Assembly (NCBI RefSeq): GCF_004785955.1
Contig: NZ_SJER01000001.1
Coordinates: 682,001 to 746,000, forward strand
Origin: Halostella litorea
GTDB lineage: Archaea; Halobacteriota; Halobacteria; Halobacteriales; Natronoarchaeaceae
Direction: 5' to 3'
Length of the DNA stretch: 64,000 bases
Below the pieces are notes generated by a model that saw only the letters and a list, made by a program, of their open reading frames with translations, did no database searches and was not told the origin of the DNA. The translations under genes and the position numbers were made by a program. This document shows, piece after piece, positions 1 through 64,000 of the stretch (positions within the stretch are counted from its first letter, which is position 1; each line of letters starts with the position of its first letter).

Positions 1-141
1 GACACCATCACTGCAGTTGCGTACGAGGACACACACGATGCACTGCTAACGCCCGCAGCCGAGGACGGCAGTGTGGACATCGAGGCGCGCGAGTGGCAGA
101 CGACATTCAGATTCACTGCCGATATCACCATCGAACAATGA
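1..141 (+). CDS. C-terminal end of a hypothetical protein (5' end outside window)
   Basis: Reading frame 1 is open from the first base to a TGA at 139-141, giving 46 residues that end in ADITIEQ. The piece is acidic but not recognisable. Its stop overlaps the ATG of the next gene in an ATGA arrangement, so the two are very probably cotranscribed. Third positions are noticeably less G/C-rich than in the core genes after 1.2 kb. This fits accessory DNA lying against the tRNA-Pro at 1118-1190. No function can be assigned from this fragment. Confidence 0.55.
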   Translation, partial: DTITAVAYEDTHDALLTPAAEDGSVDIEAREWQTTFRFTADITIEQ

Positions 142-794
142 CCAGGAGCATCGACTCGATAAAACATGACGCAAACCAGTATATCAAAATCACCATCAAC
201 TGTGTAGACGGCGACGGAGATGTCAAGGTCGCAGCCAACCCAGCACGAGCGACCGTCACAGCCCAATACAAGTACACTCCTAACGAGGCGCTCATGGCGA
301 CCGAGTGCGTCAGTGCGGACGACGATCGCGGCGAAGCACACGCGGCGATCCGCGACGCGCTCGCAGGACTCGATATTGATGACGATGTCCACCAGACGAT
401 CGACCGACTGGAACGAGTCGGGCACTGGATGGACGACCAGGACCCCGTGTTGCCAGACGACATCACGGGCGTGGACGTGCACGGCGACTACAAGGCGCTC
501 CGCAGCGGGCAGGACATGCTCCTCGTTGAAGACGACGGCACTGCGCATCGCGGGCAAACACCGTTCGTGAAGATCGGCGACAACCTCGCGCCCGCGGACG
601 AACTTCGTGACGACCTCGATCAGAAAGTTGAGCGACGGGTAAAACGCAGGATGTGCGGGCAGCAACGCACGCACTACGAGGAAGAGGTTGATGGCCGGGT
701 TCGGGCGGGAATAATGGAAGTGGAATCCTTGGAAGAGGCCGCGCGTGTTGTTCGTGGTGACCTGGATGAGAACAACGATCAGGGCAGTAACTAG
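138..794 (+). CDS. hypothetical acidic protein of an accessory region
   Basis: The protein has 218 residues from the ATG at 138, which overlaps the TGA of the preceding frame (ATGA). An in-frame GTG at 93 would extend it into the upstream gene and is less likely. It is rich in Asp and Glu, has no predicted membrane segment or signal peptide, and carries a charged Arg/Glu-rich stretch around residues 165-190 that could be helical. The middle part contains a GDYKALRSGQDMLLVEDDG segment. No family is recognised. Codon use is less biased than in the housekeeping genes beyond 1.2 kb, and the gene lies just before a tRNA, so it may belong to a provirus or plasmid-like insertion. Confidence 0.6.
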   Translation: MTRSIDSIKHDANQYIKITINCVDGDGDVKVAANPARATVTAQYKYTPNEALMATECVSADDDRGEAHAAIRDALAGLDIDDDVHQTIDRLERVGHWMDDQDPVLPDDITGVDVHGDYKALRSGQDMLLVEDDGTAHRGQTPFVKIGDNLAPADELRDDLDQKVERRVKRRMCGQQRTHYEEEVDGRVRAGIMEVESLEEAARVVRGDLDENNDQGSN

Positions 795-1117
795 GAGGAC
801 GGCGGTAGTGACGGTGAGCAGGCGATGCTCACAGGATTCTAGCGCGCAGCTGGCCGGTGAAGCCAGATCAGGCGATCGGCCGACCCGCCAAAGTGCTTGC
901 GCTGCAGGCACCCCAAGCACAACACATCCTTTCTAGTCAATTCCTCCACCCACGGTTGAACCTCCACTTTCACCGCGCCGACTCTCGCAAAACCACCAGC
1001 AAGCGCGACCCGCAACATGAGTCATGTTCGACTCTCACCTGCCAAACCGGCGATCGAGACCCCGAACCCCAAGCTATACGGGGATTATCCTCGACTTTCA
1101 GAAAACACGGGCGGAAG
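795..1117. other. gene-free stretch between accessory genes and tRNA-Pro
   Basis: This 323-base stretch has no open frame with convincing haloarchaeal codon bias; the short frames in it have mixed composition. Base composition is lower in GC than in the core that starts after 1.2 kb. It lies immediately beyond the 3' end of the tRNA-Pro gene, where attachment sites of tRNA-targeting integrases are found. No second copy of the tRNA 3' end was seen in the window. Confidence 0.4.
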
Positions 1118-1190
1118 TGGGCCGGCGCGAATTCGAATCGCGGTTACGGCCACCCGAAGGCCGAAGGATACCAAGCTACCCCACCGGCCC
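1118..1190 (-). tRNA. tRNA-Pro (CGG anticodon)
   Basis: On the minus strand a 73-base cloverleaf starts GGGCCGG at 1190. The acceptor stem GGGCCGG/CCGGCCC pairs perfectly, with discriminator A at 1118. The anticodon stem is CGGCC/GGCCG around the loop TTCGGGT, giving anticodon CGG. The T arm is CGCGA/TCGCG around TTCGAAT. There is no intron and no encoded CCA. The 3' end faces the accessory DNA at 1-1117, the usual orientation for an element integrated into a tRNA 3' end. Confidence 0.93.
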
Positions 1191-1278
1191 GCACATGAAG
1201 CAATGGCGGGGTCGTTTTTAACGGTTGCGAAACGGACGACGGCCGGCGGTTCCCGCGGCCGGATGGCGGCTCGGACCG

Positions 1279-1875
1279 TCAGTACTCGGCGAAGCCGCCG
1301 GTGTCGAGGTAGTTGTGCGCGACGGTGATCGCGTGGTCGGCGTGGAGGCGCTCGGGGCCGAGGCGGACGCGGTGGTCGGCGGCGTCGGCGAGCAGGTCCG
1401 CCTCCGCGGGTTCGAAGTCGTGGTGGTCCGAGAGGACGAACGCGGGGTCGGCGGGCGGCGCGACGTCGACGACGGGGTCGCCGTCCTCGTGGAGCTGGAC
1501 GACCGTGCTCTCGCTCGCCACGTCCTCCAGTACCGGCTCGAACCCGCGGCGGGTGAGCGAGACGCCGGGGCTGGTCTCGACCGGCATGTGGCCGATCGCT
1601 TCCTCGCGCTCGTCCAGCGCGCCGCGGACCAGCGCCGCGGTGGAGCGCTCGTCGGGGTTGAGCCGCCGGAGGTCGGCCCCGTCGAAGGTGACGGTGAACT
1701 CGTCGGCCAGCACGAGGTGGACGCGGACCGACTCCCGGATGTCGTGGGAGAGGAAGAAGGCGCTGTTGACGCAGCGACAGAGCACGTCGAGGCGGCCCGC
1801 GCCGCCGGCGATGTCGTCGAGCGGGAAGTCGGCCGTCGTCGGCGCGTCGTGGCCGAGCACGATGAACTGGCGCAT
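1279..1875 (-). CDS. trmY: tRNA (pseudouridine(54)-N(1))-methyltransferase TrmY
   Basis: This 198-residue protein begins [10 protein letters not shown] at 1875, and its length and start fit archaeal TrmY. TrmY is a SPOUT-class, AdoMet-dependent methyltransferase that converts pseudouridine 54 in the tRNA T loop to N1-methylpseudouridine. The C-terminal half carries the family's [11 protein letters not shown] loop (about residues 152-162), part of the trefoil-knot cofactor site. The frame stays open upstream of 1875, but that part runs into the divergent gene at 1967 and has no family resemblance. pus10, which makes the substrate pseudouridine, lies 480 bases away on the other strand, so the two steps of one modification are clustered. 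Confidence 0.9.
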
Positions 1876-1966
1876 GGCCGGTGTGTCGTGGGGGTCGGGC
1901 TTCCATCTGTCGAGTTCGACCGGGCGGAAAAGCCTATGCGTCCCGCGGCCGACGCGCCCGACACGG

Positions 1967-2296
1967 ATGTCGCGGACGTTCGAGCTATCCGGCTCCGCGC
2001 TGGTCCGCCTCTTCGAGGCGGCGTCGCTGGTCACGCTGGTCGTGTTCGTGGCCCCGGTGCTGTGGCCGCTGAACGACGCCGCCAGTCTGGCGCTGGCCGG
2101 CCTGTTCGCGCTGGCGCTGGCCGCGCTCGTCGCCGCCATGTGGCGGAGCCGGAACGCCGGCGACGTGGCGCGTCTCGATACGGGCTACGACATCGCGTAC
2201 GACCCGGGGTCGTACCCCGGACAGGCGGCCAAGGAGCGGTGGCGGAAGGCGGTGGAGCGCCTGCCCGGGAGCGACGGGGACGACGAGGACGAGTGA
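1967..2296 (+). CDS. small two-helix membrane protein with PGQ-AKERW tail
   Basis: The protein has 109 residues. Two hydrophobic helices (about residues 19-38 and 41-61) are followed by a soluble acidic tail containing [20 protein letters not shown] and ending in Asp/Glu. The start at 1967 sits about 30 bases after an AT-rich patch (gaaaagcctatgc), consistent with a leaderless transcript. The gene is divergent from trmY and upstream of pus10. A clear paralog with the same topology and tail lies at 27078-27395. Function is unknown. The conserved soluble tail looks like the functional part, perhaps a membrane tether or a partner-binding segment. Confidence 0.8.
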
Positions 2297-2351
2297 GTTC
2301 TGACGCCGCGCGACCGAAGAGTACGTACCGCCGGGGCGCGACCACACGCCC

Positions 2352-3665
2352 ATGACTGTCCTTGAGGACGCGCGCCGCGTCGCGGCCGGGGGTCCCGTCT
2401 GCGACGCCTGTCTCGGGCGGCCGTTCGCGGACCGGAGCTTCGGGCTGACGAACGCCGAGCGCGGCAAGGCGCTGCGGGTCGCCGCCGCGCTGGCGGACGA
2501 CGAGCCGTACGAGTCCCCGGATCCGGCCGACTGCTGGGTGTGCGAGGGGTTCGTCGCGGAGTTCGACGACTGGGCGGAGCGGGTCGCCGAGGCCGTCGAC
2601 GGCGTCGAGTTCGGGACGTACCAGGTCGGGACGCGCGTCCCGCCGCTGGTCGAGGAAAACGAGCGCCTGCTCCGCGAGGAGGCGGGGCTGCCCGAGGACG
2701 CGGGCGAGACGTTCAAGTCCGAGTTCAACCGCGAGGTCGGCAAGCGCGTCGGCCGGCTGACCGGCACCGACGTGGACTTCGAGCGCCCGGACGTGCTGGC
2801 GCTTCTGAACCTCGAACGCGAGGGCGACGTGGAGGTGCAGGTCAACCCCGCGTTCGTCTACGGGCGCTACCGGAAGCTGAAACGTGACATCCCCCAGACC
2901 GAGTGGCCCTGCCGCGAATGTGGCGGCAGCGGGAAACAGCTCGGCGACGACGGGGAGGAACCCTGCGACTACTGCGACGGCAGCGGCTACCTGTACGACG
3001 AGAGCGTCGAGGAACTCGTCGCGCCCCACGTCCGCGAGGCGATGGACGGCGCGGACGCCGTGTTCCACGGCGCGGGCCGCGAGGACGTCGACGCCCGGAT
3101 GCTGGAGGCGGGCCGCCCGTTCGTCGCCGAGGTGAAGGAGCCGGGCCGCCGGAGCCCGGACGCGGCCGAACTGGAGGCGCGGATCAACGAGGCCGCCGAC
3201 GGCAAGGTCGAGGTGACGGACCTCGCGCTAGCGACCCACGAGATGGTCGAGCGCGTGAAGGAACTCGACGCGAGCAAGACCTACCGGATGGACGTGGCGT
3301 TCGACGAACCCGTCGCGGCGGCGGCGCTGGCCGAGGCGCTGGCGGAACTCGACGGGACGACCGTCGAGCAGTACACGCCGGAGCGCGTCGACCACCGCCG
3401 CGCGAGCGTGACGCGGACCCGCGAGGTGTACGACATCGAGGGGAGCCTCGACGACGCCGCGGACGGAACCGCCACGCGCGCGACGCTGGAACTCCACGGC
3501 GAGGGCGGCCTCTACGTGAAGGAACTGGTCAGCGGCGACGGCGGGCGCACGGAGCCGAGCCTCGCCGGCCTGCTCGGCGTCGACGCGGAGGTGACCGCGC
3601 TGGACGTGGTCGACGTCCGGGGCGAGGACGAGCCGTTCGACGACCCCGAGTACCTCCGGGAGTAG
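2352..3665 (+). CDS. pus10: tRNA pseudouridine(54/55) synthase Pus10
   Basis: This 437-residue protein matches archaeal Pus10, which isomerises U54 and U55 in the T loop of tRNA. The N-terminal THUMP-containing half has cysteine pairs (CDAC near residue 18, CWVC near 60). The central CRECGGSG...CDYCDGSG block (about 187-215) is the archaeal Pus10 zinc-type CxxC motif, here spaced by a short acidic linker. The segment GREDVDARMLEAGRPFVAEV (about 244-263) carries the conserved catalytic Asp of the DARM motif. Starting at ATG 2352, it follows the small membrane protein by 55 bases on the same strand. TrmY, encoded just upstream on the opposite strand, methylates the product. Confidence 0.93.
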   Translation: MTVLEDARRVAAGGPVCDACLGRPFADRSFGLTNAERGKALRVAAALADDEPYESPDPADCWVCEGFVAEFDDWAERVAEAVDGVEFGTYQVGTRVPPLVEENERLLREEAGLPEDAGETFKSEFNREVGKRVGRLTGTDVDFERPDVLALLNLEREGDVEVQVNPAFVYGRYRKLKRDIPQTEWPCRECGGSGKQLGDDGEEPCDYCDGSGYLYDESVEELVAPHVREAMDGADAVFHGAGREDVDARMLEAGRPFVAEVKEPGRRSPDAAELEARINEAADGKVEVTDLALATHEMVERVKELDASKTYRMDVAFDEPVAAAALAEALAELDGTTVEQYTPERVDHRRASVTRTREVYDIEGSLDDAADGTATRATLELHGEGGLYVKELVSGDGGRTEPSLAGLLGVDAEVTALDVVDVRGEDEPFDDPEYLRE

Positions 3666-3717
3666 CCCGAAACGGGGTGACCGCGTAGCAAAAACGGGCC
3701 GTGAGCCGGCTACCGGT

Positions 3718-4536
3718 TCACTCGATCACCAGCTCCCACGAGGCGTCGGCGTAGACCGTGAACCACCGAACGCCCGGGTCGCCCAGCGTCGTTTCGTCCT
3801 CGTACGGGCCCGACAGTTCGTCCGCGACGGCCTCCCTCCCGGATGGCCCCGTCCCCGATTCGAGGACGCTGTCGACGATGAAGTCGGAGCTACCGTTGTG
3901 GGTCACGGCGACCGTCTCCCCACCGCTGAGTTCGACCGGACCGACGACGTCGTTTCTGACCCCTTCGACCGACGCCGGCGGGAGCTGGCGCGCGTCGGAA
4001 CCGGTGTCGGGCGAGCCGAGCTCCAGTTTCCACTCGCCGTCGCATTCGACCTCGAACGTGTACTCCCCGCTCTCGACCGGCACGCCGTCGGTGCCACCGA
4101 GCCCGTTGAACTCGTTGATCACCCGGATGGTGCTCCCGCCTTCGTCCTTGAGTTGGGCCAACAGCTGGTCGCCGTTGAACGCGTAGTCGATGGCGTTGAA
4201 CCCGCCCCCCAGCGAGAAGGTCCGCTCGCCGTCGCCCTCGCCCGTGAGGACGACCGGGTCGTCGATGTGGGCGTCCCACGACCGCGAGAGCCGGTCCAGC
4301 GTGGACGGCTCCCCGCGCGCCGTCGTGGTCGTCTCGTCGGCGGTTTCGGCCTCGGCGGCGGTTTCGGTGGTTTCGGCGATCACCTCCGTTTCCCCGCCGC
4401 TGTCCGTCGCTGTGCTGCCACCGGGGGCGTCCGTCTCGCCGTCGTTCAGCGCCGACGACCCGTCGTCCCCGCTACACCCGGCGACGATGGCCGATATCGC
4501 TGCTCCGCTGCCGGCAAGGAATTTCCGTCGTTCCAC
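3718..4536 (-). CDS. Tat-exported haloarchaeal lipoprotein, unknown function
   Basis: The protein has 272 residues. It begins with a twin-arginine signal (RRKFLAG) followed by a hydrophobic stretch and a lipobox (IVAGC, Cys near residue 21), so it should be exported folded and anchored by a lipid at the cell surface. Residues 22-95 are a low-complexity Thr/Glu/Asp/Gly linker typical of surface proteins. Residues 95-272 form a compact beta-rich domain with repeated VELSGGETVAV- and GEWKLELG-like strands, suggesting a beta-sandwich. No catalytic motif is visible. It is convergent with pus10 and stands alone. Confidence 0.8.
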   Translation of the reverse strand: MERRKFLAGSGAAISAIVAGCSGDDGSSALNDGETDAPGGSTATDSGGETEVIAETTETAAEAETADETTTTARGEPSTLDRLSRSWDAHIDDPVVLTGEGDGERTFSLGGGFNAIDYAFNGDQLLAQLKDEGGSTIRVINEFNGLGGTDGVPVESGEYTFEVECDGEWKLELGSPDTGSDARQLPPASVEGVRNDVVGPVELSGGETVAVTHNGSSDFIVDSVLESGTGPSGREAVADELSGPYEDETTLGDPGVRWFTVYADASWELVIE

Positions 4537-4701
4537 GGCGGGAAATTACAGGACGGTAACAAAAACCTGTCTTTCGGTTGCTAATTTCGCCCCCCGAACC
4601 GGTAACCAGTCTGGTCGGGGCCGACCGGGCCGAACGGGACCGGTCCGGCCGGCCCAACGCTTTTCCCCGTCACGCCGTACCATACCACGGGGCGATGCCC
4701 G

Positions 4702-4821
4702 ATGTGCCATGAACTAGCCAACCACGAGCGCGAACTCGCGTACGAACCCGACGAGGAGGTCGACGAGGGGGAGGACCTCGCCGATCCGGACCCGGCCGTC
4801 CCGCCCGCCGACGACGACTGA
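4702..4821 (+). CDS. putative very small acidic protein
   Basis: The 39-codon frame starts MCHELANHERELAYEPDEE and ends in three Asp before TGA at 4819-4821. Nearly every third position is G or C from the Ala at residue 6 onward, as in the neighbouring genes, and the predicted peptide is extremely acidic, as halophilic proteins are. The single Cys followed by His near the start, and the later His, could suggest metal binding, but this is speculation. It lies between a divergent lipoprotein gene and rnhB, 88 bases upstream of the latter. Support is codon bias only. Confidence 0.45.
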   Translation: MCHELANHERELAYEPDEEVDEGEDLADPDPAVPPADDD

Positions 4822-4909
4822 GTCAACCCGCCCGTTCTTTCCGCCCGCCGCCGCTCCCGAGCCGCCGGCAACCGCAAACGGTTTTCCGCCGCTCCGCCGA
4901 GAGGGGCGC

Positions 4910-5557
4910 ATGACCGGCGTGTTCGGCGCGGACGAGGCTGGCCGCGGCCCGGCGCTCGGGTCGCTGTTCGCGGCGGCGGTGGCCGTCGACGACCCGGCGG
5001 CGCTGCCCGACGGCGTCGACGACTCGAAGCGGATCGCCCCGGAGCGCCGCGAGGAACTCGCCGCGCGACTGCGTGACGACGACCGGGTCCGGGTCGGCGT
5101 CGCGTCGGTCCCGCCGGCCCGCATCGACGCGCCCGACACCGACATGAACGCGCTCACCGTCGCCGCGCAGGCCGAGGCGCTTTCCGCCGTCGTCGAGGGG
5201 GGCATGCGCGGCGTGGTCGACGCCTGCGACACCAGCGAGGCGCGGTTCGCGCGGCGCGTGGGCGACGCGCTGGACGCCGCGGTCGACCTGTCGGCCGAAC
5301 ACGGCGCGGACGAGCGCCACGCGGTCGTCGGCGCGGCCAGCGTCGTCGCCAAGGTCGAACGCGACGCGGAGATGGCGCGCTACGCGGACGAGTACGGCGC
5401 GGTGGGAAGCGGCTACCCGAGCGACCCGACGACGCGGTCGTTCCTCGCGGACTACGTCGCGGAAAAGGGCGACCTCCCGCCGTTCGCGCGGGAGACGTGG
5501 GCGACCTGCGAGGACGCGCTCGCGGCGGCCGAGCAGGCCGGGCTGGACGACTTCTAG
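4910..5557 (+). CDS. rnhB: ribonuclease HII
   Basis: This 215-residue enzyme cleaves the RNA strand of RNA-DNA hybrids and removes single ribonucleotides or primers from DNA. The N-terminal GADEAGRGPALG motif supplies the first acidic pair (Asp7, Glu8). DDSKRI follows near residue 38, DACDTSEARF near 104 gives another catalytic Asp, and the SVVAKVERD segment near 145 is also typical of type II enzymes. Length is normal. Its TAG stop lies in a CTAG palindrome and shares bases with the TAG stop of convergent secD. Confidence 0.92.
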   Translation: MTGVFGADEAGRGPALGSLFAAAVAVDDPAALPDGVDDSKRIAPERREELAARLRDDDRVRVGVASVPPARIDAPDTDMNALTVAAQAEALSAVVEGGMRGVVDACDTSEARFARRVGDALDAAVDLSAEHGADERHAVVGAASVVAKVERDAEMARYADEYGAVGSGYPSDPTTRSFLADYVAEKGDLPPFARETWATCEDALAAAEQAGLDDF

Positions 5558-7113
5558 CGGTCCGTCAGCAGGCTACGGAGGATGTCGCCGTACGCCGGCC
5601 GGGTGACGACCACGCCGACGATGACGCCGAGGATGGTGATGATGGCGAAGCCCTGCAGGTCGCCGAGGCTGAGCACGGCGAGCGGGCTCATCGCGACGAT
5701 GGTCGTCGCGGCGGCCGCGCCGATCACCCAGAACGCCCGCCTGAAGCGGTTCTGGAAGACGCGGCTGGAGTCGACGTCGCCCTCCGACATCACCTCGTCG
5801 GCGATGATGATCAGGTCGTCCACCCCCGTCCCGATGACGGCGATGAACCCGGCGATCACCGACAGATCCAGCGGGTACTGGACCGCCGCCGAGAAGCCAA
5901 GGAGGATGACCACCTCGGACAGCGCGGTGACGACCATCGGGGCCGCGACGCGGACGTTGCCGTACCGGAAGTAGACGGTGAGGCTGACCGCGATGACGGC
6001 GATGATCCCGGTGATCAGGGAGTTGGTCTTGAACTGGTCGGCCAGCGACGGCTCGACGTAGGACTCCTGGGCCTCGTCGAAGTCCAGCGGCGCGGGCAGG
6101 CGGCCGGCGCGCAGGTTGATCTGGAGGTCCTGGGCGTCCTGCTGGCTGGTCGTCGTCATCCGGAACGTCGGGTCGCGGTTGAAGTCGCCGTTCCGGATGC
6201 TGGTGGCGAGGTTCCGCCGGACGCCGGCGCTGTACACGACTTCGCCGTCGACGACGGTCTGGAGGCAGTAGCCGTTGTCGGTGCCGTTCGGCCCGGCGTC
6301 GGGCTGGCAGTTGCTGATCCCCTCCGCCTCGGTGAACCCGGCCTCGTTCAGCGTGTTCGAGAACTGCTCGGCCGCGCCCTCCCGGAGCGTCACGGAGACG
6401 TGGTAGCCGTCGTTCCGGTCGTTGGCCTGTGCCTGCCCGACGGACTGGAGGTCCTCCTGCTGGAGCACCGTCTCGGTGCGGTACTCGGTCGAGCCGTTGA
6501 CCTGCACCGGGTACCGGGCGTCGATCCGCACGTCGCCGCGTTCGCTCAGGAGGTTCCGCAGTTCCTGACGGTCGCGGTTCGGCGCTTCCACCACGATGTA
6601 GTGTTCGCCCGACGCCGTGGTCACCTGCGTGACCGTCCCGCCGGCGAGGCCGGACTCGGATATCTTGCTGTTGACGACGTCGACGATCCCCTGTCTCGTC
6701 TCCTCGGTGACGCCGTCGCGTATCTCGCCGTAGGAGACGCCGGAGGCCTCCAGCGCGGCCGCGAACTCCTCTTCGGAGACGCTCGCGTTGAACACCTCGA
6801 CGGTGCCGTCCGCACGGTCGGCCCGGACGTCGATGCCGCGGACGCCGAGTTCGTTGGCGACCTGTCGCTCGACGGCGCTCTCGGTCTCGAACTCCGCGTC
6901 CTCGGCGGTCATGCCGACCGGCGGCGCCCGGATCCGCGCGCCGCCGTCCAGTTCGATGCCGTACTGGAGGTTCGTCAGGCCGTCGCTGCCGACGGACTGG
7001 TTGCCGCCGCTGCCGCCGCCGACGACGCCGCCGGGGACGAACAGCGCGACCGCACTGAGCGCGAGCAGGACGACCAGCATCACGATCCGCCAGTTCTCGC
7101 GGAGCGCGCTCAT
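5554..7113 (-). CDS. secD: protein-export membrane protein SecD
   Basis: This 519-residue RND-superfamily subunit works with SecF to improve Sec-dependent export, probably using the membrane ion gradient. An N-terminal membrane helix (about 12-28) precedes a large extracytoplasmic domain (about 30-355). Five further helices include the family's GTGVDDLIIIADE motif near residue 425, with acidic residues in the membrane. The start overlaps the end of secF by four bases, so the order is secF-secD, as in other archaea and the reverse of most bacteria. Its stop overlaps the rnhB stop convergently. Confidence 0.93.
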   Translation of the reverse strand: MSALRENWRIVMLVVLLALSAVALFVPGGVVGGGSGGNQSVGSDGLTNLQYGIELDGGARIRAPPVGMTAEDAEFETESAVERQVANELGVRGIDVRADRADGTVEVFNASVSEEEFAAALEASGVSYGEIRDGVTEETRQGIVDVVNSKISESGLAGGTVTQVTTASGEHYIVVEAPNRDRQELRNLLSERGDVRIDARYPVQVNGSTEYRTETVLQQEDLQSVGQAQANDRNDGYHVSVTLREGAAEQFSNTLNEAGFTEAEGISNCQPDAGPNGTDNGYCLQTVVDGEVVYSAGVRRNLATSIRNGDFNRDPTFRMTTTSQQDAQDLQINLRAGRLPAPLDFDEAQESYVEPSLADQFKTNSLITGIIAVIAVSLTVYFRYGNVRVAAPMVVTALSEVVILLGFSAAVQYPLDLSVIAGFIAVIGTGVDDLIIIADEVMSEGDVDSSRVFQNRFRRAFWVIGAAAATTIVAMSPLAVLSLGDLQGFAIITILGVIVGVVVTRPAYGDILRSLLTDR

Positions 7114-7979
7114 CGGCCCACCCCCTCGAACTTGTACCAGCGAAGCAGACTGAGGTTCAACATGTAGGTGTTCATCAGGTCGGCCGTGAGCCCGAACACG
7201 AGCACGAGACCGATGTCCGCGAGCAGGTCGATGCCGAACAGCGTCGCGGTGACCGCCATCACCGCCATCGCGGAGATGGACGTCAGCGTCATCGTGACGC
7301 CGGTCCGCATCGCGCGGTGGGTGCTGTCGTAGAACTCGCCCGACCGCCGCAGGATGTGGTTGTTGAGCAGGATGTCGGAGTCGACGCTGTAACCGATCAG
7401 CATCAGGAGGGCGGCGACGGTGCCGAGCGTGAGGTCGATCCCGAAGAGGTTCATCAGCGCCAGCGGGATCACGATGTCGCTGAACGCGGAGATGACGATG
7501 GCGATGCTCGGCACGAACGTCCGGAAGAGGGCGAAGGCGAGCAGGCTCATGCCGGCGAACGCGATTATCAGGCCGTAGAACGCCTCGGTCTGTGTCTCGG
7601 CCCCGAAGCTCGGGCTGGTCGACGAACTCGACCGGATGTCGAACCCGGCCGACTCCGCCTGGGCGACGTAATCACCCGTCGACCCGCCCTCGGTCGCCTT
7701 GAACTCCACGATGTACGTGTTCGGTTCGCCCTGCACCTCGCGCACCGAGTTCGGCTCCTGGTCGAACGCGGCGCGGATGTCGTCGGGCGACTGGTCCGTC
7801 TGGATCGTCAGCTCCTCCCCGCCGGTGAAGGCGATGCCGGGGTCGACGGGGGCCCCGGTGAACAGATACCACCCGAGAAGCACCGCCAGCGCGACCGCGA
7901 GGACGGCCAGGGGCACGGCCGCGAGCTGGCGGTTGGTGTACCGGGTGTAATCGATCTCCGGTACTTCGAACTCTACCAT
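7110..7979 (-). CDS. secF: protein-export membrane protein SecF
   Basis: This 289-residue partner of SecD has a first helix at about residues 22-40. A short extracytoplasmic domain follows (about 45-135, with FTGGEELTIQTDQ near its start). Five C-terminal helices include the conserved GYSVDSDILLNNHI motif near residue 190. A TATA-like ATATAAG box on the minus strand at about 8013-8022 lies some 35 bases before the ATG, so the message has little or no leader. It is the first gene of the secF-secD operon. Confidence 0.93.
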   Translation of the reverse strand: MVEFEVPEIDYTRYTNRQLAAVPLAVLAVALAVLLGWYLFTGAPVDPGIAFTGGEELTIQTDQSPDDIRAAFDQEPNSVREVQGEPNTYIVEFKATEGGSTGDYVAQAESAGFDIRSSSSTSPSFGAETQTEAFYGLIIAFAGMSLLAFALFRTFVPSIAIVISAFSDIVIPLALMNLFGIDLTLGTVAALLMLIGYSVDSDILLNNHILRRSGEFYDSTHRAMRTGVTMTLTSISAMAVMAVTATLFGIDLLADIGLVLVFGLTADLMNTYMLNLSLLRWYKFEGVGR

Positions 7980-8012
7980 GGCCGCGACTTGTGCCTCCGC
8001 CCCGAATAAGCC

Positions 8013-8022
8013 TTCTTATATC
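8013..8022 (-). promoter_or_regulatory. TATA-like box of secF-secD
   Basis: The minus strand reads GATATAAGAA here, about 35 bases before the secF ATG. This is the right sequence and distance for an archaeal TBP site giving a transcript with a very short leader. Confidence 0.6.
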
Positions 8023-8098
8023 CGGAACCGCCGCGAGACCGCCTGTTGGACGTTAACATTGCGTGTAGAATTTGTGTCCGCGGCGCGTACGCCCCGGC

Positions 8099-8413
8099 AT
8101 GCCCGACACCGCAAACACCGTGGTCGTCTCGTACCCGGCCGACCTGAGCGACTGGGGGCGCTTCCAGGTCGAGAAACCGTCGTTCCGGGCGTTCCTCCGG
8201 CGCACCCGCGACGCGGCCGCCGCGGGCGACGTGTGGGAGGAGTTCGTCGGCGTGGGCTGCTGTGGCGACGCGCTCGACGTACCGCTCCGGGTCGAGTCCG
8301 TCGACGGCCCCGAACGGGTCGGCGACGACACCGCGTTCGAGTTCGCGGTCCGCGAGGCCTGCGACGTCGAGGGCGGGTGGCGCGTCCAGAGCGCCGGCGG
8401 CCCGACGGCGTAG
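8099..8413 (+). CDS. conserved small haloarchaeal protein
   Basis: The protein has 104 residues from the ATG at 8099 (MPDTANTVVVSYP). Codon bias is strong. It contains the pattern WGRFQVEKPSFRAFLRRTRDAAA, then a VGCCGD motif with adjacent cysteines near residue 60, and ends with a beta-rich FEFAVREACDVEGGWR segment. It has no membrane segment. The paired cysteines could hold a metal or a disulfide, but I do not recognise a characterised family. It is divergent from secF and convergent with the gene at 8444. Confidence 0.75.
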   Translation: MPDTANTVVVSYPADLSDWGRFQVEKPSFRAFLRRTRDAAAAGDVWEEFVGVGCCGDALDVPLRVESVDGPERVGDDTAFEFAVREACDVEGGWRVQSAGGPTA

Positions 8414-8443
8414 CCGGGCGGCCGCCGCCCCGGCGGGAGCGGG

Positions 8444-8920
8444 TTAGTCCGGCAGGTACCGGACGTTCACCACGCCCTCCTCGTCGTCGGTGCGGACCTC
8501 CACGCGGACGGCGTCGAGGCGCGCGGCCCGCGCGAGCGTCGCCTCGTCCTCCAGTACATCGGCCGCGGCGTCGGCCACGTCCGTCCCCTCGGGCACCGAC
8601 AGGACGTGGATCTCGCCGGTCCCGGCCCGCTCCTCGCGGGTCAGGTCGCCCGGCTCCTGCTCGGCGGCCAGTTCCATCGCCTGCGTCGTCGGCGAGAGGT
8701 CGCTGTCGACGAGTTCGACCTGCCGGCGCCCTTCGACCTCGACGACCTGCCACGACACCTCCAGGGGCGGGTCCGGCGCTATCGTCGCGGTCAGCACGTC
8801 GTCGGCCTCGACGCCGGGGTTCGACGACAGCGTGTGCACCTGGCTGTCCGCGACGTCCCGCAGGACCGCGGACTCCTCGTCGGCGTGCGTGACGACGAAC
8901 GTCCCCGTCTTCTCGCTCAT
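8444..8920 (-). CDS. conserved haloarchaeal protein (resembles DUF5812)
   Basis: The protein has 158 residues and starts MSEKTGTFVVTHADEESAVLRD. The N-terminal 60 residues look like a small beta-barrel (TFVVTHADEE, VHTLSSNPGVEADDVLTATI), possibly nucleic-acid binding. The C-terminal part has GTGEIHVLSVPE and ATLARAARLDAVRVEVR segments. From memory this matches the haloarchaeal family called DUF5812, whose function is unknown. It lies 31 bases upstream of the 8952-9497 gene's stop on the same strand and may be cotranscribed with it. Confidence 0.75.
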   Translation of the reverse strand: MSEKTGTFVVTHADEESAVLRDVADSQVHTLSSNPGVEADDVLTATIAPDPPLEVSWQVVEVEGRRQVELVDSDLSPTTQAMELAAEQEPGDLTREERAGTGEIHVLSVPEGTDVADAAADVLEDEATLARAARLDAVRVEVRTDDEEGVVNVRYLPD

Positions 8921-8951
8921 GGGCGGACGAACGGCCTCGACCCTTTTCCGC

Positions 8952-9497
8952 TCACCGATAGCGACGGTGGACCAGCCCCATCAGCGCGGCCGCCGCCGCC
9001 GGGACGACCGGCGACGCGACAGGGGGGATCGCATACAGCAGGGAGACGACGGGGGCCGCGAGGCCGCTCGGCTCCGGGCGAGTGACGGTCTCGCCGTCGA
9101 GGACGAACGTCTCGGGCATCGAGGCGACCAGCCCGAGGTACAGCGACAGCACGAACAGGAAGCCGGCCGCCGCGAGCGCGCGGTCGTAGCGCGCGGTGCT
9201 CCCGCCGCGGCGGTGGCGGCGCGCGACGAGCAACACCGGCGCGACCAGCGGGACGACGACGAGGATCCCGACGAGGACGTAGAAGGAGCGCGAGAGGGTG
9301 AGCGACCCGCCCGCCGTGCCGAGCGTGTTGGCCACGAGCACGACAAGCGCCGAGCCGAGCAGGAAGCTCACGAGCAGTCCGACCAGCGCGCTCGCGCCGA
9401 CGTAGCTCCGGAACAGCAGCGACTCGCTCGACCGGAAGGCGTAGGGGAACGCGCCGGGCAGCCCGCGGTACGCGCGCCCGTCGTCGGAGTCGGCCAT
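8952..9497 (-). CDS. multi-spanning membrane protein, unknown function
   Basis: The protein has 181 residues with four likely membrane helices (about 34-60, 70-95, 110-130, 148-172) and a basic loop RRHRRGG between the second and third. The N-terminus is short, soluble and acidic. No catalytic or transport motif was identified. It starts at ATG 9497, divergent from pgi with 93 bases between them, and is followed 31 bases downstream by the DUF5812-like gene. Confidence 0.7.
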   Translation of the reverse strand: MADSDDGRAYRGLPGAFPYAFRSSESLLFRSYVGASALVGLLVSFLLGSALVVLVANTLGTAGGSLTLSRSFYVLVGILVVVPLVAPVLLVARRHRRGGSTARYDRALAAAGFLFVLSLYLGLVASMPETFVLDGETVTRPEPSGLAAPVVSLLYAIPPVASPVVPAAAAALMGLVHRRYR

Positions 9498-9561
9498 TGT
9501 CGGGGATTCGGCCGAGGACGGAATAAGCGCCGCGGTCCCGCGCCGCCCGAACGCGGTACTG

Positions 9562-9568
9562 ACTTAAC
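9562..9568 (+). promoter_or_regulatory. TATA-like box of pgi
   Basis: The sequence ACTTAAC lies about 25 bases before the pgi ATG, fitting a leaderless transcript. Confidence 0.45.
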
Positions 9569-9590
9569 CCGCCGCGACGGGCGTTGCACC

Positions 9591-10883
9591 ATGCACGTCG
9601 ACATCGGCAACGCGCTCGCGTCGGTGGCCTCGCCCGGCGTCTCGCGCGACGCGCTCGAACGGCTCGACGACGACGTCGCCGCGGCCCACGAGCGGATCGA
9701 GGCGGGCCGGGCCGACGCCGAGCACGGCTACGCCGCGCTGAACCTGCCCGAGACGACCGACCCGGACGCGATCCGCGCGGCGGTCGACCGGTTCGACGAC
9801 CCGGACGCCGTCCTCACGGTCGGCATCGGCGGGAGCGCGCTCGGCGCGGCGACGCTCGCCGACGCGCTCGACTCCGACGTCGACGCGTACTTCCTCGACA
9901 ACGTCGACCCGGCCCACGTCCGCGGGCTGCTCGACTCGCTCGACCTGTCGACCGTCGTCGTCAACGCCGTCTCCCGGTCGGGGACGACCGCCGAGACGCT
10001 GTCGAACTTCCTCGTCGTCCGCGAGGCGATGGACGCGGCCGGCGTCGACTGGACGGAGCACACGTTCGTCACGACCGGCGAGTCGGGGCCGCTGCGCCGC
10101 CTCTCGGAGAAACACGACCTGCCGGCGCTCGACGTGCCCGACGGCGTCCCCGGCCGGTTCTCGGCGTTCTCGACGGTCGGGCTGGCCTGCGCGGCGCTGT
10201 GTGGCCACGACCTCGACGCGGTCCTCGCGGGGGCCGCCGACGAGGCCGACCGCCTCGCCGGGTCGCTGTTCGAGTCGCCCGCCTACGCCTACGGCGCGAC
10301 CGCGTACGCGCTGGACTGCCGCGGCGCGTCGGTCAACGCGATGCTGCCCTACGCCGAGTCCCTGGAGACGTACGCCGAGTGGTTCGCCCAGCTGTGGGCC
10401 GAGAGCCTCGGCAAGGACGGCCTCGGGCAGACGCCCGCCCGCGCGCTCGGCGCGACCGACCAGCACTCCCAGCTCCAGCTCTACCGCGCCGGGCCGCGGG
10501 ACAAGCTCGTGACGATGGTGCGCCCGCGCGAGCGGCCCGACGTCCCGATCCCCGAGACGGACCTGGAGGGGCTGGCCTACCTCGGCGGCTCGTCGCTGGG
10601 CGAACTGCTCGACGCGGAGTTCGAGGCGACGGAGGCGAGCCTCGCCGCCGCCGGCCGCCCGTCGGTGCGGGTGGAGATAGACCGCGTCGACGAGCGCGGC
10701 CTCGGCGAACTGCTGTACGGCATGGAGGCCGCCTGCGTGCTGGCCGGCGAGCTGTACGGGATCGACACGTTCGTCCAGCCGGCCGTCGAGTGGGGCAAGC
10801 GCGCCGCCCGCGGCCTGCTCGGCGGCGGCGAGTTCGAGGAGGCCGACGCCGTCGCGGAGAAGGAACGGCTCGTCGTCGAGTGA
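9591..10883 (+). CDS. pgi: glucose-6-phosphate isomerase
   Basis: This 430-residue SIS-fold enzyme interconverts glucose-6-phosphate and fructose-6-phosphate in gluconeogenesis and polysaccharide supply. GIGGSALG near residue 78 is the first phosphate-binding loop and SRSGTTAET near 125 the second. GATDQHSQLQLY near 288 and the EWGKRAARGL segment near 400 contain the other active-site residues of the PGI family. The frame is open far upstream, but the family start MHVDIGNA at 9591 is supported by the TATA-like box just before it. Length is close to other haloarchaeal PGIs. Confidence 0.92.
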   Translation: MHVDIGNALASVASPGVSRDALERLDDDVAAAHERIEAGRADAEHGYAALNLPETTDPDAIRAAVDRFDDPDAVLTVGIGGSALGAATLADALDSDVDAYFLDNVDPAHVRGLLDSLDLSTVVVNAVSRSGTTAETLSNFLVVREAMDAAGVDWTEHTFVTTGESGPLRRLSEKHDLPALDVPDGVPGRFSAFSTVGLACAALCGHDLDAVLAGAADEADRLAGSLFESPAYAYGATAYALDCRGASVNAMLPYAESLETYAEWFAQLWAESLGKDGLGQTPARALGATDQHSQLQLYRAGPRDKLVTMVRPRERPDVPIPETDLEGLAYLGGSSLGELLDAEFEATEASLAAAGRPSVRVEIDRVDERGLGELLYGMEAACVLAGELYGIDTFVQPAVEWGKRAARGLLGGGEFEEADAVAEKERLVVE

Positions 10884-10962
10884 GCCGGCGGGGCCGTCCG
10901 GGGATGCCCAAGCGCCCGCCGCAAGGGGAGAGCCTTTACTTCCGGCGACCGAAGGCGGGGGC

Positions 10963-12120
10963 ATGAACGACACGGCAGTCGCGGGGGAGTACGCCGGGGC
11001 CGGCGACCGGTCGCTCGCGCCGGACGCGGGGGCGTTCCTCGCCGCCGTCGCACTCCTGGCGGCGGTGCTTCTGCTGTCCGACGGCGTGCTCGACGACGTG
11101 ACGGTGGCCGTCGGCGGCGTGGTGGTCGCGGGCGTCGCCGCCGCGGCCTTCTTCGCGCGACGGCGGGACGTGCTGAGCAGCCGTACTGCCGCGCCGGCGG
11201 CCGCGGCCGGCAGCCTCGCGGCGGCGGCCGTCGGCGGCTACGCGCTCGCCGTCGGCGGGTCCGGCGAGCCGATCGCGTTCGGCCTCACCCCGCTGGCGGT
11301 CGGCGGGATCGGGACGCTCGTCGGCGGCCTCGGGGGCGTCCTCGCGGCCGTCGCCGACTGGCGGGCGATCCCCGACGCCCGCCTCGCGTCGATGACCCGG
11401 TCGACGGCCGTCAGCACCGGCCTCGGGCTGTTCGGCTACCTCATGCTCAACGTCGGGGCGCTGGTCGTCGCGCTGTTGCTCCTGCTGACCGTGTGGCCGG
11501 AGATCACGCCCGTCAGGGAGCAGTTCGTCAGCGCGGGCGGCCTGCTCATCGGCACCGCCGTGACGGCGTACGTGTTCGTGAACACGACGGGCGCGACGAC
11601 CGACTTCTTCGACGTCCGCGTGCCGTCGCTGCGGGACGTCGGGTGGGCGGTCGCCGGCGTCTTCATCATCTTCGGGGGTCTCATCGCGGTGACGGTCGCG
11701 TACCAGGCTCTGGGCGTCCCCTCGTCGAGCCACTCCACGGTCGAGCAGGCCGCCGGGGGCAACCCCGAGATACTGCTGGTGTTGATCCCGATCACGCTTT
11801 TGGTCATCGGCCCCTGCGAGGAGCTGATATTCCGCAACATCGTCCAGAAGTCGCTGTACGACGCGTTCACCCGGCCAGTCGCGGTCGTCGTCGCCAGCGT
11901 CGTGTTCGCGCTGGTCCACATCCCGGCGTACGGCGGCGGGGCGTTCGGCGCGACGGTCGGGAGCCTCGCCACCCTGTTTACGCTCTCGATAGTGCTCGGC
12001 GCGGTGTACGCCCGGACCGACAACATCCTGGTGCCCGCGTTCGTCCACGGCGTGTTGAACGCCGTCCAGTTCGCGTCCCTCTACGTCGAACTCACGGGCG
12101 GGGTCCCCGCCCTCGTCTGA
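10963..12120 (+). CDS. CPBP family intramembrane glutamic protease
   Basis: This 385-residue polytopic membrane protein has about nine or ten helices. The C-terminal CPBP (CAAX protease and bacteriocin-processing, Abi) domain has the motifs of this family: EE and R in CEELIFRN (residues 286-290), HIPAY near 319, and FVHGVLNA near 361. The conserved Glu and His residues form the intramembrane active site. Substrates of archaeal members are largely unknown; prenylated proteins or membrane peptides are possible. It lies 79 bases downstream of pgi and probably has its own promoter (CCTTTACTT around 10934). Confidence 0.85.
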   Translation: MNDTAVAGEYAGAGDRSLAPDAGAFLAAVALLAAVLLLSDGVLDDVTVAVGGVVVAGVAAAAFFARRRDVLSSRTAAPAAAAGSLAAAAVGGYALAVGGSGEPIAFGLTPLAVGGIGTLVGGLGGVLAAVADWRAIPDARLASMTRSTAVSTGLGLFGYLMLNVGALVVALLLLLTVWPEITPVREQFVSAGGLLIGTAVTAYVFVNTTGATTDFFDVRVPSLRDVGWAVAGVFIIFGGLIAVTVAYQALGVPSSSHSTVEQAAGGNPEILLVLIPITLLVIGPCEELIFRNIVQKSLYDAFTRPVAVVVASVVFALVHIPAYGGGAFGATVGSLATLFTLSIVLGAVYARTDNILVPAFVHGVLNAVQFASLYVELTGGVPALV

Positions 12121-12199
12121 GACGGAGTGTGTCCACGGGCGGTCGTCGCGGTCCCCGGCGACGGCGTCCGGCGGCCCGTATGACGGTCGTCTGACTGAA

Positions 12200-12208
12200 T
12201 TTTATTTT
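12200..12208 (+). promoter_or_regulatory. TATA-like box of the 48-residue ribbon-helix-helix gene
   Basis: The AT-rich run TTTTATTTTTA around 12200-12210 lies about 25 bases before the ATG at 12230 and stands out from the GC-rich surroundings. Confidence 0.55.
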
Positions 12209-12229
12209 TACCCCAGTCGAATCGGAGCC

Positions 12230-12376
12230 ATGGTCAGGCAGTACTCAATCGTCTGTGAGGACGACGTCACCGAGCGGGTGCGGCGGCTCGCCCGCGAGTA
12301 CGACCTCACCGAGGAGGAGGTGCTGCGACAGCTGATCCAGCGCGGCCTCGAACAGACCGAGGGCGACAGGCGGTAG
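12230..12376 (+). CDS. small ribbon-helix-helix-like protein
   Basis: The protein has 48 residues and starts MVRQYSIVCEDDVTERVRRL. A short N-terminal strand (QYSIVCED) followed by two helices separated by the turn YDLTEEEV has the length and pattern of an Arc/CopG ribbon-helix-helix DNA-binding protein. Such proteins act as dimers, either as autoregulators or as antitoxins. No toxin gene is adjacent in an operon. The PIN-domain gene four bases downstream is convergent and is the ribosome-biogenesis enzyme Nob1, not a VapC toxin. An AT-rich box 25 bases upstream suggests a leaderless transcript. Confidence 0.75.
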   Translation: MVRQYSIVCEDDVTERVRRLAREYDLTEEEVLRQLIQRGLEQTEGDRR

Positions 12377-12380
12377 GCGG

Positions 12381-12845
12381 CTACGCATTCGACGGGTTCT
12401 TCCGGGAGAGCGAACTGCCACAGATCGGACAGCGGTCCCTGTTGTCGTCGAACTCGCGGCCACAGCCCTGACACTGGAAGTTCCAGTCGCGCTGTTCGGT
12501 GATCCCCTCCTTGGCGATCACGTCCACGCCGACGTTCAGCCGGTCGGCGACGTTCTGCATGGCGTAGTCGTCGGTGACGAGCGTCCCGTCGAGTTCGAAC
12601 GTGGCCGCGATGAGGCGCACGTCCGTATCCGAGAGTTCCTCCAGGTCACCGATCTCCCCCGCGGCCCGGCGGACCTTCTCGACGGTCTGTTCGCCGGGGA
12701 TGTGGATATGCATCCCCGAGCCCTCCATGGCGTCGAACCGGTAGGCGCTCTCGTCCTCCAGTTCCTCGCGGACCATGGGTATCGTCGCCGTCTGCTCGTC
12801 GGTGTGGTACTCGTCGATGAAGGCTGAGGAATCGAGAACGTACAT
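12381..12845 (-). CDS. nob1: rRNA-processing endoribonuclease Nob1
   Basis: This 154-residue protein has an N-terminal PIN nuclease domain (YVLDSSAFID, with Asp5 a metal ligand; later DVRLIAATFE and LVTDDYAMQN supply more acidic residues). A C-terminal zinc ribbon has two cysteine pairs (CQGCG and CPICG). Nob1 makes the final cleavage at the 3' end of 16S rRNA during small-subunit maturation. The zinc ribbon and length separate it from VapC toxins. Its ATG directly follows the stop of the PRC-barrel gene, so the two are cotranscribed. infB lies just beyond. Confidence 0.9.
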   Translation of the reverse strand: MYVLDSSAFIDEYHTDEQTATIPMVREELEDESAYRFDAMEGSGMHIHIPGEQTVEKVRRAAGEIGDLEELSDTDVRLIAATFELDGTLVTDDYAMQNVADRLNVGVDVIAKEGITEQRDWNFQCQGCGREFDDNRDRCPICGSSLSRKNPSNA

Positions 12846-13091
12846 TTACCGCTGGACGACGATGTAGTCTTTCACCGCCTGCACGCGCGAGACGGGGACG
12901 CGGTAGCGGCCGCCGCCGTCGGTATCGAAGTCGATGTTCCGGGCCGGGGTTTCGTCGGACGGGTCGACGAGGATGTCGTCGAGTTCCCCCGTTCGGAGGT
13001 CCATCGTGATGTTGTACAGCATTCCCAGTTCCGTGCCGTCGGAACCCATGACGGCCTTCCCCGAGAGGTTCTCGGCGAGTATGTCCGGCAT
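12846..13091 (-). CDS. PRC-barrel domain protein
   Basis: This 81-residue, single-domain PRC-barrel protein starts MPDILAENLSGKAVMGSDG. The fold is the one seen in the RimM C-terminus and photosynthetic reaction centre H subunit. The GKAVMGSDGTELGMLYNITMD and YRVPVSRVQAVKD segments are typical. In many archaea such a gene neighbours ribosome-biogenesis genes, and the RimM link suggests a role in 16S maturation. Here it is the first gene of an operon with nob1, stop and start abutting. A clear TATA-like box lies about 25 bases before the ATG. Confidence 0.88.
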   Translation of the reverse strand: MPDILAENLSGKAVMGSDGTELGMLYNITMDLRTGELDDILVDPSDETPARNIDFDTDGGGRYRVPVSRVQAVKDYIVVQR

Positions 13092-13112
13092 ACCCCTCCC
13101 TTCCCACTAATG

Positions 13113-13121
13113 AGATATAAA
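13113..13121 (-). promoter_or_regulatory. TATA-like box of the PRC-barrel/nob1 operon
   Basis: The minus strand reads GTTTATATCTC around 13112-13122, about 25 bases before the ATG at 13091. It is one of the clearest TATA boxes in the window. Confidence 0.65.
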
Positions 13122-13152
13122 CGCCACGGGGACCCCGAGCGACCGACGGAGC

Positions 13153-13335
13153 CTATTCCTCCGGGTCCTCCTCGGCGTTCGAGAGCCGCTGTAACTCCCG
13201 TTCGCCCTCGTACCGGCCGTTGTACGCCGGGTCGAGGTACACCTCGCCGGACCCCTCGATCCGCTCGTCGGGGTCCGCGACCGCGACGGCCTCCCGGATG
13301 CGGTGCCACAGGCGCGCGAGGGCGGCTCGGATCAT
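13153..13335 (-). CDS. small acidic hypothetical protein
   Basis: The protein has 60 residues from the ATG at 13335 (MIRAALARLWHRIREAV); an upstream in-frame start at 13362 would add nine residues. An amphipathic N-terminal helix is followed by an acidic region with YLDPAYNGRYEGERELQRL and ends EEDPEE. It has no membrane helix or catalytic motif. It sits between the PRC-barrel/nob1 operon and infB, in an arrangement rich in ribosome genes, and could be a small accessory factor, but this is guilt by association only. Confidence 0.6.
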   Translation of the reverse strand: MIRAALARLWHRIREAVAVADPDERIEGSGEVYLDPAYNGRYEGERELQRLSNAEEDPEE

Positions 13336-13504
13336 ATGGGGATCGTTCGCACGGCCGACCATAACCCTGACGGGGCGGTCGGCTGTGGCGCGGACGCCCC
13401 CGTCCGTCGCCGGCGACCCCGTGGCGCGGGTATCGGACGCGTGACGATACCCTTAAATGCCGCGCAGAGTACGCCTACACAAGAACCTTCTCGGGTGGTT
13501 AGCC

Positions 13505-15307
13505 ATGTCTGATACCGAAACACGCGACCCGTCTGAATCCCTTCGCACCCCCATCGTCGCCGTCCTGGGCCACGTCGACCACGGCAAGACGAGCCTCCTC
13601 GACAAGATCCGCGGCTCCGCCGTCATCGAGGGCGAGTCCGGGGCGATCACCCAGCACATCGGCGCGACGGCCGTCCCGCTCGACGTGATCTCGGAGATCG
13701 CCGGGGAACTCGTCGACCCGGACGACTTCGACCTGCCCGGCCTGCTCTTTATCGACACGCCGGGCCACCACTCCTTCACGACGCTTCGCTCCCGCGGCGG
13801 CGCGCTGGCCGACATCGCCATCCTCGTCGTCGACGTGAACGACGGGTTCCAGCCCCAGACGCTGGAGGCGCTCGACATCCTCAAGCGCTCCGAGACGCCC
13901 TTCATCGTCGCCGCGAACAAGGTCGACACGGTGCCCGGGTGGAACCCCACCGAGGACGCGCCGATCCGGGAGAGCTACGAGGGCCAGCGCGACCGCGTCC
14001 GGTCGGACCTCGACGAGAGCCTCTACGAGATCATCGGCAACCTCTCCGACGAGGGCTTCTCCGCGGACATGTACTGGCGGGTCCAGAACTTCCAGAACAA
14101 CGTCGGCGTCGTCCCCGTCTCGGCCATGACCGGCGAGGGCGTTCCGGACCTGCTGACGGTGATGATGGGCCTGTCCCAGCGCTACATGAAGGAGGCCATG
14201 GAGATAGACGTCGAGGGGCCCGGCGTCGGCACCGTGCTCGAAGTCAAAGACGAGAAGGGCTTCGGCACGACGATCGACGTGGTGCTGTACGACGGCACCG
14301 TCTCCGAGGACGACACCATCGTCGTCGGCGGCGAGAACGACCCCATCGTCACGGAGGTCCGCGCCCTGCTGAAGCCCCGCCCGCTCGCCGAGATCCGCAC
14401 CGAGAGCCGGTTCGAGAACGTCGACTCCATCTCCGCGGCGGCCGGCGTGAAGATCGCCGCGCCGGAACTCGACGAGGCGATGGCCGGCGCGCCCGTCCGC
14501 GTCGTCCGCGACCGGCCGGTCGAGGAGGTCATCGAGGAGGTGCGGGCCGAACTCAGCGACATCGCCGTCTCCACCGAGGAGGACGGCGTCGTCATCAAGG
14601 CCGACACGCTCGGCAGCCTCGAAGCGATGGCCAACGCCCTCGCGGAGGCCGAGGTTCCCATCGTCCGCGCCGAGGTCGGCGACGTCGCCCCGCGGGACGT
14701 CTCCGTCGCCGACACCGCCGAGGAGGACAAGCACCGCACCATCCTCGGGTTCAACGTCGACGTGCTGGAGGACGCCGAGGACCAGGTCGACCGCGACGAC
14801 GTCCACCTCTTCACCAGCGACGTGATCTACCAGCTGATCGAGGAGTACGAGGAGTACGTCGAGGAGGTCGAACAGGCCCAGCAGGAGACGGTGCTGGAGA
14901 ACATCACCCGCCCCGCCCGCTTCCGCATCCTCCCGGACCACACGTTCCGGCAGAACGACCCCGCCGTCGTCGGCGTCGAGGTGCTCGCCGGCACGGTGAA
15001 GAACAACTCCCGCGTCGTCCTGTTCGAGGGCAGCGAACCCGAGCGCGTCGGGCAGATAAAAGGCATCCAGGAGCAGGGCGACGACGTCGAGGAGGCCCGC
15101 CGCGGCGACCGCGTCTCCGTCGCCATCGACGGGCCCACCGTCGGCCGTGGCATCGAGGAGGGCGACGAACTGTGGACCGAACTCCCCGAGAAACACGCCA
15201 AGATCCTCGAACAGGAACTGTCCGACGACATCCCGGCCGACGAGTTCGAGGCGCTCCAGCAGTACCTCGACAAGCAGCGCAAGCGCGACCCGTTCTGGGG
15301 GAAGTAG
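13505..15307 (+). CDS. infB: translation initiation factor IF-2 (aIF5B)
   Basis: This 600-residue GTPase promotes subunit joining and initiator tRNA placement. The start MSDTETRDPSES at 13505 fits haloarchaeal homologs; 16 upstream codons are also open but less likely. G1 is GHVDHGKT (22-29), G3 DTPGHH near 89, and G4 NKVD near 139. Domain II follows (VEGPGVGTVLEVKDEKG near 240), then domains III and IV. The length is right for the archaeal form, which lacks the long N-terminal extension of eukaryotic eIF5B. A CCTTAAATG box at about 13450 may be the promoter. A strong nested hairpin follows the stop. Confidence 0.94.
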   Translation: MSDTETRDPSESLRTPIVAVLGHVDHGKTSLLDKIRGSAVIEGESGAITQHIGATAVPLDVISEIAGELVDPDDFDLPGLLFIDTPGHHSFTTLRSRGGALADIAILVVDVNDGFQPQTLEALDILKRSETPFIVAANKVDTVPGWNPTEDAPIRESYEGQRDRVRSDLDESLYEIIGNLSDEGFSADMYWRVQNFQNNVGVVPVSAMTGEGVPDLLTVMMGLSQRYMKEAMEIDVEGPGVGTVLEVKDEKGFGTTIDVVLYDGTVSEDDTIVVGGENDPIVTEVRALLKPRPLAEIRTESRFENVDSISAAAGVKIAAPELDEAMAGAPVRVVRDRPVEEVIEEVRAELSDIAVSTEEDGVVIKADTLGSLEAMANALAEAEVPIVRAEVGDVAPRDVSVADTAEEDKHRTILGFNVDVLEDAEDQVDRDDVHLFTSDVIYQLIEEYEEYVEEVEQAQQETVLENITRPARFRILPDHTFRQNDPAVVGVEVLAGTVKNNSRVVLFEGSEPERVGQIKGIQEQGDDVEEARRGDRVSVAIDGPTVGRGIEEGDELWTELPEKHAKILEQELSDDIPADEFEALQQYLDKQRKRDPFWGK

Positions 15308-15314
15308 AGCGACC

Positions 15315-15366
15315 TTTTTGCCGGTCGGGTTCGCTCGCGGAGCGAGCGAACCGCTCCCGGCAAAAA
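15315..15366. terminator. nested inverted repeat after infB
   Basis: The outer arms TTTTTGCCGG (15315-15324) and CCGGCAAAAA (15357-15366) are perfect complements. They enclose a perfect 11-bp hairpin (GGTTCGCTCGC / GCGAGCGAACC, 15328-15352) with a GGA loop. It lies seven bases after the infB stop and starts with a T run on the coding strand, so it could help terminate infB. It may instead belong to the family of palindromic intergenic elements that also includes 20943-20963. Confidence 0.55.
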
Positions 15367-15420
15367 TGTCGATCAAAAAGGCCGCCTTCGTGAGGCTACG
15401 CCTCGCTCCGGCGGTGAAAC

Positions 15421-15435
15421 GGCGGCTTCGCCGCC
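15421..15435. repeat. short perfect hairpin GGCGGC-ttc-GCCGCC
   Basis: A perfect 6-bp inverted repeat with a 3-base loop lies in the 246-base gap between infB and the hydrolase gene. The region around it is a series of short imperfect inverted repeats without coding bias. Confidence 0.5.
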
Positions 15436-15553
15436 GTACGCTTCTCAGCTTTCCGCGGCGACACAGTCGGGCTTCCCACAGTCGCACATCCCGTCCGCCA
15501 CCGATCCACACACCCCCGAACCACTTATCACAGACCGTTAGGTACTCGCACGG

Positions 15554-16228
15554 GTGGGAATCGAACTGTCCGAACTGGAGTTCGGCGAGGAGACGTACGA
15601 GGGCCGACTGAACCGTCCGGAGGGCGACGCCGAGTCCGACGTCGGCGTCGTGATGATCCCCGGCGCGGGACACGGCCCGTTCGGGAACATCTTCGACATC
15701 GTCGCGTACGAACTGGCCGGGACCGGCAGGCACGTCTTCCGGTACGAGAGCTGGGAGGACACGGACGAACTGGAGGCGAAGGCGTTCGGCGACCTCCGCG
15801 CCGAGGTCAACGCCGCGGTGGCGCGGCTTCGCGACGAGGGCTGCTCCGAGATCCACCTGATCGCCAAGAGCTTCGGCGGCGGGATCGCGCTCACGCACGT
15901 CCCCGACGCCGTCGATCGGCTCGTGCTCTGGGCTCCCGCAGTCGAACTCGTCGAGGGGAGCGTCGACCACGCCGACGACGAGCGGATCGGGGACACGGAG
16001 GACCTGCCGATCGCGGTCGGCACCGCCGACCTCGAAGCGATCGACGTCCCGGTCCGGCTGCTCGTCGGCGACGAGGACCGCGGCGTGTCCCCCGAGGAGT
16101 GCGAGCGCATCGCCGGGGCCGTCGGGGACGGCAACGTGACGGTGCTACCCGGCGAGAACCACTCGTTCAACGAGAACCGGAGGGCGATCGTCGCGGAAAC
16201 GTTCGACGCCCTCGCCGTCGACCGCTAA
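15554..16228 (+). CDS. alpha/beta-hydrolase family protein
   Basis: This 224-residue, soluble protein starts at GTG 15554 (MGIELSELEFGEETYEGRL). GAGHGPFGN near residue 39 is the oxyanion-loop region. IAKSFGGGIAL near 103 is the nucleophile elbow, with Ser in an A-x-S-x-G form rather than G-x-S-x-G. LLVGDEDRGVSPEE near 176 places an acid and PGENHSF near 206 the catalytic His. This resembles the dienelactone-hydrolase-like or acyl-peptidase-like branch. The substrate is unknown. It has an ACTTATC box about 30 bases upstream and stands alone. Confidence 0.82.
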   Translation: MGIELSELEFGEETYEGRLNRPEGDAESDVGVVMIPGAGHGPFGNIFDIVAYELAGTGRHVFRYESWEDTDELEAKAFGDLRAEVNAAVARLRDEGCSEIHLIAKSFGGGIALTHVPDAVDRLVLWAPAVELVEGSVDHADDERIGDTEDLPIAVGTADLEAIDVPVRLLVGDEDRGVSPEECERIAGAVGDGNVTVLPGENHSFNENRRAIVAETFDALAVDR

Positions 16229-16270
16229 ACCGGCCCGTCCTCCTCGTTCTTGGTCGCCGGAGCGGCGTAC

Positions 16271-16444
16271 ATGGAACTGGACGCGGTAGAGCGGTCGTGA
16301 AACTGGGTGTCGCCGTCGAAGTGGGAGAAAGACCCCGCGGCCGCGAGGACGCGCCAGTACTGGATCGGGCTGAGCGCGGCCGGCGTACTCGCGGGGATAG
16401 GACTGTTTTTCGTGCTGTTCGGCGTGACGGCGGAGGCGCTATCG
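16271..16444 (+). pseudogene. possible broken gene for a one-helix membrane protein
   Basis: From ATG 16271 nine codons are followed by an in-frame TGA (16298-16300). The same frame then continues with strongly biased codons and encodes a clear membrane helix (YWIGLSAAGVLAGIGLFFVLF) up to about 16440, where it runs without a stop into the antisense of the next gene. An intact version might start at GTG 16307 but would lack its own stop codon before the overlap. The codon bias suggests once-coding DNA. I read it as a decayed small gene, with low certainty. Confidence 0.3.
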
Positions 16445-16834
16445 AGCGGTCGGCGTGACGCCTTCCTGCATCGCCTGCTTGACCTGCAGGGCGGCGCTGG
16501 CGGCGAGGCCGCGGGCGACCTCGTCGCGGTCCTCCGCGGCGATCAGGTCCTCGCCGTCGAGGTCGTCGCGGTCCGGGGTGAAGCCGGCGCTGACGGGGTG
16601 ACCGACGGGAGGGCGGACGGCGACGGTCGCCTGCGGACCGGCGGAGCCGTGGGAGATCTCCGAGTCGACGACGTACTCGCTGGGGAGAAACTCGCGAGTG
16701 CGGGCGGCGATGCGGGAGACGTCCTGACGGAGCGCCCGCTTCTGGTCGGCCGAGAGTTCCGGGAGGTCGGCTGACGCGCGCTTGCCGGCCTGTGTGATCC
16801 CCGGATTTCCGGCGTACGGCGTGTTTCCGTTCAT
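16439..16834 (-). CDS. conserved haloarchaeal protein (resembles DUF5811)
   Basis: This 131-residue soluble protein starts MNGNTPYAGNPGITQAGKRA. It has a helical middle (LSADQKRALRQDVSRIAARTREFLP), then strands (YVVDSEISHGSAGPQATVAVRPP), and ends with helix LAASAALQVKQAM. From memory this matches DUF5811, found widely in haloarchaea with no assigned role. A CTTTTTATCC box on the minus strand near 16868-16877 could be its promoter. It lies downstream of the arginine decarboxylase gene on the same strand, 61 bases away. Confidence 0.75.
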   Translation of the reverse strand: MNGNTPYAGNPGITQAGKRASADLPELSADQKRALRQDVSRIAARTREFLPSEYVVDSEISHGSAGPQATVAVRPPVGHPVSAGFTPDRDDLDGEDLIAAEDRDEVARGLAASAALQVKQAMQEGVTPTAR

Positions 16835-16895
16835 GAGAATCTCGCTACCGCGGATAGGGTGGCCCCGGATAAAAAGCGTTCGGCCGGGACAACGT

Positions 16896-17372
16896 TCAGA
16901 AAATCGACGACGACTCGCCGTAGACCGCGAGCACGACCGCGGCGGTGTACATCCCCGGCTCGGCCGGCGCGGTGGCGACCTCGTGGCGGACCTCGCCGAA
17001 CGTCCAGTCGCGGAGCTCCTGCCCCGTGGAGAGCCCTTCGACCACCCGGTCGCGGACGTCCTCCGCGCCCGTCTCCCCGGCGGCCTCGTAGAACAGCCCC
17101 GGCCCCTCCTCGGAGGTCGCCCAGGCGAGTCCCGCGCTGGCGCGGCCCGGCCCCGCGACGGTCGCGCGCGCCTCCACGACCGTCAGGCGCTGGCCCGCCG
17201 GGCCCAGATCCGGCGCGGTGCCGACCGCCTCCACCTCGGCGTCGGCGGGGATCACCGACGAGACGGGGACGAGGTTGTAGTTGTGGACGTGCGCCTCGGC
17301 GAGCGCGGCGTCGTACGCCGCCATCTCCGTGGGTCCCGTCGCCGTGCCCCGGACGACGCGGATCGCGTTCAT
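16896..17372 (-). CDS. pdaD: pyruvoyl-dependent arginine decarboxylase
   Basis: This 158-residue proenzyme converts arginine to agmatine, needed in archaea for polyamines and for the agmatidine base of tRNA-Ile(CAU). The segment NLVPVSSVIP contains Ser38-Ser39, the expected self-cleavage site that yields the pyruvoyl group. YNLVPVSSVIPADAEVE, the AGQRLTVVEA strand and the C-terminal PGMYTAAVVLAVYGE segment all fit the family. Length matches known homologs. It is followed by the DUF5811-like gene and preceded by the KaiC-like gene, all on the minus strand. Confidence 0.88.
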   Translation of the reverse strand: MNAIRVVRGTATGPTEMAAYDAALAEAHVHNYNLVPVSSVIPADAEVEAVGTAPDLGPAGQRLTVVEARATVAGPGRASAGLAWATSEEGPGLFYEAAGETGAEDVRDRVVEGLSTGQELRDWTFGEVRHEVATAPAEPGMYTAAVVLAVYGESSSIF

Positions 17373-17438
17373 ACCCGGGGATGAGGCCCGCCGGCGTAAG
17401 GCGTTGCGGTTCGGAGTCCGCCCGACGAACGCAACCGG

Positions 17439-18608
17439 TCAGAAGATGTTCGCCTGCCGGTAGACGCTGATCCCCTCGTTGGTGATCTCGTAGGGCTTGG
17501 TCTCGCGGGAGTGGTTGGCGTCGCGGATCTTCTGGATCTCGACGGCCAGGCGCGTCTCGCGGAAGTCCGAGGGGCGGACGTACTGGAGGATGAACACGGC
17601 GTCGGTGAGGTACTCGACGATCCCGTGGCGGGAGGCGTAGGCGCTGTCCTGGCTGGCCTCGCTGGTCAGCATCGTCGTCACGCCGGCCCGTTTGAGGCTC
17701 TTGGTGAAGTCGTATATCTCGTTGCGGCGCGTGGCGCGGTCGTCGTACATCATCTCCAGCAGCGAGACGGAGTCGAGCACGAGCCGCGACGCGCCGAACT
17801 CATCGATGAGCCGCGGCAGTTCGCTCCGGATGGAGGCGAGGCTGTTTGCCATCTCGATGGGATCGATGTCGACGACCGCGAGCCGTCCCTCGTCGACGTA
17901 CTCGTCGAACGCCCACCCCTTCTCCGTGGCGCTGTTGACGACGCGGCTGCGGCTCTCCTCCAGCGTGATGTAGATCGCCTTCTCTCCCTGGGACAGCGCG
18001 TGGTTGAGGAACTGCAGGCCGAACGTCGTCTTCCCGGTGCCCGCGCTCCCGATGGTGACCATCAGCGAGCGCTCGGGGATGCCGCCCTGTATCATCTCGT
18101 CCAGCCCCTTGATGCCGAGTTCGATCCGCGGCAGTTCGGACTCGAACTCCTCCTCCTCGAACCCCTCGTCGAAGCCGCCGCCGGTGCCGAACTCGGCGTC
18201 GAACCCCTCCATGCCGAACTCCCCGCCGCCGCCGACGTCGAACTCCGCGCCGAGCGGGTCGCCGTCGGCCTCGTCGAACCCGTCGTCGACGTCGAGCGCC
18301 TCGCCGAACCCTTCGGCGTCGTCGTCCGGGATGGCGTCCGGGCCCGCGCCGGCCAGCGCGTCGGCGAAGTCGTCCTCGAACAGCGAGCCCCCGTCCTCCG
18401 GGTCGTCCGGGTCGTCCGGGTCGTCGCCGGCGTCCGCGTTGGCCTCGTCCGCGGCGGCCTCGGGTGCGGCCCCGCCGTGTTGCTCCGCGGGCGCGTCGGC
18501 ACCGCCCTCGCCCTCGGCGTCGCCGTCGGGCGCAGCGCCGTCGCCGTCGTCGGACGCGTCGTTCTCGACCGCGCTTTCGAACCAGTCGTCCTCGAGGCCG
18601 TCGCTCAC
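17439..18608 (-). CDS. KaiC-like RecA-fold ATPase with long acidic N-terminal extension
   Basis: The protein has about 389 residues from GTG 18608 (VSDGLEDDWFE); an upstream GTG at 18635 is also in frame. Residues 1-160 are low complexity, mainly Asp, Glu, Gly and Ala with few hydrophobics, and probably disordered. Residues 165-389 are a single KaiC domain: ELPRIELGIKGLDEMIQGG, Walker A GSAGTGKTTF near 185, LVLDSVSLLE near 285 (Walker B region), and a FILQYVR strand. Single-domain KaiC proteins in haloarchaea have been linked to diurnal expression and motility control, but this one's role is not shown. It is divergent from nadK. Confidence 0.85.
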   Translation of the reverse strand: MSDGLEDDWFESAVENDASDDGDGAAPDGDAEGEGGADAPAEQHGGAAPEAAADEANADAGDDPDDPDDPEDGGSLFEDDFADALAGAGPDAIPDDDAEGFGEALDVDDGFDEADGDPLGAEFDVGGGGEFGMEGFDAEFGTGGGFDEGFEEEEFESELPRIELGIKGLDEMIQGGIPERSLMVTIGSAGTGKTTFGLQFLNHALSQGEKAIYITLEESRSRVVNSATEKGWAFDEYVDEGRLAVVDIDPIEMANSLASIRSELPRLIDEFGASRLVLDSVSLLEMMYDDRATRRNEIYDFTKSLKRAGVTTMLTSEASQDSAYASRHGIVEYLTDAVFILQYVRPSDFRETRLAVEIQKIRDANHSRETKPYEITNEGISVYRQANIF

Positions 18609-18808
18609 ACCGACCACCCCCCCGGAGCGGGACACCGGCGGGTGTCCGCGTGGGCGGCCGACCGCGCGACCCTGACGCGGGGAGCCGTGACAGCGTCGCC
18701 CCCGGCGCGTTTGTACGCCACCGTGATACGGATCGATTGGCCGCCCGGGATAAATAACGCTTGCTGCCCAACGGGGAGTTTTTCACACAGCGACGGCAAC
18801 GGCGAGGC

Positions 18809-19633
18809 ATGCACGTCGGGCTCGTCGGGCAGCGCGGCAACGACCGCGCGGCCGCACTCGTCGCCGACCTCCGCGAGACGCTCGCCGCCGACGGCGTCGG
18901 CTGTTCCGTCGACGCCGCGACAGCGGAGGCGCTCTCTATCGACGGGGTACCGGTCGACCGGATGGCGGACTGCGACCTCGTGGTGAGCATCGGCGGCGAC
19001 GGCACGTTCCTCTTTGCGGCCCGGGGCGCGGGGGCGACGCCGATCATGGGCGTCAACCTCGGCGAGGTGGGCTTTCTCAACGCCGTCCCGCCGTCGGACG
19101 CGGTCGAGGCCGTCCGCGAGGAGGTCGACCGCCTGCGGGAGACCGGCGAGGTCAGGTACCGCGAGGTGCCGCGGCTCCGGGCGGCCGGCGAGGGCTGGTC
19201 GCTCGAACCGGCCATCAACGAGGTCGTCGTTCAGGGACGGCAGCGCGGGCCGGACAACGGCGCGTCGGTGACGGTCGAGGTCGACGGGGCGACGTACGCC
19301 GACGGCCACGCCGACGGCGTGCTGGTGGCGACCGGTACAGGGAGCACGGCGTACAACCTGAGCGAGGGCGGGCCGCTCGTCCGGCCGGGCGTCGACGCCC
19401 TGGTCGTCACGGAGATGTGCGCCGCGGACGGGATGCCGCCGCTTGTCACCGGCGACGGGAGCGAGGTGACGGTCCGGATCGACGACGCCGAGGTCGGCTA
19501 CGCCATCAGCGACGGGCGGACTCAGCGGGAGCTGTCCCCGCCCGCGACCGTCCGGGTGACCACCGCGGAGACGCCGGTCCGGATCGCCGGGCCGCCCGTG
19601 GACTTCTTCCAGGCGCTCGACAAGCTGGACTGA
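18809..19633 (+). CDS. nadK: NAD kinase
   Basis: This 274-residue enzyme phosphorylates NAD to NADP. The family signature GGDGT is at residues 62-66. [12 protein letters not shown] near 84 and the conserved [16 protein letters not shown] segment near 173 complete the active site. ATG 18809 ([10 protein letters not shown]) is preferred; the frame is open 16 codons further up but unrelated to the family. An AT-rich GATAAATAA patch lies about 55 bases before the start. The gene is divergent from the KaiC-like gene and 72 bases before mptA on the same strand. Confidence 0.92.
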
Positions 19634-19705
19634 CCGTCGGTCCGGCGCTCGCCAGGACTCCCGGTTTCGAAAGGCCTAATCGGGTTCTTTCCCTAACAGT
19701 GTCCG

Positions 19706-20647
19706 ATGAGTGAGCAACTGCCGGACGTGCAGGCATCCAGCCCCGACGTGACCGTCGGGCTGAGTCAGGTCGGCGTCACCGGCGTCGAGAAGCTCGTGAA
19801 GATCGCACGGAACGGCAAGCGCCCCATCGTGCTGAACGCGGAGTTCGAGGTGTTCGTCGACCTGCCGAGCTGGCGGAAGGGAGCGGACATGTCCCGCAAC
19901 ATGGAGGTCGTCGACGAGATACTGGAGGACGCGGTGAGCGAGGAGACGTACCGCGTCGAGGACGTCTGCGGCGACGCCGCCGAGCGCCTGCTGGACAAGC
20001 ACGACTACACCTCGAAGGCCGAGGTGTCGATGGAGGCCGAGTACGTCGTCCGCGACGAGACGCCCGAGAGCGGCAAGCCCACGCAGGGCACCGTCGACAT
20101 CATCGCGAGCGCGACGGCCACCGAGGACGGCACCCACGAGGAGATCGGTGCCCGCGTCACCGGGATGACGGTGTGTCCCTGCTCCCAGCAGATGATGAGC
20201 GGACGCGCCCGCGAGAAGCTCCGCGAACTCGACGTCGCCGAGGACGACGTCCGCGAGTTCCTCGCCGAGGTCCCCCAGGCCGGCCACGCCCAGCGCGGCC
20301 ACGCCACGCTGACCGTCCAGAGCGAGGGCGCGCCGGAGGTCGACCTGATGGAGCTGATCGAGGTGGCCCGCGACTCGATGAGCGCGCGCATCTACAACCT
20401 CGCGAAGCGCCCCGACGAGGACCACATGACCTACCAGGCCCACGCCAACGCGAAGTTCGTCGAGGACTGCGTGCGCTCGATGGCCCAGGGCGTCGTCCGG
20501 GAGTTTCCGGACCTGCCCGACGAGGCCGTCGTGACGATGAAACAGTCCAACGACGAGTCGATCCACCAGCACAACGCCCACGCCGAGCGCCAGGTCGAGG
20601 TCGGCACGATCCGCCGCGAACTGGCCGAGGACTTCGAGTCCGCGTAA
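19706..20647 (+). CDS. mptA: GTP cyclohydrolase MptA (archaeal type IV)
   Basis: This 313-residue metal-dependent enzyme opens GTP to 7,8-dihydroneopterin 2',3'-cyclic phosphate. This is the first step of pterin/folate synthesis in archaea, and possibly of archaeosine/queuosine-like tRNA bases. The tunnel-fold motif [11 protein letters not shown] near residue 155 carries metal ligands. [18 protein letters not shown] near 52 and the C-terminal [17 protein letters not shown] near 275 are also typical. It starts at ATG 19706, about 30 bases after a CCTAATC box. Downstream lies a repeat-rich, gene-free region. Confidence 0.92.
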
Positions 20648-20734
20648 GCCGTCCTTTCTCTCGCGTTCGCTCCCCGTCCAGCCGTCGGTACCACGCACCC
20701 CGGCAACTGATACGGTCACGACTGTTTTGGTTTC

Positions 20735-20782
20735 GACCGTTTTGGTTACCATATCGGTAACCGCATCGGTTACCGAATCGGT
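20735..20782. repeat. four tandem 12-bp units NACCNNATCGGT
   Basis: Four directly adjacent units read gaccgttttggt, taccatatcggt, aaccgcatcggt and taccgaatcggt. Each has ACC near its start and GGT at its end, so neighbouring units also form inverted repeats such as GGTTACC...GGTAACC. A related TTTTGGTTT lies just upstream. It could be an operator array, a terminator-associated element or simple repeat expansion. Confidence 0.7.
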
Positions 20783-20942
20783 CAGGAAACCACCGTCCCT
20801 GCCGGTGTTCGACATTACCACGCGGCCAGCGCGAGCGCGCGGCGCGCCTCCGCGCCGCGGGCGAGCGTTCGGGGGAGGGCAGGCACTCGAAGCGTGCGCT
20901 GACAACCGTCGGCGTCTTCGCGAACGAAGTGAGCGAAGGCTC

Positions 20943-20963
20943 GGAGGACGCGGAGCGTCCTCC
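20943..20963. repeat. perfect 9-bp hairpin with GGA loop
   Basis: GGAGGACGC and GCGTCCTCC are perfect complements around a GGA loop. The core CGCGGAGCG is the same as in the hairpin at 15328-15352. It lies 52 bases beyond the stop of the convergent TrmB gene and may act as a terminator on either strand. Confidence 0.6.
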
Positions 20964-21014
20964 GGTGGACATTGAAAGGGCGAGGCGCGACTGCCAAGGA
21001 GCGCCGAGGGCTTT

Positions 21015-21818
21015 CTAGAACGAGAGTGGTTCGGCCCCGTCCCACCGCGGCTGGAACGTCTCGTGGACGTCGGCGGCGAACTCGGGGTCCTTGAGGTCAA
21101 TCATCGCGAACGCCTCGTCGGCGTCGAGCGGGTTGGGGACCTGGATGCACACCTCGATGTCGTCGATGAGGTTGAACGTGCCGGAGATGTCGTCGCTGGT
21201 GCGGACGTGGAAGTCGGGGTGGTCCGACAGCGACCGGCGGTAGCGCTTGCCGACCGCCGGCGGGAGCGAGTCGACGAGCCCGGGCGTCATCAGCAGGTCG
21301 ACCTCGACGCCGCGGGCCAGCGCCTCCTCCAGCTGGTCGGTGATCAGGACGCCGACGTCGCTGATGTCGAACTGCGGGGAGCGGTGGGAGGCGACCATCA
21401 CGACCCGGCGGTCGGCCGCCGAGAGGCGTTCGAGCAGGAGATCGGTCGTCTCCTCCGGGCCGACGGCGGCGGTCCAGAACTGCTCCTCGACGGGGTCGGC
21501 GGCGTCGAGTTCGTCGCTCAGGTCGTCGACGATGCTCTCGTACTGCTCGGCCTTCTCGTCTAACTCGCGTTTCTTGTCCTCGAGCAGGCGGTCGAGCGCG
21601 GTCGAGGGCTCGACGGCGACGTACTTCTTCGGCCGGCTAGCCGTCTGGCTCCGGACGAGGTTGTACTGCTCGATGCTGTTCAACACGTCGTAGATGCGGC
21701 CCATCGGCACGTCGCTGGCCCGGGACAACTCTTTGGCGGTTGTCGGGCCCGTGTTCAACAGCGCCCGGTACGCCCGCGCTTCGTACTCCGACAGCCCCAG
21801 GTCCCTCAAACTCGCCAT
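21015..21818 (-). CDS. TrmB family transcriptional regulator
   Basis: The protein has 267 residues. The N-terminal winged helix (residues 1-70, LGLSEYEARAYRALLNTGPTT; recognition helix around AKELSRASDVPMGRIYDVL) is the TrmB type. A coiled region follows (DRLLEDKKRELDEKAEQYE, about 78-100), then a C-terminal PLD-like effector domain with VVMVASHRSP and GVEVDLLMTPG. TrmB proteins often sense sugars; this one's ligand and targets are not evident. A GTTTATGG box about 28 bases before the ATG suggests a leaderless message. It is divergent from no gene; the DUF255 gene upstream is on the same strand. Confidence 0.85.
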   Translation of the reverse strand: MASLRDLGLSEYEARAYRALLNTGPTTAKELSRASDVPMGRIYDVLNSIEQYNLVRSQTASRPKKYVAVEPSTALDRLLEDKKRELDEKAEQYESIVDDLSDELDAADPVEEQFWTAAVGPEETTDLLLERLSAADRRVVMVASHRSPQFDISDVGVLITDQLEEALARGVEVDLLMTPGLVDSLPPAVGKRYRRSLSDHPDFHVRTSDDISGTFNLIDDIEVCIQVPNPLDADEAFAMIDLKDPEFAADVHETFQPRWDGAEPLSF

Positions 21819-21842
21819 ACGTTCCGTTCTCTAGCTACAACA

Positions 21843-21850
21843 CCATAAAC
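21843..21850 (-). promoter_or_regulatory. TATA-like box of the TrmB regulator gene
   Basis: The minus strand reads GTTTATGG about 28 bases before the ATG at 21818, the spacing expected for a leaderless haloarchaeal transcript. Confidence 0.5.
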
Positions 21851-21900
21851 ACACCGAAGGTTTGTCGTTCTCGTTACACGAGGAAGCGGCCGCGGGGCGG

Positions 21901-23568
21901 CTACTGCACGCGGTCCGCGACGAGCGCGGCGAGTTCGTCCGGCGTCGCCGCCGGCTCCGAGACGGCGTCGGGGGCCGCGCCGTCCACGGGGCCGTCGACG
22001 ACGTAGGCGTTGCCGCGCTCGTAGGCGTCGCCGGTCGCCTCCGGGACGACGACCTTCTCGTGGTCGGCCATCCGTAGCGCCGCGCGGTGGAGGTCCGAGC
22101 CGGCGTCGGCCGCGACGGCGACGGCGAGGCCGCCGCGGCGGACGCGCGACGCGACGGCGGCGTAGTGGGCGACCTGCGGGCCGAACCGGTCGCTCGCGCC
22201 GGCGAAGGCCTCGACGGCCTCCCGGGCGGCCGTCCAGTAGCGCTCCTTCCCGGTCAGCGCGTGGAGGTCCAGCAGGGCGTCCGCGAACTCGACGTTGGCG
22301 TCGAGCGGCCGCAGCGGGCGGTCCAGCAGTGCCGGCCCGGTCGCCGGCCCGTCGGTGAACGACCCCGCCGACCGGAGGTCGTCGAGGGCGTACGCCGCGA
22401 GCGTCTCCGCCTCGTCGATGACGTCCGCGCCGAGCACCTGCCGGGCCGTCGAGAGCGCCCTGACGACCCGGGCGTGGTCCGCGAGCAGGCCGCGCTCGCC
22501 CGTCTCGTCGCCGTCGCGGTAGTGGACGACGCGGCCGTCCTCGACCAGATCCGCGCGGAGGTGGTCCAGCGCGCGCTCGGCGTACTGCCGGGCGCGCTCG
22601 TCGTCGGTGTAGGCGTGGAACGTGAGCAGCGCGTCGACGGCGACCGCGTTCCAGTCGGCGAAGACGGTGTCGTCGACCGGCGGCGCGTCCGCGTCCCCGC
22701 GGTCGCTCGGGTCGAGCGTGTAGTACCCCGCGCTCTCCCCGGCGGCCTGGCTCCCGGCGAACGCCTCGCCCGTCCACAGCGTCGTCGTCAGGTACTCCAG
22801 CGTCCGCTCGGCCGGCTGACGGTACGTGTCGTCGCCGGTGTAGAGGTAGGCGTTGGCGAACGCCCGAAGCAGGGCGGCGTTCGTGTCGAGCACCTTCTCG
22901 TACTGGATCCCGCTCCAGTCGGCCTCGGTCGCGTACCGGAAGAAGCCGCCGGCGTAGTCGTCGAGCAGGTTCGCGCTCACGGCCGAAAGCGACCGCAGCG
23001 CCTGCTCGCGCTCCCGCTTCAGCGCGAACTCGACGGTGCGGGGCATCGGGAACTTCGCGTCGGTCCCCCAGCCGCCGGCCGCCTCGTCGTAGGCCGCGCG
23101 GAGCCGGCCGACCATCCGCCCCTCCACGTCGTCGGTGAGTTCGCCCGCGGGCGTCTCGTTGCCCTGGACGGCGCGTGGGACGCTGCCGGCGCTCGCCCCC
23201 TTCGAGTCCCACATCTTCCGCACGCTGTCTATCACCTGCCGCATCCCGTCCGGGCCGAGGTAGCCCGCGCCCGTCAGCACCTCCCCCTCCGGAGTGAGGA
23301 AGACGGTCGACGGAAACCCGCCCATGTTGTACCGCTCGCCCACCCGCGGGTGGCGGTCGACGTCGACCCGCACCGGCACGAACCCGTCGTTGACGTTGGC
23401 CGCGATGCGGGGTTCGGAGTACGTCGTCTCGTCCATCTCGTGGCAGTGCGTACACCACGTCGCCGCGAGCGAGAGCAACACCGGCTTGCCGGCGCGGTTG
23501 GCCGTCTCGAACGCCGCCGGCCCCCACTCGCGCCACTCGACCCGCGTCGCCGCCGCGCTGTCGTCCAT
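21901..23568 (-). CDS. DUF255 / thioredoxin-fold plus alpha-toroid protein (YyaL/SPATA20-like)
   Basis: The protein has 555 residues from ATG 23568 (MDDSAAATRVEW). Residues 1-110 are a thioredoxin-like domain with Cys39 and Cys42 in WCTHCHEMDE, then a GGFPSTVFL cis-Pro region. The remainder (about 130-550) is an alpha/alpha toroid like those of glycosidases and cellobiose epimerases, with VEGRMVGRLRAAYDEAAGGWG and LLDDYAGGFFRYATEADW. The architecture is that of bacterial YyaL and human SPATA20, but about 120 residues shorter than the usual bacterial form. Function in any organism is unclear. A frame open further upstream is not part of the gene. Confidence 0.85.
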   Translation of the reverse strand: MDDSAAATRVEWREWGPAAFETANRAGKPVLLSLAATWCTHCHEMDETTYSEPRIAANVNDGFVPVRVDVDRHPRVGERYNMGGFPSTVFLTPEGEVLTGAGYLGPDGMRQVIDSVRKMWDSKGASAGSVPRAVQGNETPAGELTDDVEGRMVGRLRAAYDEAAGGWGTDAKFPMPRTVEFALKREREQALRSLSAVSANLLDDYAGGFFRYATEADWSGIQYEKVLDTNAALLRAFANAYLYTGDDTYRQPAERTLEYLTTTLWTGEAFAGSQAAGESAGYYTLDPSDRGDADAPPVDDTVFADWNAVAVDALLTFHAYTDDERARQYAERALDHLRADLVEDGRVVHYRDGDETGERGLLADHARVVRALSTARQVLGADVIDEAETLAAYALDDLRSAGSFTDGPATGPALLDRPLRPLDANVEFADALLDLHALTGKERYWTAAREAVEAFAGASDRFGPQVAHYAAVASRVRRGGLAVAVAADAGSDLHRAALRMADHEKVVVPEATGDAYERGNAYVVDGPVDGAAPDAVSEPAATPDELAALVADRVQ

Positions 23569-23667
23569 GGCCGACGGGAGGGTGGCCGGCGGCGTAAGGG
23601 CTTCGCACCGGCTCCGAACTGCCCCGACTACATAAAGGGTTTTGAGGCCTGACCGGGAAGTACCGGT

Positions 23668-24165
23668 ATGATCTGGTGGCTGCTGGCGCTGCTGCTCATC
23701 CCGCTGCTCGACGCGCTGTTTCTCATCTACGTCGCCCTCGAACTGCTCGGCGCGGTCGAGACGGTGCTTCTCGTCGTGCTCACCGCCCTGGTCGGCATGC
23801 TCCTCGTCCGCGCCGAGGGCCGCCGGACGATGGCGAAGATCCAACGCTCGCTTGCGGCGGGCGAACCACCCACGGACGCCCTCCTCGACGGCGGCCTGCT
23901 CATCGCCGCCGGCGCGTTCCTGCTCACCCCGGGCCTCGTCACCGACGCCGTCGGCCTCCTGCTCGCCCTGCCGCCGACGCGTATCGTCATCCGCGCCGCG
24001 CTCAAACGCTGGGTCGTCACGCCGTACGTCGACGAGAAGACCGGCGGCTTCGCCACCGGCAACGTGTATACGTTCGGGTTCCCCGACGCTGACGACGCCG
24101 ACGAGGACGTGTACGACCTCGACGACGACGCCTACGACGCCGGCTTCGGGGACGACGACCGATAA
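23668..24165 (+). CDS. FxsA family membrane protein
   Basis: The protein has 165 residues. Three or four membrane segments (about 2-20, 25-45, 72-100) frame the FxsA signature, including EGRRTMAKIQRSLAAGEPPTDALLDGGL between them and LLTPGLVTDAVGLLLALPPTR. The C-terminal 35 residues are a soluble, very acidic tail (DDADEDVYDLDDDAYD). In bacteria FxsA affects F-exclusion of phage T7; the archaeal role is unknown. A CATAAAGGG box lies about 35 bases before the ATG. tRNA-Ile follows 71 bases after the stop. Confidence 0.88.
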   Translation: MIWWLLALLLIPLLDALFLIYVALELLGAVETVLLVVLTALVGMLLVRAEGRRTMAKIQRSLAAGEPPTDALLDGGLLIAAGAFLLTPGLVTDAVGLLLALPPTRIVIRAALKRWVVTPYVDEKTGGFATGNVYTFGFPDADDADEDVYDLDDDAYDAGFGDDDR

Positions 24166-24199
24166 CTGGCCGACGGCGGCGTGGTGCGAGAAGGAAACG

Positions 24200-24207
24200 C
24201 TTAAAGG
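24200..24207 (+). promoter_or_regulatory. TATA-like box of tRNA-Ile
   Basis: CTTAAAGG lies about 30 bases before the tRNA 5' end, a typical promoter position for archaeal tRNA genes. Confidence 0.6.
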
Positions 24208-24236
24208 TTCCAACCGACAACCGTTGACTGCGTTCG

Positions 24237-24310
24237 GGGCCAATAGCTCAATCAGGTTGAGCGCTCGGCTGATAACCGGGAGGTTCGCGGTTCAAATCCG
24301 CGTTGGCCCA
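24237..24310 (+). tRNA. tRNA-Ile (GAT anticodon)
   Basis: A 74-base cloverleaf without intron. The acceptor stem GGGCCAA/TTGGCCC pairs perfectly, with discriminator A at 24310 and no encoded CCA. The anticodon arm has loop CTGATAA with anticodon GAT. The T arm is CGCGG/CCGCG around TTCAAAT. The DNA downstream drops in GC and holds small zinc-finger, DUF and pilin genes, so the 3' end may have served as an integration site, although no integrase or duplicated 3' end was found. Confidence 0.95.
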
Positions 24311-24481
24311 TCTAATATTTCCCCGCTTACTGACCGAACAGAAGTGGGTCTATCATCCCCTCTTCCGCCACTTTTCGAGGGATGCGCGAAATCCCGAGCA
24401 CCCCGATTCTGAGGAACTGGGGAGGACTTCTGAGGGCCACCCGCGCCGTCCGACGATACCGGTAGCCGCGAGGTGGTCCGC

Positions 24482-24691
24482 GTGAACGCCGCCACCGTCA
24501 CGGGACGGTCGACGTGCGCCCACTGCGATGCCCACGTGTCGGACGGGTTCCGCCGCGTGTACGGCGACGGTGACGACCGCGCCCACCGCTGCCCGGACTG
24601 TGACTCCTGGCGGCGGCTGACCGAAGGGAGCGCCGCCGGCCTCGACGTCGAGACGCCCGACCCCGAACAGGCACCCGGCCGGCGTTCATAA
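24482..24691 (+). CDS. small zinc-finger protein (resembles DUF7563)
   Basis: The protein has 69 residues from GTG 24482; another in-frame GTG at 24473 would add three. Two CxxC pairs (CAHC near residue 12 and CPDC near 38), with His nearby, form a probable rubredoxin-like zinc knuckle, with FRRVYGDGDDRAHRC between them. From memory it resembles the haloarchaeal DUF7563 small zinc-finger family. Such short zinc proteins are common in haloarchaeal accessory regions. It lies 171 bases after tRNA-Ile. Confidence 0.65.
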   Translation: MNAATVTGRSTCAHCDAHVSDGFRRVYGDGDDRAHRCPDCDSWRRLTEGSAAGLDVETPDPEQAPGRRS

Positions 24692-24758
24692 AGCACCGCC
24701 CGTTCAGTCACCCGCGAACGACGCGAACGAACCCCCCGTGCATACCTTCAGGTGAGCG

Positions 24759-25016
24759 ATGGCCCGGCGCACCAGCCTCAAGATCACGGACGAGCGCGAG
24801 CGGCTCCTGGAGGAGGCGAGCGAGATTGTGGCGGGCGGTCCCGACGACGACCCGCCGATGAGCGACGTGCTCGACGCGGCAATGACGCACCTGGTGCAAA
24901 GCGAGGAGAACATCCAGGCCGCGCGCGGCGAGGTGCGCCCGGACGTGATTCAGCAGTTCAACACCGATGTAGTGGGGTTGTGGTATCGGACACGAGTTGA
25001 GAGTCGCTGGCGGTAA
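24759..25016 (+). CDS. small RHH-like accessory protein (resembles DUF7386)
   Basis: The protein has 85 residues and starts MARRTSLKITDERERLLEEA. A beta strand (RTSLKITD) followed by two helices (ERERLLEEASEIVAG; MSDVLDAAMTHLVQSEEN) is the pattern of ribbon-helix-helix DNA-binding proteins. It ends with a conserved-looking VVGLWYRTRVESRWR tail. It resembles the family I recall as DUF7386, which is common in haloarchaeal mobile regions. It could be a transcriptional regulator of the accessory block. The frame stays open after its TAA for another 78 codons; see the next entry. Confidence 0.7.
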   Translation: MARRTSLKITDERERLLEEASEIVAGGPDDDPPMSDVLDAAMTHLVQSEENIQAARGEVRPDVIQQFNTDVVGLWYRTRVESRWR

Positions 25017-25250
25017 CTATACTTTACACTTGCGAAGCTTTTCGATAAGGTCACGGCCAATGACCGTCGTCGCCAGAATGTCGACGGTGTGTTCGGCGTT
25101 CACTGTGCACTCGACTCGCTGGCCGGCATCGACCGTCGCGACGGCAAAGGGATGGCGCTGGTCAAGGCCGAATTCGCGACGACGCACCGCCAGCAGGTGT
25201 CGCTGTCGCTGGTGCTAGTGGACGTGCTGAAGTGGCAGGAGACGCGATAA
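25017..25250 (+). pseudogene. open frame without start after the DUF7386-like gene; probable gene remnant
   Basis: Directly after the TAA at 25014-25016 the same frame runs open for 77 codons to a TAA at 25248-25250. The peptide includes LAKLFDKVTANDRRRQNVDGVFG and LSLVLVDVLKWQETR. There is no ATG near the beginning; a GTG at 25089 could start a 53-residue product. The amino-acid pattern looks protein-like, but third-position bias is moderate. It may be the C-terminal part of a decayed gene joined to the upstream gene by deletion, or a stop-interrupted extension. The family was not recognised. Confidence 0.35.
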
Positions 25251-25275
25251 AATATAGTCGGTAATCAAGTCGGCT

Positions 25276-25668
25276 TTAGTAGCCTTCGTACTTGATTGTC
25301 TGAATTACGTTGCTATTGCCGCTGTTCTGCTCGGCAACAACACTGATTGAACCATCGCCGCTGACGGTAAACTCGTGTGTCGACCCAACACTAGAGAGTT
25401 CTGGGTTAGTTCCGCCAGTGTCACCAGTGAACGTGACTTTGTCAGCGTTGCCCATGTCGGTGACTGTCACAGTGATCGTCCCAGAGCCGGAGTTCTTGTC
25501 CACAGACACCCCAGCGTTGACGTTACCATCTTGGCCCTGACCCAAGTCAAGGACGAACGCGCCGATGACGGCCGCTAGGATCACAGTGATTGCGACCATC
25601 AAAATCACGCCTATCACTGGCGAGACTGCACGTTCATCGTCTCCACTGGTTCGATTGCTACCGATCAT
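25276..25668 (-). CDS. type IV pilin, third gene of a three-pilin operon
   Basis: The protein has 130 residues. The short charged leader ends DDERA, followed by [20 protein letters not shown], the class III signal peptide processed by the prepilin peptidase PibD just before VSP. The hydrophobic H-domain then forms the filament core. The globular part (about 50-130) is beta-rich with Gly, Thr and Ser and includes [16 protein letters not shown]. The first 40 mature residues are nearly identical in the three tandem pilins, while the rest diverges. The ATG overlaps the stop of the preceding pilin gene by four bases. It probably serves surface adhesion or microcolony formation. Confidence 0.88.
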
Positions 25669-26057
25669 GTTCCAGTATCGATTGTCTGGACCTGGTTGCT
25701 ATTGGATGGGCTATCCGCCGTCCCCTGATAGGCAACCACCTGAACGGTCCCATTCCCACTCATATCGACACTGGCTCCGACACTATCAAGCTTCACGGGA
25801 TCACCGGTCGCGCCAGTAATCTTGGATCCACCTGAGACGAAGTAGACTCCATCTGCGTTCCCACTATCAGTCAGGGTTACTGTCCCACCGTCATTTTGGA
25901 CAGCAGCGTTGACGTTGCCTTCTTGGCCCTGGCCCAGATCGAGGACGAACGCGCCGATGACGGCCGCCAGGATCACAGTAATTGCGACCATCAAAATCAC
26001 GCCTATTACTGGCGAGACTGCGCCGTCGTCCTTGAACAGGGACTTATCGCCGATCAT
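25665..26057 (-). CDS. type IV pilin, second gene of a three-pilin operon
   Basis: The protein has 130 residues, with a leader ending KDDGA before [16 protein letters not shown] and a PibD-type cleavage site. The H-domain is shared with its two neighbours. The globular part contains [18 protein letters not shown] and ends VQTIDTGT. The pattern LTDxGNAD is common to all three copies, showing that they arose by duplication. Its start and stop both overlap the neighbouring pilin genes by four bases. Base composition is distinctly lower in GC than the surrounding housekeeping genes. Confidence 0.88.
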
Positions 26058-26446
26058 GGACTCGTAGATCCTGTCTTGAGCGTTTGCACGACGTTTGAGT
26101 TATCTGGGCTGCTTGAGTCGCCTTGGTAAGCAACGACCTGTACCTGGTTGTTCCCTCTCAGATCGTTACTAGTTGCACCGACGGACTCAAGCGGACCACC
26201 GGTACTGGATGCACCTTCGAACTTCACACCATCGGCGTTGCCCATATCGGTCAATGTAGCGACTCCAGTGCTATTGTCGTAGGACACTGCCGCGTTCACG
26301 TTGCCTTCCTGTCCCTGGCCGAGATCGAGGACGAAGGCACCGATAACGGCCGCCAGGATAACGGTTATAGCCACCATCAATATGACACCTATAACCGGGC
26401 TCACGGCACGATCGTCCTCTGTGCTGAATAACGTCTTTACGTTCAT
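26054..26446 (-). CDS. type IV pilin, first gene of a three-pilin operon
   Basis: The protein has 130 residues from ATG 26446 (MNVKTLFSTEDDRA); the frame is open for 17 codons upstream but lacks pilin character there. The leader is followed by [18 protein letters not shown] and the conserved [14 protein letters not shown] segment. The globular part has VATLTDMGNADGVKF and a Ser-rich end. It is the promoter-proximal gene of the cluster. Upstream is an AT-richer 292-base gap shared with a divergent gene at 26739, which probably holds both promoters. Confidence 0.88.
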   Translation of the reverse strand: MNVKTLFSTEDDRAVSPVIGVILMVAITVILAAVIGAFVLDLGQGQEGNVNAAVSYDNSTGVATLTDMGNADGVKFEGASSTGGPLESVGATSNDLRGNNQVQVVAYQGDSSSPDNSNVVQTLKTGSTSP

Positions 26447-26695
26447 AGTTGGTATTTTGCATCGCCAATACAGAACGACTAAGTGTTGGCATCCCAATTG
26501 ATACCATGACGCGCGAGGGGAGCGTTCAAGCCTGCCCCGCGCCGTCGCCGTTCTGTGATTGGTCGATGTCAGCTAGACCGACACATCGGTTACACTTATA
26601 CTTGTCTACCGAACATATCGTTTGCTACGATACAACCCCCGCTATCCCATTCTCAAGCGGCCATTGAACGACCGACTGAGGCGTTCTACACCGGT

Positions 26696-26705
26696 ACTAT
26701 AAATT
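26696..26705 (+). promoter_or_regulatory. TATA-like box before the 26739 gene
   Basis: ACTATAAATT lies about 35 bases before the ATG at 26739, in the AT-rich gap divergent from the pilin operon. Confidence 0.5.
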
Positions 26706-26738
26706 CCTATATCTACCGGGAATGGATACGGTGGAATA

Positions 26739-27011
26739 ATGACGACGCTGGTATCGCCGGAGGAGTTCTGCAGAACCTACGAACCCGGGACCAAAGACGA
26801 TACCGACGGTTGGGACCTTGTGCAGCAGTATTATCGCGCCACAAAGGCCAGCGCCGAGTTACGCGGTGGGAACGGAGGCCGAGCGGGATCATCGCGTGTC
26901 GCGAACCGACTCGGGCTCCCCCGTAGCAGACTGCGGGCCTGGATCGACGACGGTGGCAAACCCGACTCCCAACGTGGCTTACTGCAGCGATTCGCATACC
27001 AGTTCCTCTGA
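26739..27011 (+). CDS. short helix-turn-helix-like protein, possibly truncated
   Basis: The protein has 90 residues and starts MTTLVSPEEFCRTYEPGTK. The middle (RAGSSRVANRLGLPRSRLRAWIDDGGKPDSQRGL) reads like a helix-turn-helix of the resolvase or homeodomain-like type. This N-terminal module in haloarchaea is often followed by a longer protein. The last ten residues (LLQRFAYQFL) do not fit the acidic style, and the frame ends abruptly, so the gene may be a truncated or frameshifted fragment. Codon bias is moderate, as in the accessory block. Confidence 0.5.
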   Translation: MTTLVSPEEFCRTYEPGTKDDTDGWDLVQQYYRATKASAELRGGNGGRAGSSRVANRLGLPRSRLRAWIDDGGKPDSQRGLLQRFAYQFL

Positions 27012-27077
27012 ACGAATCGGGAAACTCGGGACCACTCGATTCCGTCGACAGATCCGATCGGGAACCGTCGGAGCGAG

Positions 27078-27395
27078 TCAGTCCTCCTCGTCCCCGTCGG
27101 GGAGCCGGCGGACCGCCCGCTCCCACCGCTCCTTGGCCACCTGGCCGGGGTCCGCGAACGGGTCGTAGGTGATGTCCTCGGCCGTGCCGAGATGCGCCGC
27201 CTCGTCGCCGGACCGTCGCCACAGGCCGTACGCCGTCACAGCGACGAGCGCCGCCAGCAGGACGGGCAGCGCGAGGCTGGCGGGGCCGTCGAGGGTGGCC
27301 GCCGCGAACAGCAGGGCCGACAGCAGCGCCGCCAACTGGAGCGCATAGAGGAGGCGGCGGAGCGCGTCGCCCGACAGGTCGACGGATCGGTCCAT
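27078..27395 (-). CDS. small two-helix membrane protein, paralog of the 1967-2296 protein
   Basis: The protein has 105 residues. Two hydrophobic helices (about 18-37 and 41-60) are followed by a tail with ITYDPFADPGQ-AKERWERAVRRLP and an acidic end. Order, spacing and tail match the protein at 1967-2296, although the membrane parts have diverged. Both copies have a YDP...PGQxAKERWxxAVxRLP signature. Function is unknown. It lies 70 bases upstream of the 27466 gene's stop and is transcribed in the same direction as the GNAT/ATP-grasp operon, but as a separate downstream gene. Confidence 0.8.
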   Translation of the reverse strand: MDRSVDLSGDALRRLLYALQLAALLSALLFAAATLDGPASLALPVLLAALVAVTAYGLWRRSGDEAAHLGTAEDITYDPFADPGQVAKERWERAVRRLPDGDEED

Positions 27396-27465
27396 CGTTC
27401 GTCCCGAGGTTCGGATCCCCGAGGAATAGGTTTTCCGCCGGCGTGACCGTCGGGTCCGGTCGGTG

Positions 27466-28725
27466 TCAGCGCGTGAGACCTCGGGGGGCAGCCGTCGGGA
27501 GGCCCGGCAGGTCGATCCCGGCCGTCACCCGGAGGTGTTCGGCCATCGCGTAGGCCATCCACGCCTGACACCAGCGCATGAGCGTGTACCGCTTCGAGAC
27601 GACCCGGCCCTTCCGGAAGCGGAAGCGGCCGTCGCCGGCGTACAGTTCCGCGCGCGTCCAGTCGAATATCCGGCGGGCGAGTTCCTGGTCGCCGGCGTAG
27701 GTGAAGGTGAGGATCCCTTGCGCGCAGGCGTGGATATCACGGGGGTACGCCGACGACTCGTCCCACCGGGGCGCGCCGGAGTCCTCGAACATCGTCCGGG
27801 AGAACGCGAGGGCGTCGTCGACCGTGTCGGCGTACCGGTCGCCGGCGACGTCCGCGTACCGGAGGAACGACTCGACGACGAACCCGTTGTGGAAGTTGTC
27901 CATCGAGAGGTGCGAGGCGTCGGCCGGGTCGCGGTAGTGCCAGCCGCCGCGGTCGGTCTGCAGGGCGGCGACGTGGTCGAGGATGGCCGTCGCGCGGTCC
28001 AGCAGTTCCGCGTCGCCCGTGTGTTCGTACAGGTCGACCAGCAGGCGCGCTCCGATCGCCCCGGCGTTGATGGTGTAGTACTCGTCGGAGTCGTTCGTGT
28101 GGTAGTCGATCACCGCGCCGCCGTCGACCTCGCGATAGTGCAGGTCGTCGACGACGAAGTCGGCGGCGGTGCGCGCCGGGGCCGCGTACTCCGGGTCGAG
28201 CGTCGACGCGGCCAGCAGCGCGCGGACCGGCGGGGCCGTCGCGACGACCGAGGGGTCCGCGGGGTGGCTGAGCGTGTCCAGCGTCTGGATCCGGTGTTTG
28301 TGGCCGCCGCAGAAGCCGCGGTAGCCGGTCGAGCGGTTGTCGAGCAGCCAGTCGACCAGGTGGCGCGCCTCGCCGGCGTAGTCGACCGACGGGTCGGTCC
28401 CGGGGACGTCCCGGGCGGCGAGTCGGCCGGTTGCGAGGTTGGCCGCCGCGAACAGCCCCGCGCCCATGAAGTTGCGGCGGCGCTCGACGAGGAACAGCGG
28501 GCGGACGTTGACGGGGGCGCGCTTTATCGTCTCCTGGAAGGCGAGGTTGACCCACTTGTTCTCGACGGGGAGCGCGCGCAGCAGGCGGCTGCTCAGTCCG
28601 TCGCAGTAGTCCCAGCCGACGTAGTTGCGGGCCCGGGAGTACGAAAGCGTCTCGCGAAGGGTCCGGCTCATCCGCTCGACGGCGGGCGAGTCGTCGGTTC
28701 GGACGGCGTCGACCGTCTCGCTCAT
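27466..28725 (-). CDS. alpha/alpha-toroid protein of a GNAT/ATP-grasp operon
   Basis: The protein has 419 residues from ATG 28725. It has repeated helical hairpins with Asp/His/Trp-rich loops: GFCGGHKHRIQTLDTLSHPAD near 156, YHTNDSDEYYTINAGAIGARLL near 215, GGWHYRDPADASHLSMDNFHNGFVVE near 268, and SAYPRDIHACAQGI near 335. This is the style of (alpha/alpha)6-barrel glycosidases, polysaccharide lyases and lanthionine-cyclase-like proteins. Haloarchaeal relatives occur in surface-polysaccharide clusters and are often misnamed as transport or cyclase proteins. Its start overlaps the ATP-grasp stop by four bases. The substrate is unknown. Confidence 0.7.
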   Translation of the reverse strand: MSETVDAVRTDDSPAVERMSRTLRETLSYSRARNYVGWDYCDGLSSRLLRALPVENKWVNLAFQETIKRAPVNVRPLFLVERRRNFMGAGLFAAANLATGRLAARDVPGTDPSVDYAGEARHLVDWLLDNRSTGYRGFCGGHKHRIQTLDTLSHPADPSVVATAPPVRALLAASTLDPEYAAPARTAADFVVDDLHYREVDGGAVIDYHTNDSDEYYTINAGAIGARLLVDLYEHTGDAELLDRATAILDHVAALQTDRGGWHYRDPADASHLSMDNFHNGFVVESFLRYADVAGDRYADTVDDALAFSRTMFEDSGAPRWDESSAYPRDIHACAQGILTFTYAGDQELARRIFDWTRAELYAGDGRFRFRKGRVVSKRYTLMRWCQAWMAYAMAEHLRVTAGIDLPGLPTAAPRGLTR

Positions 28726-29957
28726 CGTCCCCTCCGCGGGTCCAGGCGGGCGATCAGGGGCGCGACCCGCCCGTCGGTTTCCGGTACTGGCTCCGGCACC
28801 TCGCCGTCCGGCCGACCGTCGTTGCCCGCCCCGCAGTCGCCCGCCTCGTCGTCCGCGGGCGGCGTGAACCACGCCCGGTAGTCGTGGAGGTTGAAGTCGG
28901 GGCGGGCCGGCGGCCACAGCATCGACAGCGCCGCCCGCGGGAGCGACTCGTCGGGGTCGCCGGCCGCGAAGTTCAGCTCGCGGAGGGGAAACACCATCTC
29001 GCGGCGCTGGTCGGGCGTCGGCGGCGTCCAGGGCAGGTCGAGCGTCTCCGCGACCATCGTCGAGACGAAGCGGTAGCCGGCCTGGCTGGCGAGGGCGTAC
29101 GACGCCCACAGCTTCGGGTTGACCTCCATCAGCACGTACGAGCCGTCGGCGCGGCGCTTGAACTCCACCAGCGCGAGCCCGTGCCAGTCGAGCGCCCGGA
29201 GGATCCGGACCGCCGCCGCCTCCAGTTCGGGGTCGCGGTACACCCGGACACGCGTCCCGCTGCCGCCCTGTCTCGGTATCGACCGCCGTTCCTCGTGTTC
29301 GAACAGGGTGCGCACCTCGCCGTCGAGAAACAGCGCGCCGCAGGCGTACGTGTTCGACCCGCCGACGTACTCCTGGACGAGCACGTCGTCGTCGCCCGCC
29401 TCCGCGAGGCGGTCGTACGTCGCCCGGAACTCCTGGGGGCCGTCGACGACGGCGGTGACGTTCTCCCCGGACTCGTGTCTCGCCTTGAGAAAGAGGGGGA
29501 AGGGGAGGTCCTCGGCGGCGTCGGCCGCGCGGTCGGCGTCGGCGAGGGCCGAGAAGTCCGCCGGGGTGTCGATGCCGAGGTCGGCCGCCAGCGACAGCGT
29601 CCGCCGCTTGTCGACGGCGGCCCGCACCGCGTCCGACGGCGGCAGGCAGCACTCGACCCCGTCGGGGAGCCGGCCGCGTATCCCGTCCATCGCCTCGACC
29701 GAGCGGTAGCCGACGGGTACCACCACGTCCGGGCGGTGGCGGTCGACGACCCGCAGGAGTTCGGCCGCGTAGCCGTCGCCGGTCGTGTCGACTGGTTCGC
29801 CGACGTCGCAGTACGTCGAGCGCAACAGCCTGCTCTCCGGCGACGTGCCGACGCCGACGACGGTGGCGTCCAGGTCGACCGACAGCTCCGTCGCGACCTG
29901 GATCGCGTTGTCGAAGTCGCCGTCCAGCACCATAGCGCGGGGCGGTCTGTCGGGCAT
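28722..29957 (-). CDS. ATP-grasp carboxylate-amine ligase-like protein
   Basis: This 411-residue protein has an N-terminal Rossmann-like domain (RAMVLDGDFDNAIQVATELS, residues 6-25, then VVVPVGYRSVEAM). The ATP-grasp fold follows: DKRRTLSLAADLGIDTP near 120, PLFLKARHESGENV near 155 with the ATP-binding Lys, VLVQEYVGGSNTYACG near 200, and the metal-binding LMEVNPKLWASYALA near 277. It resembles PylC- and carbamoylphosphate-type ligases that join a carboxylate to an amine through an acyl phosphate. Overlaps and two-base gaps tie it to the GNAT and toroid genes. The product is unknown. Confidence 0.8.
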   Translation of the reverse strand: MPDRPPRAMVLDGDFDNAIQVATELSVDLDATVVGVGTSPESRLLRSTYCDVGEPVDTTGDGYAAELLRVVDRHRPDVVVPVGYRSVEAMDGIRGRLPDGVECCLPPSDAVRAAVDKRRTLSLAADLGIDTPADFSALADADRAADAAEDLPFPLFLKARHESGENVTAVVDGPQEFRATYDRLAEAGDDDVLVQEYVGGSNTYACGALFLDGEVRTLFEHEERRSIPRQGGSGTRVRVYRDPELEAAAVRILRALDWHGLALVEFKRRADGSYVLMEVNPKLWASYALASQAGYRFVSTMVAETLDLPWTPPTPDQRREMVFPLRELNFAAGDPDESLPRAALSMLWPPARPDFNLHDYRAWFTPPADDEAGDCGAGNDGRPDGEVPEPVPETDGRVAPLIARLDPRRGR

Positions 29958-29959
29958 GG

Positions 29960-31075
29960 TCAGAACCGGTCCTGTTCCGCGAAGGTGAGCGCCCAGTTCC
30001 CCGGGTCCGCGAGCGCCGCCCGCTGCTGCGACGGGCTGCCCCCGTCGCCGCCGAGCGGGCGGGCCGCGAGCCGCAGCCCCGTACAGAACCGGGCGACGAC
30101 CGGCGCGTCGTCCGGCACGAACCCGTACCGCGCGAGCAGCCCCGGCGGGAGCGTCGACTCGGCAACGGCGAGCACGGCCGCGTCCGCGTCGTCCTCGCAC
30201 CACGCCGCGAGCAGGCGGCCGAACGCCCCGCGCCGGCCGCCCGACAGCGGGAGCGCGTCGAATAACCTGACCCGGTCGCCGTCCCTCGTCCGGGTGACGA
30301 ACGCGGCCGCCGGGCCGTCCCCGTCCCGCGCCACGTACGTCGTGTGGTCGAACGCGGGGTTCGCGTACCACCAGTCGAGGAACGTCTCGTCCCGCTCGGC
30401 GTGGAAGCCGTCCGCCCCGGCGGCGTACAGGTCGGCGAGGACGCCCGCGGGGACGCCGTCGTGCTCGTCGACCTCCAGGTCGGCGGCGGGCCCTGTCCGT
30501 TCACAGAGGGACAGACAGCCGCGGAGGACCGGCCCCGCAGCCGCCGCGAGCCGCGCCGGGACCCGTTCGGCCCCGTCGGCGACCGCCGCGGGGTCCTGCA
30601 GCCGGTAGTGGGTCGCGACCCGGTCGACGCCGACCCAGCCCAGGTCCTGCTGCGCGCGGAACGCCCCCGGGTTCGGGTAGTTGAAGAAAAACGACGGCCG
30701 CCCCGTCTCGTAGCGCGCTATCGCGGCCTCCGTCATCCGGGTGTACAGGCCGTTCCGGCGGTGGTCGGAGTCCACGACGGCGTCCGCCGGCTGGAGCGCG
30801 AGCGTCGCGTCCCCGCCCCGCCGGAGCCGGAACGGGACGTACGCCTGCACGCCGACCACCTCGTCCGCGCCCCACGGCCCGGACTCGCGGACGGCGACGG
30901 TCACCGGCACGTGCGAGAGGTACGGGTCCCGGAGGTACTTCCAGTCGAACCAGTCCCCGCTCGGCCGCCGGCCCCACTCCCGCTCGTACAGCGACAGTAT
31001 CCCGTCCCGGTCCCCCGCCTCGTACCAGCGGACGGCGTACTCGTCGCCGGACTCGCGCGAAACCGTCTGGCTCAT
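29960..31075 (-). CDS. GNAT-type acyltransferase, duplicated (FemAB-like arrangement)
   Basis: The protein has 371 residues. The first half has WFDWKYLRDPYLSHVPVTVAV and the acyl-CoA loop region DSDHRRNGLYTRMTEAAIARYE near 105. The second half repeats the theme with FLDWWYANPAFDHTTYVA and a degenerate acceptor domain (GRRGAFGRLLAAW). The two-lobed layout recalls Fem-type peptidyl or amino-acyl transferases. It is the first gene of the GNAT / ATP-grasp / toroid operon, two bases before the ATP-grasp ATG, so the three probably make or modify one compound, for instance a cell-surface sugar or peptide. The reaction is inferred, not shown. Confidence 0.75.
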   Translation of the reverse strand: MSQTVSRESGDEYAVRWYEAGDRDGILSLYEREWGRRPSGDWFDWKYLRDPYLSHVPVTVAVRESGPWGADEVVGVQAYVPFRLRRGGDATLALQPADAVVDSDHRRNGLYTRMTEAAIARYETGRPSFFFNYPNPGAFRAQQDLGWVGVDRVATHYRLQDPAAVADGAERVPARLAAAAGPVLRGCLSLCERTGPAADLEVDEHDGVPAGVLADLYAAGADGFHAERDETFLDWWYANPAFDHTTYVARDGDGPAAAFVTRTRDGDRVRLFDALPLSGGRRGAFGRLLAAWCEDDADAAVLAVAESTLPPGLLARYGFVPDDAPVVARFCTGLRLAARPLGGDGGSPSQQRAALADPGNWALTFAEQDRF

Positions 31076-31281
31076 TGCTATCGCCGTAGCGGGGGCACGG
31101 GTTTTGTTATGCCGCCGTTAGCCGACCGGCCGCCGGGCGACGCCGGGAGTAGTCTCGGGTTGCGAGCGGCGGGTCCGCCCCAGTCCGACGGACACCGCGG
31201 CCGCCCGGCCGCCGGCGGCCGGGGGCGACCGCCCCGTCGCCGCACCCGGGGTTAGATGTACGTTGCCCCGGTAGGGATCGT

Positions 31282-31749
31282 ATGACGACGTTCACCGGCC
31301 GGTGGTCGCGCGAGGAAGCCGAGTCCTTTCTCCGGGAGACGACCGTTCCCGTCCGGCTGGCGTGCGAGCGCCCGGACGGCTCGCTGTGGATGCTGTCGCT
31401 GTGGTTTCGCTACCGCGGGGGCGCGCTGTGGTGTGCGACCGCGAGCGACGCGGACGTGGTCGACTACCTCCGCCGCGACGACCGCGTCGCCTTCGAGGTG
31501 TCGACGAACGACCCGCCGTACCGCGGCGTCCGCGGCGAGGGGGCGGCGACCGTCGCCGGCGACGACGACAAGGAACTCCTGCGGGAACTGCTGGAGCGGT
31601 ATCTCGGCGGCACGGAGTCGTCGCTCGCCCGGCGGCTGCTCGACGACGGGCGCGACGAGGCGACCGTCCGGGTCGACCCGAACCGGGTCTACAGCTGGGA
31701 CTTCTCCGACCGGATGGCGGACGCCGCTCCGCCCGACGAGCCGGGGTAG
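31282..31749 (+). CDS. pyridoxamine 5'-phosphate oxidase-like flavin/F420-binding protein
   Basis: This 155-residue, single-domain split-barrel protein starts WSREEAESFLRETTVPVRLA, then LWMLSLWFRYRGGALWCATA, VDYLRRDDRVAFEV and RGVRGEGAATV. These are the strands that hold FMN, F420 or heme in this superfamily. The terminal VDPNRVYSWDFSDRM segment is often seen in haloarchaeal members. It could be an F420- or FMN-dependent reductase; the substrate is unknown. The gene is divergent from the GNAT operon with 206 bases between. Confidence 0.82.
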   Translation: MTTFTGRWSREEAESFLRETTVPVRLACERPDGSLWMLSLWFRYRGGALWCATASDADVVDYLRRDDRVAFEVSTNDPPYRGVRGEGAATVAGDDDKELLRELLERYLGGTESSLARRLLDDGRDEATVRVDPNRVYSWDFSDRMADAAPPDEPG

Positions 31750-31897
31750 CGACGCCGACCCGTCAGATCCCGACGATGCGGATTTATGGTCGTCGGGCCC
31801 GTACCGATCCCCGGACGCACAGTGTCACACGCTCCATCGTGCGTCCACCCCCTCTGTGATCGAGGGATTCACGCTTCTCCAGCCCCGACGGTGTAGC

Positions 31898-31936
31898 ATG
31901 ATCGACGCGACGGCTGACGGTGGGGGTGACCGGTAG
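31898..31936 (+). CDS. possible 12-residue leader peptide
   Basis: ATG 31898 opens a 12-codon frame (MIDATADGGGDR) whose TAG overlaps the GTG start of the next gene by one base (TAGTG). Such a layout can couple translation. A GATTTATGG promoter-like box near 31779-31787 would give a leader containing this frame. There is no other support. Confidence 0.25.
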   Translation: MIDATADGGGDR

Positions 31937-32139
31937 TGGTCTCCGAGAAGGTGGCGTTCGGCATCGTCCTCGCGAGCGGCGTGATGATCCCGGGACTGGC
32001 GAAGTACTTCCTCTCGTCGGCCGGCTATCCGAACCTCGGCTCGATCGTCTGGTTCCTCGGCTTCGGCACGATGGTCGCCGTCGTCTGGTACGTGTGGCTC
32101 AGACCGCTCGACATCACCGGGCCGATCGGGTCGGAATAA
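31936..32139 (+). CDS. conserved small two-helix membrane protein
   Basis: The protein has 67 residues from GTG 31936. Two helices (about 6-26 and 33-54) are separated by a short loop with SSAGYPNLG, and it ends RPLDITGPIGSE. From memory the sequence type is widespread in haloarchaea with no assigned role. It is followed 40 bases later by another small membrane protein with its own AAGTTTAAAGG promoter-like box, so the two may be independent. Confidence 0.72.
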   Translation: MVSEKVAFGIVLASGVMIPGLAKYFLSSAGYPNLGSIVWFLGFGTMVAVVWYVWLRPLDITGPIGSE

Positions 32140-32142
32140 CAA

Positions 32143-32150
32143 GTTTAAAG
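32143..32150 (+). promoter_or_regulatory. TATA-like box before the 32180 gene
   Basis: GTTTAAAG lies about 33 bases before the ATG at 32180. It is AT-rich against a GC-rich background. Confidence 0.5.
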
Positions 32151-32179
32151 GCCGATTCGGCGGCAACCTTTCGATACGG

Positions 32180-32437
32180 ATGACCGAGATACCGCTGCAG
32201 GCGCTCGACGATTTCCTGCTCAACTACCACGTCGGGCACGCCCTGTTGCTCCTGTTCGCGCTGTCGATCCTCGGCTCGCTGCCGCTGAAGTCAGGGAAGG
32301 TGCTGTCGCTGAACGCGACGGCGTTCGGTGTCCTGTTCATGGTCACCCCCGCCAGCCAGGCACCCATCACCTACCGCTATCTCGGTATCGTGTTGCTCAT
32401 CGTCGGCCCGGTCCTGTACGCGACCACGCGCCGATAG
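32180..32437 (+). CDS. small membrane protein of unknown function
   Basis: The protein has 85 residues. An N-terminal amphipathic segment (MTEIPLQALDDFLLNYHVGHA) is followed by three hydrophobic stretches (about 20-36, 43-58, 64-80). The loops contain LKSGKVLSLNATAF and TPASQAPITYRYLG. No motif is recognised. It is part of a row of small genes leading to the PDCD5 homolog, 77 bases upstream of it. Confidence 0.7.
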   Translation: MTEIPLQALDDFLLNYHVGHALLLLFALSILGSLPLKSGKVLSLNATAFGVLFMVTPASQAPITYRYLGIVLLIVGPVLYATTRR

Positions 32438-32514
32438 CGGTTCTTTCGGCCTCCCGCCCCCCGAACTCTCGGTCCGTAATGATTTTGCCGCCAGCTATCT
32501 AACCCCGTGGTACG

Positions 32515-32865
32515 ATGAGCAACAGCCCCGACGAGGACGAGCTCGACGAGCTCCGACAGAAGAAGATGGAACAGCTCAAGGAGCGACAGGCGGAGGGCGG
32601 CGACGCCGAGGCCCAGCAGCGCCGGCAGGAGCAGGCCGACGCCCAGAAGAAGGCGGTGCTCCGCCAGCACCTCACCGACGGCGCCCGCAAGCGCCTGAAC
32701 TCCGTGAAGATGAGCAAGCCCGACTTCGGCGAACAGGTCGAGCGCCAGGTCGTCGCGCTCGCCCAGAGCGGCCGCATCCAGGGGAAGATAGACGAGGAGA
32801 AGATGAAAGATCTCCTCCGCGAACTCAAGCCCGACTCCCAGAGCTACAACATCAAGCGTCGGTGA
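32515..32865 (+). CDS. PDCD5-like DNA-binding protein
   Basis: The protein has 116 residues. A charged N-terminal helix ([20 protein letters not shown]) precedes the three-helix core: [22 protein letters not shown], then [21 protein letters not shown], then [15 protein letters not shown]. This is the archaeal relative of human programmed cell death protein 5, annotated as a DNA-binding protein; its archaeal role may be chaperone or ribosome related. The start of the PP-loop gene follows its stop by one base, so the two are cotranscribed. Confidence 0.9.
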
Positions 32866-32866
32866 G

Positions 32867-33460
32867 ATGGAGCTCGCGCTGCTCTACAGCGGCGGGAAGG
32901 ACTCCACGCTCGCCGCGCTCCTCCTGGACGAGTTCTACGACGTGACCCTCGTGACGGGCACCTTCGGCGTCACCGACGAGTGGGAACACGCCCGCGACAC
33001 CGCCGAGACGGTCGGCTTCCCGTTCGAGCGGGTCGACCTCGACCGCGGGGTGGCCCGCGACGCCGTCGAGCGGATGCGCGAGGACGGCTACCCCCGCAAC
33101 GGCATCCAGCGCGTCCACGACCACGCGCTCGAACGCGTCGCCGAGCGGGAGGTCGACGCCGTCGCCGACGGCTCGCGCCGCGACGACCGCGTTCCCACCG
33201 TCTCCCGGGCCGAGGCCCAGAGCCTGGAGGACCGCCACGGCGTCGACTACATCGCGCCGCTGTCGGGCTTCGGCCGCGGCGCAGTCGACCGCCTCGTCGA
33301 CGCCACGCTCGAACTCGACGTCGGGCCGAGCGACGAGATCCACCGGGCCGACTACGAGGGCGAACTCCGGGCGCTGCTTGCCGACCGCCACGGCCCCGAG
33401 GCGGTCGCCGAGGTGTTCCCCGACCACGAGCAGACCCGGGTGACGGGCGTCCGGGAGTAG
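32867..33460 (+). CDS. PP-loop ATP pyrophosphatase family protein
   Basis: This 197-residue protein has the PP-loop LYSGGKDSTLAALLLDE at residues 5-21, the signature of N-type ATP pyrophosphatases (diphthine-ammonia ligase, NH3-dependent NAD synthase, tRNA thiolases). IADGSRRDDRVPTVSRAEA-like residues near 105 and DYIAPLSGFGRGAVDRL near 125 follow. The first nucleotide loop is intact, but the C-terminal half is shorter than Dph6, so the substrate is open. It follows the PDCD5 gene by one base and precedes hisS by 60 bases, suggesting a translation-related role. Confidence 0.8.
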   Translation: MELALLYSGGKDSTLAALLLDEFYDVTLVTGTFGVTDEWEHARDTAETVGFPFERVDLDRGVARDAVERMREDGYPRNGIQRVHDHALERVAEREVDAVADGSRRDDRVPTVSRAEAQSLEDRHGVDYIAPLSGFGRGAVDRLVDATLELDVGPSDEIHRADYEGELRALLADRHGPEAVAEVFPDHEQTRVTGVRE

Positions 33461-33520
33461 GCCGGCCGCGACCGTCCGGGGATAGCAGGTTTCAAGCGCG
33501 CCCCGGCGCAACGACGGGAC

Positions 33521-34825
33521 ATGTACGAGCGACTCAAGGGGTTCAGGGACTTCTACCCCGGCGAGATGGGCGCGCGGCGGGCGACCATCGACACGCTGGA
33601 GGACGCCGCCCGCCGGTACGGGTTCCGCGAGGTTGGAACGCCGGCGCTGGAATCGACCCGGATGTACGTCGACAAGAGCGGCGAGGGGATCGTCGACGAA
33701 CTGTACTCCTTCGAGGACCAGGGCGGCCGCGAGGTGGCGATGACGCCCGAACTGACGCCGACCGTCGCCCGGATGGTCGTCGCCAAGCAACAGGAGCTGT
33801 CGAAGCCGATCAAGTGGTTCTCGACCCGGCCGTTCTGGCGCTACGAGGAGCCCCAGCAGGGGCGGTTCCGCGAGTTCTACCAGACCAACGTCGACATCTT
33901 CGGCTCCGAGGACCCCACCGCCGACGCGGAGATACTGGCGTGGGCGGCCGACGCGCTGACCGGGCTGGGCCTCACCGGCGACCACTTCGAGTTCCGCGTC
34001 TCCCACCGCGACATCCTCGGCGGCCTGCTCGAAGCGTTCGACGCCGACGTGGACACGACCGCCGCGATCCGGGCCGTCGACAAGAGCGACAAGATAGAGA
34101 CCGCCGAGTACCACGGCCTGCTGACGGACGCGGGCCTGTCCTACGACCAGGCCGAGCGGTTCGACGACCTGCTCCGGGTCGGCGGCGACGACCTGGACGA
34201 ACTCGTCGCATTCGCCGAAACCGACCGCGTCGAGGCCGCGGTGACGAACCTCCAGGACGTGCTCGACGCCGCCGAGGACTTCGGCGCGCGCGAACACTGC
34301 ACCGTCTCGCTGGAGACCGCCCGCGGGCTGGACTACTACACCGGCGTCGTCTTCGAGTGCTTCGACTCGACCGGCGAGGTGTCGCGCTCCATCTTCGGCG
34401 GCGGCCGCTACGACGACCTCATCGAGAGCTTCGGCGGCCAGCCCACGCCGGCCGTCGGCGTCGCGCCCGGCCACGCCACGCTGTCGCTTCTGTGCCAGCG
34501 CGCCGGCGTCTGGCCCGACGAGGAGCTGTCGACCGACTACTACGTGCTCCAGGTGGGCGACACCCGGCCCGTCGCCGCCCGCGTCGCCGCCGACCTGCGC
34601 GAGCGCGGCCACGTCGTCGAGACGGACGTGGCCGGCCGGAGCTTCGGTGCGCAACTGGACTACGCGGACTCCATCAACGCCGAGACGGTCGTCATCGTCG
34701 GCGAGCAGGACCTCGAAAACGACGAGTTGACCATCAAGGACATGGAGAGCGGCGACCAGACGCAGGTGCCCGTCGACGAGTTCCCCGGCGACGCCGACGC
34801 GCCGACGTACGACGACGTCGCGTAG
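33521..34825 (+). CDS. hisS: histidyl-tRNA synthetase
   Basis: This 434-residue class II synthetase charges tRNA-His. Motif 1 lies around GFREVGTPALES, motif 2 around FRYEEPQQGRFREFYQ with WFSTRPFWRYE just before, and motif 3 in IFGGGRYDDLIESFGG. The histidine-specific LDYYTGVVFE block is near residue 270. The C-terminal anticodon-binding domain (about 335-430) starts at YYVLQVGDTRPVAAR. Length is normal. A GGTTTCAAG patch about 30 bases before the ATG may be the promoter. Confidence 0.94.
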   Translation: MYERLKGFRDFYPGEMGARRATIDTLEDAARRYGFREVGTPALESTRMYVDKSGEGIVDELYSFEDQGGREVAMTPELTPTVARMVVAKQQELSKPIKWFSTRPFWRYEEPQQGRFREFYQTNVDIFGSEDPTADAEILAWAADALTGLGLTGDHFEFRVSHRDILGGLLEAFDADVDTTAAIRAVDKSDKIETAEYHGLLTDAGLSYDQAERFDDLLRVGGDDLDELVAFAETDRVEAAVTNLQDVLDAAEDFGAREHCTVSLETARGLDYYTGVVFECFDSTGEVSRSIFGGGRYDDLIESFGGQPTPAVGVAPGHATLSLLCQRAGVWPDEELSTDYYVLQVGDTRPVAARVAADLRERGHVVETDVAGRSFGAQLDYADSINAETVVIVGEQDLENDELTIKDMESGDQTQVPVDEFPGDADAPTYDDVA

Positions 34826-34832
34826 GGCGACG

Positions 34833-34943
34833 CTAGTACGGCGTCACGCGAAGGCCGTCGACCCGGCGGAACTCGGCGACGTTTCCGGTCACGACGCCCG
34901 TATCGCGTTCGAGCGCCGTCGCTGCCCCGCCGCCCACCGCGTA
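34833..34943 (-). pseudogene. C-terminal remnant of a VapC-type PIN toxin gene
   Basis: On the minus strand a frame ending at the TAG 34833-34835 encodes GGGAATALERDTGVVTGNVAEF followed by RRVDGLRVTPY. This is the usual end of VapC PIN-domain toxins, with the last conserved acidic region and the TGNVAEF-type motif. The N-terminal half with the first catalytic Asp is missing: upstream of about 34943 the DNA is the promoter of the divergent SHOCT gene. No vapB is present. I read it as a decayed toxin-antitoxin locus. Confidence 0.55.
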
Positions 34944-34950
34944 CTTATTT
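34942..34950 (+). promoter_or_regulatory. TATA-like box of the SHOCT gene
   Basis: TACTTATTT lies about 29 bases before the ATG at 34976, with the spacing of a leaderless haloarchaeal promoter. It overlaps the upstream limit of the VapC remnant. Confidence 0.55.
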
Positions 34951-34975
34951 GGCGACCGCGGCGGAAGGCGGGAGC

Positions 34976-35401
34976 ATGAGCGATCGGAGCGTCGCCCAAG
35001 CCGTGATCAACCCCGCGACGATGTCGATGCTGGTCCTGGGGGCGGGTCTGGTCGCCGCCGCGGTCGACTATCCGCACACGGGTACCGTGTTCGCGGTCGG
35101 GTTCGCCGTCCTCGTGCCGCTGTCGGCGATACTCGGCGGCCACCTGTTCGACGAGGACGACGGGGAACGGGCCGGGGCGGGCGCGGCACGGTCCGGCGAG
35201 TCGGCCGACGTCGACGAGTCCGCGGCCCTCGAAACGCTCCGCGAGCGCTACGCCCGCGGCGAGATAGACGAACTGGAGTACGAGCGCCGGCTGGAGGCGC
35301 TGCTCGAAACCGAGAGCGTCGGCGAGGCCCGCGAGTACGTCCGCGGTCGGGGGGCCGAAGGGATGGCCGACCGCGCCGACGCCGAGCGGGACCGCCGCTG
35401 A
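34976..35401 (+). CDS. SHOCT domain membrane protein
   Basis: The protein has 141 residues. Two membrane helices (about 15-34 and 39-59) are followed by an acidic linker and a C-terminal SHOCT module (LETLRERYARGEIDELEYERRLEALLE, about 85-112), a short two-helix motif found at the ends of many prokaryotic membrane proteins. ATG 34976 is preferred because the TATA-like box lies 29 bases upstream; an earlier in-frame start would be inside the promoter. Its stop overlaps the truA ATG by one base (TGATG), so the pair is cotranscribed. Confidence 0.85.
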   Translation: MSDRSVAQAVINPATMSMLVLGAGLVAAAVDYPHTGTVFAVGFAVLVPLSAILGGHLFDEDDGERAGAGAARSGESADVDESAALETLRERYARGEIDELEYERRLEALLETESVGEAREYVRGRGAEGMADRADAERDRR

Positions 35402-36201
35402 TGGACGCCTACCGGGTCGCCTACGACGGCCGCCCGTTCCACGGGTTCCAGCGCCAACCGGACGTGCCGACCGTCGAGGACGCCATCCTCGACGCGCTCC
35501 GCGACCTGGGCGTGTTCGCGGGCGACGCGCCGCCCGGCTACGCCGCCGCGGGGCGCACGGACGCCGGCGTCTCGGCGGTCGCCCAGACGGTCGCGTTCGA
35601 GGCTCCCGACTGGCTCTCGCCCGCGGCGTTCAACGGCGAACTCCCCGCCGACGTCCGGGCGTGGGCGCGCGCCGACGCGCCCGACGGGTTCCACGCCACC
35701 CACGACGCCACGGCTCGCGAGTACGTCTACCACCTCCACGCACCCGAAGCGGACCCCGAGCGGGCGCGGGCGGCGCTCGACGGCCTCGCCGGCGAGCACG
35801 ACTTCCACAACCTGACGCCCGACGGGACGGGCACGGTCCGGGACCTGTCGGCGTCGCTGTCGGTCGACGGCGAGTACCTCGTCCTGACGTTCCGCGCGGG
35901 CGGGTTCGCCCGGCAACTGGTCCGGCGGCTCGTCTCGCTCGTCCGCGCGGTCGCCGTCGGGGCGGCCGACGTGGGGAAAGTCGAGCGCGCGCTCGCCCCG
36001 GAGCCGCTGCCCGGCCACGAGGGGATCGCCCCCGCCCCCGCCTTTCCGCTGGTGCTGACCGGCGTCGACTACCCCGCCCTCGACTTCGCGGTCGACCCGG
36101 ACGCCGCGGCCAGCGCCCGGGCGGTCTTCGCCGAGCGCCGCGCCGACTGGCGGACGCGGGCGCGGGTGGCGGGCGAGGTGGCCGACCGCTTAGGCCGCTA
36201 A
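35401..36201 (+). CDS. truA: tRNA pseudouridine(38-40) synthase TruA
   Basis: This 266-residue enzyme isomerises U38-U40 of the anticodon arm. The N-terminal YDGRPFHGFQRQP motif and the catalytic AAGRTDAGVSAV (Asp near residue 59) are clear. The second half has HDATAREYVYHLHAPE and FRAGGFARQLVRRLV. The size fits archaeal members. Its last 12 bases overlap the end of the convergent PQQ-propeller gene. It is the third pseudouridine-related tRNA gene in the window after pus10 and trmY. Confidence 0.92.
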   Translation: MDAYRVAYDGRPFHGFQRQPDVPTVEDAILDALRDLGVFAGDAPPGYAAAGRTDAGVSAVAQTVAFEAPDWLSPAAFNGELPADVRAWARADAPDGFHATHDATAREYVYHLHAPEADPERARAALDGLAGEHDFHNLTPDGTGTVRDLSASLSVDGEYLVLTFRAGGFARQLVRRLVSLVRAVAVGAADVGKVERALAPEPLPGHEGIAPAPAFPLVLTGVDYPALDFAVDPDAAASARAVFAERRADWRTRARVAGEVADRLGR

Positions 36202-37563
36202 CGCGTACAGCGTCCCGTCGCGGTCGACGGCGTACAGCCCCCCGTCGACGAGCGCCGGGGAGGCGACGACCGGCGCGTCGGTCCCGAACGCGAACGCCCG
36301 GGTCCCGTCCGCGAGGGCGAGGGCGACGACGCCGCGGTCGGTGCCCAGGTACGCCCGCTCCGGCCCGACGGCGGGCGACGAGCGGACCGCGGCCCCGCGC
36401 TCCTGCCGTGTCCCGAACGCGCCGCCGGCGTCCGGGGCGGCCCACAGCGGGTCGCCCGCGCCGTCGAACGCGTACGTTCCGTCCTCCCCGCGGAGGACGA
36501 CCGCCGTTCCGTCGGCGACGGCCGGCGAGGAGTCGACGACCGGTTGCTCCTGTGCGGAGCGCGCCGCCGGATACGCCGCCCCGCCGCGGCGGGCCGACCA
36601 CGCCACCTCCCCGTTTCCGGCCGCCAGCGCCAGGACCGACCCGTCGAGGCCGGCGACGTGGACGACCCCGTCGTGGACCGCGGGGGAGGCGGTCACCCCC
36701 GCGGGCGCGTCGACCCGCCAGTCGGGGTCGCCCGTGCCGGCGTCGAGGGCGACGACCGTCCGCCCGGCGGCCGCGTACACGGTCCCGTCGGCGACCGCTG
36801 GCGTCGCGACGACCGACGCGGCGGCCTGCCCCCGCGGCGGATAGCCGGTGCCCCTCGCGGGGGTCCGCCACTCGGGGTCGCCCGTCTCGGCGTCGAACAC
36901 ACACACCGCGCCGTCGTCGCTCCCGACGTACACGGTCCCGTCGACGACCGTCGGCGACGACGAGACTTCGGGGGCGACCTGCTGGGCGGTCGCGCCGTAG
37001 CCGTACGAGTCGGCGCCGATAGCCGTGCGCCACTGCACGCTGCCGTCGCCGGCGTCGACGGCGTACAGTGTCCCGTCGGCGTCCGCGGCGTACGCAAGGT
37101 CTCCGGCGACGGCCGGCGTCGCGGTCACGGCCGCGTCGGTCGGGGCCGTCCACGCCGGGTCCCCCTCCGCGGTGAACGCGCGAACCCCGTCGTCCGCCCC
37201 GACGAGCACCCGCCCGCCTGCGGCCACCGGCGACGAGAGCCCGTTGCCGCCGGCGACGGTCCAGCGAGCCGTCGGCATCGCGTCCGGCCCCGCGGCGGAC
37301 GCGGTCCCGGTGTTTCGCTCGTCCGCACGGAACGCGGGCCAGCCCCCGGCCGCCGCGCCGCCGTCGTCGGTCGTGGTAGGTGCGGCCGTCTCCGACCCGT
37401 CGGCGTCCGCGTCGGTCGCCGGGGTCGCCCCGTCCGTCCCGTCGTTGCCGAACCCGGAGCCGCCGCATCCCGCGAGGCCGACCGCGAGCGCCGCCCCCGC
37501 GGCCCCGACGAACCGGCGGCGCGTGCGTTCCGGGCGCTTACCGTCGCTCCCGTCCCGTGTCAT
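36190..37563 (-). CDS. Tat-exported PQQ-like beta-propeller lipoprotein
   Basis: The protein has 457 residues. The twin-arginine signal RRRFVGAAG is followed by a lipobox LAGC (Cys near residue 33), then a Thr/Asp/Gly linker. From about residue 75 there are seven or eight repeats of the PQQ type, with recurring cores such as SSPTVVDGTVYVGSDDG, ATPAVADGTVYAAAG and SPAVHDGVVHVAGLDG. These form a beta-propeller facing outside the cell. Similar haloarchaeal proteins are called PQQ-binding-like or BamB-like; no evidence of a bound cofactor is seen. It overlaps truA convergently by 12 bases. Confidence 0.85.
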   Translation of the reverse strand: MTRDGSDGKRPERTRRRFVGAAGAALAVGLAGCGGSGFGNDGTDGATPATDADADGSETAAPTTTDDGGAAAGGWPAFRADERNTGTASAAGPDAMPTARWTVAGGNGLSSPVAAGGRVLVGADDGVRAFTAEGDPAWTAPTDAAVTATPAVAGDLAYAADADGTLYAVDAGDGSVQWRTAIGADSYGYGATAQQVAPEVSSSPTVVDGTVYVGSDDGAVCVFDAETGDPEWRTPARGTGYPPRGQAAASVVATPAVADGTVYAAAGRTVVALDAGTGDPDWRVDAPAGVTASPAVHDGVVHVAGLDGSVLALAAGNGEVAWSARRGGAAYPAARSAQEQPVVDSSPAVADGTAVVLRGEDGTYAFDGAGDPLWAAPDAGGAFGTRQERGAAVRSSPAVGPERAYLGTDRGVVALALADGTRAFAFGTDAPVVASPALVDGGLYAVDRDGTLYALAA

Positions 37564-37670
37564 ACCCGACACGTTTCAATCGGGCAACTTCGCCCTTCCG
37601 GTCCCGGCACCGGCCGTGGCAAGAACCGTGAAAGACAAGCCTTACCACCGGGCTGAACCAAGGGAGGGCC

Positions 37671-39461
37671 ATGAGTTCGGTACCCGAACGCTCGGAGATA
37701 GAGCCCGAGTACAAGTGGGACCTGGAGAGCGTCTACGCGGACGACGACGAGTGGGAAGCCGCCTACGAGGACGTCGCCGAACGCGTGGCGGAGCTATCCG
37801 CGTACGAGGGCCGCGTCACCGAGGACGGGGAGACGCTGCTGTCGGTGCTGGAACTGCGCGACTCGATCATGCGCGACGTGTCGAAGGTCGCCGCCTACGC
37901 CCGGATGCGGCGGGATGAGGACACCCGCGACCAGGAGTACCAGGCGCTGACCGCCCGCGCCCAGTCGCTCCACGCCGACGCCGCCAGCGCGGCGAGCTTC
38001 ATCGAGCCGGAGATACAGGACCGCACCCGCGAGGAACTGACGGAGATGGTCGAGGCGACCGAGGGGCTGGAGACGTACGACCACTACATCGACGACGCCC
38101 TGCGGATGAAAGCGCACACCCGCTCGGCCGAGGTCGAGGAGCTGCTGGCCGAACTGGGCGAGGTGACCCACGGCACGGGCGAGGTGTACAACATGCTCAC
38201 CAACGCCGACATGGAGTTCCCGACGGTCGAGGACCCCGACGGGGACGCCGTCGAGATCAGCCTGAGCAACTTCACCACCCTCCAGAAGCGCCAGGACCGC
38301 GAGTTCCGCCGCGAGGTGTACGAACAGTTCTACGACGAGTGGGCGACCGTGCGCAACGCCGTCGGCACGGCCTACAAGAACAGCGTGAAGGCAGACGTAA
38401 AGGAGGCGCAGGCGCGGGACTACGACACCGCCCGCGAGGCGGCGCTCGACGGCCCCAACATCCCCGAGGACGTGTACGACAACCTCGTCGACACGGCCCG
38501 GGACAACCTCGACACGCTCCACCGCCACGCCGACCTGAAACGCGAGGCGCTCGGCGTCGACGAGCTCCGGATGTGGGACCTGTACATGCCCATGACCGAG
38601 AGCGAGAGCCCCGAGGTCACCTACGAGGAAGCCAAGGAGCACGTCGTCGAGGCCGTCGCCGCGCTCGGCGACGACTACCAGTCCCGCGTCGCGGAGGGGC
38701 TCGAATCGCGCTGGGTCGACGTGTACGAAAACCGCGGCAAGCAGGCCGGCGCGTACTCCGGCGGCACGTATGACACCCAGCCGTTTATCCTGATGAACTA
38801 CCAGGACGACATCTCCTCGATGTACACGCTGGCCCACGAGCTGGGCCACTCGCTGCACTCCCAGTACACCAGCGAGGAGCAGCCCTACGTGTACAGCGAC
38901 TACGAGATATTCGTGGCCGAGGTGGCAAGCACCGTCAACGAGGCGCTGCTCACCCACCACCTGCTGGACACCGTCGAGGACCCCGAGTTCCGCCGGCACG
39001 TCCTGAACGAGTACCTCGAACGGTTCCGCTCGACGCTGTACCGCCAGACGATGTTCGCGGACTTCGAGCACCGCGTCCACCAGCTGGAGGAAAACGACGA
39101 GGCGATCACCGCAGACCGGCTCGACGAGCTGTACGGCGACCTGAAGTCGGAGTTCTACGAGCCGGCCGTCGTCGACGACCGGATCGCCCGCGAGTGGATG
39201 CGCATCCCGCACTTCTACCGGGCGTACTACGTGTTCCAGTACAGCACCGGCATCAGCGCCGCCGTCGCGCTCGCGCAGGGCATCCTCGAGGAGGGCGAGC
39301 CCGCGGCCGAGCGCTACATCGAGTTCCTCAAGCGCGGCTCCCGGGAGTACCCGCTCGAACTGCTCCGGCACGCCGGCGTCGACATGAGCTCGCCCGAGCC
39401 GGTCCAGCGCGCGCTCGACGAGTACGACGAGCATCTCGACGAGATGGCGGAGCTGATCTGA
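37671..39461 (+). CDS. pepF: oligoendopeptidase F
   Basis: This 596-residue M3 metallopeptidase cleaves short peptides in the cytoplasm, acting after proteasome and other proteases. The zinc site HELGHS begins at residue 389. The third ligand Glu is in EVASTVNEAL about 24 residues later, and HFYRAYYVFQYSTGISA near 510 lines the active site. The length and the helical N-terminal part (1-150) are as expected. It follows the divergent propeller gene. An ATP-dependent protease component (PAN) gene lies 120 bases downstream. Confidence 0.92.
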   Translation: MSSVPERSEIEPEYKWDLESVYADDDEWEAAYEDVAERVAELSAYEGRVTEDGETLLSVLELRDSIMRDVSKVAAYARMRRDEDTRDQEYQALTARAQSLHADAASAASFIEPEIQDRTREELTEMVEATEGLETYDHYIDDALRMKAHTRSAEVEELLAELGEVTHGTGEVYNMLTNADMEFPTVEDPDGDAVEISLSNFTTLQKRQDREFRREVYEQFYDEWATVRNAVGTAYKNSVKADVKEAQARDYDTAREAALDGPNIPEDVYDNLVDTARDNLDTLHRHADLKREALGVDELRMWDLYMPMTESESPEVTYEEAKEHVVEAVAALGDDYQSRVAEGLESRWVDVYENRGKQAGAYSGGTYDTQPFILMNYQDDISSMYTLAHELGHSLHSQYTSEEQPYVYSDYEIFVAEVASTVNEALLTHHLLDTVEDPEFRRHVLNEYLERFRSTLYRQTMFADFEHRVHQLEENDEAITADRLDELYGDLKSEFYEPAVVDDRIAREWMRIPHFYRAYYVFQYSTGISAAVALAQGILEEGEPAAERYIEFLKRGSREYPLELLRHAGVDMSSPEPVQRALDEYDEHLDEMAELI

Positions 39462-39562
39462 GGCGCTGAGCCGCCGTCGTGGCCGACAGCCCGCGATAGG
39501 CGGCGGCGATCCCGGGGGTCGGCCCGTATCGCCCGCGACCCAAAGGCACATTTACGCAGCGT

Positions 39563-39570
39563 TTCTTAAC
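39563..39570 (+). promoter_or_regulatory. TATA-like box of the PAN gene
   Basis: TTCTTAAC lies about 20 bases before the ATG at 39583, consistent with a leaderless transcript. Confidence 0.4.
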
Positions 39571-39582
39571 CGTGTATAACCG

Positions 39583-40821
39583 ATGTCACGCAGCCCCTCG
39601 CTCCCGGACAGGCCGCGGCTCGAGCTCGACCCCGAGATGTCCGACGAGGAGCGTCTGGAAGCGCTCCGCGAACATTTCGCCGAGATCGTCGAGGTCCACG
39701 ACGAACTCACCGAACAGCTGGACGCCGCCGACGACCGCCGGGCGGAGCTCAAAGGCGAGGTCGACCGGCTCGAACGCGAAAACGAGACGCTGAAGACCTC
39801 CTCGCTGTACGTCGCCACCGTCGAGGAGGTGTCCGACGGCGAGGTCGTCGTCAAGCAACACGGCAACAACCAGGAGGTGCTGACCGAGGTCTCCTCGCGG
39901 ATGGGGGAGCGACTGGAGGCGGGCGACCGCGTGGCCGTCAACGACTCCTTCAGCGTCCAGACGATCCTCGACAACGAGACCGACGCCCGCGCCCAGGCGA
40001 TGGAGATAGACGACAGCCCCACGGTCCGCTACGAGGACATCGGCGGCATCGACGAGCAGGTCCGCGAGGTCCGCGAGGCCGTCGAGGAGCCGCTCATCAA
40101 TCCCGGGAAGTTCGCCGAGGCCGGCATCGAGCCGCCAAGCGGCGTCCTCCTGCACGGCCCGCCCGGGACGGGGAAGACGATGCTGGCGAAGGCCGTCGCC
40201 AACGAGACCGACGCGACGTTCATCAAGATGGCCGGCTCCGAACTCGTCCGGAAGTTCATCGGCGAGGGGTCGCGGCTCGTCCGCGACCTGTTCGAACTGG
40301 CGGCCGAGCGCCAGCCCGCGATCATCTTCGTCGACGAGATAGACGCCATCGCGGCAAAGCGCACGGAGTCGAAGACCTCCGGCGACGCCGAGGTCCAGCG
40401 CACGATGATGCAGTTGCTCTCGGAGATGGACGGCTTCGACGACCGCGGGAACATCCGCATCATCGCGGCGACGAACCGCTTCGACATGCTCGACCGCGCG
40501 ATCCTCCGGCCCGGCCGCTTCGACCGCCTCATCGAGGTGCCCGAGCCCGACCACGAGGGGCGCGTCCAGATCCTGCGGATCCACACCCGCGACATGAACA
40601 CGGCCGATAGCGTCGACTTCGACGCGCTGGCCGACCGCACCGAGGGGTACAGCGGCGCGGAGATCGAGTCGCTCACCACCGAGGCCGGCATGTTTGCCAT
40701 CCGCGACGGCCGCACCGAGGTCCGGATGACCGACTTCGAGGAGGCCCTCGACAAGATCGAGGACGACGACGGCGCGGGCGACACCGTGACGAGCGGCGGC
40801 TACCCCGACTACGCGTACTGA
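39583..40821 (+). CDS. pan: proteasome-activating nucleotidase (PAN)
   Basis: The protein has 412 residues. A coiled coil (about 20-68), then an OB domain (SSLYVATVEEVSDGEVVVKQHG) and an AAA+ module: Walker A GPPGTGKT near 192, Walker B IIFVDEID near 247, SRH with NRFDMLDRAILRPGRFDR near 305. PAN forms a hexamer that unfolds proteins into the 20S proteasome. The C-terminus ends DYAY. The usual HbYX gate-opening tail has Tyr second from last, so YAY is a variant. It stands 120 bases downstream of pepF and has its own promoter-like box. Confidence 0.93.
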   Translation: MSRSPSLPDRPRLELDPEMSDEERLEALREHFAEIVEVHDELTEQLDAADDRRAELKGEVDRLERENETLKTSSLYVATVEEVSDGEVVVKQHGNNQEVLTEVSSRMGERLEAGDRVAVNDSFSVQTILDNETDARAQAMEIDDSPTVRYEDIGGIDEQVREVREAVEEPLINPGKFAEAGIEPPSGVLLHGPPGTGKTMLAKAVANETDATFIKMAGSELVRKFIGEGSRLVRDLFELAAERQPAIIFVDEIDAIAAKRTESKTSGDAEVQRTMMQLLSEMDGFDDRGNIRIIAATNRFDMLDRAILRPGRFDRLIEVPEPDHEGRVQILRIHTRDMNTADSVDFDALADRTEGYSGAEIESLTTEAGMFAIRDGRTEVRMTDFEEALDKIEDDDGAGDTVTSGGYPDYAY

Positions 40822-40972
40822 CGGCCCCGTTCAGTCGGGGTCCGCGACCGCGAGCGAGCACCCCCACGTGAACGATCCCCCTTCCTCCGTCCCGGCCCCC
40901 GCCGGCCGGAGCGCGACCGCCCCGGCCCGGTAACCGCCGCATTCTTTTCCCGGGGGTCGTCCTACGCCGGCC

Positions 40973-41224
40973 ATGGCACAGCGGACGGACGCCACGCTGT
41001 CGATGAACCGCGAGGAACTCGGCAACTACCTGAAGCGACTGGGCGACGAGATCGACGGGGAGGGCGACATCACGGTCCCGGTCGACAACCGCCGGGTCCG
41101 GCTCCACCCCTCGGAGGCGATCACCTGCGACGTCGAGGTGGTCGAGCGCTCGTCGCTGCTGCGCGGGAGCAAGGAGACGGTCTCGCTCGAACTGAGCTGG
41201 AAGCCGAAACGGGAGGGGACGTAG
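40973..41224 (+). CDS. amphi-Trp domain protein
   Basis: This 83-residue, single-domain protein has a short amphipathic N-terminal helix (MNREELGNYLKRLGDEI), strands around ITVPVDNRRVRLHPSEAITC, and ends with SLELSWKPKRE. The Trp in this last strand is the conserved residue that names the amphi-Trp family. It is common in haloarchaea and is of unknown function. It lies 18 bases from the convergent UspA gene and 151 bases after PAN. Confidence 0.8.
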   Translation: MAQRTDATLSMNREELGNYLKRLGDEIDGEGDITVPVDNRRVRLHPSEAITCDVEVVERSSLLRGSKETVSLELSWKPKREGT

Positions 41225-41242
41225 CGGCCGCCGGCGGCCGGC

Positions 41243-41671
41243 TCAGCGGACGACGGTCACCGGCACCGGCGAGCGTCGGATCACGGCCTCGGCGACGCTG
41301 CCGACCAGAATGCGCGTCACGCCGGAGCGCCCGTGGCTCCCCGTGACGATGTGGTCGATCCCCTCGTTCTCGGCGTACTCGACGATGGCGTTGGCGGGGC
41401 CGCCCACCTCAATGGCGCTCTCGACGTCGACGCCGGCCGCCTCGGCGCGGTCGACGGCTGATTCGAGTATCTCGGCGGCGTTCGCGCGGGCCTCCTCGTA
41501 CCACTCCTCGGGGTAGCTCGGCGTCGTCGCGCGCCCCCCGTACCCGGCCTCGCCGGGGTCGATGGCGTACAGTACGACGAGTTCGTCGTCCGCATGTTCC
41601 TCCAGCGCGTAGTCGAGCGCGTCCTCGGCCTGGGGCGAGCCATCGTACGCCACGAGAATCCGCTTTCCCAT
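41243..41671 (-). CDS. universal stress protein UspA family
   Basis: This 142-residue protein starts MGKRILVAYDGSPQAEDALDYA. The ATP-binding type signature is present: an Asp near the first strand, and IVTGSHGRSGVTRILVGSVAEAVI near residue 112 (G-x2-G-x9-G pattern), ending PVPVTVVR. Likely a dimeric nucleotide-binding stress protein in the cytoplasm. The frame is open five codons further upstream, but ATG 41671 matches the family. It is convergent with the amphi-Trp gene. Confidence 0.88.
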   Translation of the reverse strand: MGKRILVAYDGSPQAEDALDYALEEHADDELVVLYAIDPGEAGYGGRATTPSYPEEWYEEARANAAEILESAVDRAEAAGVDVESAIEVGGPANAIVEYAENEGIDHIVTGSHGRSGVTRILVGSVAEAVIRRSPVPVTVVR

Positions 41672-41775
41672 GGCCGACGATATCACCGCGCGCGGTTAAA
41701 ATCCCCGACACCGACCACGTCCCGCCCCGGCACGGCGAGCAGGGGAGCCAGCGGGGACGGATGGCCCGCGCGGCG

Positions 41776-43638
41776 CTACTCGCGGCCGTGTTTCGTCACG
41801 CACGTCGACAGCCCGATCAGTTCGACCGGCTCGGAGTTGTCCGGCGAGTAGACGACCATCTGCCCCTTCTCCATGTACGGCACCTTCCCCTCAAGGTTCG
41901 ACGGGATGTTCACCGAGGAGATGGCGTCCTCGTCGCCGAGGTTGAGCACGACCGTCGTGTTGATCTGCTTGAACACGGGGTCGGCCACGTCCTGGGGGTC
42001 CTGCGTGATGAGAAAGAGGCCGAGGCGCTCCTTGCGGCCCTGCTTCGCCGCCTCGGTGAACTTGCCGATCACCTTCCGGGCCTGCACGCTGTCGGCGTCC
42101 GTGAGGAAGTTGTGGGCCTCGTCCATCCCCACCACGAGGGGCGTCTCCTTGATGCGGTCGTACGTCGGCGCGTTCGACAGTTTCTGGTCGATGAGCAGAC
42201 TCGATACCGCCAGCACGACCACCTCCGTCGCCCGGGTGTCGTTGATGTGGTACGTCGGGACGACGCTCAGGCCGCCGGGCCGGACGAGTTCGGACACGAG
42301 TTCCGTGATCGGCGGGGCGTCGCAGTCGAACACGTTCCCGAACCCGCGGACCCGCCGCGTCACCGCGTCGAACGTCGCCTCGTGGACGCGCCCGCTCTCG
42401 TGGAGTTCCTCGCGCAGCGCCGGGTCGTCGAGGTAGGAGAGGAACCCCTCGTACGTACCGCCGTCGCCGTACTGCCGGAAGAAGCGGTCGACGAGCACGT
42501 CCAGGGCGTTGAACTGGTTGTCGTTGAGCCGGCCGCCGGCGATGAGCCAGCGGTTCGACCGGACCATCGAGAACGGTATCGTGAACTCCACCTGCTCGGC
42601 GCGGTGGTGGTCCGCGCCGTAGCTCGTCCCGTCGACGACCGGCACCAGCGCCTTCGTGTCGTCGTGGCCGCCGTGGGCGACCCCCTCCCGCTCGAAGCGG
42701 CGGCGGTCGTCGTCGGTCATCGCGGGGTTGTCGTCGTGCATCTGGGCGTACTCGTCCTGCGGGTCGAACTGCACGACTGCGGCGCGGGCCTGCCGCCCGT
42801 CGTCCATGTCGTAGGTGCGGTCCTCGGCGAGGAACTGCCGGAGGGCGTTCTTCGAGGCGTGGGTCTTGCCCGACCCCGTCCCGCCCGCGACCAGTGTGTG
42901 CCGGAAGACGAGCGGGTCGCCGTCCTCGTAGTCGTCCTTCAGCCGGTAGTCTATCGTCGGCGGCTCGGCCGCGGTGCGGACCTTCTCGCCGCCGACGGAG
43001 AGGTGGCCCAGGAACACGCCGTCGTCGGGCATCTTCAGCCCCGTCTTGATCTCCGAGGCGTCGTCGGCCTCCCGGACCGGCGTCTCGGGCTTCGGGACGC
43101 GGTCGGTCATCCGACGCTTGAGTTCCGCGTCGTCCCCCGCGCCCTCCTCGTAGAGGATCGCCACCGGCTCCAGCGAGGCGAGGAACTTGAAGTCGGCCTC
43201 GTCGATGCCGTCGCTGCGCATCGCCCGCCGGGCGTGGATCTCGGTGGCGTCGTCGCTTCGGTACTCCTGGACGTACTCCAGCGCGGTGATCCGGCAGAAC
43301 AGTTTCTCCCCGCGGCCGGCGCTCCCGCGCCCGCCCTCGTCGGGGTAGGGCACGAGCAGGTACTTCCCGATGCGGACGTTCGGCCGGTTCGCAGCGGTGA
43401 CGTACGCCCGGAGGGTGGTGTCGTCCTCGTCCTCGCCGATGCAGAGCCCCTCGGAGACGGCGACGGTGCCGATCCCCCGGTCCTCGCCGACGACCGTCGC
43501 GTCGACGGGTTCGAACGCCGCCGCGTCCCCGTCCGCGTCGTCGGCCCGGTCGGCCCCGGCCCCGTCGGCCGCGGCGTCGTCGGCCCCCTCGCCGTCGTCC
43601 GCGGCGTCGTACTCGGTGTAGTCGCCCAGATCGGCCAT
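41776..43638 (-). CDS. herA: HerA-family DNA translocase/helicase
   Basis: This 620-residue protein has an acidic N-terminal tail (1-45), a HAS-barrel-like region (VDATVVGEDRGIGTVAV), and an FtsK/HerA-type motor. Walker A LVAGGTGSGKTHASKN lies near 250, Walker B PLVVGMDEAHNFLT near 503, and GLFLITQDPQDVADPVF near 550 is the sensor region. HerA hexamers work with the nuclease NurA in DNA end resection. nurA is on the same strand at 48186-49424 rather than directly adjacent. The gene is divergent from a DUF7113-like gene. Confidence 0.85.
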   Translation of the reverse strand: MADLGDYTEYDAADDGEGADDAAADGAGADRADDADGDAAAFEPVDATVVGEDRGIGTVAVSEGLCIGEDEDDTTLRAYVTAANRPNVRIGKYLLVPYPDEGGRGSAGRGEKLFCRITALEYVQEYRSDDATEIHARRAMRSDGIDEADFKFLASLEPVAILYEEGAGDDAELKRRMTDRVPKPETPVREADDASEIKTGLKMPDDGVFLGHLSVGGEKVRTAAEPPTIDYRLKDDYEDGDPLVFRHTLVAGGTGSGKTHASKNALRQFLAEDRTYDMDDGRQARAAVVQFDPQDEYAQMHDDNPAMTDDDRRRFEREGVAHGGHDDTKALVPVVDGTSYGADHHRAEQVEFTIPFSMVRSNRWLIAGGRLNDNQFNALDVLVDRFFRQYGDGGTYEGFLSYLDDPALREELHESGRVHEATFDAVTRRVRGFGNVFDCDAPPITELVSELVRPGGLSVVPTYHINDTRATEVVVLAVSSLLIDQKLSNAPTYDRIKETPLVVGMDEAHNFLTDADSVQARKVIGKFTEAAKQGRKERLGLFLITQDPQDVADPVFKQINTTVVLNLGDEDAISSVNIPSNLEGKVPYMEKGQMVVYSPDNSEPVELIGLSTCVTKHGRE

Positions 43639-43737
43639 GTTCCCGACATGCGAGCGTTCCGATAAAACCTTTCCCACACGCCGGGGCGGTCACCCCGACC
43701 CGTGGCCTTATTCGTCTCGCCGCCGTACCGCCGGGCT

Positions 43738-44082
43738 ATGCTACTGGTCCGCGGCCGCGCCGGTGGAACCGAGCTGACCGGCACCCTGTACGAACGGGGG
43801 GAGCGCGCCCCCTCGTTCAAGGGCGCGCCCGACGAGGACGCGCCGTACGTCTGGGTCTGCGACGAGTTCTACGAGGTCGAGAGCGGCGGGACGACACAGG
43901 AGGTAGACGGCCGCGAACTTCGGATCGCCTTCGAGTCGCCGATGCCCCGCGGGTTCGACACCCGCGAGCAGGCCCTCGAAGCCGCGAAGGACCACGTCCG
44001 GACGCAGTTCGCCCGCCTCGGCGTCGCCGGTACGGACGTGGAGGTCGAGGTTCGGAAGGAAGAGCCGGGCGCGGAAGTGTAG
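43738..44082 (+). CDS. conserved haloarchaeal protein (resembles DUF7113)
   Basis: The protein has 114 residues from ATG 43738 (MLLVRGRAGGTELTGTLYE). Segments DAPYVWVCDEFYEVESGG, RIAFESPMPRGFDTREQALEAAKDHVRTQFA and VEVEVRKEEPG suggest an alpha/beta fold. From memory it matches haloarchaeal DUF7113, which is of unknown function. It is divergent from herA, 99 bases apart, and convergent with the winged-helix gene. An intergenic CCTTATTC box about 30 bases before the ATG could be the promoter. Confidence 0.8.
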   Translation: MLLVRGRAGGTELTGTLYERGERAPSFKGAPDEDAPYVWVCDEFYEVESGGTTQEVDGRELRIAFESPMPRGFDTREQALEAAKDHVRTQFARLGVAGTDVEVEVRKEEPGAEV

Positions 44083-44133
44083 CCGGGGCTGACGGTCCGC
44101 CTCCGGTCCGGCGGAGCGTCGGCCGCCGTCGTC

Positions 44134-44463
44134 TCAGTCGAGCAGCGCCGCCGGACACACGTTACACGACTCGATTGCGTTTGCCTCCGCGTCGTAGTCG
44201 ATCACGCCGGCGTCGTCCATCGCCGGCAGGTGGTTGTGGTGGAGCGCGGTCGCCGTGCGTCGAACTGTTCGGCCGTCGGCCGTGCCCGAGTCGGGCGGGG
44301 CGGCGACGGCCGCCGCCAACTCCTCTACCCCGAGCGGAACCGTCCGATCCGCGAGCGCGTCGAGCGCGAACCGGCGCTGAGGCGCCGAAAGCAGCCGGTG
44401 GCGTTCGTCCTCGGTCAGCGTCTCCGGTCCCGTCTCCTCGGCCGCGTGGGTGCTCTGTGACAT
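44134..44463 (-). CDS. winged helix-turn-helix protein (DUF7344-like)
   Basis: This 109-residue protein has a winged-helix core, LTEDERHRLLSAPQRRFALDALAD, LGVEELAAAVAA, and a recognition region VRRTATALHHNHLPAMDDAGVIDYD. This is the pattern of the many haloarchaeal DUF7344 regulators. Two Cys near the C-terminus (ESCNVCPAALLD) may bind a metal or sense redox. It may regulate its neighbours, the DUF7113-like or Bat-type gene, but no operator was identified. Confidence 0.75.
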   Translation of the reverse strand: MSQSTHAAEETGPETLTEDERHRLLSAPQRRFALDALADRTVPLGVEELAAAVAAPPDSGTADGRTVRRTATALHHNHLPAMDDAGVIDYDAEANAIESCNVCPAALLD

Positions 44464-44652
44464 GGTGAGTGTGTTGGTTCGCCGGCCGCTGCCGGCGGCT
44501 ACCTGAGACGAAGCCCTTGCCCCCCGTAAGGGCTCGCTAGAACTGATTAGGTTCGGCCCGCGTCGCGAGGCTGTGGGATACTTACCGGCTGCTTCCGGGG
44601 TTACCCGGGATACCTGCCAGTTCGTCCGGATTACTCCGTTAGACGGCCGCTA

Positions 44653-44672
44653 CTCCGCCTCCACCGGCGGAG
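44653..44672. repeat. perfect 7-bp hairpin upstream of the Bat-type gene
   Basis: CTCCGCC and GGCGGAG are perfect complements around a 6-base loop, about 35 bases before the ATG at 44705. It lies where a promoter or an operator would be expected. No protein partner is known. Confidence 0.45.
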
Positions 44673-44704
44673 CGTTGATAAGCGTAAGGCGCTGTTAGAG
44701 GGAT

Positions 44705-47700
44705 ATGGACACGGACGCGTTGACCGACTGCCTCCGGGAGACGCTCGCGCTCTTCGACGGGGAGGGGACGCCGCGGACGACGAGCGAGGTCGCCGACGCG
44801 CTCGACCTCGGGCGGCGGAGCACGTACGAGCGGCTGGAACGGCTCGTCGACCACGGGGAACTGGACACGAAGAAGGTGGGGGCGAGCGCCCGCGTCTGGT
44901 GGCGGCCGTCGGACGCCGGCGTGCCGGCAGCGGCCGACTCGATCGTGGAGGACGTGCTGGACGACGCCGCCGTCGGCGTGTTCGTGCTCGACGCGGCGTT
45001 CGACGTCGTCTGGAGCAACGACGCGGTCAAGCGGTACTTCGGGCTCGAGGGCGAGCGGCTGGCCGGGCGGGACAAGCGAACCCTGATCGAGGAGCGGATC
45101 GCGCCGGTCGTCGACGACTCGGCGGCGTTCGCCGGGAGGGTGCTCTCGACGTACGACGAGGGCGCGGACGCCGAGCGGTTCGAGTGCCGCGTGACCGCCG
45201 GCGAGGACCGGGAGGCGCGCTGGCTCGAACACCGCAGCAAGCCGATCACCGAGGGCGCGTACGCCGGCGGCCGGATCGAGGTGTACTACGACGTCACCGA
45301 GCGGACGCTCACCCAGCAGGCGCGCCAGCAGGAGCGAAAGCAGTTCGAGTCGCTGGTGGACGCCGTCGAGGAGTACGCCATCTTCATGCTGGACCCGGAG
45401 GGGCGGATCCGGAGCTGGAACGCCGGGGCCGAGCAGATCAAGGGGTACGACGCCGACGAGATCATCGGCGAGCACTTCTCGGTGTTCTACACGGAGCCGG
45501 ACCGGTCGGCGGGCGTCCCCGAGCGCAACCTCGAGGCGGCGACGCGGGACGGGTCGGTCGAGGACGAGGGCTGGCGGGTCAGGGCGGACGGCTCCCGCTT
45601 CTGGGCGAACGTCACGATCACCGCGATCCGCGACGACGACGGGGAGCTGGAGGGGTTCGCGAAGGTGACCCGGGACATGACCGAGCGCCGGCGGCAGGAG
45701 CGTCAGGTCCGCCGCCAGCGCGACGAACTGGAGCGCGAACTCGACGACGTGTTCGACCGGATCGACGACGCCTTCGTCGGGCTGGACACGGAGTACCGGG
45801 TCACGTACGTCAGCGACCGGGCGGCGGAGCTGCTCGACCGGAGCCCCGGAGAGCTTGCCGGACACGAGGTGTTCGACGCGCTCCCGACGGTCGCCGGGAC
45901 GCGGTTCGAGCAGGAGGCCGTACGCGCGATGGAGAGCCAGGAACAGCGGTCGTTCGAGGCGTACTACGGGCCGCGGGACGCGTGGTTCGAGACCACCGTC
46001 TACCCGTCCGACACCGGGCTGTCGGTGTACTTCCGGGACGTGACCGACCGCAAGAAGCGCGAGCGCGAACTGGAGCGCTACGAGACGATCGTCGAGACGG
46101 TCGACGACGGCATCTACGCGGTCGACGACGACGCCGAGTTCGTCATGGTCAACGACGCGTTCTGCGAGATGACGGGCTGGGAGCGCGAGCAGTTGCTCGG
46201 CCGCCACGCGACGGCGGTGTACGACGACGACATCGCGCCCGAGGCCGCCGACCGCGCGGCGGAGGTGGTGTCGGGGAACCGGGACGTCGCCGTCATCGAG
46301 TTCGACCTCCACAACAGGGACGGCGACACGGTGCCCGTCGAGGCCCGGTTCAGGCCGTTCCCCACGGACGGGAGCTACGGTAGGTGCGGCGTGGTCCGCG
46401 ACGTCTCCGACCGCATCGAGCGGGAGCGCGAACTCCGGCAGCGCGTCCGCCAGCAGGAGGTCGTCGCCGAACTCGGGCAGCGCGCGCTCGAGGAGTCGGA
46501 CGTCGACGCGCTGATGGCGGCCGCCAGCGAGGCGGTCGCGGAGACGCTGGACGCCGCGTACTGCAAGGTGCTCGACCTGGACGCCGACGCCGATGCCCTC
46601 CTCCTCCGGCAGGGCGTCGGCTGGGACGAGGCCCTCGTGGGCGAGGCGACCACCTCGGCCGTCGACGACGACTCGCAGGCGGCGTACACGCTGTCGTCGG
46701 CCGAGCCGGTCGTCGTGACCGACCTCGAAGCCGAGTCGCGGTTCGGCGGCCCGGACCTGCTCACCGACCACGGCGTGCGAAGCGGCGTCAGCGTCGTCGT
46801 CGGGCCGCGGGACGACCCGTGGGGGATCCTCGGCGTCCACGACACCGAAGCCCGGGGGTTCTCGGACCACGATGTCACCTTCGTGCAGTCCGTCGCGAAC
46901 GTGCTCGCCACCGCGATCGGCCGGCACCGGGACGAGCAGGTGCTGCACCGCCAGCGCGAGCAACTCGCCGCGCTGAACGGGCTGAACGAGGTCGTCCGCG
47001 AGATCACCGACGCGGCCATCGAGCAGTCCACGCGCGAGGCGATCGAGGAGACCGTCTGCGACCGACTCGTCGAGACGGACTCGTACCTTTTCGCGTGGGT
47101 CGGCGAGACGAACGTCGCCAAACAGTCCGTCGTGCCCCGGGTCGAGGTCGGCGTCGACGGGTACGTCGACGAGGTCGACATCTCGCTCGACCCGGACGAC
47201 GACCGGTCGGTCGGCCCCACCGCGCGGGCGCTCCGGACGGGGGAGGTCCAGACGACGAGCGACGTCCAGACCGACCCGCAGTACGAGCCGTGGCGGGAGA
47301 CCGCCGAGAAGTACGGGTTCCGGTCCTCGGCGGCGATCCCGATCGTGTACGAGGACACCGTCTACGGCGTGTTGAACGTGTACGCCGAGCGGCCCGACGC
47401 GTTCGCCGAGCCCGAGCGGACGGTCATCGGCCAGCTCGGCGAGGTCGTCGGCCACGCGATAGCCGCAACCGACCGGAAGCGGGCGCTGATGGGCGACGAA
47501 CTGCTCGAACTGGAGTTCCGCATCCCGGACGTCTTCGAGGCGGTCGGCGCCACACAGGAGGGCGACGGCCGCATCCGCCTCGACAGCGCGGTTCCGGTCG
47601 GGGACGGCGAGTTCCTGGTGTACGGGAGCGTGACCCCGGACGCGGTCGAGGACCTGAACGCCATGCTCGAGGCGGCCCCGCACTGGGCCGACGTGACGGT

Positions 47701-48151
47701 GGACGACGCGGAGGCGGACGACGAGACGGTCGGGTTCGAGGCGCGGCTGGCGAACCCGCCGGTGCTCGCCACCCTCGCGTCGATGGGCGGCTCCATCGAC
47801 GAGGCCGTCATCGACGACGGCGACTACCACATGCGGCTCCACCTCGCGCCGAGCGCGGACGCCCGGCAGGTGATCGACGCCGTCCAGGAGGTCTACCCGG
47901 ACGCGGAGATGGTGAAGCGGCGACAGCGAACCCGGGAGGACGACCCGACCGAAAGCCGCGAGGCCGGGCTGGACGAACTGACCGAGCGCCAGCGGACCGC
48001 GCTCGAAGCCGCTTACCACTCGGGCTTCTTCGAGTGGCCGCGGGACAGCTCCGGCGAGGACGTCGCCGAGTCGCTGGGGGTCAGCCCCGCGACCTTCCAC
48101 CAGCACCTCCGGAAGGCCGAAAAGGAGGTCCTGGGGGCCGCGCTGTCCTGA
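44705..48151 (+). CDS. Bat-type regulator with N-terminal HTH, four PAS, two GAF and C-terminal HTH_10
   Basis: The protein has 1148 residues. Order: a winged helix (1-65, TTSEVADALDLGRRSTYERLERL), PAS1 (78-198), PAS2 (213-329), PAS3 (340-442), PAS4 (455-562), GAF1 (586-733), GAF2 (757-915), bacterio-opsin-activator domain (928-1075) and HTH_10 (1091-1145, LTERQRTALEAAYHSGFFEWPR). Typical Bat proteins have one PAS, one GAF and the HTH, so this is an unusually large multi-sensor version with DNA-binding modules at both ends. PAS2 has the SWNAGAEQIKGYDADEIIG core seen in heme/light-sensing PAS. No histidine-kinase domain is present. Confidence 0.88.
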   Translation: MDTDALTDCLRETLALFDGEGTPRTTSEVADALDLGRRSTYERLERLVDHGELDTKKVGASARVWWRPSDAGVPAAADSIVEDVLDDAAVGVFVLDAAFDVVWSNDAVKRYFGLEGERLAGRDKRTLIEERIAPVVDDSAAFAGRVLSTYDEGADAERFECRVTAGEDREARWLEHRSKPITEGAYAGGRIEVYYDVTERTLTQQARQQERKQFESLVDAVEEYAIFMLDPEGRIRSWNAGAEQIKGYDADEIIGEHFSVFYTEPDRSAGVPERNLEAATRDGSVEDEGWRVRADGSRFWANVTITAIRDDDGELEGFAKVTRDMTERRRQERQVRRQRDELERELDDVFDRIDDAFVGLDTEYRVTYVSDRAAELLDRSPGELAGHEVFDALPTVAGTRFEQEAVRAMESQEQRSFEAYYGPRDAWFETTVYPSDTGLSVYFRDVTDRKKRERELERYETIVETVDDGIYAVDDDAEFVMVNDAFCEMTGWEREQLLGRHATAVYDDDIAPEAADRAAEVVSGNRDVAVIEFDLHNRDGDTVPVEARFRPFPTDGSYGRCGVVRDVSDRIERERELRQRVRQQEVVAELGQRALEESDVDALMAAASEAVAETLDAAYCKVLDLDADADALLLRQGVGWDEALVGEATTSAVDDDSQAAYTLSSAEPVVVTDLEAESRFGGPDLLTDHGVRSGVSVVVGPRDDPWGILGVHDTEARGFSDHDVTFVQSVANVLATAIGRHRDEQVLHRQREQLAALNGLNEVVREITDAAIEQSTREAIEETVCDRLVETDSYLFAWVGETNVAKQSVVPRVEVGVDGYVDEVDISLDPDDDRSVGPTARALRTGEVQTTSDVQTDPQYEPWRETAEKYGFRSSAAIPIVYEDTVYGVLNVYAERPDAFAEPERTVIGQLGEVVGHAIAATDRKRALMGDELLELEFRIPDVFEAVGATQEGDGRIRLDSAVPVGDGEFLVYGSVTPDAVEDLNAMLEAAPHWADVTVDDAEADDETVGFEARLANPPVLATLASMGGSIDEAVIDDGDYHMRLHLAPSADARQVIDAVQEVYPDAEMVKRRQRTREDDPTESREAGLDELTERQRTALEAAYHSGFFEWPRDSSGEDVAESLGVSPATFHQHLRKAEKEVLGAALS

Positions 48152-48185
48152 CGAGCGGGGGACCGCCGTCGGCCGCGCGGGCCGC

Positions 48186-49424
48186 TTACTGGTCGGCGTC
48201 CCACCGCACGTCGTCGTACGTCCGCTGTTTCTCGGTGTCCATCGAGCGCTCGAACGCGCGGCGGAGCGACCGCTTCTCCTCGCGGCTGATCCGGGCGAGC
48301 GCGTCGGCCTTGTGGACGGCCGCCGGCGGGCCGCGCTCGGCGGCGACCTCGGCGAGCAGGTGGCGCTCCAGCCGCTCCCGGGTCTCGGGGTCCGAGGTGA
48401 CGGCGTAGGGCGCCTCGACCTTGTACAGCACGTCCTCGCGCGGGTCGTAGACGACGAAGAAGGTGACCTCGTAGGCCGCCGGATCGAGTTCGCGCTCGAC
48501 GCCGAGCGCGTCGCCGTCGGCGGCGAGCGTCCGGTCCGAGCCGCCCCGCGAGACGAACCAGTTGGTGAACGTAAGTTGGTCGGTGCGGCGCTCCCCGTCC
48601 TCCCGGCGCTCCAGCAGGCGGGTGAAAAGCGCCGTGTCGTCGACCCACGGCGCGGGCGCACCCTTCCGGTCGACCGTCCGGGTGATCAGCTTCGAGGAGG
48701 GGTTCTTGACGAAGCCGACCAAGGGCGTGCCGTCGGCGATGAACCGCTCGACGAGGCGGACGTAGTTCTCGACTATCGCGTTGGGCTTGGCGTCGTGGGC
48801 CAGTTCCCGCAGCTCCGCGTCGCGGTCCTGCCAGTTCAAAAGCTCCTTGGGGTACAGCGGCCCGTCGAGTATCAGCAGGTCGTCGACGCGGTCGGCGTGT
48901 TCGAGCGCGTGCTCGCTCTCGGCGAGGTACAGCGCCAGCGCGTGGACGACGCCCTCGGTGAAGCGGCTCACCCGCGGGGCCTGGAGCACCCGCCGGCGGC
49001 CGTACCCCTCGTCGTACTCGACCCACTCCTCGGGCAGTTTGACGGTGTCGTCGCTCGTGTGGACCGTCGAGACGAGGCTCCGCGACCGGTGCAGGTCCAG
49101 GTCCGAGGGGCAACTGCTCATCGCCGCCTGCGCGACGTCGAGCACCAGCCCGTTCTTGAACGTGGTCGGGTTGATCGTCCCGGAGTCCAGCCCGTGGGTC
49201 GACGGGAACGGCCGCTCCCGGAGCGCCGCCGCCTCGACGTCTATCGCCCGCCGCCGCCGCTCGCCGAGCGGGACGAGCAGTTCGCGGCCGTCGTCGACCA
49301 GCGGGTCGAGGAAGTCGGTCCAGACCTGCTCGGCCAGTTCCCCGTGGTCGCCGTCGTCGACGTCCCGCCCGATCCGCCGGGCGAGCCGGGCGATCCCCTC
49401 GAAGTGCACCGGGTCGAGCGTCAT
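48186..49424 (-). CDS. nurA: NurA-domain DNA end-processing nuclease
   Basis: This 412-residue protein has an acidic motif around DGLDSGTINPTTFKNGL near 88 (VEAAALRERPFPSTHGLD first). LLILDGPLYPKELLNW near 180 contains the second conserved Asp, and GTPLVGFVKNPSSKLITR near 232 has the typical Lys. NurA is a 5'-3' exonuclease that needs HerA. It is longer than the about 330-residue crenarchaeal NurA. herA lies 4.5 kb away in the same orientation, with a Bat-type regulator and two small genes between, an unusual separation. Confidence 0.82.
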   Translation of the reverse strand: MTLDPVHFEGIARLARRIGRDVDDGDHGELAEQVWTDFLDPLVDDGRELLVPLGERRRRAIDVEAAALRERPFPSTHGLDSGTINPTTFKNGLVLDVAQAAMSSCPSDLDLHRSRSLVSTVHTSDDTVKLPEEWVEYDEGYGRRRVLQAPRVSRFTEGVVHALALYLAESEHALEHADRVDDLLILDGPLYPKELLNWQDRDAELRELAHDAKPNAIVENYVRLVERFIADGTPLVGFVKNPSSKLITRTVDRKGAPAPWVDDTALFTRLLERREDGERRTDQLTFTNWFVSRGGSDRTLAADGDALGVERELDPAAYEVTFFVVYDPREDVLYKVEAPYAVTSDPETRERLERHLLAEVAAERGPPAAVHKADALARISREEKRSLRRAFERSMDTEKQRTYDDVRWDADQ

Positions 49425-49515
49425 TCGTGTCTGGATTCGGGGCCGCGACGAAAAAGGCAGCGGAGCGCCCGGTCGGCGGGCCGTCCGTTCGGGTGTGTGA
49501 AACGCGTGTGCCGGC

Positions 49516-50574
49516 TCAGTCCTCGCCGGACTCGTAGTGGTCGCCGGCGGCCTCCGGGATCTGGGTCTTCCCGACCAGCGCCAGCACGAGGATCACCGTC
49601 ACGAACGGGATGGTCTGGACCAGCGAGTCCGGCACCGACACCGCCTGCACGGTCTGGAGCCGGATCTGGACGGCGTCGAGGCCGGCGAACAGCATCGTCG
49701 ACAGCATCGCGCCGATGGGGTTGTAGTTGCCAAAGAGGTAGGCGACGATGGCGATGAACCCGTCGCCGTTGACCATCGTCGGGCCGTTGCCGGTAAACCG
49801 GCCGATGTTGAACGCCAGCGACGCGCCGCCCATCCCCGAGAGCACGCCGGAGAGCAACACGGCGCGGTACCGCACCCAGGAGACGTTCACGCCCGCGGTG
49901 TCGAGCGCCTTGGGGTTCTCGCCGGCCGCGCGGACCCGCCGGCCGAACGTCGTCCGGTTGAGCGAGTACCAGCAGACCGCGACCGCGAGGAACATCAGGT
50001 ACACCGACGGCGCGGCCGAGAACAGCGCCCCGATGAACGGCAGGTCCGCGAGGACCGGCACGCTGATCGTGCTGAAGGAGTCGACGCCGGTCGTGTTGGG
50101 ACCGCCGTAGACGACCTGCGAGGCGAAGGGGGCGAGGCCGAGGGCGATGAGCCAGACGGCCAGCCCCGCGATGATCTGGTCGGCGCGGTACTCGATACAG
50201 ACGACGGCGAACAGCCCCGCAAGCGCCGTCGAGGCGAGCACGCCCATGACGAAGCCGACCCAGAGCGACCCCGTCACGTCCGCCGCGTAGACGGCGCTGA
50301 ACGCGGAGATGATGAGCAGGCCCTCCAGCCCGATGTTGATGACGCCGGACTTCTCGGCGTAGATGCCGCCAAGCGCCGCGAACACGATCGGCACCGACAG
50401 GCGCAGCGTCGACGCGAGCGCGGACCGCGAGGCGACGATGTCGAACAGCGTCGCCGCGAACGACCCCGGCGCGACGAGCGCCGCCACGCCGAGCGCGACG
50501 AAGGCAAGCACCGCGGCGACGGCGACGAGCATCCGCCCGGAGAGGTCGCGGACGCCGAGGCCGCCGTCAGTCAT
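49516..50574 (-). CDS. ABC transporter permease, BMP-type (nucleoside-like)
   Basis: This 352-residue BPD_transp_2-type permease has about eight to ten helices. The segment YAEKSGVINIGLEGLLIISAFSAV near 66 and the inner-loop signature ENPKALDTAGVNVSWVRYRAVLLSG near 218 are typical of ribose/purine-nucleoside permeases. ATG 50574 matches the family better than the upstream in-frame start at 50607. It overlaps the upstream permease gene by eight bases. It forms the second permease subunit of the importer encoded at 49516-54519. Confidence 0.86.
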   Translation of the reverse strand: MTDGGLGVRDLSGRMLVAVAAVLAFVALGVAALVAPGSFAATLFDIVASRSALASTLRLSVPIVFAALGGIYAEKSGVINIGLEGLLIISAFSAVYAADVTGSLWVGFVMGVLASTALAGLFAVVCIEYRADQIIAGLAVWLIALGLAPFASQVVYGGPNTTGVDSFSTISVPVLADLPFIGALFSAAPSVYLMFLAVAVCWYSLNRTTFGRRVRAAGENPKALDTAGVNVSWVRYRAVLLSGVLSGMGGASLAFNIGRFTGNGPTMVNGDGFIAIVAYLFGNYNPIGAMLSTMLFAGLDAVQIRLQTVQAVSVPDSLVQTIPFVTVILVLALVGKTQIPEAAGDHYESGED

Positions 50575-51799
50575 CGTCACCACCCCCGGCGGCCGCGGCG
50601 GGTTCACGGTCCTCCGCCCGGGCGAGGCGCTTGCCGATCAGCCGGAAGAACTCCGGCATCGCCACGAACAGGATGATGAGCCCCCGGAGCACGCCGACCA
50701 GTTGCGGCGGCACGTCCGTCGCGAAGGAGACGACCGTCGATCCGGACTTCAACACGCCGAACAGGAGCGCGGCGGCCGCCGCGCCGAGCGGGTTGTTGCC
50801 CGCGAGGATCGACACCGTGATCCCGTCGAAGCCGTAGTCGGGCACGCCGGTCTGGAACTTGCCGAGGATCATCATGACGTACATCGCGCCGCCGATGCCG
50901 CCCAGCGCCCCCGAGAGGGTCATCGAGGCGACGATCGTACGGGCCGAGTTCACCCCGCCGTACTCCGCCGCCTTGGCCTGGAGGCCGGCGGTGCGGAGGT
51001 CGTATCCGAACGACGTGTGTTCGAGCAGGTAGTAGACGCCGCCGACGAACACGAGGGCGATCAGCAACGCGAGCAGGGCGAAGTCCGTCCGCGGGTCGAA
51101 CAGCAGGGAGGGGAACCGGGCGTTGTCCGGCAGCGTCCGCGTCTGGATCGCCTGGCTCTCCGGGTCCCCGAAGTGGGCGGTGACGAGGTACTGGGCCACC
51201 AGCGCCGCGACGAAGTTGAGCATGATGGTGGTGATCACCTCGTTGGCGTCCGCGTACGCCTTCAGGACGCCCGGGATGGCCCCGTACAGCCCGCCGCCGA
51301 GCGCGCCGGAAAGCAGGCCGAGCGGAATGAGCACGGCGGTCCCGGCGACGCCGGGCAGCGCGGGGGCGGCCCACAGCACGACCAGCGCCGACGCCAGCGC
51401 GCCGACGACGAGTTGCCCCTGCGTCCCGATGTTGAACAGCCCGGCGCGGAACGCCAGCGCAACCGAGAGGCCGGTGAAGATGAGCACCGTCGTCTCCCGG
51501 AGCGTGACGGCGAACTGCGGGTTCAGCGGCGACCACCCGCCCGCGAGCGGGTCGCCGAGCGCGCCGAGGAACAGGCGGTCGTACACGAGGAACGGGTCGT
51601 AACACAGCGTCTGCCCGCCGACGGTCAGCACGGGGCTGCGACAGGTCGCGATGAAGCCGGAGACGAACATGATCACCATCCCGACCAGCATCGCCAGCGC
51701 CAGCGACGCGAGCGCGATCAACAGCCGCTCGCCGGCCGATGTCCGCGACAGGTCGATGAGCGCGGTGCGGACGCGGTCCGGAAGGCGGTCGCCGTTCAT
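50567..51799 (-). CDS. ABC transporter permease, BMP-type (nucleoside-like)
   Basis: This 410-residue protein has about nine helices with the permease signature AFRAGLFNIGTQGQLVVGALAS near 138 and GLQAKAAEYGGVNSARTIVASM near 278. It has a longer N-terminus and C-terminus than its partner, a known feature of the larger subunit of BmpDEFG/NupPQ-type importers. Its start overlaps the ATPase stop by four bases (51796-51799). The final GGGDDD tail is acidic. Confidence 0.86.
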   Translation of the reverse strand: MNGDRLPDRVRTALIDLSRTSAGERLLIALASLALAMLVGMVIMFVSGFIATCRSPVLTVGGQTLCYDPFLVYDRLFLGALGDPLAGGWSPLNPQFAVTLRETTVLIFTGLSVALAFRAGLFNIGTQGQLVVGALASALVVLWAAPALPGVAGTAVLIPLGLLSGALGGGLYGAIPGVLKAYADANEVITTIMLNFVAALVAQYLVTAHFGDPESQAIQTRTLPDNARFPSLLFDPRTDFALLALLIALVFVGGVYYLLEHTSFGYDLRTAGLQAKAAEYGGVNSARTIVASMTLSGALGGIGGAMYVMMILGKFQTGVPDYGFDGITVSILAGNNPLGAAAAALLFGVLKSGSTVVSFATDVPPQLVGVLRGLIILFVAMPEFFRLIGKRLARAEDREPAAAAGGGDDD

Positions 51800-53349
51800 C
51801 CGGTCACCTCCGCGGACGCGACGCCCTCCTCGAACTCGGGGTGCTCGCCGGCCATGAGCAGGCCGAGCTGTTCCTCGGTCACGCGCTCCGGGTCGACGAC
51901 CGCCATCACTTCACCCTCGTACATCACGGCGAGGCGGTCGGACAGCGACTGGACCTCGTCCAGCTTCGAGGAGACCAGCAGCACGCCCTTCCCCTCGCTC
52001 CGGAGCTCGTTGATCCGGTCGTGGATGAACTCCGTCGACCCGATGTCGACGCCGCGGGTGGGATGCGACGCGACGACGAGCCGGGGGTCCCGCGCGAACT
52101 CGCGGCCGACCACGAACTTCTGCTGGTTCCCGCCCGACAGCGACTCGGCCTCCGCGTCGGCGTCGGGCGGCCGGACGTCGTACTCCTCGACTATCCCCTC
52201 GGCGTGGTCGCGGGCGTGGTCCCAGTCGATGCGCCCGCGGCTGGCGTAGGGCTCGGAGTGCTGGCTGCCGAGCAGGCCGTTGCTCACGAGGTCGAAGTCC
52301 ATCACCAGGCCGCGCTCCTGGCGGTCCTCCGGGACGTACGCCATCCCGCTTTCGATGCGCTGGCGGCGCGACGTCGTCGTGATCTCCTCGCCGAACGCCT
52401 CGATCCGGCCCTCGTCGGGGTTCCGGAGCCCGGTGATCGCCTCGACGAGTTCGGTCTGGCCGTTCCCGTCGACGCCGGCGATGCCGAACACCTCGCCCTC
52501 GCGGACGCGCAGCGACACGTCGTCGACGACCCTGACGCCGCGGTCGTCGACGACCGAGACGCCGTTACAGTCCAGCACGGGGTCGCCCGGGTCGGCGGGC
52601 GGCCGGTCGACGTCCATCAGCACCTCGCGGCCGACCATCATCTCGGCCAGGTCGTTGCGGTCGACCGAGTCGGCCGGGACGGTGCCGACGTTCTCCCCGT
52701 CGCGGAGGACGGTGACGTCGTCGGCCGCGGTCATCGCCTCGCCGAGCTTGTGCGTGATGAAGATGATCGTCTTGCCCTGGGCGGTGAGCTCCTCGAACAC
52801 CGAGAACAGCTCCTCGACCTCCTGGGGGGTGAGCACCGCCGTCGGCTCGTCGAGGATGAGCACGTCCGCCCCGCGGTACAGCGCCTTGAGGATCTCGACC
52901 CGCTGCTGGACGCCGACGGAGACGTCGTCGATCCGGTCGTCGGGGTCGACGTCGAAGCCGAAGCGCTCGGAGAGTTCGACCACCTCCTCGCGTGCGCGCT
53001 CCCGGTCGACGGTCCGCCCGAACCACTTCGTCGGCTCGTTGCCGAGCGTGATGTTCTCGGCGACGGTCATCGGGTCGACCAGCATGAAGTGCTGGTGGAT
53101 CATCCCGACCCCGGCGTCGATGGCGTCACGCGGGGAGTCGAACTCCCGCTTCGTTCCGTCGACGATCACGTCGCCGGCCTCGGGCTGGTACAGGCCGTAC
53201 AACACGTTCATCAGCGTCGTCTTCCCGGCCCCGTTCTCGCCGAGAAGGGCGTGGACCGTGCCTTCTTCGACGCGCAACGTCACGTCGTCGTTGGCGACGA
53301 CCCCCGGGAACCGTTTCGTGATCCCGTCGAGGTGGACGGCCAATGTCAT
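51796..53349 (-). CDS. ABC transporter ATP-binding protein, BMP-type importer
   Basis: This 517-residue tandem ATPase has a first domain with Walker A LLGENGAGKTTLMN near 35 and GVQQRVEILKALYRGADVLILDEPTAVL near 143 (LSGGQ-like region and Walker B). The second domain has a Walker A-like GIAGVDGNGQTELVEA near 280 without the invariant Lys-Thr, then SLSGGNQQKFVVGREFARDPRLVV near 400. A degenerate second site is normal for sugar and nucleoside importers. A TATA-like box sits about 28 bases before the ATG, separating it from the binding-protein gene. Confidence 0.9.
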   Translation of the reverse strand: MTLAVHLDGITKRFPGVVANDDVTLRVEEGTVHALLGENGAGKTTLMNVLYGLYQPEAGDVIVDGTKREFDSPRDAIDAGVGMIHQHFMLVDPMTVAENITLGNEPTKWFGRTVDRERAREEVVELSERFGFDVDPDDRIDDVSVGVQQRVEILKALYRGADVLILDEPTAVLTPQEVEELFSVFEELTAQGKTIIFITHKLGEAMTAADDVTVLRDGENVGTVPADSVDRNDLAEMMVGREVLMDVDRPPADPGDPVLDCNGVSVVDDRGVRVVDDVSLRVREGEVFGIAGVDGNGQTELVEAITGLRNPDEGRIEAFGEEITTTSRRQRIESGMAYVPEDRQERGLVMDFDLVSNGLLGSQHSEPYASRGRIDWDHARDHAEGIVEEYDVRPPDADAEAESLSGGNQQKFVVGREFARDPRLVVASHPTRGVDIGSTEFIHDRINELRSEGKGVLLVSSKLDEVQSLSDRLAVMYEGEVMAVVDPERVTEEQLGLLMAGEHPEFEEGVASAEVTG

Positions 53350-53370
53350 AACCCGTCGCTTTCGGCGGGG

Positions 53371-53380
53371 GTATCTTAAG
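53371..53380 (-). promoter_or_regulatory. TATA-like box of the ABC importer ATPase gene
   Basis: The minus strand reads CTTAAGATAC about 28 bases before the ATG at 53349, suggesting independent leaderless transcription of the ATPase and permease genes apart from the binding-protein gene. Confidence 0.5.
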
Positions 53381-53439
53381 AGTAAGGATATTTGATGACT
53401 GTTACCGCGCGTCGACCGGTCGGACGGGTGACCGGTCGG

Positions 53440-54519
53440 TTACGGCGACTGCGGGACGTCGATGTCGCCGTTGATGATGTCGTCGCGTGCGGTCGAGACC
53501 TCGTCTTTGATCTCCTGGGGGATCTGGCTCCCGAGGTCCTGGCCGTACACGGCCTCGACGCCGTTGTCGGAGAGGCCGAGCGCGGTCGTCGCACCGCCCT
53601 CGAACTCGTCGTTGACGACCTGTTCGACGGCGGTGTACACCGCGGTGTCGACGCGCTTGACCATGCTGGCGAGGATGACGCCGCTGTAGTCCGGCAGGGT
53701 CACCGACTGGTCGCGGTCGACGCCGAAGGCAAAGCGGCCCTGCTCCTGGGCGGCCTGGAACACGCCGGTGCCCGACTGGCCCGCCGCGTGGAAGATGAGG
53801 TCCGCCCCGGAGTTGTACATCGACAGCGCCGCCTCCTTGCCGCCGGAGGGGTCGCTGAAGCCGCCGACGTAGGACGTCTGGACGTCGACGTCCTCGTTTG
53901 CGTGTTTCACGCCCGCCGTATAGCCGGCCTCGAACTTCTTGATGAGGTCGGATTCGACGCCGCCGACGAAGCCGACGTTCGTCGAGTCGGTCGACGTCGA
54001 GTTCGAACCGGCCTCGAACGACTGGCTGGTGAGCCGACCGGCCATCATGCCGATGAGGAACGATCCCTCGTGTTCCGAGAACACGTACGAGCCGACGTTG
54101 CCGAACTGCTCGCCGTCCTCGTTCGTCGGCACGGAGTCGACGATCATGAAGTCCTGGTCGGAGTACTCCGGGGCCGTCTCGCTCAGCGCGTCGGCCTGCA
54201 GGAAGCCGATACAGGAGACGAGGTCGTAGTCCGGGCTCGTCGACTGGGCGTACTGCTGCTGGAGGTTGCCGAACTCCGCGACTTCCTCGGGCTGGGACTC
54301 GTTGTAGGAGATGCCGAGGTCCTCCTCGGCGCGCTGGATGCCCGACTGGGCCTGGTCGTTGAACGACCCGTCGCCGAGGCCGCCGGTGGCGTACACCATG
54401 CCGACGTTCGCTGCCGTGTCGCTGCCGCTGTTGTCGTCGCCGCCGCCGAGACAGCCCGCGAAAGCGAGGGCACCTGCGGTGCCGACGCTCCCGACGAACT
54501 GGCGTCTATCGAGTGGCAT
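53440..54519 (-). CDS. BMP family substrate-binding lipoprotein
   Basis: This 359-residue protein has a Tat signal (DRRQFVGSVG) and a lipobox (FAGCLGG, Cys near residue 22), so it is a lipid-anchored binding protein outside the cell. GMVYATGGLGDGSFNDQAQSG near 40 and the FLIGMMAGRLTSQSFE segment near 155 fit the Bmp/Med family, which binds purine nucleosides or autoinducer-like ligands. The ligand here is not determined. It has its own TATA-like box 25 bases before the start and a 90-base gap before the ATPase gene. Confidence 0.9.
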   Translation of the reverse strand: MPLDRRQFVGSVGTAGALAFAGCLGGGDDNSGSDTAANVGMVYATGGLGDGSFNDQAQSGIQRAEEDLGISYNESQPEEVAEFGNLQQQYAQSTSPDYDLVSCIGFLQADALSETAPEYSDQDFMIVDSVPTNEDGEQFGNVGSYVFSEHEGSFLIGMMAGRLTSQSFEAGSNSTSTDSTNVGFVGGVESDLIKKFEAGYTAGVKHANEDVDVQTSYVGGFSDPSGGKEAALSMYNSGADLIFHAAGQSGTGVFQAAQEQGRFAFGVDRDQSVTLPDYSGVILASMVKRVDTAVYTAVEQVVNDEFEGGATTALGLSDNGVEAVYGQDLGSQIPQEIKDEVSTARDDIINGDIDVPQSP

Positions 54520-54540
54520 ACCCTACCCTGTAACGTATGT

Positions 54541-54549
54541 CTCTTAAAA
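54541..54549 (-). promoter_or_regulatory. TATA-like box of the BMP lipoprotein gene
   Basis: The minus strand reads TTTTAAGAG about 25 bases before the ATG at 54519, as expected for a leaderless haloarchaeal transcript. Confidence 0.55.
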
Positions 54550-54748
54550 TCACCGGTCACAGACCGAGGGGTGATCGCCACACGGTTGCCAACTCCGTGC
54601 CGGGATCGACACGGGCCACACACCGCGGGATCCAGACTCGCGTTCACCCCCGGCCGCCCAACTCGCAGTTCCCCCGGCACGCGCCCTCGCGCCGGCGGCG
54701 GTTCCCGGAAGCGAAGGGTAGTTACCCCACCGCGGCGATCACCGACGT

Positions 54749-56308
54749 ATGGACGCGGCCGTGATCATCCTCGACGGCTGGGGGCTGAGCGAAGGGAACC
54801 CGCGCAGCGACGCCGACGCGTCGGACGACGGGCGGGAGCCGGGCGGACGCGACGCCGTGACGGGGGCGGACACGCCCAACTTCGACCGCCTCGCCGACGC
54901 CGGCGCGTGGGGCACGCTGGAGGTGTCGGGCCGGCGCGTCGGCCTCCCCGAGGGACAGATGGGCAACAGCGAGGTCGGTCACCTGAACATCGGGGCCGGC
55001 CGGGTCGTCAAACAGGAGTACACGCGGATCAGCGACGCCATCGCCGACGGCTCGTTCCACACGAACGACGCGCTCCAGTCGGCGTCGACGTACGCGAAGG
55101 AACACGGCGGCCGGGTCCACTTCATGGGCCTGGTCAGCGACGGCGGGGTCCACTCCGACTACGAGCACCTGTTCGCGCTCGTCGAGATGGCCGCCGAGCG
55201 GGGGGTCGAAGCCGTCACGCACGCCTTCATGGACGGCCGCGACACGGACCCGACCGCCGGGGCCGGCTACCTCCGCGAACTGGAGTCGGTGCTCGACGAG
55301 CACGGCACCGGCGACGTGGCGACCGTCTCGGGCCGGTACTACGCGATGGACCGCGATCAGAACTGGGAGCGGACGCGGCGGGCGTACGACGCCATCGTCA
55401 ACCGCCGGGCCGAACACGCCTCGGCGTCGTCGGTCGCCGCCGTCGAGGAGTCGTACGACCGCGGCGACACCGACGAGTTCGTCGAGCCGACGGTCGTGCG
55501 GGACGAGCCACCGCTGCAGGACGGCGACGCGGTCGTCTTCTTCAACTACCGCGCGGACCGCGCCCGCCAGCTCACCCGGATGCTGGCCGACATCGACCCC
55601 GTCTGGGAGTTCGAGACGTCGCCGCCCGACGTCGAGGTGGTGACGATGACCCAGTACGACGAGACGTTCGACCTGCCCGTCGCCTTCCCGCCCCACCGCC
55701 CCGCGGACACGCTCGGCGAGACGCTGGCCGACCGTGGCTACACCCAGTTGCGGATCGCCGAGTCCGAGAAGTACCCCCACGTCACCTACTTTCTTAACGG
55801 CGGCCGCGAGGTGGAGTTCGAGGGCGAACTCAGAGAGATCGTCGAGTCGCCGCCGGTCGCCACCTACGACATGCAGCCGGAGATGAGCGCCGCGGGCGTG
55901 ACCGACAGCGCCGTCCGGATCGTCGACAGCGACGACCCGGACGTGCTCGTGTTGAACTACGCCAACCCCGACATGGTCGGCCACACCGGCAACTACGACG
56001 CCGCCGTCGTCGCGGTCGAAACCGTCGACGAACAGCTCGGCCGGCTCGTCGACCACCTCACCGACCGCGGCTCGCACGTCCTGATCACCGCCGACCACGG
56101 CAACGCCGACGACATGGGGACCGAGGACGACCCCTACACCGCCCACACGTACAACGACGTGCCGTTCGTCTACGTCTCGCCGGACGGCACGGGCGCGGGC
56201 CGCCGCGTCCGGTCGGGCGGCACGCTCGCCGACATCGCACCGACGGTGCTGTCGCTGATGGGGGTCAAGCAGCCGGCGGCGATGACCGGCGAGAGCCTGC
56301 TGGAGTGA
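54749..56308 (+). CDS. gpmI: 2,3-bisphosphoglycerate-independent phosphoglycerate mutase
   Basis: This 519-residue, binuclear metal enzyme of the alkaline-phosphatase superfamily converts 3- to 2-phosphoglycerate. LDGWG near residue 8 gives the first metal-binding Asp, and Ser74 in GQMGNSEVGH is the phosphorylated nucleophile. The HAFMDGRDTDP segment near 157 and NYANPDMVGHTGNYD near 405 carry other ligands. Compared with bacterial GpmI, an acidic insert of about 20 residues (RSDADASDDGREPGG) follows the first motif. It is convergent with nadC with 10 bases between stops. Confidence 0.93.
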   Translation: MDAAVIILDGWGLSEGNPRSDADASDDGREPGGRDAVTGADTPNFDRLADAGAWGTLEVSGRRVGLPEGQMGNSEVGHLNIGAGRVVKQEYTRISDAIADGSFHTNDALQSASTYAKEHGGRVHFMGLVSDGGVHSDYEHLFALVEMAAERGVEAVTHAFMDGRDTDPTAGAGYLRELESVLDEHGTGDVATVSGRYYAMDRDQNWERTRRAYDAIVNRRAEHASASSVAAVEESYDRGDTDEFVEPTVVRDEPPLQDGDAVVFFNYRADRARQLTRMLADIDPVWEFETSPPDVEVVTMTQYDETFDLPVAFPPHRPADTLGETLADRGYTQLRIAESEKYPHVTYFLNGGREVEFEGELREIVESPPVATYDMQPEMSAAGVTDSAVRIVDSDDPDVLVLNYANPDMVGHTGNYDAAVVAVETVDEQLGRLVDHLTDRGSHVLITADHGNADDMGTEDDPYTAHTYNDVPFVYVSPDGTGAGRRVRSGGTLADIAPTVLSLMGVKQPAAMTGESLLE

Positions 56309-56318
56309 CCGCCGCGGG

Positions 56319-57137
56319 CTACCCCGTCCGGAACGAGTAGTCGAGCGACGGCGCGGAGTGGGTCAGCGCGCCCATGGAGATGACGTCGACGCCCGTCCGG
56401 GCGTACGCGGGCACGTCGTCGACCGTGATCCCGCCGGACGCCTCGGCGAGCGCGTCGGCCTCGGCGTCGCGGAGCAGGTCGACCGCCTCGGCCGTCACCG
56501 ACGGCGACATGTTGTCCAGCAGGACGACGTCCGCGCCCGCCGCGGCGGCCCGGGGCGCGTCGGCCGGGTCCTCGACCTCGGCCTCGACCTTCGTGGCGAA
56601 TGACGCCCGCTCGCGGAACCGCTCGACGGCCGCCTCCAGCCCCAGTTCGGCGACGTGGTTCTCCTTGACCATGACCATGTGCGACAGGTCGAGGCGGTGG
56701 GTGTCGCCGCCGCCCGCCGCCACGGCGCGCTTCTCGACGCCGCGGAGCCCCGGCGTCGTCTTCCGGGTGCCCGCCACGGCGACGTCGTCGGCCGCCTCGC
56801 GCGCCGCGTCGACCGCCTCGCGGGTCCTCGTCGCCACCCCGGAGGCGTGGCCCGCGAGGTTGACCGCGACGCGCTCCGCCCGGAGGACCGCCCGCGCCTC
56901 ACCCGCGGCGGTCAGGACGACGTCGCCGGCGTCGACGCGGTCGCCGGCGTCGACGCGCGGTTCGGCGTCGACGCCGAGGTAGTCGAAGGTCGCGGCGGCG
57001 GCCTCCACCCCCGCGGCGACGCCGGCCTCCTTCGCGACGAGGCGGCCGGTCGTCTCGCCGGGCACGTCGTTGGTCACGTCGTGGTGGCCCAGGTCCTCGC
57101 GGAGCCACCGCTCGACCTGCCGGTCGGTGACGGGCAT
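56319..57137 (-). CDS. nadC: nicotinate-nucleotide pyrophosphorylase (carboxylating)
   Basis: This 272-residue enzyme turns quinolinate and PRPP into nicotinate mononucleotide with release of CO2. The AGTRKTTPGLRGVEKRAVAAGGGDTHRL block near 130 and the MVKENHV and VEAEVEDP motifs near 170 are clear, and VVLLDNMSP near 208 completes the barrel. ATG 57137 follows the nadB stop by two bases. It is the last gene of the nadA-nadB-nadC operon. Upstream frame extensions are shadows of nadB. Confidence 0.93.
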   Translation of the reverse strand: MPVTDRQVERWLREDLGHHDVTNDVPGETTGRLVAKEAGVAAGVEAAAATFDYLGVDAEPRVDAGDRVDAGDVVLTAAGEARAVLRAERVAVNLAGHASGVATRTREAVDAAREAADDVAVAGTRKTTPGLRGVEKRAVAAGGGDTHRLDLSHMVMVKENHVAELGLEAAVERFRERASFATKVEAEVEDPADAPRAAAAGADVVLLDNMSPSVTAEAVDLLRDAEADALAEASGGITVDDVPAYARTGVDVISMGALTHSAPSLDYSFRTG

Positions 57138-57139
57138 CG

Positions 57140-58645
57140 TCAGTCCCCCGCGGCCGCCGCGTCCGGCCGCTCGACCCAGTGGCAGCCGACGGACTCGTCG
57201 TTCCCGGCGGCGGCGCGGACGACGAGCAGCCCCGTCACCGCGGCGTTGCGCAGTTCGTACAGCTCCCGCGAGGTCCGGGTGCGGGCGTAGGCGTCGACCT
57301 CGCCCTTGAGCCGCCGGAGGACGGCCCGGGCGCGTTCGAGCCCGTCGGGCGTCCGGCGGATGCCGGCCCGCTCGGCCATCACGCGGCGCAGCCGGGTGAA
57401 CTTCTCCGCCGCGAACCGCTCGGGCAGGTCCGGGTCGCTGTCCCGCAGGGCCGGCACGTCGCACTCGACGACGTCGTTGCCGGCGGCCGCCCGGCCGGCG
57501 CGGCGACCCCACACCAGCCCCTCCAGCAGGCTGGTGCTCGCGAGGCGGTTCGCGCCGTGGACGCCGGTGCGGGCACACTCCCCGACGGCGAAGAGGCGGT
57601 CGAGGCTCGTCCGCCCGCGGTCGTCGACCGCGACGCCGCCACAGAGGAAGTGCTGGGCGGGCGCGACCGGGACGCCGGCCGCGGGGTCGACGCCGCGCTC
57701 CTCGCACTTCGCGGCCAGGTCCGGGAAGTCGGCGGCGAAGTCGAGCGGTTCCACGTCCAGCCGCACCCCGCCGGTGGCGTCGCGCTCGGCGGCGACGGCG
57801 CGGGCGACCACGTCCCGCGGGGCGAGTTCGGCGTCCTCGTGGTACGCCGGCATGAACCGCTCGTCGGCGCCGTTGCGCAGCAGCGCGCCCTCGCCCCGGA
57901 CGGCCTCCGAGAGCAGGAACGTGTCGCTCCCGTCCCCGTCGCCCGCGTACGCCGTCGGGTGGAACTGCACGTACTCCATGTCGGCCACGTCGGCCCCGGC
58001 GAGCGCCGCCATCGCGACCCCGTCGCCGGTGGCGGCCTGCGGGTTCGTCGACCGGCGGTAGCACGCGCCGATCCCGCCGGTGGCGAGCACCGTCGCGCCG
58101 GCGAAGACGGGGTCCCCGGTCGGACGCGTGTCGAGTAGCGCGCCGTGGACCCGACCCTCGCTCGCGATCAGGTCGAGCGCGGCGGTGTCGTCCCGGACCG
58201 TCACGCGGCCGTGGCCGTCGAGGTAGTCGAGGAACGGCCGGAGGAGGTGTCGCCCCGTGCTGGCGTCGACGTGGAGGATCCGCTCGCGGGAGTGGCCCGC
58301 CTCGCGGGCGAAGTCGTAGCCCGCGCCGCCCTCGTCGAACGGCACGCCCAGCGTCTCCACGAGCACGTCGTGGACCGCCGCGGGGGCGTCCTCGACGAGG
58401 GTGTCGACGGCGTCGGGGTCGGCGGTCCAGTCGCTTGCCGCCAGCACGTCGCGCTTGAACGACGCCGGGTCGCCCCGCGTGGTGGCGACGCCGCCCTGCG
58501 CCCAGTCGGTGTTTGCGTCCTCGGGGCGGGACGCCTTGGTGACGACCAGCACATCCGCCCCCTCGCGGGCCGCGGCGAGCGCGGCGCTACAGCCAGCGAT
58601 GCCGCTGCCGACGACGAGCACGTCGGCGGTGGTCGCGCCCGTCAT
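57140..58645 (-). CDS. nadB: L-aspartate oxidase
   Basis: This 501-residue flavoprotein oxidises aspartate to iminoaspartate for quinolinate synthesis. The N-terminal dinucleotide fold has [15 protein letters not shown] near residue 11 with FAD-binding Gly residues. [12 protein letters not shown] near 46 is the next signature. [11 protein letters not shown] near 230 and the [37 protein letters not shown] block near 330-365 are characteristic. ATG 58645 overlaps the nadA stop by four bases. Confidence 0.93.
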
Positions 58646-59769
58646 GCTATCTCCAGCATGCGTTCGACGGCCAGTCGGGCCAGTTCGGCCTCCGCGTCCG
58701 GCACGGCAACGACGTTTCGCTCCCGCCCGGCGACCAGTTCCTCCAGCACCCACGTCAGGTAGTTGGGGTCTATCTGGCGCATCGCGTTGCAGTCCATGCA
58801 CGCCTCGCCACAGAGCGGGACGACGTCCACCTCGGGGTGCCACCGCTGGAGGTGGTTCGTCAGGTGGATCTCGGTGCCGATCGCCCACGTCTCGCCGGGG
58901 TCGGCCTCGGCCACCGTCTCGCGGATCGTCGCCGTGCTCCCGGCGACGTCGGCCGCCTCGACGACCTCCCGGCGGCACTCGGGGTGGACGATGACGTTCG
59001 CGCCCGGGTGCTCCTCGCGGACCGCCTCGACGTGCTCGGGCCGGAACCGCTCGTGGACCTGGCAGTAGCCGTCCCACAGGACGACGTCGGACTCGGCGAC
59101 CGTCGCGGCGTCCGCGCCGTCTGGGTCCCACGGGTCCCACTCCGCGACGCCCCCTTCGAGGCCGAGTTCGTGGGCGGTGTTCTCCCCGAGGTGCTTGTCC
59201 GGCAGGAAGAGGACGGCGTCGCCCTTCGACAGCGCCCACTCGAACACGTCGGCCGCGTTCGAGGAGGTACAGACCGCGCCGCCCTGTTCGGCGCAAAACG
59301 CCTTCAGGTCGGCGTAGGAGTTCATGTACGTGACCGGGACGATGTCGCGGTCCGGCGCGGCGGCGGTGATCTCCGACCACGCGGCGTCGACCTGCAGCGC
59401 CTCGGCCATACCGGCCATCGGGCAGGACGCCTCCATCGACGGGAGGATCACGGTCTGGTCGTCGTCGGTGATCACGTCCGCGCTCTCGGCCATGAACGTG
59501 ACGCCGCCGAACACCACGTAGTCGGCGTCCGTCTCGGCGGCCTCGACCGACAGGCCGTAGGAGTCCCCGACGAAGTCGGCGTGCTCGACTATCTCCCGGC
59601 GCTGGTAGTTGTGGCCCAGCACGACCACGTGGTCGCCGAGTTCCGCCCGGGCCGCCTCGATGCGCGCCGCCCGCTCGTCCGCGTCCAGGTCGCGGTAGTC
59701 GGGCGGTAACTGCTCCAGGTTGTCGTACTTGAACAGGCTGAGGTCCGTCTCGATGTCGGCCGTTTCCAT
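58642..59769 (-). CDS. nadA: quinolinate synthase
   Basis: This 375-residue enzyme condenses iminoaspartate with dihydroxyacetone phosphate and needs a [4Fe-4S] cluster. Three conserved Cys are placed as expected: AVCTSSNA near 165, VHPECRRE near 260, and CMDCNAM near 335. [10 protein letters not shown] near 50 is the substrate site. ATG 59769 is favoured over the GTG 59778. It is the first gene of the nadA-nadB-nadC operon. Its upstream region of 248 bases is AT-rich and contains a 12-bp palindrome. Confidence 0.93.
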
Positions 59770-59904
59770 TCGTGGCACGGTTGTGTCCCTAGTGGAGGTT
59801 CAGACACCGGTTGTGAAAAGATTTTTTCTTCATAGAGCAATTTGGAGTGCTCAAAGATACGCTGTTCCAGCTACAGACCTTTGAACGAGTTCGAAAGAGA
59901 ATAC

Positions 59905-59916
59905 CGAACCGGTTCG
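59905..59916. promoter_or_regulatory. 12-bp palindrome CGAACCGGTTCG upstream of nadA
   Basis: This perfect dyad lies 136 bases before the nadA ATG, in a gap with long A/T runs and no gene. A related GAACGAGTTC stands about 20 bases further left and an ACCGGT a few bases to the right. It might bind a repressor of NAD synthesis; no candidate regulator is adjacent. Confidence 0.4.
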
Positions 59917-60017
59917 ATAAACCGGTCTCGCCAGTCGAAGGCAAGGAAAACGCCAGTCAGGACAAACCAAGGTTCGGAACGGACGAAAAAGCGGATCGAA
60001 CGGCGCGCGTTGCGGTC

Positions 60018-61568
60018 CTACGACAGGTCGTCGTACGCCAGGTCGCCGGCGACGACCGTCGCCACCACGTCGATGTCGCGGATGGCGTCCGGCTGTTCCC
60101 ACGGCGAGCGGTCGAGGACGGTGAAGTCCGCGGCGGTGCCCGATTCGACCGTGCCGAGGCGGTCCTCGTCGAACCCGGCGTAGGCCGCGCCGCTCGTGTA
60201 CGCCCGGAGCGCCGCGGTGACCGGGAGCGACTGGGCGTCGGTCGGCGCGTTGACGGCGCTGTGGACGCCCTCCAGCGGGCCGAACGGCATCACGTCGCTC
60301 CCGAACGCGAGGGGGACGCCGGCCTCGACGACCCGGGCGAGGCGGTTCGTGCGCTGCCGGCGCTCGTCGCCGAGGCGGCGGTCGTACAGGCCGCCCGCCT
60401 CGGCCCAGCGGTGGAAGTTCGGCTGGACGGAGGCGACGACGCCGGCGTCGGCCATCCGCGCTAGCTGGTCGTCGGTGGCGAGTTCGACGTGCTCGATCCG
60501 GTGGCGGGCCGCGCCGGGGTCGTCGGTCGACTCGTACGCCGACAGCGCCGTCTCTATCGCCTCGTCGCCGATGGCGTGGAGCGTCGTCTGGAGGCCGGCG
60601 TCGTCGACCGCCTCGACCACCGCCCGGACCTCGTCGGGGTCGACGACCCACGTGCCGGTGCCGTCGCCGTCGGCGTACGGCTCGAACAGCTTCGCGGTGC
60701 GCCCGCCGAGGCTCCCGTCGGTGAAGGACTTGATCCCGCCGACGCGGACCATGTCGCTCCCGTGGTTCGTCCGGAGGCCGACCTCGCGGACCGCGTCGAG
60801 GTGGTCGCTCCAGTAGTTGATCCGGACGCGGAGCCCCAGGTCGCCCGCGCGGTCGAGTTCGCGGTACGCCCGCGGCGCGTGGGAGTCCCGCACCATGTCG
60901 TGGACGGCGGTGACGCCGAGTTCGTGGGCGCGGTCCCGCGCGGCGGCGATCAGCTCCCGCGTCTCGGCGGGGTCGGGCGCGAAGTCCTCCCGGACCGCCT
61001 CCACGGCGTCCTCGACGACGACGCCCGTCGGCTCGCCGCCCTCCGTCTCGACGTCGTCGTCCGGGAAATCCAGCCGCTCCAGCGCGACGGAGTTCAGCGA
61101 CGCGGTGTGCATGTCGACCCGGATCGCCGCGACCGGCCGGGCCTCGCTGACGGCGTCTAAGTCCTCGCGGGTGAGGTAGTCGCCGCCGGGCCACTCGCTC
61201 TCATCGTAGCCGAAGCCGAGCACCCACTCGCGGTCGTCGCGTGCGCCCGCGGCGAGGCGCTCGACGGCGTCGTCCCGGTCGGTCGCCGCGCCGAGGTCGG
61301 CGTGGAGCCGGAACTGGCCCACCTGCTCCATGTGGGTGTGGGCGTCGACGAAGCCGGGGAGGACGACCGCGCCGCCGAGGTCCCGGACGGTCGTGTCGAC
61401 CCCCGCCAGGAAGTCGACCTCGTAGGCGTCGCCGACGCGGACGACCGCGCCGTCGCGGACGGCGACGGCCTCGTGGACCTGGTCGTCCCCGTCGTCCACC
61501 GAGTCGGCCGGCCCGGCGAGCGTGTGTACCTCCGCGTTCGTCAGGATCAGGTCGGCAGCCTCAGTCAT
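60018..61568 (-). CDS. amidohydrolase, YtcJ-like
   Basis: This 516-residue protein has the metal-binding motif VDAHTHMEQ near residue 73 (His-x-His). It is followed by SDMVRVGGIKSFTDGSLGG near 285 (the Lys may carry a bridging carboxylate), LHAIGDEAIE near 341, RIEHVEL near 365 and FGSDVMP near 425 (last Asp). YtcJ-type proteins of the amidohydrolase superfamily hydrolyse N-substituted or amide bonds of uncertain substrate. It stands upstream of the ABC-2 exporter on the same strand but 69 bases away. Confidence 0.87.
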   Translation of the reverse strand: MTEAADLILTNAEVHTLAGPADSVDDGDDQVHEAVAVRDGAVVRVGDAYEVDFLAGVDTTVRDLGGAVVLPGFVDAHTHMEQVGQFRLHADLGAATDRDDAVERLAAGARDDREWVLGFGYDESEWPGGDYLTREDLDAVSEARPVAAIRVDMHTASLNSVALERLDFPDDDVETEGGEPTGVVVEDAVEAVREDFAPDPAETRELIAAARDRAHELGVTAVHDMVRDSHAPRAYRELDRAGDLGLRVRINYWSDHLDAVREVGLRTNHGSDMVRVGGIKSFTDGSLGGRTAKLFEPYADGDGTGTWVVDPDEVRAVVEAVDDAGLQTTLHAIGDEAIETALSAYESTDDPGAARHRIEHVELATDDQLARMADAGVVASVQPNFHRWAEAGGLYDRRLGDERRQRTNRLARVVEAGVPLAFGSDVMPFGPLEGVHSAVNAPTDAQSLPVTAALRAYTSGAAYAGFDEDRLGTVESGTAADFTVLDRSPWEQPDAIRDIDVVATVVAGDLAYDDLS

Positions 61569-61637
61569 GTCCCGGACGGGGTGGGGGAGCGGCAAAACGG
61601 TTTGGGAAGCGGGCGGGCCGACGAGCGCGGACGGCCG

Positions 61638-62372
61638 CTACGCGACCCGCATCTGCCGGTAGAACGCCAGCGTCGAGGCCGCGGTCAGGGCGGCGAGGTA
61701 GGCGAGGCCCCCGGCGAGCTGTCCGAGGTCGACGCCGCCGCCGAAGCCCGCGTTCATCGCCAGCGCCAGCGGGAAGTGGCCCGGCAGGGCGGTCGCCAGA
61801 TCGGGCCGGCTCGTCGCCAGCGGGTTCTGGAAGACGAACAGGTCGATCATCGACCCGAAGAGGATGAGGTAGACGCCGGGGAGCTCGTCGAGCAGGACGC
61901 CGGCGAGCACGCCGACCATCCCGTACAGCAGGGCGGTCAGGGCGGTGCCGAGGAGGAACCACCCGAGCGATTCCGGCTCGAACGCCGTCAGCATCACCCC
62001 GACGGAGACGGCGCTCGCGACGGCTGATACGACGACCAGCAGGCCGAGCCGCGAGAGGACGACCTGCCGGGGGCGGTAGCCGGCGACGACCAGCCGGCCG
62101 TCGGCGTCGGCCGCCGAGTGCATCAGGAACAGCCCGGCGACGCCCGCGAGCAGCGCGGCGGTCATCGGCGTCGTGAACGCCGGGAACGCCTCCGGGAGCG
62201 TCGTCCGGACGGTGTCGCCGCCGACGAGGTGGAGCACCGCCCGGCCGTCGGGCGCGACGAGCGTGAACAGACCGATGACGTACGCCGGCGCGACCACGAG
62301 CAGGGCGACAAGCACCGGCGTCCGCCGGAACTCGCGGGCGCCGAGCCGGAGCGCCGTGCCGACGCGGGTCAC
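61638..62372 (-). CDS. ABC-2 type transporter permease
   Basis: The protein has 244 residues and about six helices. It starts at GTG 62372 (VTRVGTALRLGAREFRRTPVL), whose GTGA overlaps the TGA of the upstream permease gene. The sequence shows repeated LVVAPAYVIGLF, LLAGVAGLFLMHSA and GTALTALLYGMVGVLAGV helices with short charged loops. No binding protein is present, so export is likely. The three genes (ATPase 63138, permease 62369, permease 61638) overlap and form one transporter. Confidence 0.83.
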   Translation of the reverse strand: MTRVGTALRLGAREFRRTPVLVALLVVAPAYVIGLFTLVAPDGRAVLHLVGGDTVRTTLPEAFPAFTTPMTAALLAGVAGLFLMHSAADADGRLVVAGYRPRQVVLSRLGLLVVVSAVASAVSVGVMLTAFEPESLGWFLLGTALTALLYGMVGVLAGVLLDELPGVYLILFGSMIDLFVFQNPLATSRPDLATALPGHFPLALAMNAGFGGGVDLGQLAGGLAYLAALTAASTLAFYRQMRVA

Positions 62373-63145
62373 GCGCCCCACCCCCCGAACGCGCCGTCGC
62401 CGGTCGAGCGCACGTACGCGAGAAAGGCCGCGGCAAGCAGAACGGCGACCCACCCCAGCGCCGGGGCGAGGTGGCCGTCCGCGAGTTCGCCGTCGAGCAC
62501 CGCCGCCGTGAACAGCTCGTGGGGGTGGTACAGCGGCACGAAGTCGGTCGCCGACAGCTCGCCGACGACCGGCAGCGACGCCGACGCGTCGACCGGAAAC
62601 AGCCCCGAGGAGAGCGCGTTGTCGACGTCGGCGAGGAACACCAGGACGATGGAGCCCTCGAGCTCGCGGGGGAGCAGGCTCCCGACGACGACGCCGAGCA
62701 GGCCGTACACCAGCCCCGCCAGCCCGAGCACGCCGAACGCGAGGGCGGGCGCGGCCACCTCGACCCGGACGGCGAAGGCGGCGAAGGCGACGACCGCCGC
62801 GACGGCGGCGACGACGACCATGGTGACGAGCCGGGAGGCCAGCAGCGCCGACCGGGGAAAGCCGGCCACCGCGAGGCGCTCGTCGCCGCTGGCGGCGCTG
62901 ATGACCTGGAACAGGCCGACCAGCCCCGCGAGGAACGCGACGGCGAACAGCGTCCCGGTCACGCGGCCGACGGTCGCCGGGTCGGCCGACGCGCCCAGCA
63001 CCTGCGGGAACGACTCCATCGCGACGCCGTACATCTCGATGACGACCGGCGGGAGGAGGACCAGCATCGCCAGCGTCGTCGGCTGCCGGACGAGCTCCGC
63101 CAGCCGCGACCGCGTTCCGGTCGCGATCCGGCCCACGTCACTCAC
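62369..63145 (-). CDS. ABC-2 type transporter permease
   Basis: This 258-residue, six-helix membrane protein resembles the previous one in plan: GDERLAVAGFPRSALLASRLVTMVV near 87 parallels GRLVVAGYRPRQVVLSRLGLLVV in the partner, so the two permeases are probably paralogs that form a heterodimer. A loop near 195-215 is longer and more acidic. The start overlaps the end of the ATPase gene by eight bases. Confidence 0.83.
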   Translation of the reverse strand: MSDVGRIATGTRSRLAELVRQPTTLAMLVLLPPVVIEMYGVAMESFPQVLGASADPATVGRVTGTLFAVAFLAGLVGLFQVISAASGDERLAVAGFPRSALLASRLVTMVVVAAVAAVVAFAAFAVRVEVAAPALAFGVLGLAGLVYGLLGVVVGSLLPRELEGSIVLVFLADVDNALSSGLFPVDASASLPVVGELSATDFVPLYHPHELFTAAVLDGELADGHLAPALGWVAVLLAAAFLAYVRSTGDGAFGGWGA

Positions 63146-63893
63146 CCCCCGCGTCCGGCGTCCCGTCCAGGTCCGCCGCTGCGGTCGCGTCGTCCCCGTG
63201 GGCGGCCGAACGGGCCTGCTGGGGGGCCTCGTCCTGCTCGGTGAGGACGCCGTCTTTCAGTTCGAGGATGCGGTCGAAGCGCTCGCGCTCGCTGATGAGA
63301 TGCGAGATGATGGCCACCGCCGTCCCACGCTCGCGCAGCTCCTCCGTGAGGTCCCAGAACGCGAGGTACGTCTCCCAGTCGAAGCCGGTGTAGGGCTCGT
63401 CGAGCAGGAGGACGTCCGGGTCGTGCAGCAGCGCCACCCCGAGGTTCACCTTCTGGCGGTTGCCCCCCGAGAGGTGGTCGACCCGGTAGTCGAGGAACTC
63501 CTCGAAGCCGAGCTGTGCCGCGAGTTCGTCGCGGCGCGTTGCGACCCGGTCGTCGGCGAGGTCGTAGGCCTCGCCGAACAGCTCGAACGTCTCCCGGACG
63601 CTGAGCCGGTCGTACAGCAGCGTCTCCTGCGGGCACCAGCCGACCACCGTGTCCCGGGAGACTGCGCCGTCGTCGGGCTCCAGCGCGCCGACGAGTATCT
63701 TCATCAGCGTCGACTTCCCGGAGCCGTTCGCCCCCACGATGCCGACGACTTCGCCGGGGTACAGCGAGACGTCCGCCCCGTCGAGCACCTCGACGGTACG
63801 GCCGACGAACGGGAGGGCCGAGCCGTACGTCTTCGTCAGTCCGGTCGCACGCAGCGCCGGCTCCTCGCCGGCGGCCGTGGTCTGGTTCGACAT
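63138..63893 (-). CDS. ABC transporter ATP-binding protein (exporter type)
   Basis: The protein has 251 residues. Walker A GANGSGKSTLMK near 55, Q-loop WCPQETLLYDRLSV near 85, signature LSGGNRQKVNLGVALLHDPDVLLLDEPY near 140 with Walker B, and a switch ISHLISERERFD near 193. The N-terminus has ALRATGLTKTYGSALPF. It ends with a short acidic and Ala-rich tail. The ATG at 63893 lies inside the perfect inverted repeat 63892-63913, so the operon is probably controlled at that site by the divergent gene's product or another repressor. Confidence 0.9.
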   Translation of the reverse strand: MSNQTTAAGEEPALRATGLTKTYGSALPFVGRTVEVLDGADVSLYPGEVVGIVGANGSGKSTLMKILVGALEPDDGAVSRDTVVGWCPQETLLYDRLSVRETFELFGEAYDLADDRVATRRDELAAQLGFEEFLDYRVDHLSGGNRQKVNLGVALLHDPDVLLLDEPYTGFDWETYLAFWDLTEELRERGTAVAIISHLISERERFDRILELKDGVLTEQDEAPQQARSAAHGDDATAAADLDGTPDAGGE

Positions 63894-63913
63894 ATTCGGT
63901 GTTTACCGAATAT
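63892..63913. promoter_or_regulatory. 9-bp perfect inverted repeat over the exporter start
   Basis: ATATTCGGT and ACCGAATAT are perfect complements separated by GTTT. The left arm covers two bases of the exporter ATG and the right arm lies about 43 bases before the ATG of the divergent partial gene. An AT-rich patch (TATTTCGAACG) follows. The position fits a repressor operator that could control both directions. Confidence 0.6.
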
Positions 63914-63956
63914 TTCGAACGAAACGTATTAGCCGTTACGGTGCGAACTCCCGCCG

Positions 63957-64000
63957 ATGAGCGACACCGACGACGGCGGCGTCGAGGCCGCGCGGGAGCG
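63957..64000 (+). CDS. start of an acidic protein, runs off the window
   Basis: ATG 63957 opens a frame with high-GC third positions, MSDTDDGGVEAARER, cut by the end of the window after 14 codons and two bases. Its divergent position and the operator-like repeat between the two genes suggest a transcriptional regulator of the exporter, possibly of TetR type, but too little sequence is present for a family call. Confidence 0.4.
   Translation, partial: MSDTDDGGVEAARE

Follow-up and report, generated by a model that had tools for sequence, protein, structure and literature searches.

The window analysed here is a stretch of 64,000 nucleotides of the Halostella litorea genome (contig NZ_SJER01000001.1, positions 682,001 to 746,000). 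It contains three consecutive genes on one strand, encoding a GNAT acyltransferase (P0001), an ATP-grasp ligase (P0002) and a protein of predicted toroid fold (P0003; Table 1). The first two genes are separated by a 2-base gap (29958-29959), and the ATP-grasp and toroid genes share a 4-base ATGA overlap (28722-28725), which confirms the layout described in the original prediction. Judged by this spacing, the three genes probably form a single transcription unit, as had also been proposed. The window is GC-rich and holds many spurious long open reading frames; despite these, each of the three frames has full-length relatives elsewhere among the haloarchaea. Two more genomes of the genus (loci L033 and L035) preserve gene order and strand, so that the trio does co-occur outside the window; there, as in the window, every frame is intact, and protein identity is 57-88%.

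Table 1. Positions of the operon genes and of neighbouring pilin-like genes within the window.
Feature	Position	Strand	Remarks
GNAT acyltransferase P0001, PF13527 Acetyltransf_9	29960-31075	-	371 aa, ATG start; first gene of the operon
ATP-grasp ligase P0002, CPSase_L_D2-like	28722-29957	-	411 aa, ATG start; second gene
Predicted (alpha/alpha)6 toroid protein P0003, no Pfam family above cut-off	27466-28725	-	419 aa, ATG start
Three tandem pilin-like genes near the trio	25276-26446		in the window

P0001 passes the curated Pfam cut-off of Acetyltransf_9 (PF13527; 33.8 bits, cut-off 25), which upholds its assignment to the GNAT enzymes. It had further been described as two-lobed and Fem-like. A comparison of its N- and C-terminal halves (hhalign probability 49%, E 1.7e-4, 61 columns) hints at two lobes, with the AF2 model reaching a pLDDT of only 37.9, while the Fem-like label finds no support in the sequence: the FemAB models PF02388, PF13480 and PF04339 gave no Pfam match at E up to 1. 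A single-sequence PDB search with P0001 returned nothing at E up to 1.

The ATP-grasp ligase likewise passes a curated Pfam cut-off (PF02786, CPSase_L_D2; 36.8 bits, cut-off 19.8) and keeps the residues through which such enzymes are expected to bind ATP and metals. K117, K158, E265, E278 and N280 are invariant across 15 orthologues, and the E-x-N stretch aligns with the E-x-N of carbamoyl phosphate synthetase; the conserved lysines and the E-x-N acid/amide pair presumably have ATP- and metal-binding roles.

P0003 exceeds the cut-off of no Pfam family. Its match to GH76 (18.8 bits) stays below the cut-off of 25.9, and 17 of 51 members of the toroid family match GH76 with E values of 0.01 or less, the lowest being 4.1e-7. 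An AF2 model (pLDDT 73.6, pTM 0.80, from 8 sequences) aligns over about 320 residues with (alpha/alpha)6 enzymes at Z of about 27, among them 4v1r (Z 27.4) and, from the AGE/cellobiose 2-epimerase family, 5zig (Z 27.3 over 328 residues). Model and alignments support the (alpha/alpha)-barrel originally proposed for the third protein, which we regard as a predicted (alpha/alpha)6 toroid. GH76 mannanases and cellobiose 2-epimerase/AGE enzymes resemble P0003 in overall fold but differ from it in sequence, identity being about 8-16%. In the PDB, a profile search with the 51 toroids found nothing below E 0.01 and a search with P0003 as single sequence nothing at E up to 1. Because the fold is common to GH76, GH88 and others, it cannot by itself separate an AGE/cellobiose 2-epimerase from a GH76 enzyme. 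GH76 catalysis relies on a pair of neighbouring aspartates and that of AGE and cellobiose 2-epimerase on histidines; H279 and H332 are invariant in the 51 toroids, the invariant residues of P0003 falling partly in parts of the model with pLDDT under 50.

The toroid family is found well beyond the genus. A match is present in 72 of the 242 genomes of our class sample; 68 are strong, with E 4.3e-54 or better, and four are short and weak. Strong matches also occur in eight genomes outside the order (phylum sample, n=294). In a toroid tree, built without duplicate rows and restricted to rows of 330-520 aa, the toroids of the trio group with that of L054 (support 99), and a second group (support 94) comprises those of the Natrialbaceae and G177 loci. 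A tree constrained to unite the two groups, as under a single origin of the pairing between ATP-grasp and toroid, was not rejected (p-AU 0.211).

To describe the gene neighbourhoods, 85 loci (L032-L051 and L071-L135) were counted, comprising 78 with a called toroid, among them the trio loci themselves, six fetched for an ATP-grasp gene without a toroid, and L126. Genes were called with a custom script, which missed the toroid in L126 and the ATP-grasp genes in L038 and L042, whose coordinates were taken from the orthologue search. Toroid relatives had been said to occur in haloarchaeal polysaccharide clusters, and this is borne out: a glycan gene lies within 10 kb at 65 of the 78 toroid loci and in one of 20 control regions (positions picked arbitrarily in 20 of the genomes surveyed), as detected with HMMs that were built from the counted loci and therefore favour detection there. 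Part of the count was repeated with BLAST, which found a WecB homologue at 38 and a UDP-sugar dehydrogenase at 31 of the 78 loci, compared with 0/20 controls for both. At 17 of the 78, UDP-sugar dehydrogenase, GFO-type dehydrogenase, DegT aminotransferase and WecB occur together, and none of the five homologues of the diacetamido-uronic acid route was found by BLAST in any of the 20 control regions. As the loci are related by descent, these and the following counts are not independent. Outside the haloarchaea (eight genomes less G309 and G356), a WecB homologue is nearby at five of six toroid loci and DUF354 at four of six, one of the DUF354 matches being weak.

The Halostella litorea genome has a second toroid, which sits in a glycan cluster elsewhere, on contig C5, near homologues of UDP-sugar dehydrogenase, GFO-type dehydrogenase, DegT aminotransferase, hexapeptide acetyltransferase and WecB (BLASTP E under 1e-79). 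By its composition, this gene set fits diacetamido-uronic acid synthesis. Among representatives from L117 and L040, WecB passes the NCBIfam equivalog cut-off and the L117 dehydrogenase that of the NDP-sugar dehydrogenase subfamily; matches to the models for the 3-dehydrogenase, the aminotransferase and the acetyltransferase fall short of their cut-offs. A published study reports a haloarchaeal exopolysaccharide containing a diacetamido-uronic acid (PMC3191746). The genes at the second toroid fit the making of such a sugar; unlike that toroid, the trio lies away from the diacetamido-uronic acid gene set. We take the species producing this exopolysaccharide to be Haloferax denitrificans.

Orthologues of P0002 occur in 15 of the 242 class genomes. 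At nine of these 15 loci the ATP-grasp gene is followed by an adjacent toroid gene on the same strand (gaps of -22 to 71 bases), an adjacency seen in six genomes of the 242 beyond the trio, and at six the toroid is absent. Conversely, only 17 of the 78 toroid loci have an ATP-grasp gene nearby; in most cases, then, the toroid manages without a neighbouring one. A GNAT-fold acyltransferase lies within 10 kb of the ATP-grasp orthologue at 15 of 15 loci (14 from the neighbourhood survey and the window itself), as against 0/20 control regions. Its family varies, PF13527 being found in four loci and FemAB/PF13480 types in 11, and the GNAT is immediately upstream of the ATP-grasp gene in four (the window, L033, L035 and L037). 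In Natrialbaceae-type genomes the third gene beside the same ATP-grasp and toroid encodes a FemAB-type acyltransferase (PF02388, PF13480), which differs from the PF13527 protein of the window. The recurring element is thus a function and not one protein, and of the proposed co-occurrence what stands is ATP-grasp and toroid with some GNAT-fold acyltransferase, not with the same GNAT family. That the acyltransferase is exchanged while its neighbouring ligase is conserved offers a usable hint at the reaction. A SerRS gene close to the Natrialbaceae-type operon had pointed to seryl-tRNA-dependent FemAB chemistry; this idea was set aside, the gene's position appearing to reflect local synteny. In a second set of 15 haloarchaeal ATP-grasp loci, three had no visible acyltransferase (L062 and L063, which are short, and L068, with an uncalled stretch).

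The GNAT might nevertheless be a passenger beside a functional pair of ATP-grasp and toroid, with an unrelated job such as protein or metabolite acylation. Relatives of the GNAT are common, occurring in 94 of the 242 class genomes, and at nine of nine examined loci of 40-51% identical relatives none of the families tested (toroid, ATP-grasp, glycan genes) was present. We consider this reading unlikely, if the strongest of the alternatives: it is at odds with the presence of a GNAT-fold acyltransferase at every ATP-grasp orthologue locus, with G137, which has no toroid and also carries a GNAT directly upstream of its ATP-grasp gene, and with three loci of one other family (L050, L110 and L112), in each of which a single glycan cluster contains a toroid, a GNAT relative (38-41%) and an ATP-grasp relative (33-34%). 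The GNAT is still the weakest link of a glycan-decoration reading.

The family assignments agree with the earlier view that these are the kinds of enzyme that build or decorate peptides or sugars. Of the two products then considered, a surface modification is favoured over a free small molecule, since the genes that recur alongside belong to surface-glycan pathways. We put at roughly 0.55 the probability that the trio is a satellite operon of cytoplasmic enzymes decorating an acidic amino-sugar surface glycan, its main glycan cluster being located elsewhere in the genome, and we infer the following chemistry. The ATP-grasp enzyme would turn a carboxylate into an acyl phosphate and couple it to an amine, yielding an amide; the carboxylate probably belongs either to C6 of a (diacetamido)uronic acid carried on a nucleotide or lipid, or to an amino acid destined for the sugar. 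The GNAT, whose place a FemAB-type acyltransferase appears to fill in other haloarchaea, would then acylate an amino group on the sugar or on the new side chain. Least certainly, the toroid might hold the sugar in its central cavity and epimerise, trim or reshape it.

A bacterial counterpart exists for the first step. According to an excerpt of the published account, the ATP-grasp domain of Campylobacter jejuni Cj1438 amidates glucuronic acid of the capsule, and Cj1438C is described as TupA-like (PMC11800379). As far as that excerpt shows, Cj1438 is, like P0002, an ATP-grasp enzyme, works in a surface-polysaccharide pathway such as we propose for P0002, and forms an amide at the C6 carboxylate of a uronic acid, the reaction proposed here. 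It differs in being fused to a glycosyltransferase and acting without toroid or GNAT, whereas P0002 is a separate protein accompanied by both, and in its TupA likeness: a TupA-type model was not among the Pfam families matched by P0002 at E up to 1. If the satellite-operon reading holds, archaea would amidate acidic sugars of surface polymers through an ATP-grasp enzyme and an acyltransferase, like a bacterial capsule pathway whose ATP-grasp is of an unrelated type. The reading supplies a testable functional hypothesis for this toroid family, which Pfam does not cover with an entry of its own, and for a well-defined ATP-grasp family common to haloarchaea and some bacteria. The enzyme types are known in outline; our search of open-licence papers found none on the GNAT/ATP-grasp/toroid combination, and as far as we found, the product of the trio and the toroid protein appear uncharacterised. 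A more specific version is speculative and in its entirety improbable: an amide- and acyl-decorating as well as sugar-reshaping cassette for an archaeal diacetamido-uronic-acid polymer, in which the ATP-grasp enzyme would add an amine or amino acid to the uronic carboxylate and the GNAT (elsewhere the FemAB type) would acylate the addition, with the toroid as a new cytoplasmic glycan-active family, possibly a C5 or C2 epimerase, and the cassette kept or lost at a fixed site to vary the surface.

Alternatively, the operon might make a small peptide-like or amino-acid-derived natural product or an osmolyte, with the ATP-grasp enzyme as amino-acid ligase, the GNAT as tailoring acyltransferase, the toroid as cyclase-like tailoring enzyme and glycan genes as incidental toroid neighbours. 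In none of the three genomes carrying it does the intact operon adjoin glycan genes, relatives of P0002 also include the D-Ala-D-Ala ligase and RimK types, which make peptide bonds, and the toroid family bears a weak resemblance to LanC-type models (three of 51 members; P0003 to LanM at E 0.0035). We judge this quite unlikely, since the ATP-grasp orthologue lies inside glycan clusters in the Natronococcus, Halovivax and Halapricum loci, bacterial relatives are also found in polysaccharide clusters (Microbacterium and Dehalococcoidia MAGs), and gene calls around the trio revealed no exporter, precursor peptide or regulator in the operon.

A widely conserved pathway was not what the neighbourhood search found: the exact trio is present in three of the 242 class genomes, all of the genus Halostella, to which Halostella pelagica also belongs. 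At the corresponding site of the other two Halostella genomes only fragments of the genes are left: in G243, ATP-grasp residues 45-134 and, directly after them, toroid residues 232-409 are matched, and in G242 a weak match to the toroid C-terminus alone remains (43% identity, query residues 367-411, E 8.6e-5). Most likely, the trio is a small cassette that is readily lost. Decay or lack of function of these genes in the genus, with the intact copies on their way out, would accord with these two of five genomes but is highly improbable given the intact frames in the other three and the retained conserved ATP-grasp residues. Pilin modification, suggested by proximity to the pilin-like genes, was rejected: these genes have no match around the intact cassette in L033 and L035 but do have matches in G242, at the site that lacks the cassette.

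The original prediction of a GNAT, an ATP-grasp and a toroid gene on one strand, separated by a 2-base gap and a 4-base overlap, was confirmed in this 3.7 Mb genome, and because of this spacing the three genes very likely form a single predicted transcript (see table). The trio is also present in another genome of the genus (G053), at the position that it has in the record CP040678.1 (Halostella pelagica DL-M4). The biosynthetic interpretation attached to it proved right in kind, as a surface modification, but too strong if it is taken to mean that precisely these three genes form a conserved pathway.

Coordinates of the operon, its window neighbours and related features in other loci
Feature	Sequence	Coordinates	Strand	Remark
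GNAT	window	29960-31075	minus	first of three successive genes
ATP-grasp	window	28722-29957	minus	2-base gap from GNAT
Toroid	window	27466-28725	minus	4-base overlap with ATP-grasp
Three tandem pilin-like genes	window	25276-26446	minus	130 aa each; starts nearly identical
tRNA-Ile	window	24237-24310		beside the pilin-like genes
ATP-grasp/toroid match	L175 (G243)	9476-10279		ATP-grasp residues 45-134, then at once toroid residues 232-409
Toroid C-terminal match	L174 (G242)	8233-8367		weak; sole remnant
Family c19	L046	10694-12517		about 610 aa
Family c19	L060	8390-10270		about 610 aa
Family c5	L098	8303-9307		310-330 aa
Family c30	L041	361-1749		about 450 aa

The window ATP-grasp scores above the Pfam CPSase_L_D2 cut-off, and orthologues at E 2.7e-99 or better occur in 15 of 242 class genomes, the next match lying at 1.0e-33. 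All 15 orthologues share K117, K158, E265, E278 and N280 as well as the pattern HxExRSxPRxGGSGT without variation, which makes it probable that the window protein is an active ligase. Every one of these 15 loci has a GNAT-fold acyltransferase no more than 10 kb away, and at nine the gene next after the ATP-grasp, on its own strand, is a toroid (gaps of -22 to 71 bases). In the three genomes with the whole trio, and also in G137, which lacks a toroid, the acyltransferase is a PF13527 GNAT immediately upstream. Five loci (L038, L039, L042, L043, L044) have the order ATP-grasp, toroid, FemAB-type protein, the FemAB assignment being made on one representative (PF13480, 37.4 bits; PF02388, 32.9 bits; each over its cut-off), and the order recurs in named Natrarchaeobius and Natrialba loci (L056-L058). 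At the Natronococcus and Halovivax loci (L059, L060, L063-L065) the ATP-grasp sits inside glycan clusters; a toroid was looked for there and not found, and the same FemAB type was detected in four of the five. The acyltransferase family changes beside a ligase that stays constant, and in our reading it is this exchange that speaks most strongly for one shared pathway.

Scanning named genomes yielded 19 ATP-grasp loci, 15 haloarchaeal and four from bacterial MAGs. Among the haloarchaeal loci a toroid directly follows the ATP-grasp in 6/15, and a GNAT or FemAB-type gene was present in the sequence examined at 12/15 and not seen at L062, L063 and L068. Identity of the bacterial proteins is 42% (Bacillota and Microbacterium), 31% (Dehalococcoidia) and 25% (Patescibacteria). 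In the Microbacterium MAG the gene is surrounded by sugar-nucleotide epimerase, GT2 and flippase-like genes, together with GNAT-like and Wzy-like neighbours scoring below model cut-offs; WecB and flippase-type genes lie nearby in the Dehalococcoidia MAG. At the Natrialbaceae-type loci (L038, L039, L042-L044, L056-L058) a PhoU/TrkA_C protein and, in most, a seryl-tRNA synthetase gene are found near the ATP-grasp operon; this is probably synteny, and the FemAB-type protein close to the synthetase merits a look.

The GNAT is the weakest link of the trio. Relatives occur in 94/242 class genomes, and at nine loci with 40-51% identical relatives neither toroid, ATP-grasp nor any glycan family tested was found (0/9). 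In favour of its place, relatives of the three trio proteins occur together in three glycan clusters from another family (L050, L110, L112). The N and C halves of the window GNAT resemble each other weakly.

Toroid matches were found in 72/242 class genomes (68 strong, E 4.3e-54 or better; four short and weak) and in 20 of the 294 phylum-sample genomes, eight of them outside the order. The window toroid reached the cut-off of no Pfam family. Its AF2 model, built from eight sequences (pLDDT 73.6, pTM 0.80; stretches below 50 include several invariant residues), is as good a fit to cellobiose 2-epimerases (5zig, Z 27.3) as to GH76 mannanases (4v1r, Z 27.4). Within 10 kb of 78 toroid loci, compared with 20 arbitrary regions from the same genomes, we found a GT2, DUF354, WecB or flippase homologue at 65 (controls 1/20), a GNAT or FemAB type at 58 (0/20) and an ATP-grasp at only 17 (0/20). 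The glycan and ATP-grasp counts argue for a putative surface-glycan protein, by association, that would usually work without a neighbouring ATP-grasp. Of six non-haloarchaeal toroid loci, five have a WecB homologue nearby and four a DUF354, one of them weak.

A second toroid, 67% identical to the first, lies in this genome's main glycan cluster, on contig C5 of G000 (loci L032 and L177). The two ends of C5 share a 127-base overlap, which makes a circular replicon of some 107 kb probable. DUF354, FemAB-type, WecB (c8) and GT2 (c6) homologues adjoin it, and across the contig ends lie homologues of UDP-sugar dehydrogenase, GFO-type dehydrogenase, DegT aminotransferase and hexapeptide acetyltransferase. 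This gene set would presumably yield a 2,3-diacetamido-uronic acid nucleotide, as in bacterial O-antigen routes; single-step NCBIfam equivalogs for the route matched mostly below cut-off. A haloarchaeal exopolysaccharide of 2,3-diacetamido-2,3-dideoxyglucuronic acid is on record (PMC3191746), and for Halococcus walls both amino sugars and uronic acids are described, along with a little glycine (PMC4187196). An amide-forming ligase could plausibly act on such a polymer or on wall components like these, and we infer that the trio may act on the polymer of the C5 cluster. A TupA-like ATP-grasp domain of Campylobacter jejuni is described as linking serinol phosphate or ethanolamine phosphate through an amide to the C6 carboxylate of capsule glucuronic acid, at a stage before the chain is extended (PMC11800379). 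By analogy, the window ATP-grasp could form an amide on a sugar carboxylate, although it is not a member of the TupA-like family. At the thresholds applied, Pfam matched none of the representatives of three recurrent glycan-cluster protein families (c19, c5, c30).

Genes of 85, 116, 197 and 434 aa flank the site in five genus genomes (window, L033, L035, L174, L175), and three of the five carry the whole trio. G243 (89% complete) retains an ATP-grasp fragment joined to a toroid fragment and G242 (99% complete) a toroid remnant; the simplest reading is loss of an optional trait within the genus. The window pilin-like genes sit in a lower-GC stretch and have two matches at the cassette-less site of G242.
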